A stretch of DNA of 10,246 nt from Synergistales bacterium (GTDB taxonomy: Bacteria; Synergistota; Synergistia; Synergistales; 79-D21): positions 349,084 to 359,329 of the forward strand of contig JADLKH010000005.1 of NCBI GenBank assembly GCA_015657435.1. Direction: 5' to 3'. Position numbers and translations under genes: made by a program. Below are positions 1 to 10,246 of this stretch, in pieces (position 1 is the stretch's first letter; each line of letters opens with the position of its first letter). The notes under the pieces were generated by a model. The model had not been told where the DNA came from, searched no databases, and saw only the letters and a list, made by a program, of their open reading frames with translations.

Positions 1-1
1 C

Positions 2-946
2 ATGCCCGTAAACCTGAAAGGACGGAGTTTCCTGACACTAAGGGATTTCACGCCGGAAGAGATCGGATACCTTTTGCAGCTTTCTGCCGACCTGAAGGCA
101 AAGAAACGGATGGGAATCCGCGGAAACCTGATGTCCGGGAAAAACGTCGCCCTGATCTTTGAAAAGCCGTCGACCCGGACGCGCTGCGCGTTCACGGTGG
201 CCTGCATCGACGAAGGAGCTCACCCGGAATACCTGGGCAAGAACGACATCCAGCTTGGCCATAAGGAAGATGTCAAGGACACGGCAAGGGTCCTCGGCCG
301 CATGTTCGACGGGATCGAATTTCGGGGATTCAAGCAGAGCGTCGTCGAAGAACTGGCTCGCAGCAGCGGCGTGCCGGTCTGGAACGGTCTGACCGACACC
401 TACCACCCAACCCAGATCCTCGCCGATTTCCTGACGATCCAGGAGAATTTCGGCCATCTGAAGGGGATCCGTCTCGTTTATTGCGGGGACGGCCGCAACA
501 ACATGGCCAATTCCCTGATGATCGGATCCGCGAAAATGGGCGTCCACTTCGTCATCGCCGCCCCGAAATCCCTCTGGCCGGAGTCGGAACTTGTCGAAGC
601 CTGCCAGGCGATCGCAAAGGAAACCGGTGCAACGATCGAGTTCACGGAAGACGCTCTTTCGGCCGTGAAGGATGCCGACGCGATCTACACCGACGTATGG
701 GCATCCATGGGCGAAGAGGACAAGATGGCCGAGCGGGTGGCCCTCCTTTCTCCTTACCAGGTCAATGCGAAACTGATGGCGGCCACGGGAAAGGAAACCA
801 CGATCTTCCTGCACTGCCTGCCCGCGGTCAAGGGTAAGGAAGTGACCGAGGATGTCTTCGAATCGAGGAGCTCGAAGGTTTTCGACGAAGCCGAAAACCG
901 CCTGCACACGATCAAGGCGGTCATGGTCGCAACGCTGGGCAACTGA
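2..946 (+). CDS. argF: Ornithine carbamoyltransferase (OTC)
   Basis: Cytosolic enzyme that interconverts carbamoyl phosphate plus ornithine with citrulline plus phosphate. It serves arginine synthesis (ArgF) or, run backward, the arginine deiminase pathway (ArcB). The 314 residues match the family length. Visible motifs are STRTR at 57-61 (carbamoyl phosphate binding), HPTQ at 135-138, DVWASMG at 231-237 (the ornithine-closing SMG loop) and HCLPA at 271-275 with the substrate-binding Cys272. The N-terminus ([11 protein letters not shown]) is typical of full-length OTCs, so ATG at 2 is probably the true start, but the upstream ribosome-binding site lies outside the window. The gene ends 17 bases before a strong intrinsic terminator. 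The wording around GHKED and RGFKQ resembles both E. coli ArgF/ArgI and Pseudomonas ArcB, so anabolic versus catabolic use cannot be decided here. OTC identity is very secure. Confidence 0.96.
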
Positions 947-962
947 TTTTCGAAGCACGGGT

Positions 963-996
963 GGGGGATCGCCATGATGGCGATCCCCCCTTTTTT
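963..996 (+). terminator. Rho-independent terminator after argF
   Basis: A 12-bp GC-rich stem (963-974 paired with 978-989) with a 3-base TGA loop is followed after one C by six T residues at 991-996. This is a strong intrinsic terminator for argF. Read from the minus strand the same stem lies about 37 bases past the nikR stop but has no T-run after it, so it would be at most a transcription block for nikR. Confidence 0.93.
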
Positions 997-1025
997 CCGG
1001 GATAAATCGACCGCTGGGAAAAGGG

Positions 1026-1433
1026 TCAAAAAGGCGGCAAAAGGCTCGGCAACCCTACCCTGATGCAGCCAAGGGAAGAGGCCGCCTCGACAAAACGGTG
1101 GATTTCCTGCGTGGCCCCTCGTAGCAAGACGACTTCCATGCAGGTATCATGATCGATGTGGACGTGCGTTGTACAGACGATGCATTCGCCGAAATCATGC
1201 TGGAGCCGCGTGATTTCCCTGCTGGCGTCTCGGCTGTGGTGGTCGTAGGAAAAGGTGAAGGTTCCATAGGCTTCCCCTTCCTGGACTTCCCACATGGTCT
1301 GCCCGATATAGTCGCGAATGATCTGCCTGAGGGCGTCCGAACGGTTTTTCAGCTTCTTTTTTTCGATCCACCGATCGAATTCCCTGGCCAGGGATTCGGG
1401 CATGGAAACGCTGAAACGAACCATCTCTTCCAT
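1026..1433 (-). CDS. nikR: Nickel-responsive transcriptional regulator NikR
   Basis: A 135-residue DNA-binding metalloregulator that normally represses nickel uptake genes when Ni(II) is bound. The N-terminal ~50 residues form a ribbon-helix-helix domain (MVRFSVSMPESLAREFD start), and the rest is the ACT-like nickel-binding and tetramerisation domain. The four E. coli NikR nickel ligands (His76, His87, His89, Cys95) have counterparts here at His79, His90, His92 and Cys98, in the blocks LQHD, THVHIDH and CMEV, so metal sensing looks intact. ATG at 1433-1431 is chosen because GGAGGTG lies 7 bases upstream on the minus strand; the next Met (residue 4) is too far from it. It is convergent with argF and divergent from the amidase gene, with 40 bases between start codons. 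No nickel transporter, hydrogenase or urease is in the window, so its targets are not visible. Confidence 0.95.
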   Translation of the reverse strand: MEEMVRFSVSMPESLAREFDRWIEKKKLKNRSDALRQIIRDYIGQTMWEVQEGEAYGTFTFSYDHHSRDASREITRLQHDFGECIVCTTHVHIDHDTCMEVVLLRGATQEIHRFVEAASSLGCIRVGLPSLLPPF

Positions 1434-1440
1434 AAAACCG

Positions 1441-1447
1441 CACCTCC
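1441..1447 (-). promoter_or_regulatory. Ribosome-binding site of nikR
   Basis: GGAGGTG on the minus strand, 7 bases from the ATG at 1433. It sets the nikR start and leaves almost no untranslated space between nikR and the divergent amidase gene. Confidence 0.8.
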
Positions 1448-1454
1448 GTTACCC

Positions 1455-1464
1455 AGGAAGGAGG
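1455..1464 (+). promoter_or_regulatory. Ribosome-binding site of the amidase gene
   Basis: AGGAAGGAGG ends 9 bases before ATG at 1474. This fixes the start at 1474, although the frame stays open upstream to at least an ATG at 1318, which lies inside nikR on the other strand. Confidence 0.85.
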
Positions 1465-1473
1465 AAACCGGAA

Positions 1474-2271
1474 ATGCCGACTGTTCACGTTGCCGTCATT
1501 CAGATGAACAGCACTTCGGATTCACCCCTGGAACTCGCCTCCCAAGTGGAAGCCCGTCTCGCGGAGCTTCCCGACGAGGTCTCTCTTGTCATCTTACCAG
1601 AACTCTGGACGGTTTCCCGCTTCGACGAAACTCTCCCCGGGAAGGCCGAATTCAGCCCTTCGATCCTCGACCGCCTTTCATCCTGGGCACGAGGGCGCTT
1701 CTGCGCCATTCACTGCGGGAGTCTGCCGTGGGCCGAAAACAACCGCCTCACCAACCGCTCGGCTTTCGTCGGTGAGGATGGAAGGACCGTCGCCCGGTAC
1801 GACAAGGCTCATCTGATCCCGATGATGAACGAACCCTCCTTTTTCGAACCCGGGGACGGAGCGCCGCCTTTCCTCTGGAGAGGGGCCCTCTGGGGAAACG
1901 CCATCTGCTATGACATTCGCTTTCCCGAATATATCCGGAGCATCGTCCTGGCGGGTGCCCAGATCCTCCTTATTCCCGCAGCCTGGCCGGAAAGCCGAGT
2001 AGAGCACTGGAGGACCCTCCTGCGGGCCAGGGCTATCGAGAACCAGGTCTTTACGATTGCCTGCAACCGGAGCGGCGTTTCGGGGGGAACGGTTTTCGGC
2101 GGGCACTCCATGGGAATCGCTCCGGACGGATCTCTCCTGGCGGAAGCGGGCTCGGAGGATGAAACCCTTCTCCTGGAAATCGAGCCCTGGGAGGTCAATC
2201 GGGTTCGGAAAGCCTTTCCCGTGCTCGAAAGCCGACGACGGAATCTCTACTCCCTGGTCTCCTCGATTTGA
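1474..2271 (+). CDS. Carbon-nitrogen hydrolase (nitrilase superfamily; omega-amidase / MtnU-like)
   Basis: A 265-residue cytosolic amidase of the nitrilase superfamily. The Glu-Lys-Cys triad is visible: Glu43 in LPELW, Lys111 in YDKAHL and Cys145 in ICYDIRFPE. The block RARAIENQ at 184-191 is also family-typical. The overall wording (KAHLIPMMNE, AAWPESRVEHW, FGGHSMGIAPDG) resembles MtnU/YkrU and Nit2/YafV omega-amidases, which hydrolyse alpha-keto acid amides such as ketoglutaramate or ketoglutaramate-like transamination products. The true substrate cannot be read from sequence. It diverges from nikR and lies 79 bases upstream of nadE on the same strand. Because the glutaminase domain of glutamine-dependent NAD synthetases belongs to the same superfamily, a role as ammonia donor to NadE is a possible but weaker alternative. 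Family call is secure; substrate is not. Confidence 0.92.
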   Translation: MPTVHVAVIQMNSTSDSPLELASQVEARLAELPDEVSLVILPELWTVSRFDETLPGKAEFSPSILDRLSSWARGRFCAIHCGSLPWAENNRLTNRSAFVGEDGRTVARYDKAHLIPMMNEPSFFEPGDGAPPFLWRGALWGNAICYDIRFPEYIRSIVLAGAQILLIPAAWPESRVEHWRTLLRARAIENQVFTIACNRSGVSGGTVFGGHSMGIAPDGSLLAEAGSEDETLLLEIEPWEVNRVRKAFPVLESRRRNLYSLVSSI

Positions 2272-2300
2272 GGAAAAAACCGAAGGGGCAAGGGGCGATA

Positions 2301-2309
2301 TGCTAGAAT
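2301..2309 (+). promoter_or_regulatory. Possible extended -10 promoter element before nadE
   Basis: TGCTAGAAT matches the TGnTAnAAT extended -10 pattern. No good -35 hexamer is found about 17 bases upstream. The 79-base gap before nadE is long enough for an internal promoter, and no terminator separates it from the amidase gene. Weak prediction. Confidence 0.3.
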
Positions 2310-2350
2310 GTTTCTGGCTTTAACCTTTTCTGTCGGGAGAAATGAGACAA

Positions 2351-3091
2351 ATGCCTACCTTTTACCGTAACCCCTCAATCCTGCTTCAGTCCATCGAGAC
2401 CTGGCTCGCCGAGAGACTCCAAACGGCGGGGAACAAAGGCGGCATCGTCGGATTGAGCGGAGGGATCGATTCCGCAGTTGTCGCCGCAATCCTGAAGCGA
2501 ATCTGCGGAGACCGGATGCTGGCGGTCATCATGCCCTGCCACAGCCAACCCGAAGACCGCCTCCATGCTGAACTGGTCGCCCGCCGTTTCCAGATCCCCC
2601 TCCACACCGTTGACCTGACAGCCGCCTACGACATCCTCATCTCTGCGCTGTCCGCGGAAACGGACACAGGCAACGCACTGGCGCGGGCCAACCTGAAACC
2701 CCGCCTAAGGATGAGCGCCCTCTATTATCTAGCCCAGGAGAAAAATCTCCTCGTATGCGGAACGGGAAACCGGATCGAACTCACCGTCGGCTATTTCACC
2801 AAATACGGGGATTCTGGAGTCGACCTCCTTCCGCTCGGTGATCTTATCAAAGGCGAGGTGCGGGAACTGGCCGGCTTTTTGGACATCCCCGCGGCCATCA
2901 TTGAAAAACCCCCTTCGGCCGGGCTATGGCAAGGGCAGACGGATGAGACCGAAATGGGGGTCACATACGATGAACTTGACCGTTACCTGGCGCTGGGGCA
3001 AGGTTCGGAAAAGGTCCGGGATTTCGTGGAACGCGCTCGCGCCCGTTCCGAACACAAGAGAAATACGCCACCCGTTTGCCGGATTGGCTAG
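2351..3091 (+). CDS. nadE: NH3-dependent NAD+ synthetase
   Basis: Catalyses the last step of NAD synthesis: deamido-NAD plus ATP plus ammonia gives NAD, AMP and pyrophosphate. In numbering from ATG 2351 the ATP-pyrophosphatase P-loop SGGIDSA is at 36-42, GTGNRIE at 137-143, the GYFTKYGDSG region from 147 and the KPPSAGLWQGQTDE loop from 186. At 246 residues it is the short synthetase-only form, with no fused glutaminase domain, so it needs free ammonia or a separate donor. An ATG at 2342 in the same frame would add three residues, but GGGAG at 2335-2339 is only 2 bases from it. From 2351 the spacing is 11 bases, a little long but workable, so 2351 is preferred. yebC starts 32 bases downstream, consistent with one transcript. 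Confidence 0.94.
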   Translation: MPTFYRNPSILLQSIETWLAERLQTAGNKGGIVGLSGGIDSAVVAAILKRICGDRMLAVIMPCHSQPEDRLHAELVARRFQIPLHTVDLTAAYDILISALSAETDTGNALARANLKPRLRMSALYYLAQEKNLLVCGTGNRIELTVGYFTKYGDSGVDLLPLGDLIKGEVRELAGFLDIPAAIIEKPPSAGLWQGQTDETEMGVTYDELDRYLALGQGSEKVRDFVERARARSEHKRNTPPVCRIG

Positions 3092-3123
3092 ACGAAACAA
3101 GCATGCTGAAGAGGTGATCATTC

Positions 3124-3879
3124 ATGTCAGGACATTCAAAGTGGGCAAACATCAAGCATAGGAAGGGCGCCCAGGACGCAAAGAAAGGGGCGGTCTTCCA
3201 GAAACTCGCCAAGTTCATCATCGTTGCTGCCCGTGAAGGCGGGGGAGACCCGAACGCCAATTTCCGCCTGAAAACCGCCATCGAAAAGGCTCGCGAATAC
3301 AACATGCCGATGGACAATATCGACCGCGCCATCAAACGGGGCACAGGTGAGATCGAAGGAGCCCTCTACGAAGAAATCACCTATGAAGGATTCGGTCCCG
3401 CCGGGATTGCGATTCTGGTGGAAACTCTTACGGACAATCGGAATCGGACCAGTGCGGACATGCGCTCCCTGTTTTCCAGGAACGGAGGCAACATGGGGGA
3501 AGCGGGCTCCGTTGGCTGGATGTTCGAAAGGCGAGGGGTGCTCAGTGTCACCGGGAAGGGACTCGATGAGGAAAAACTCATGGAAGCCTCCATCGAGGGC
3601 GGCGCAGATGACCTGATTCCGGATGGAGAACAAGGCTACACGGTTTATTGCGATCCCTCCTCACTTTCAGGAGTGAAGGAAGCCCTAAAAGCCAAAGGCT
3701 ACGCCATCGAGACTACCGAGGTCAGCATGGTGCCCAAGAATACCGTGGAGATCAGCAAAAAGGAAGACGCCGCGAAAGTCTTGAGGCTCATGGAGATTCT
3801 GGAAGACCATGACGATGTCCAGAACGTCTACGGCAATTTCGATATCCCCGACGAGGTGATGGAGGCCATTGCCGGCTGA
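3124..3879 (+). CDS. yebC: YebC/TACO1 family protein
   Basis: A 251-residue cytosolic protein of the YebC/PmpR/TACO1 family, with the full family length. The N-terminal signature MSGHSKWANIKHRKG (1-15) is unmistakable. The middle domain carries YEGFGPAGIA (88-97) and NRNRTSADMR (106-115), and the C-terminal LEDHDDVQNVYGN (226-238) is also conserved. The family was long called a transcriptional regulator; more recent work on YebC/YeeI and mitochondrial TACO1 supports a role on ribosomes that stall at proline-rich stretches. GAGGTGAT at 3111-3118 lies 5 bases before the ATG. Its position immediately before ruvC is common in bacteria and does not prove a role in recombination. Its last codons overlap the ruvC start by 11 bases. 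Confidence 0.96.
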   Translation: MSGHSKWANIKHRKGAQDAKKGAVFQKLAKFIIVAAREGGGDPNANFRLKTAIEKAREYNMPMDNIDRAIKRGTGEIEGALYEEITYEGFGPAGIAILVETLTDNRNRTSADMRSLFSRNGGNMGEAGSVGWMFERRGVLSVTGKGLDEEKLMEASIEGGADDLIPDGEQGYTVYCDPSSLSGVKEALKAKGYAIETTEVSMVPKNTVEISKKEDAAKVLRLMEILEDHDDVQNVYGNFDIPDEVMEAIAG

Positions 3880-4402
3880 TCGCGGGTCAGTCCGCTGCCT
3901 CGGGATCGACCCTGGAATCGGACGACTGGGATTCGGGCTGGTTCTCCAGACGGGAACCAGCCTGAATGCAGTGGAATATGGCTGTCTGGAAACACGCCCC
4001 GGCGAGGACCTGCCCAAGCGTCTCCTGGTTCTTTTTTCCTCGCTCGGAGAAATTGTCGACCGTCTCGCTCCCGATATCTTCGCCGTGGAACGGCTTTTTT
4101 TCGGAAGGAACACGACAACCGCGGAAGCCGTCTGGCAGGCAAGGGGAGTGGTGCTCCTGCTGGCGGCTCAGCGCGGGCTAGACCTCTACCAGCCCAAACC
4201 TGCGGAAGTGAAAATGGCCGTAGCCGGAACCGGCTCCGCGACCAAGACACAAGTTCAGCGTATGGTTTGCGAAATTCTGCGCCTCGGTGCTTTGCCGAAG
4301 CCGGATGATGCAGCCGATGCCCTGGCGATCGCCATGACCGGGCTTGCCATGCACGCCGCGGAATCCCGAATCCGCGCCTTGGAGGGACGGACGCCATGCT
4401 GA
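3869..4402 (+). CDS. ruvC: Crossover junction endodeoxyribonuclease RuvC
   Basis: Holliday-junction resolvase that nicks symmetric strands of four-way junctions delivered by RuvAB. The 177 residues fit the family. By comparison with E. coli RuvC (Asp7, Glu66, Asp138, Asp141) the four metal-binding acids are Asp14 in LGIDPG, Glu74 in FAVERLFF, and Asp147 and Asp150 in DDAADALAIA, so the RNase H-like active site is complete. The start is a TTG at 3869: the frame has a stop at 3857-3859, and no ATG, GTG or other TTG occurs before the catalytic LGIDPG. GAGGTGAT at 3853-3860 and GGAGG at 3861-3865 serve as ribosome-binding site. The start lies inside the end of yebC (11-base overlap), and the gene end overlaps ruvA by 7 bases, which suggests translational coupling. 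Confidence 0.95.
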   Translation: MPADRGSVRCLGIDPGIGRLGFGLVLQTGTSLNAVEYGCLETRPGEDLPKRLLVLFSSLGEIVDRLAPDIFAVERLFFGRNTTTAEAVWQARGVVLLLAAQRGLDLYQPKPAEVKMAVAGTGSATKTQVQRMVCEILRLGALPKPDDAADALAIAMTGLAMHAAESRIRALEGRTPC

Positions 4403-5010
4403 GAAGCATCTACGGACAGGTTCTCCAGGTTCAGGAAGAGGCGGTGGTCCTGGACGTCAACGGGCTGGGGATCGAAGCCCATTGCAGCCGACGGGCCGCT
4501 GAATCGTGCGTTGAAGGGGAGATGGCCAGAATCCAGACCTTCCTCCTCATCAATGAATCCGGGGTTTCCCTTTTCGGATTCGCCGACGACGAAGAGAGAA
4601 GGCTTTTTCTAGAACTTCTTGCCGTCAAGGGGGTGGGAGGCCGGATGGCCATGAGCCTCCTGAGGGCCGAATCTCCCAAGGCCCTTGTCAAGGCTATCCT
4701 CTCCGCCGATATGGGGACACTCACAAGAATCCCGGGAATCGGCCGCAAGACAGCCGAAAGGCTCTGTTTCGAGCTCCGGGAGAGGCTTTCAAAAAACTTC
4801 CCAGTTTTTTCCGGAGATGGGGTCGAGCAACCTCCTTCCCCTGCGGAAAACGAGGTTGTCGAAGCCTTGATCGGCCTCGGTTTCTCACGGCATGAGGCAT
4901 CGGCCGCCGTTCGCTCGGCAATAGGCCAGACGGGGGAGAAAGCCCGTGAAGAAGAGGTTCTGGAAGCCGCCTTGCGCCTGTTGAACCGGATCAGGGGTGA
5001 GCGCCGATGA
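4396..5010 (+). CDS. ruvA: Holliday junction branch migration protein RuvA
   Basis: Tetrameric junction-binding subunit that loads RuvB rings on opposite arms. Of 204 residues, about 1-63 form the OB-fold domain I ([10 protein letters not shown] start). Domain II holds two helix-hairpin-helix motifs, [13 protein letters not shown] at 77-89 and [12 protein letters not shown] at 112-123. A linker around 138-150 leads to domain III (about 152-199), the RuvB-contacting helical bundle with [18 protein letters not shown] at 4381-4386 lies 9 bases before the ATG. The gene overlaps ruvC by 7 bases and ruvB by 4 (ATGA). Confidence 0.96.
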
Positions 5011-6050
5011 ACCATGAACCGAACCGCATCATCGAACCTCCGCGACTTGCCGGGGAAACCGACAGCCTTTCCCTGAGACCACAGAGACTCAATGACTTCA
5101 TCGGGCAGAAATCCTTGAGGGAAAAACTTCGGATTTATATTGGAGCCGCCCGGATGAGAAACGAGCCTCTTGATCACCTCCTCTTCTTCGGCCCTCCAGG
5201 ATTGGGGAAAACCACTCTCGCGGGAATCATCGCGAACGAGATGTCGGGAAACCTGAAGGTTACCACCGGCCCGGCCCTCGAAAGAGCCGGCGACCTGGCG
5301 GCGCTTTTGTCCAACCTTCAGGCCGGCGACGTCCTGTTCATCGACGAGATTCACCGCCTTTCTCCCAATGTCGAGGAAATCCTTTACCCGTCTATGGAGG
5401 ATTACTCACTGGACATTGTTGTGGGGAAGGGACCTTTCGCCCGAAGCATTCGCCTCACCCTTCCGCCCTTCACGCTGATCGGTGCGACGACGCGACTGGG
5501 CTTGCTCACCTCTCCCCTGAGGGCGCGTTTCGGCATCGTGGAGGCGCTGGATCTCTACGACGCAGAGGAACTTTCCGAGATCGTCCGACGCGGAGCCTGC
5601 GTGATGAAGATCGAGGTTCACCCTTCCGCGGCAATGGAAATCGCCCTGCGTTCCAGGGGAACTCCTCGAGTGGCAATACGCCTGCTGAAGCGAGTGCGGG
5701 ACGTTGCCGCGGTCGGCAATCACCCCCTGATCGACGCCCCGCTCGCGAGAAGTGCCCTCGAAATGCTTTCCATCGACCATTCGGGGTTGGACGAGGGAGA
5801 CAGGAAACTGCTCAGGGCCCTGATCGAGCTTTTCTCAGGCGGTCCCGTCGGGCTGGCGACCCTGGCTGCCGCGCTGAACGAAGAGCAGCAGACCGTGGAG
5901 GATATCTATGAACCTTTCCTGATCCGCAAGGGGCTGATCGAGCGGACTCCGCGGGGCAGACGGGCTACTCCGGCCGCTTTCGAGTACCTCGGGCTATCCG
6001 CTCCGATGGGCTATACCCGGCAGATGAGCCTTCTAGAGGAAATCGAATGA
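5007..6050 (+). CDS. ruvB: Holliday junction branch migration DNA helicase RuvB
   Basis: AAA+ ATPase motor that pulls DNA through the RuvA-junction complex. It is 347 residues, the usual length. Walker A is GPPGLGKTT at 62-70, Walker B FIDEIH at 111-116, sensor 1 GATTR at 159-163, the likely arginine finger Arg174 in LRARFG, and sensor 2 RGTPRVA at 217-223. The C-terminal winged-helix domain spans about 255-335. All catalytic motifs are intact. AGGGGTGA at 4993-5000 lies 6 bases before the ATG, which overlaps the ruvA stop by 4 bases. The gene ends in another ATGA overlap with the next gene. Confidence 0.98.
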
Positions 6051-6277
6051 ACCTGACCTCTTTCGGCAAGTTCCTTGTTTTTTCCGGAATTCTCCTGACT
6101 CTTCTTGGAGGGCTCCTGCTGTTGGCGGCCAAAGCGGGCATTCCGCTCGGGAGATTGCCGGGGGACTTCTCTTTTCGGGGAAAGCATTTCTTTCTTTTTG
6201 CACCGATCGGAACCATGATCCTCGTCAGCCTCGTGCTGACAATCCTAGTGAACCTGTTCCTGAGGTGGTCGAAGTGA
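6047..6277 (+). CDS. DUF2905 small membrane protein
   Basis: A 76-residue protein with two predicted membrane helices (about 5-28 and 48-73) joined by a short loop that carries the family signature GRLPGDF at 35-41. This matches the DUF2905 family, whose function is unknown. AGAGGA at 6035-6040 lies 6 bases before the ATG, and the start overlaps the ruvB stop by 4 bases; its own stop overlaps the GTG of the next gene by 4. The embedding between a DNA helicase and a secreted cell-wall protein does not itself show a function, but as a membrane protein a link to the SpoIID-like neighbour is more natural than one to RuvB. That link is inference. Confidence 0.88.
6262..6268 (+). promoter_or_regulatory. 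Ribosome-binding site deciding the GTG start of the SpoIID-like gene
   Basis: GAGGTGG lies 5 bases before GTG at 6274. An in-frame GTG at 6265 falls inside this site and so cannot use it, which makes 6274 the likely start. Confidence 0.75.
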
Positions 6278-7659
6278 AACATCCCAAAACCCTGCTGATT
6301 TTCCTCTTGGTCGCTGCAACTTTGTTCGGACCTTTTCCCGCGCGCGTGGATGCTGCCCCGCGGCTGGTTCGGGTCGGCGTCGCGATCGGAGTCCAATCCG
6401 GAACGGTCGAATCAAGAAGCTCCATTCGATGCAGGGACGGAAATGGAAACGTGTTTCCCGCCGGAAGCCGCGCGTCCGTGGAAGCTTCCGCCGGAAGGGT
6501 GCTCGTTAACGGACAACCGGCATCCCTCCCCTTGGAGTTTGAGGGCCCCGGCCCCCTTCTCTGGAATGGGAGAACCTACCGGGGGACCCTCCGACTTGTG
6601 CCTCACAACAGGGGTTTTTCAGTCGTCAACGTTCTCGACGTCGAATCCTACCTGCGCGGGGTTCTCAAGATCGAAGTCAACCCGGCTTGGCCGATCGAGT
6701 CTCTCAAGGCACAGGCCGTCATTGCCCGCACTTATGCCCTGCGCCAGGCCGGCCGGCATGGAAGCGAAGGTTTTGACTTGTGCGCGACAACCCATTGTCA
6801 GGCTTACCGGGGAATGTCGGCCGAGGACCCGAAGCTCGATCGGGCGATAGCTGAAACGCGCGGGGTTGTCGTGTTTTACGGCCAAAGCATTGCCCAAACC
6901 TATTATTTCGCCGACGGAGCTGGCTGGACAGCCGACGTTTCGACCGTGTGGGGCGGAGGAATCCCTTACCTGACCTGTCGTCAGGAGCCGGTCGAATACG
7001 AGACCCCCCACTCCCGCTGGAAGGCCACGCTGACGCAGGACACGCTGCAAAAAATCATGAGCACGCTCAAGATGCCGGTTGGAACCGTTCTGGAGATCAG
7101 GGCGGCAACAAGGGACCAGGGGAACCGCGTCGCTCTCCTGGAGATCAAGGGAACGGCGGGAACCGCCACGGTCAAGGGACATTCCTTCCGGATGGCCGCC
7201 GGAAGCAACCTGATCCGCAGCACCCTGTTCGACATTTCTCCCTCCGGACGCGGAGCCCCGGTCGATGGCCCTCCCTCCCGTGTGCCCGCGCCGAGCGCCC
7301 CCTCTCCACTTCAGGCAGGGGAAGACCCACTCGTCGCCTTGACGCGGCAAGGAGTGTTTTCCAGCACGGAGCTGATGGACATGCTTCTCCACCCGGAGAA
7401 AAGAGGGGATTACCTGAAGAAGGCCCTGGCAGGTGCGGGAAACCCCCAGCCCAAGCCTCCATCGCCTCCAGTTCCGCCGATCCCCACATCTTCTTTCGCG
7501 GGAAGCGCACCAGCCGCGTTTGAATTCCAGGGAAGAGGGTGGGGGCACGGTGTCGGCTTTTCCCAGTGGGGTGCAAAAGCCTTGTCCGAAAACGGATGGA
7601 ACTTCGAAGCCATCCTCGGGCACTATTTCCCCGGAACGACCCTTCGGGTGATCCCCTGA
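6274..7659 (+). CDS. Secreted SpoIID/LytB-domain protein with proline-rich insertion
   Basis: Probably an exported peptidoglycan-active protein. Residues 1-27 look like a signal peptide (basic MKHPK, hydrophobic core, cleavage near VDA-AP). The SpoIID/LytB domain runs from about 100 to the end: YLRGVLKIEVNP at 126-137 holds Glu134, the counterpart of the catalytic Glu of the SpoIID lytic transglycosylase, followed by LKAQAVIARTYA, Cys170 and Cys175 (a likely zinc pair as in some SpoIIDs) and the C-terminal GRGWGHGVGFSQWGA at 420-434. Two things are odd. The motif usually written like FHSxSGG reads YFADGAG at 211-217. The domain is also broken before GRGWGHG by about 93 residues (323-415) rich in proline and low in complexity. 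SpoIID acts on stem-free glycan strands in sporulating Firmicutes; nothing here indicates sporulation, so a wall-remodelling role in division or growth is more likely. Total 461 residues, GTG start. Confidence 0.9.
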   Translation: MKHPKTLLIFLLVAATLFGPFPARVDAAPRLVRVGVAIGVQSGTVESRSSIRCRDGNGNVFPAGSRASVEASAGRVLVNGQPASLPLEFEGPGPLLWNGRTYRGTLRLVPHNRGFSVVNVLDVESYLRGVLKIEVNPAWPIESLKAQAVIARTYALRQAGRHGSEGFDLCATTHCQAYRGMSAEDPKLDRAIAETRGVVVFYGQSIAQTYYFADGAGWTADVSTVWGGGIPYLTCRQEPVEYETPHSRWKATLTQDTLQKIMSTLKMPVGTVLEIRAATRDQGNRVALLEIKGTAGTATVKGHSFRMAAGSNLIRSTLFDISPSGRGAPVDGPPSRVPAPSAPSPLQAGEDPLVALTRQGVFSSTELMDMLLHPEKRGDYLKKALAGAGNPQPKPPSPPVPPIPTSSFAGSAPAAFEFQGRGWGHGVGFSQWGAKALSENGWNFEAILGHYFPGTTLRVIP

Positions 7660-7668
7660 ACCCGAAGG
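7641..7668 (+). other. Hairpin at the spoIID-like/queA junction
   Basis: CCTTCGGGT (7641-7649) pairs perfectly with ACCCGAAGG (7660-7668) across a 10-base loop that contains the TGA stop of the SpoIID-like gene. No T-run follows, so it is a poor terminator. Its 3' arm carries GAAGG at 7664-7668, the only Shine-Dalgarno-like sequence before queA (13 bases from the ATG). It may modulate queA translation or stabilise mRNA; chance is possible. Confidence 0.5.
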
Positions 7669-7681
7669 CCAAATCTCTTCA

Positions 7682-8758
7682 ATGAATACGAAAGACACCC
7701 AAACCACCCGGCAGGTTTCACCCTTCGACCTGCTCAAGACCGATTCCTACGATTACGATCTGCCTCAGGAGCAGATCGCCCAGACTCCCGCGCAGCCTCG
7801 CGACGCTTCCCGGCTCCTCGTCCTTAAGCGCGAAGGAGGATCCCTGGAGCATCGGACCTTCCGCGACCTCGTCGACTATCTTCTGCCGGACGACCTGCTC
7901 GTCCTGAACGACGCGAGGGTTATTCCCGCCCGCCTTCACGGGAATAAGGCGGATGGGAATGCCCGCTGCGAAATCTTCCTTCTGAGGTCAACCGATCCAG
8001 GTTGGAGGGAATGGGAAGCTCTCGTCAGACCCGGAAGACGCCTTCATCCGGGGACGCCCGTCCTGTTGGATGGCGGGGCGCTCGTTGAGGTCGGGGAGAG
8101 GCTCCCGGATGGACTGAGAAAGGTCTTTTTCCCGGAATCGATCGATGTGCACGAATTCATCGAAAGAGCCGGGCAGGTTCCTCTTCCCCCGTATATCCGG
8201 AATGACGACATCGACCCTGAAAGGTACCAAACGGTCTACGCCAGGAGGGAAGGCGCGGTGGCCGCACCCACCGCCGGCCTTCATTTCACCGAAGAACTCC
8301 TTGAAACGATCCGATCGATGGGCATCGAGGCTAGGAGACTGACTTTGCATGTCGGGATCGGGACTTTCCGCCCGGTCAAGGAAACGGATATCCGCAGGCA
8401 TCCCATGCATGAGGAGTTCTTCGAAATCCCCCCGGAAACCGCTTCCCGGGTGAACATCGCCCGACAGCAGGGAAGACGGATCGTCGCAGTGGGAACAACC
8501 GTCGTCAGGGCTCTTGAAGCCGCCTCACCGGAGGGAACCTGCCTTCCGGGAATCAATCGGACCAACCTGTTCATCTACCCCGGCTATCGGTTCAAGATGG
8601 TTGATGCCCTCGTCACGAACTTCCACCTTCCCAAAAGCAGCCTGCTGATGCTCGTCAGCGCCTTCGCAGGCCACGAATCGACCATGCAGGCCTACCGGAC
8701 TGCAGTGAAAGAGCGTTACCGATTTTTTTCCTTCGGTGACGCGATGTTCATCATTTAG
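7682..8758 (+). CDS. queA: S-adenosylmethionine:tRNA ribosyltransferase-isomerase
   Basis: Transfers and isomerises the ribosyl part of SAM onto preQ1 at the wobble position of tRNAs with GUN anticodons, making epoxyqueuosine. Of 358 residues, family blocks are NDARVIPARL at 76-85, AAPTAGLHFT at 194-203, HVGIGTFRPV at 223-232, TNFHLPKSSL from 312 and FSFGDAMFI at 349-357. The catalytic core looks complete. The usual N-terminus (short run into DYDLPQEQIAQ) begins here only at about residue 23, so about 20 extra residues precede it. No other ATG, GTG or TTG is in frame in that stretch, so ATG 7682 stands despite a weak and distant ribosome-binding site. tgt, often next to queA, is not in the window. 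Confidence 0.97.
   Translation: MNTKDTQTTRQVSPFDLLKTDSYDYDLPQEQIAQTPAQPRDASRLLVLKREGGSLEHRTFRDLVDYLLPDDLLVLNDARVIPARLHGNKADGNARCEIFLLRSTDPGWREWEALVRPGRRLHPGTPVLLDGGALVEVGERLPDGLRKVFFPESIDVHEFIERAGQVPLPPYIRNDDIDPERYQTVYARREGAVAAPTAGLHFTEELLETIRSMGIEARRLTLHVGIGTFRPVKETDIRRHPMHEEFFEIPPETASRVNIARQQGRRIVAVGTTVVRALEAASPEGTCLPGINRTNLFIYPGYRFKMVDALVTNFHLPKSSLLMLVSAFAGHESTMQAYRTAVKERYRFFSFGDAMFII
8713..8742 (+). other. Hairpin inside the end of queA
   Basis: GCGTTACCGA (8713-8722) pairs with TCGGTGACGC (8733-8742) as a 10-bp stem with one G-T wobble and a 10-base loop of mostly T. A T-run (8756-8765 is T-rich) follows only about 14 bases later, so it is not a standard terminator. The encoded residues are the conserved QueA C-terminus, which may account for it. 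Confidence 0.3.
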
Positions 8759-8784
8759 TTTTTCTCCCTTCCACCCCGATATTC

Positions 8785-8813
8785 TCAACAAAATGTCAGC
8801 GTTGGGGTATATT
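8785..8813 (+). promoter_or_regulatory. Candidate sigma70-type promoter of the AmmeMemoRadiSam genes
   Basis: TCAACA (8785-8790, 4 of 6 matches to TTGACA), a 17-base spacer and TATATT (8808-8813, 5 of 6 matches to TATAAT) lie in the 80-base gap after queA. A start near 8820 would leave a short leader that holds the ribosome-binding site at 8825-8831. Optimal spacing and placement support it, but it is only a motif match. Confidence 0.5.
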
Positions 8814-8824
8814 TGTGCTGAGAG

Positions 8825-8831
8825 AAGGGGG
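8825..8831 (+). promoter_or_regulatory. Ribosome-binding site of the LigB-AMMECR1 gene
   Basis: AAGGGGG ends 7 bases before ATG 8839. It favours this start over the in-frame GTG at 8815, which would lie upstream of the site and has no ribosome-binding site of its own. Confidence 0.75.
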
Positions 8832-8838
8832 ATCGACC

Positions 8839-10185
8839 ATGTGGCTTTGGGGTTGTTTGGCTCCACATCCGCCCATCATCGTTCCGGCCGTCGGCCGGGG
8901 AAGGGAACGGGAAGCTTCCGAAACGATCCGCGGAATGGACGCCCTGGCCGAAAAAGCCAGGACAAACCGGCCGGACGTCCTGCTTGTGCTGAGTCCCCAC
9001 GCACCCTTCGGAGACGGCCTAATGTTCGTCGATGCGGGAACGTTCGAGGGAGACCTCCAAAAATTCGGGATCGGCGGAACTCTTTTTGAAGCTCCCGGAG
9101 ACCGCGAGGCTTTTCGGGCATTGTCCGGTTTTCTTTCCACCTCGATTCCAATGCGCAAGTGGACAACGGAAAGCTTTCAGCTCGATCATGCCTCGGTTGT
9201 CCCCTTAAGCTGGTTCTCCGGCGCCTGGGGGCAATTACCGCCACTTGTCCTGGCCAACCCGATCGGTCTTGACGTGCACACCGCCTACCTTCTCGGAAGA
9301 ATGCTTTCGGACTTCAAGGACTCCCGCAGGTGGGCCTTACTGGCCAGCGGAGACCTTTCCCACCGGGTAACCCCGGACGCTCCGGCCGGTTTTCATCCGG
9401 ACGGCAGACGTTTCGACGCTTTTGTCATGGATGCCTTGACCCAAAGCAATCCGAAAGCACTGCTCGATCTCGAACCAGCCTTCGTCGACAGGGCAGGGGA
9501 ATGCGGGCTGCGATCGGTCCTCGCTCTCCTCGGGTTGGCGGGAAGCGACAGGATCGAAGTGCTGTCCTACGAAGCCCCTTTCGGGGTCGGATACGGGACC
9601 GCCTACTGGAAAGGCGGAGAAGAAGCGACTCTCGACTCTCCTGGAACCGATCTGACCGGCCTCGCCCGCGAATCCATCAGACACTTCCTCGAAACCGGCG
9701 GAGCGATCCCCCTGGAGCGGGCAAGGGACCTTTACCCTGAAACCTTCCTCTGGAAAGAAAAGAAGGCCTGCTTTGTTTCCCTCAAAAACCGCTTTGACGG
9801 TTCTCTACGAGGATGCATCGGCACTCTCGAACCGACGTGTTCCTGCCTGGGGGAGGAAATCATCCGGAACGCAATTTCCAGCGCCACGAGGGATCCCCGT
9901 TTCGACCCCCTCAGCCGGAGGGAATTGGACAACATCACGGTCTCGGTCGATGTGCTCGGTTCTCCCGAGAAGATTCCGGGGCCTCAGTGCCTTGACCCGA
10001 AACGCTACGGAATCATCGTTGAAAAGGGAAACCGGAGGGGGGTCCTCCTGCCGGACCTCGAGGGAGTCGACACCGTTGAGGAACAAATGTTCATCGCCTC
10101 AAGAAAGGCGGGATTCGCCGGCCCGGAGGGGGTCGGCCTTTGGCGATTCACGGTGGACAGGTATCGGGAGAGCGAAGATAAATGA
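8839..10185 (+). CDS. LigB/Memo-like domain fused to AMMECR1 domain (AmmeMemoRadiSam system protein A)
   Basis: A 448-residue two-domain protein. Residues 1 to about 262 belong to the class III extradiol dioxygenase LigB / Memo superfamily: His10 in LAPHPP, His54 in SPHAPF, Asp116-His117 in LDHASVVPL, GDLSH at 171-175 and ECG at 221-223. His10, His54 and Glu221 or Cys222 are the likely metal ligands; human MEMO1 uses two His and one Cys at the matching places. Residues about 272-440 are the AMMECR1 domain, with its hallmark LRGCIGTL at 323-330 and ATRDPRFDPLSRREL from 349. Proteins of this family occur beside Memo and a radical SAM enzyme in many bacteria and archaea, but the reaction is not established. 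ATG 8839 is chosen from its ribosome-binding site. Its stop overlaps the next start by 4 bases. No signal peptide, so cytosolic. Family call firm; function unknown. Confidence 0.93.
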   Translation: MWLWGCLAPHPPIIVPAVGRGREREASETIRGMDALAEKARTNRPDVLLVLSPHAPFGDGLMFVDAGTFEGDLQKFGIGGTLFEAPGDREAFRALSGFLSTSIPMRKWTTESFQLDHASVVPLSWFSGAWGQLPPLVLANPIGLDVHTAYLLGRMLSDFKDSRRWALLASGDLSHRVTPDAPAGFHPDGRRFDAFVMDALTQSNPKALLDLEPAFVDRAGECGLRSVLALLGLAGSDRIEVLSYEAPFGVGYGTAYWKGGEEATLDSPGTDLTGLARESIRHFLETGGAIPLERARDLYPETFLWKEKKACFVSLKNRFDGSLRGCIGTLEPTCSCLGEEIIRNAISSATRDPRFDPLSRRELDNITVSVDVLGSPEKIPGPQCLDPKRYGIIVEKGNRRGVLLPDLEGVDTVEEQMFIASRKAGFAGPEGVGLWRFTVDRYRESEDK

Positions 10186-10246
10186 ATCCTTCAGTAAGCG
10201 GGACCAAACAGGCTCGCTGGTGGCATGGGGAAAACGGGGCGTTCGT
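10182..10246 (+). CDS. Start of probable AmmeMemoRadiSam radical SAM enzyme (partial)
   Basis: Only 21 codons are visible (MNPSVSGTKQARWWHGENGA and on). The ATG overlaps the preceding stop by 4 bases, and GGGAGAG at 10166-10172 lies 9 bases before it. The ARWW...G-F pattern resembles the segment of AmmeMemoRadiSam radical SAM proteins that precedes their LCPHxC-type iron-sulfur region, and the upstream partner gene makes this the expected neighbour. The cluster cysteines lie beyond the window, so the identity rests mainly on context. Confidence 0.6.
   Translation, partial: MNPSVSGTKQARWWHGENGAF

Follow-up and report, generated by a model that had tools for sequence, protein, structure and literature searches.

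An AmmeMemoRadiSam cassette with a fused LigB-type domain and a probable Memo-like metal site in a Synergistales bacterium

The 3′ end of the window (the whole 10,246-nucleotide stretch of Synergistales DNA analyzed here) carries a gene that fuses a LigB-type domain to an AMMECR1 domain and, coupled to it, the start of a radical SAM gene. Together these genes almost certainly constitute a complete AmmeMemoRadiSam system: the fusion protein scores 120.8 bits against NCBIfam TIGR04335, the model for AmmeMemoRadiSam protein A (cut-off, 99), and the radical SAM protein scores 286.5 bits against TIGR04337 (cut-off, 220). Judging by alignment, the LigB-scoring domain very probably carries a Memo-like metal site. 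The original prediction had put the cassette forward as the best candidate in the window for undescribed biochemistry. As a system it is not undescribed: the family already has a name, and public databases apply the label "AmmeMemoRadiSam system protein A" to close homologues, one of them a Synergistales protein with 97% identity. Both AMMECR1 and MEMO1 are of ancient origin and have links to human disease and cancer; to our knowledge, no reaction has been agreed upon for either.

The fusion gene begins at an ATG (position 8839) preceded by the ribosome-binding-like sequence AGAAGGGGG (Table 1). Residues 7 to 252 of its product match Pfam LigB (PF02900) at 89.3 bits (cut-off, 26.3). Residues 275 to 440 match AMMECR1 (PF01871) at 140.2 bits (cut-off, 25), confirming the AMMECR1 domain that had been predicted from its LRGCIGTL motif, and Cys326 of this motif was kept in all 79 aligned sequences. 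An AlphaFold2 model of the fusion had a mean pLDDT of 94.3 and a pTM of 0.64, with the linker at residues 262 to 269 falling below a pLDDT of 50. This leaves the modelled placement of the LigB-type domain relative to the AMMECR1 domain uncertain, and a single active site shared by the two fused domains is therefore unsupported. A promoter of its own had also been predicted for the fusion gene. A promoter-like site does lie upstream but is weak, and because three such sites were found between 8600 and 11300 against 0.7 (standard deviation, 0.9) expected from shuffles, the promoter is only suggestive. An Rfam scan of the window returned no family over the gathering score.

Table 1. Positions of the cassette features, in window coordinates
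Feature	Position	Strand	Remarks
Promoter-like site TCAACA-17-TATATT	8785..8813	+	9/12 matches; just upstream of the fusion gene
LigB-type/AMMECR1 fusion gene	8839..10185	+	448 aa; AmmeMemoRadiSam protein A with the Memo slot fused
LigB-type domain, model residues 1-261	8839..9621	+	Memo-like His10, His54, Asp172, His175, Cys222, V250-G251-Y252
AMMECR1 domain, residues 268-448	9640..10182	+	LRGCIGTL at 323-330; Cys326 invariant
ATGA shared by the fusion stop codon and the radical SAM start codon	10182..10185	+	Sequence
Radical SAM gene start	10182..10246	+	Runs past the window to 11198; 338 aa; TIGR04337

The 4-base overlap between the fusion and the radical SAM gene is present as predicted. 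Read on the extended locus (L002, numbered like the window), the radical SAM frame stays open to 11198 and has a CX3CX2C motif at residues 90 to 97. The start that had seemed to resemble a radical SAM partner thus belongs to a complete gene, and the frame past position 10246 is intact, being neither short, broken nor unrelated to radical SAM proteins. The fusion also keeps its partner in close relatives: at all three loci retrieved from the window's own genus (L081, L086, and L089), the fusion, the radical SAM gene and hutH follow one another in that order. The assembly itself, which is 85.6% complete, contains one AMMECR1 gene, one LigB domain and one radical SAM gene over the TIGR04337 cut-off; a search of it for a separate Memo gene, as had been proposed, found no PF01875 match.

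Metal binding by a LigB/Memo-type domain had been ascribed to His10, His54 and the pair Glu221/Cys222. All four residues are where they were said to be, and in an alignment of 77 Synergistota domains (gaps left out of the counts) His10 (75/75), His54 (76/76), Asp172 (77/77), His175 (77/77) and Cys222 (76/76) were invariant. Glu221, by contrast, was replaced by Gln or His at 7 of 76 loci. Among 52 LigB-type or Memo domains from loci not titled Synergistaceae (within the best 80 of the wider set described below), Cys222 was found in 52/52, His10 in 49/49 and His54 in 48/49. Profile alignment of the fused domain with canonical Memo proteins (11 proteins of 20 loci, the other nine lacking a clean Memo frame) gave a probability of 98.5 and an E value of 1.3e-14 and placed the ECG of the fused domain on the Memo MCG. 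This MCG aligns in turn with the TICG of human MEMO1, so that Cys222 aligns with Cys244. According to the available text of PMC11081632, Cys244 of MEMO1 binds iron together with His49 and His81, the C244S variant does not, and the residue matching Cys244 is Glu in LigB, DesB and aminophenol dioxygenase.

As a control, we used nine LigB-family genes remote from AMMECR1, of which Synergistota supplied seven and other phyla the remaining two. Position 222 was Asp in six of them, Glu in three and Cys in none, a result that concerns the absence of Cys and not the identity of the ligand, as the true third ligand there may be an adjacent His. One DODA-like locus (L232), misaligned so that another Cys came to stand in column 222 and near-identical to L221 to L223 (with [SA]PDHF there), was left out. 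In three genomes (G063, G096, and G114), a LigB gene apart from AMMECR1 has both Cys222 and the V250-G251-Y252 (VGY) motif (3/3, with a short LigB match in G116 left out of the count), so the signature tracks membership of the system and not position. The domain has the LigB fold, while the residue aligned with the carboxylate of the two-His-one-carboxylate iron site is Cys222, and the Memo-type His-His-Cys positions (His10, His54, and Cys222) are all present by alignment. Because the domain has this Memo set though it scores as LigB, Cys222 is probably the third metal ligand. Of the predicted Glu221/Cys222 pair, only Cys222 is singled out by conservation and alignment. Four fused domains of other Synergistota (G005, G009, G018, and G081) do pass the PF01875 cut-off of 27 bits, weakly, at 31 to 38 bits.

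We searched the same 120 Synergistota genomes for AMMECR1, the radical SAM enzyme and LigB, counting radical SAM co-presence at scores of at least 120 bits. AMMECR1 was found in 80 genomes, and all 80 had a radical SAM match at this threshold; the TIGR04337 cut-off of 220 was reached in only 62 of the 120, the remaining counted matches scoring 121 to 218 bits. LigB was detected by Pfam in 79 of the 80 AMMECR1 genomes, and the last of them (G004) has a fused LigB domain on reading of its locus (L104). All three families were absent from 35 genomes. Four had a radical SAM match and no AMMECR1, two of them at contig starts, and one (G080) had LigB, of an acidic DODA-like type, and no AMMECR1. The cassette parts are thus nearly all-or-none in Synergistota. 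Some Synergistota have further unlinked Memo-like proteins (L036 to L039 and other PF01875 matches), among which L037, with a seemingly signal-like start and no MCG motif, may belong to a different Memo branch.

The gene order is similarly tight. The radical SAM gene lies directly 3′ of AMMECR1 in 73 of 81 Synergistota neighbourhoods, with a gap of no more than 30 bases in 69, and the exact 4-base overlap recurs in 29 of the 73 cassettes measured; some larger overlaps are a product of first-start-codon choice in gene reading. The LigB domain is fused in 51 neighbourhoods and encoded by a separate gene in 26, although one locus counted as separate (L118) appears to hold a fusion interrupted by a frame change. 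LigB was unseen in the stretch at three AMMECR1 loci, and AMMECR1 itself was absent at L119. Among the 75 closed radical SAM genes at L040 to L119, two forms could be distinguished: a long form (44/75) with a C-terminal pair of CxxC motifs, making a four-Cys segment, and a short form (31/75) without it. Two apparent fusions of the radical SAM gene were rejected, since a 718-amino-acid open frame in G044 resolved to a 339-amino-acid gene, and a 733-amino-acid frame in G026, which extends upstream over the fusion gene, is probably an artefact.

To look beyond Synergistota, we used the best 80 loci from a scan of genome contigs with an AMMECR1 alignment, whose titles name Nitrospirae, Chloroflexi, clostridial and other Bacillota, Atribacteria, Desulfovibrio and others, with Synergistaceae accounting for four. 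In 53 of these loci a radical SAM gene is found in the same orientation as AMMECR1 and no more than 6 kb from it; the parts are thus tightly coupled beyond the phylum as well as across it. At 40 loci AMMECR1 and the LigB-type domain form one protein, at 15 the domain has a gene of its own in the neighbourhood, and at 25 it was unrecognized nearby; L166, counted as fused, and L198, counted as unrecognized, are canonical Memo-AMMECR1 fusions. Whole-genome searches covered 38 genomes of the wider set, among them every one of the 27 in which no radical SAM gene stood close to AMMECR1, and found the enzyme over the cut-off in 33, at 217.8 bits in one and at nothing above 47 bits in four. For the 27 loci, this means 22 with a match over the cut-off elsewhere in the genome and one more at 217.8 bits. 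Memo was found in 23 of the 38 genomes, LigB in 19 (some of these matches being the Memo gene itself) and neither in 3, counts which suggest that a LigB-type domain and canonical Memo take the same place in the system. Some of these absences of Memo/LigB or of the radical SAM enzyme may be true losses, though most of the genomes are drafts. Viral contigs gave no matches to the exact patterns used.

Trees of AMMECR1 and of the radical SAM enzyme for 121 loci agreed well (distance correlation r = 0.76; largest of 999 permutations, 0.10). This agreement argues for common descent of the pair and not for protein contact, since related genomes share history anyway. Sixteen of the 31 short-form Synergistota loci nest inside the long-form Synergistota clade, the same 16 in both trees. 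For 14 of the other 15, the nearest loci in both trees come from other phyla, nearly all with clostridial titles, as if the cassette had moved between phyla as a unit. The one outside member beside the 16 nested loci is a Desulfovibrio-titled MAG locus (L122). This locus groups within the Synergistota clade for AMMECR1 and for the radical SAM gene alike, which points either to transfer from Synergistota into another lineage or to misbinning of the contig.

It is likely that the parts of the cassette serve one shared pathway or complex, although genome association and shared history do not single out the predicted sequential action on one substrate: they are equally compatible with a common pathway, with a complex, and with a maturase acting on its target. 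Our best explanation combines the complete cassette and its Memo-type metal domain with the following mechanism. The radical SAM enzyme, working in a probably anaerobic cell, would cleave SAM and activate an unreactive C-H bond in some widely occurring constituent of cells. The fusion would then take over the product and, by means of a Cys-ligated metal (probably Fe2+) and of Cys326 as nucleophile, complete an O2-independent rearrangement, cleavage or transfer. A common constituent is an economical guess at the substrate because, among the best 80 wider loci, no other gene family stands at a fixed place beside AMMECR1 across phyla. We would give this explanation as a whole somewhat less than an even chance, and the order of events within it, radical activation before metal and cysteine chemistry, is more tentative still. 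As far as we know, animals have retained AMMECR1 and MEMO1 but not the radical SAM enzyme, which may therefore be dispensable in some settings.

The Memo-type domain might instead be a carrier of iron (or copper) and not a catalyst, the cassette then being a module for metal handling or iron/Fe-S homeostasis. We regard this as unlikely. A gene that we take to encode an NRAMP-like transporter (cluster 6) lies near AMMECR1 in 7 of the best 80 wider loci, which would suit such a module, but among the annotated recurring clusters of the 81 Synergistota neighbourhoods we recognized no metal transporter or Fe-S assembly gene, a NikR-type regulator appearing in 8. The available text of PMC11081632 also reports iron binding by MEMO1, genetic interactions between MEMO1 and iron genes, and no detectable dioxygenase activity toward the substrates that its authors tried. 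The invariant AMMECR1 Cys and the fused two-domain layout nevertheless look enzymatic, and a metal carrier needs no dedicated radical SAM enzyme.

Distinctly unlikely, in our estimate, is a radical SAM enzyme that matures or activates a protein, most simply the fusion (for example by a glycyl radical or a side-chain change), so that the fusion alone acts on the substrate. The activase-related fold of the enzyme leaves the type of substrate unfixed. In its most specific form, this proposal would turn the fusion into a minimal metalloenzyme bearing a radical or a post-translational modification, with VGY or Cys326 as the site of radical installation and the Cys-ligated metal and Cys326 performing catalysis, and here we consider it highly improbable. 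What speaks for such self-modification is the activase-like radical SAM fold together with the invariance of VGY (74/74 and 54/54), the Gly of which is also found in 11 of 11 canonical Memo proteins. However, Gly251 sits just before a confident strand in the model (residues 252 to 258; block pLDDT, 94 to 96) and not in an obvious exposed loop, and VGY is kept at L138, L165, and L178, from draft genomes with no radical SAM gene above 47 bits. If self-modification were true, lineages losing the radical SAM partner would have lost the Gly; human MEMO1 has Ser, the position reading VSYA in the alignment.

The O2-independent chemistry that we favour also differs from what the Pfam LigB label suggests, namely, an O2-dependent extradiol ring-cleaving dioxygenase with accessory parts. 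This is very unlikely. The third-ligand position is Cys in every system domain counted (76/76, 52/52, and 3/3) against Asp or Glu in the nine LigB relatives outside the system, the obligate radical SAM partner is of a class of enzymes sensitive to oxygen, and most of the listed hosts come from groups well known for an anaerobic lifestyle. The label "LigB dioxygenase" on such fusion proteins is probably misleading.

Upstream of the cassette, the window holds argF, nikR, a nitrilase-like gene, nadE, yebC, three genes that we take to be ruvC-ruvA-ruvB, a gene for a small membrane protein, a spoIID-like gene and queA; downstream lie hutH, a branched-chain amino-acid-type ABC transporter with its binding protein, and hutU. 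Many Synergistota have this island in common. At 37 of the 81 Synergistota loci queA is one or two genes upstream, and at 29 hutH is just downstream; hutH and AMMECR1 are both present in 67 of the 120 genomes and both missing from 28. That the cassette helps queuosine synthesis or histidine breakdown, as these associations might suggest, is barely credible: 27 of the 29 hutH loci have queA too, the exceptions being explained by a contig end (L103) and by genes dropped by the gene picker (L088); all 31 short-form cassettes lie away from queA and hutH, whereas queA accompanies 37 of the 44 long forms; 12 genomes have hutH but no AMMECR1, and 13 have AMMECR1 but no hutH; hutH has a strong promoter-like site of its own (GTGACA-17-TATAAT, 11/12, at 11092-11120 of L002, inside the end of the radical SAM gene), which suggests that it may be transcribed on its own; and queA, hutH, spoIID and nadE gave no matches at an E value of 1e-10 among the picked open reading frames of the best 80 wider loci. 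We therefore rejected a functional link to queA and hutH as shared Synergistota gene order and read no function from the neighbours. Two further genes of the island deserve mention. The small membrane protein (76 amino acids; 6047-6277, plus strand), between ruvB and the spoIID-like gene, belongs to a family found at 19 of the 81 Synergistota loci. The NikR-type nickel regulator (1026-1433, minus strand) lies opposite the argF and nitrilase genes, and a NikR-looking family (cluster 24) stands at the far edge of the island at 8 of the 81.

The surroundings of AMMECR1 in other phyla were likewise rejected as a pointer to the substrate, as they form local patterns only. By BLAST, strong ruvB matches among the best 80 wider loci were confined to four Selenomonadales-titled loci, three genes downstream. 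Genes that we take to be mtnA-like and polyprenyl-synthase-like precede AMMECR1 at 8 of the 80, seven of them titled Nitrospirae, and the presumed polyprenyl-synthase-like gene does so at 11 in all; this context is a possible clue to the substrate in that Nitrospirae-titled lineage. A presumably hypE-like gene occurs at four Atribacterota-titled loci, a presumably fmt-like gene at six of the 80, and ABC ATPases, loosely placed, at 15. At the eight loci with the presumed mtnA-like and polyprenyl-synthase-like pair (L121, L124, L130, L132, L142, L155, L182, and L190), AMMECR1 stands without LigB or the radical SAM gene nearby, and most of them also have what we take to be an NRAMP-like and an MgtE-like gene.

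A 2019 study of the superfamily by Burroughs is said to link Memo to the modification of nucleotide bases and isoprenoids. Among the matches listed, none of the titles and abstract openings of open-licence papers assigns a reaction to AmmeMemoRadiSam; the name appears in a proteomics table in the available part of PMC12235711. The compact fused version described here, with its dedicated radical SAM partner in a probably anaerobic bacterium, would be a convenient system for finding the AMMECR1/MEMO1 reaction. Because Cys replaces the carboxylate, the bacterial "LigB" fusion is linked directly to the iron site of MEMO1, and findings made on the one should be transferable to the other.

Compared with catalogued AmmeMemoRadiSam systems, the Memo part here is fused and scores as PF02900, instead of being a separate PF01875 gene. 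Human MEMO1 and canonical Memo are only about 13% identical to the fused domain over the aligned part, and the genome described here has no PF01875 match of its own; canonical Memo is extended at its N terminus, and only some records, such as those from Chloroflexota, show it joined to AMMECR1. The AMMECR1 proteins PH0010, MM0484, ST0229 and human AMMECR1 differ in that the domain here stands behind a metal domain and is coupled to a radical SAM gene. The radical SAM protein shares the core fold and CX3CX2C of the pyruvate formate-lyase activating enzyme but has extra N-terminal and C-terminal four-Cys segments; its best activase-family score (TIGR02493, 54.4 bits) is below the cut-off of 231.75, and, unlike the case of the pyruvate formate-lyase activase, no glycyl radical enzyme gene was recognized beside it. 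Finally, TK2203 (5HEE) and the class III extradiol dioxygenases LigAB, DesB and DODA/YgiD differ from the fused domain, which has Cys222 where the nine relatives have Asp or Glu and which has AMMECR1 and a radical SAM enzyme as its partners. The cassette is a member of a named family, and assigning Cys222 usefully corrects the LigB label.
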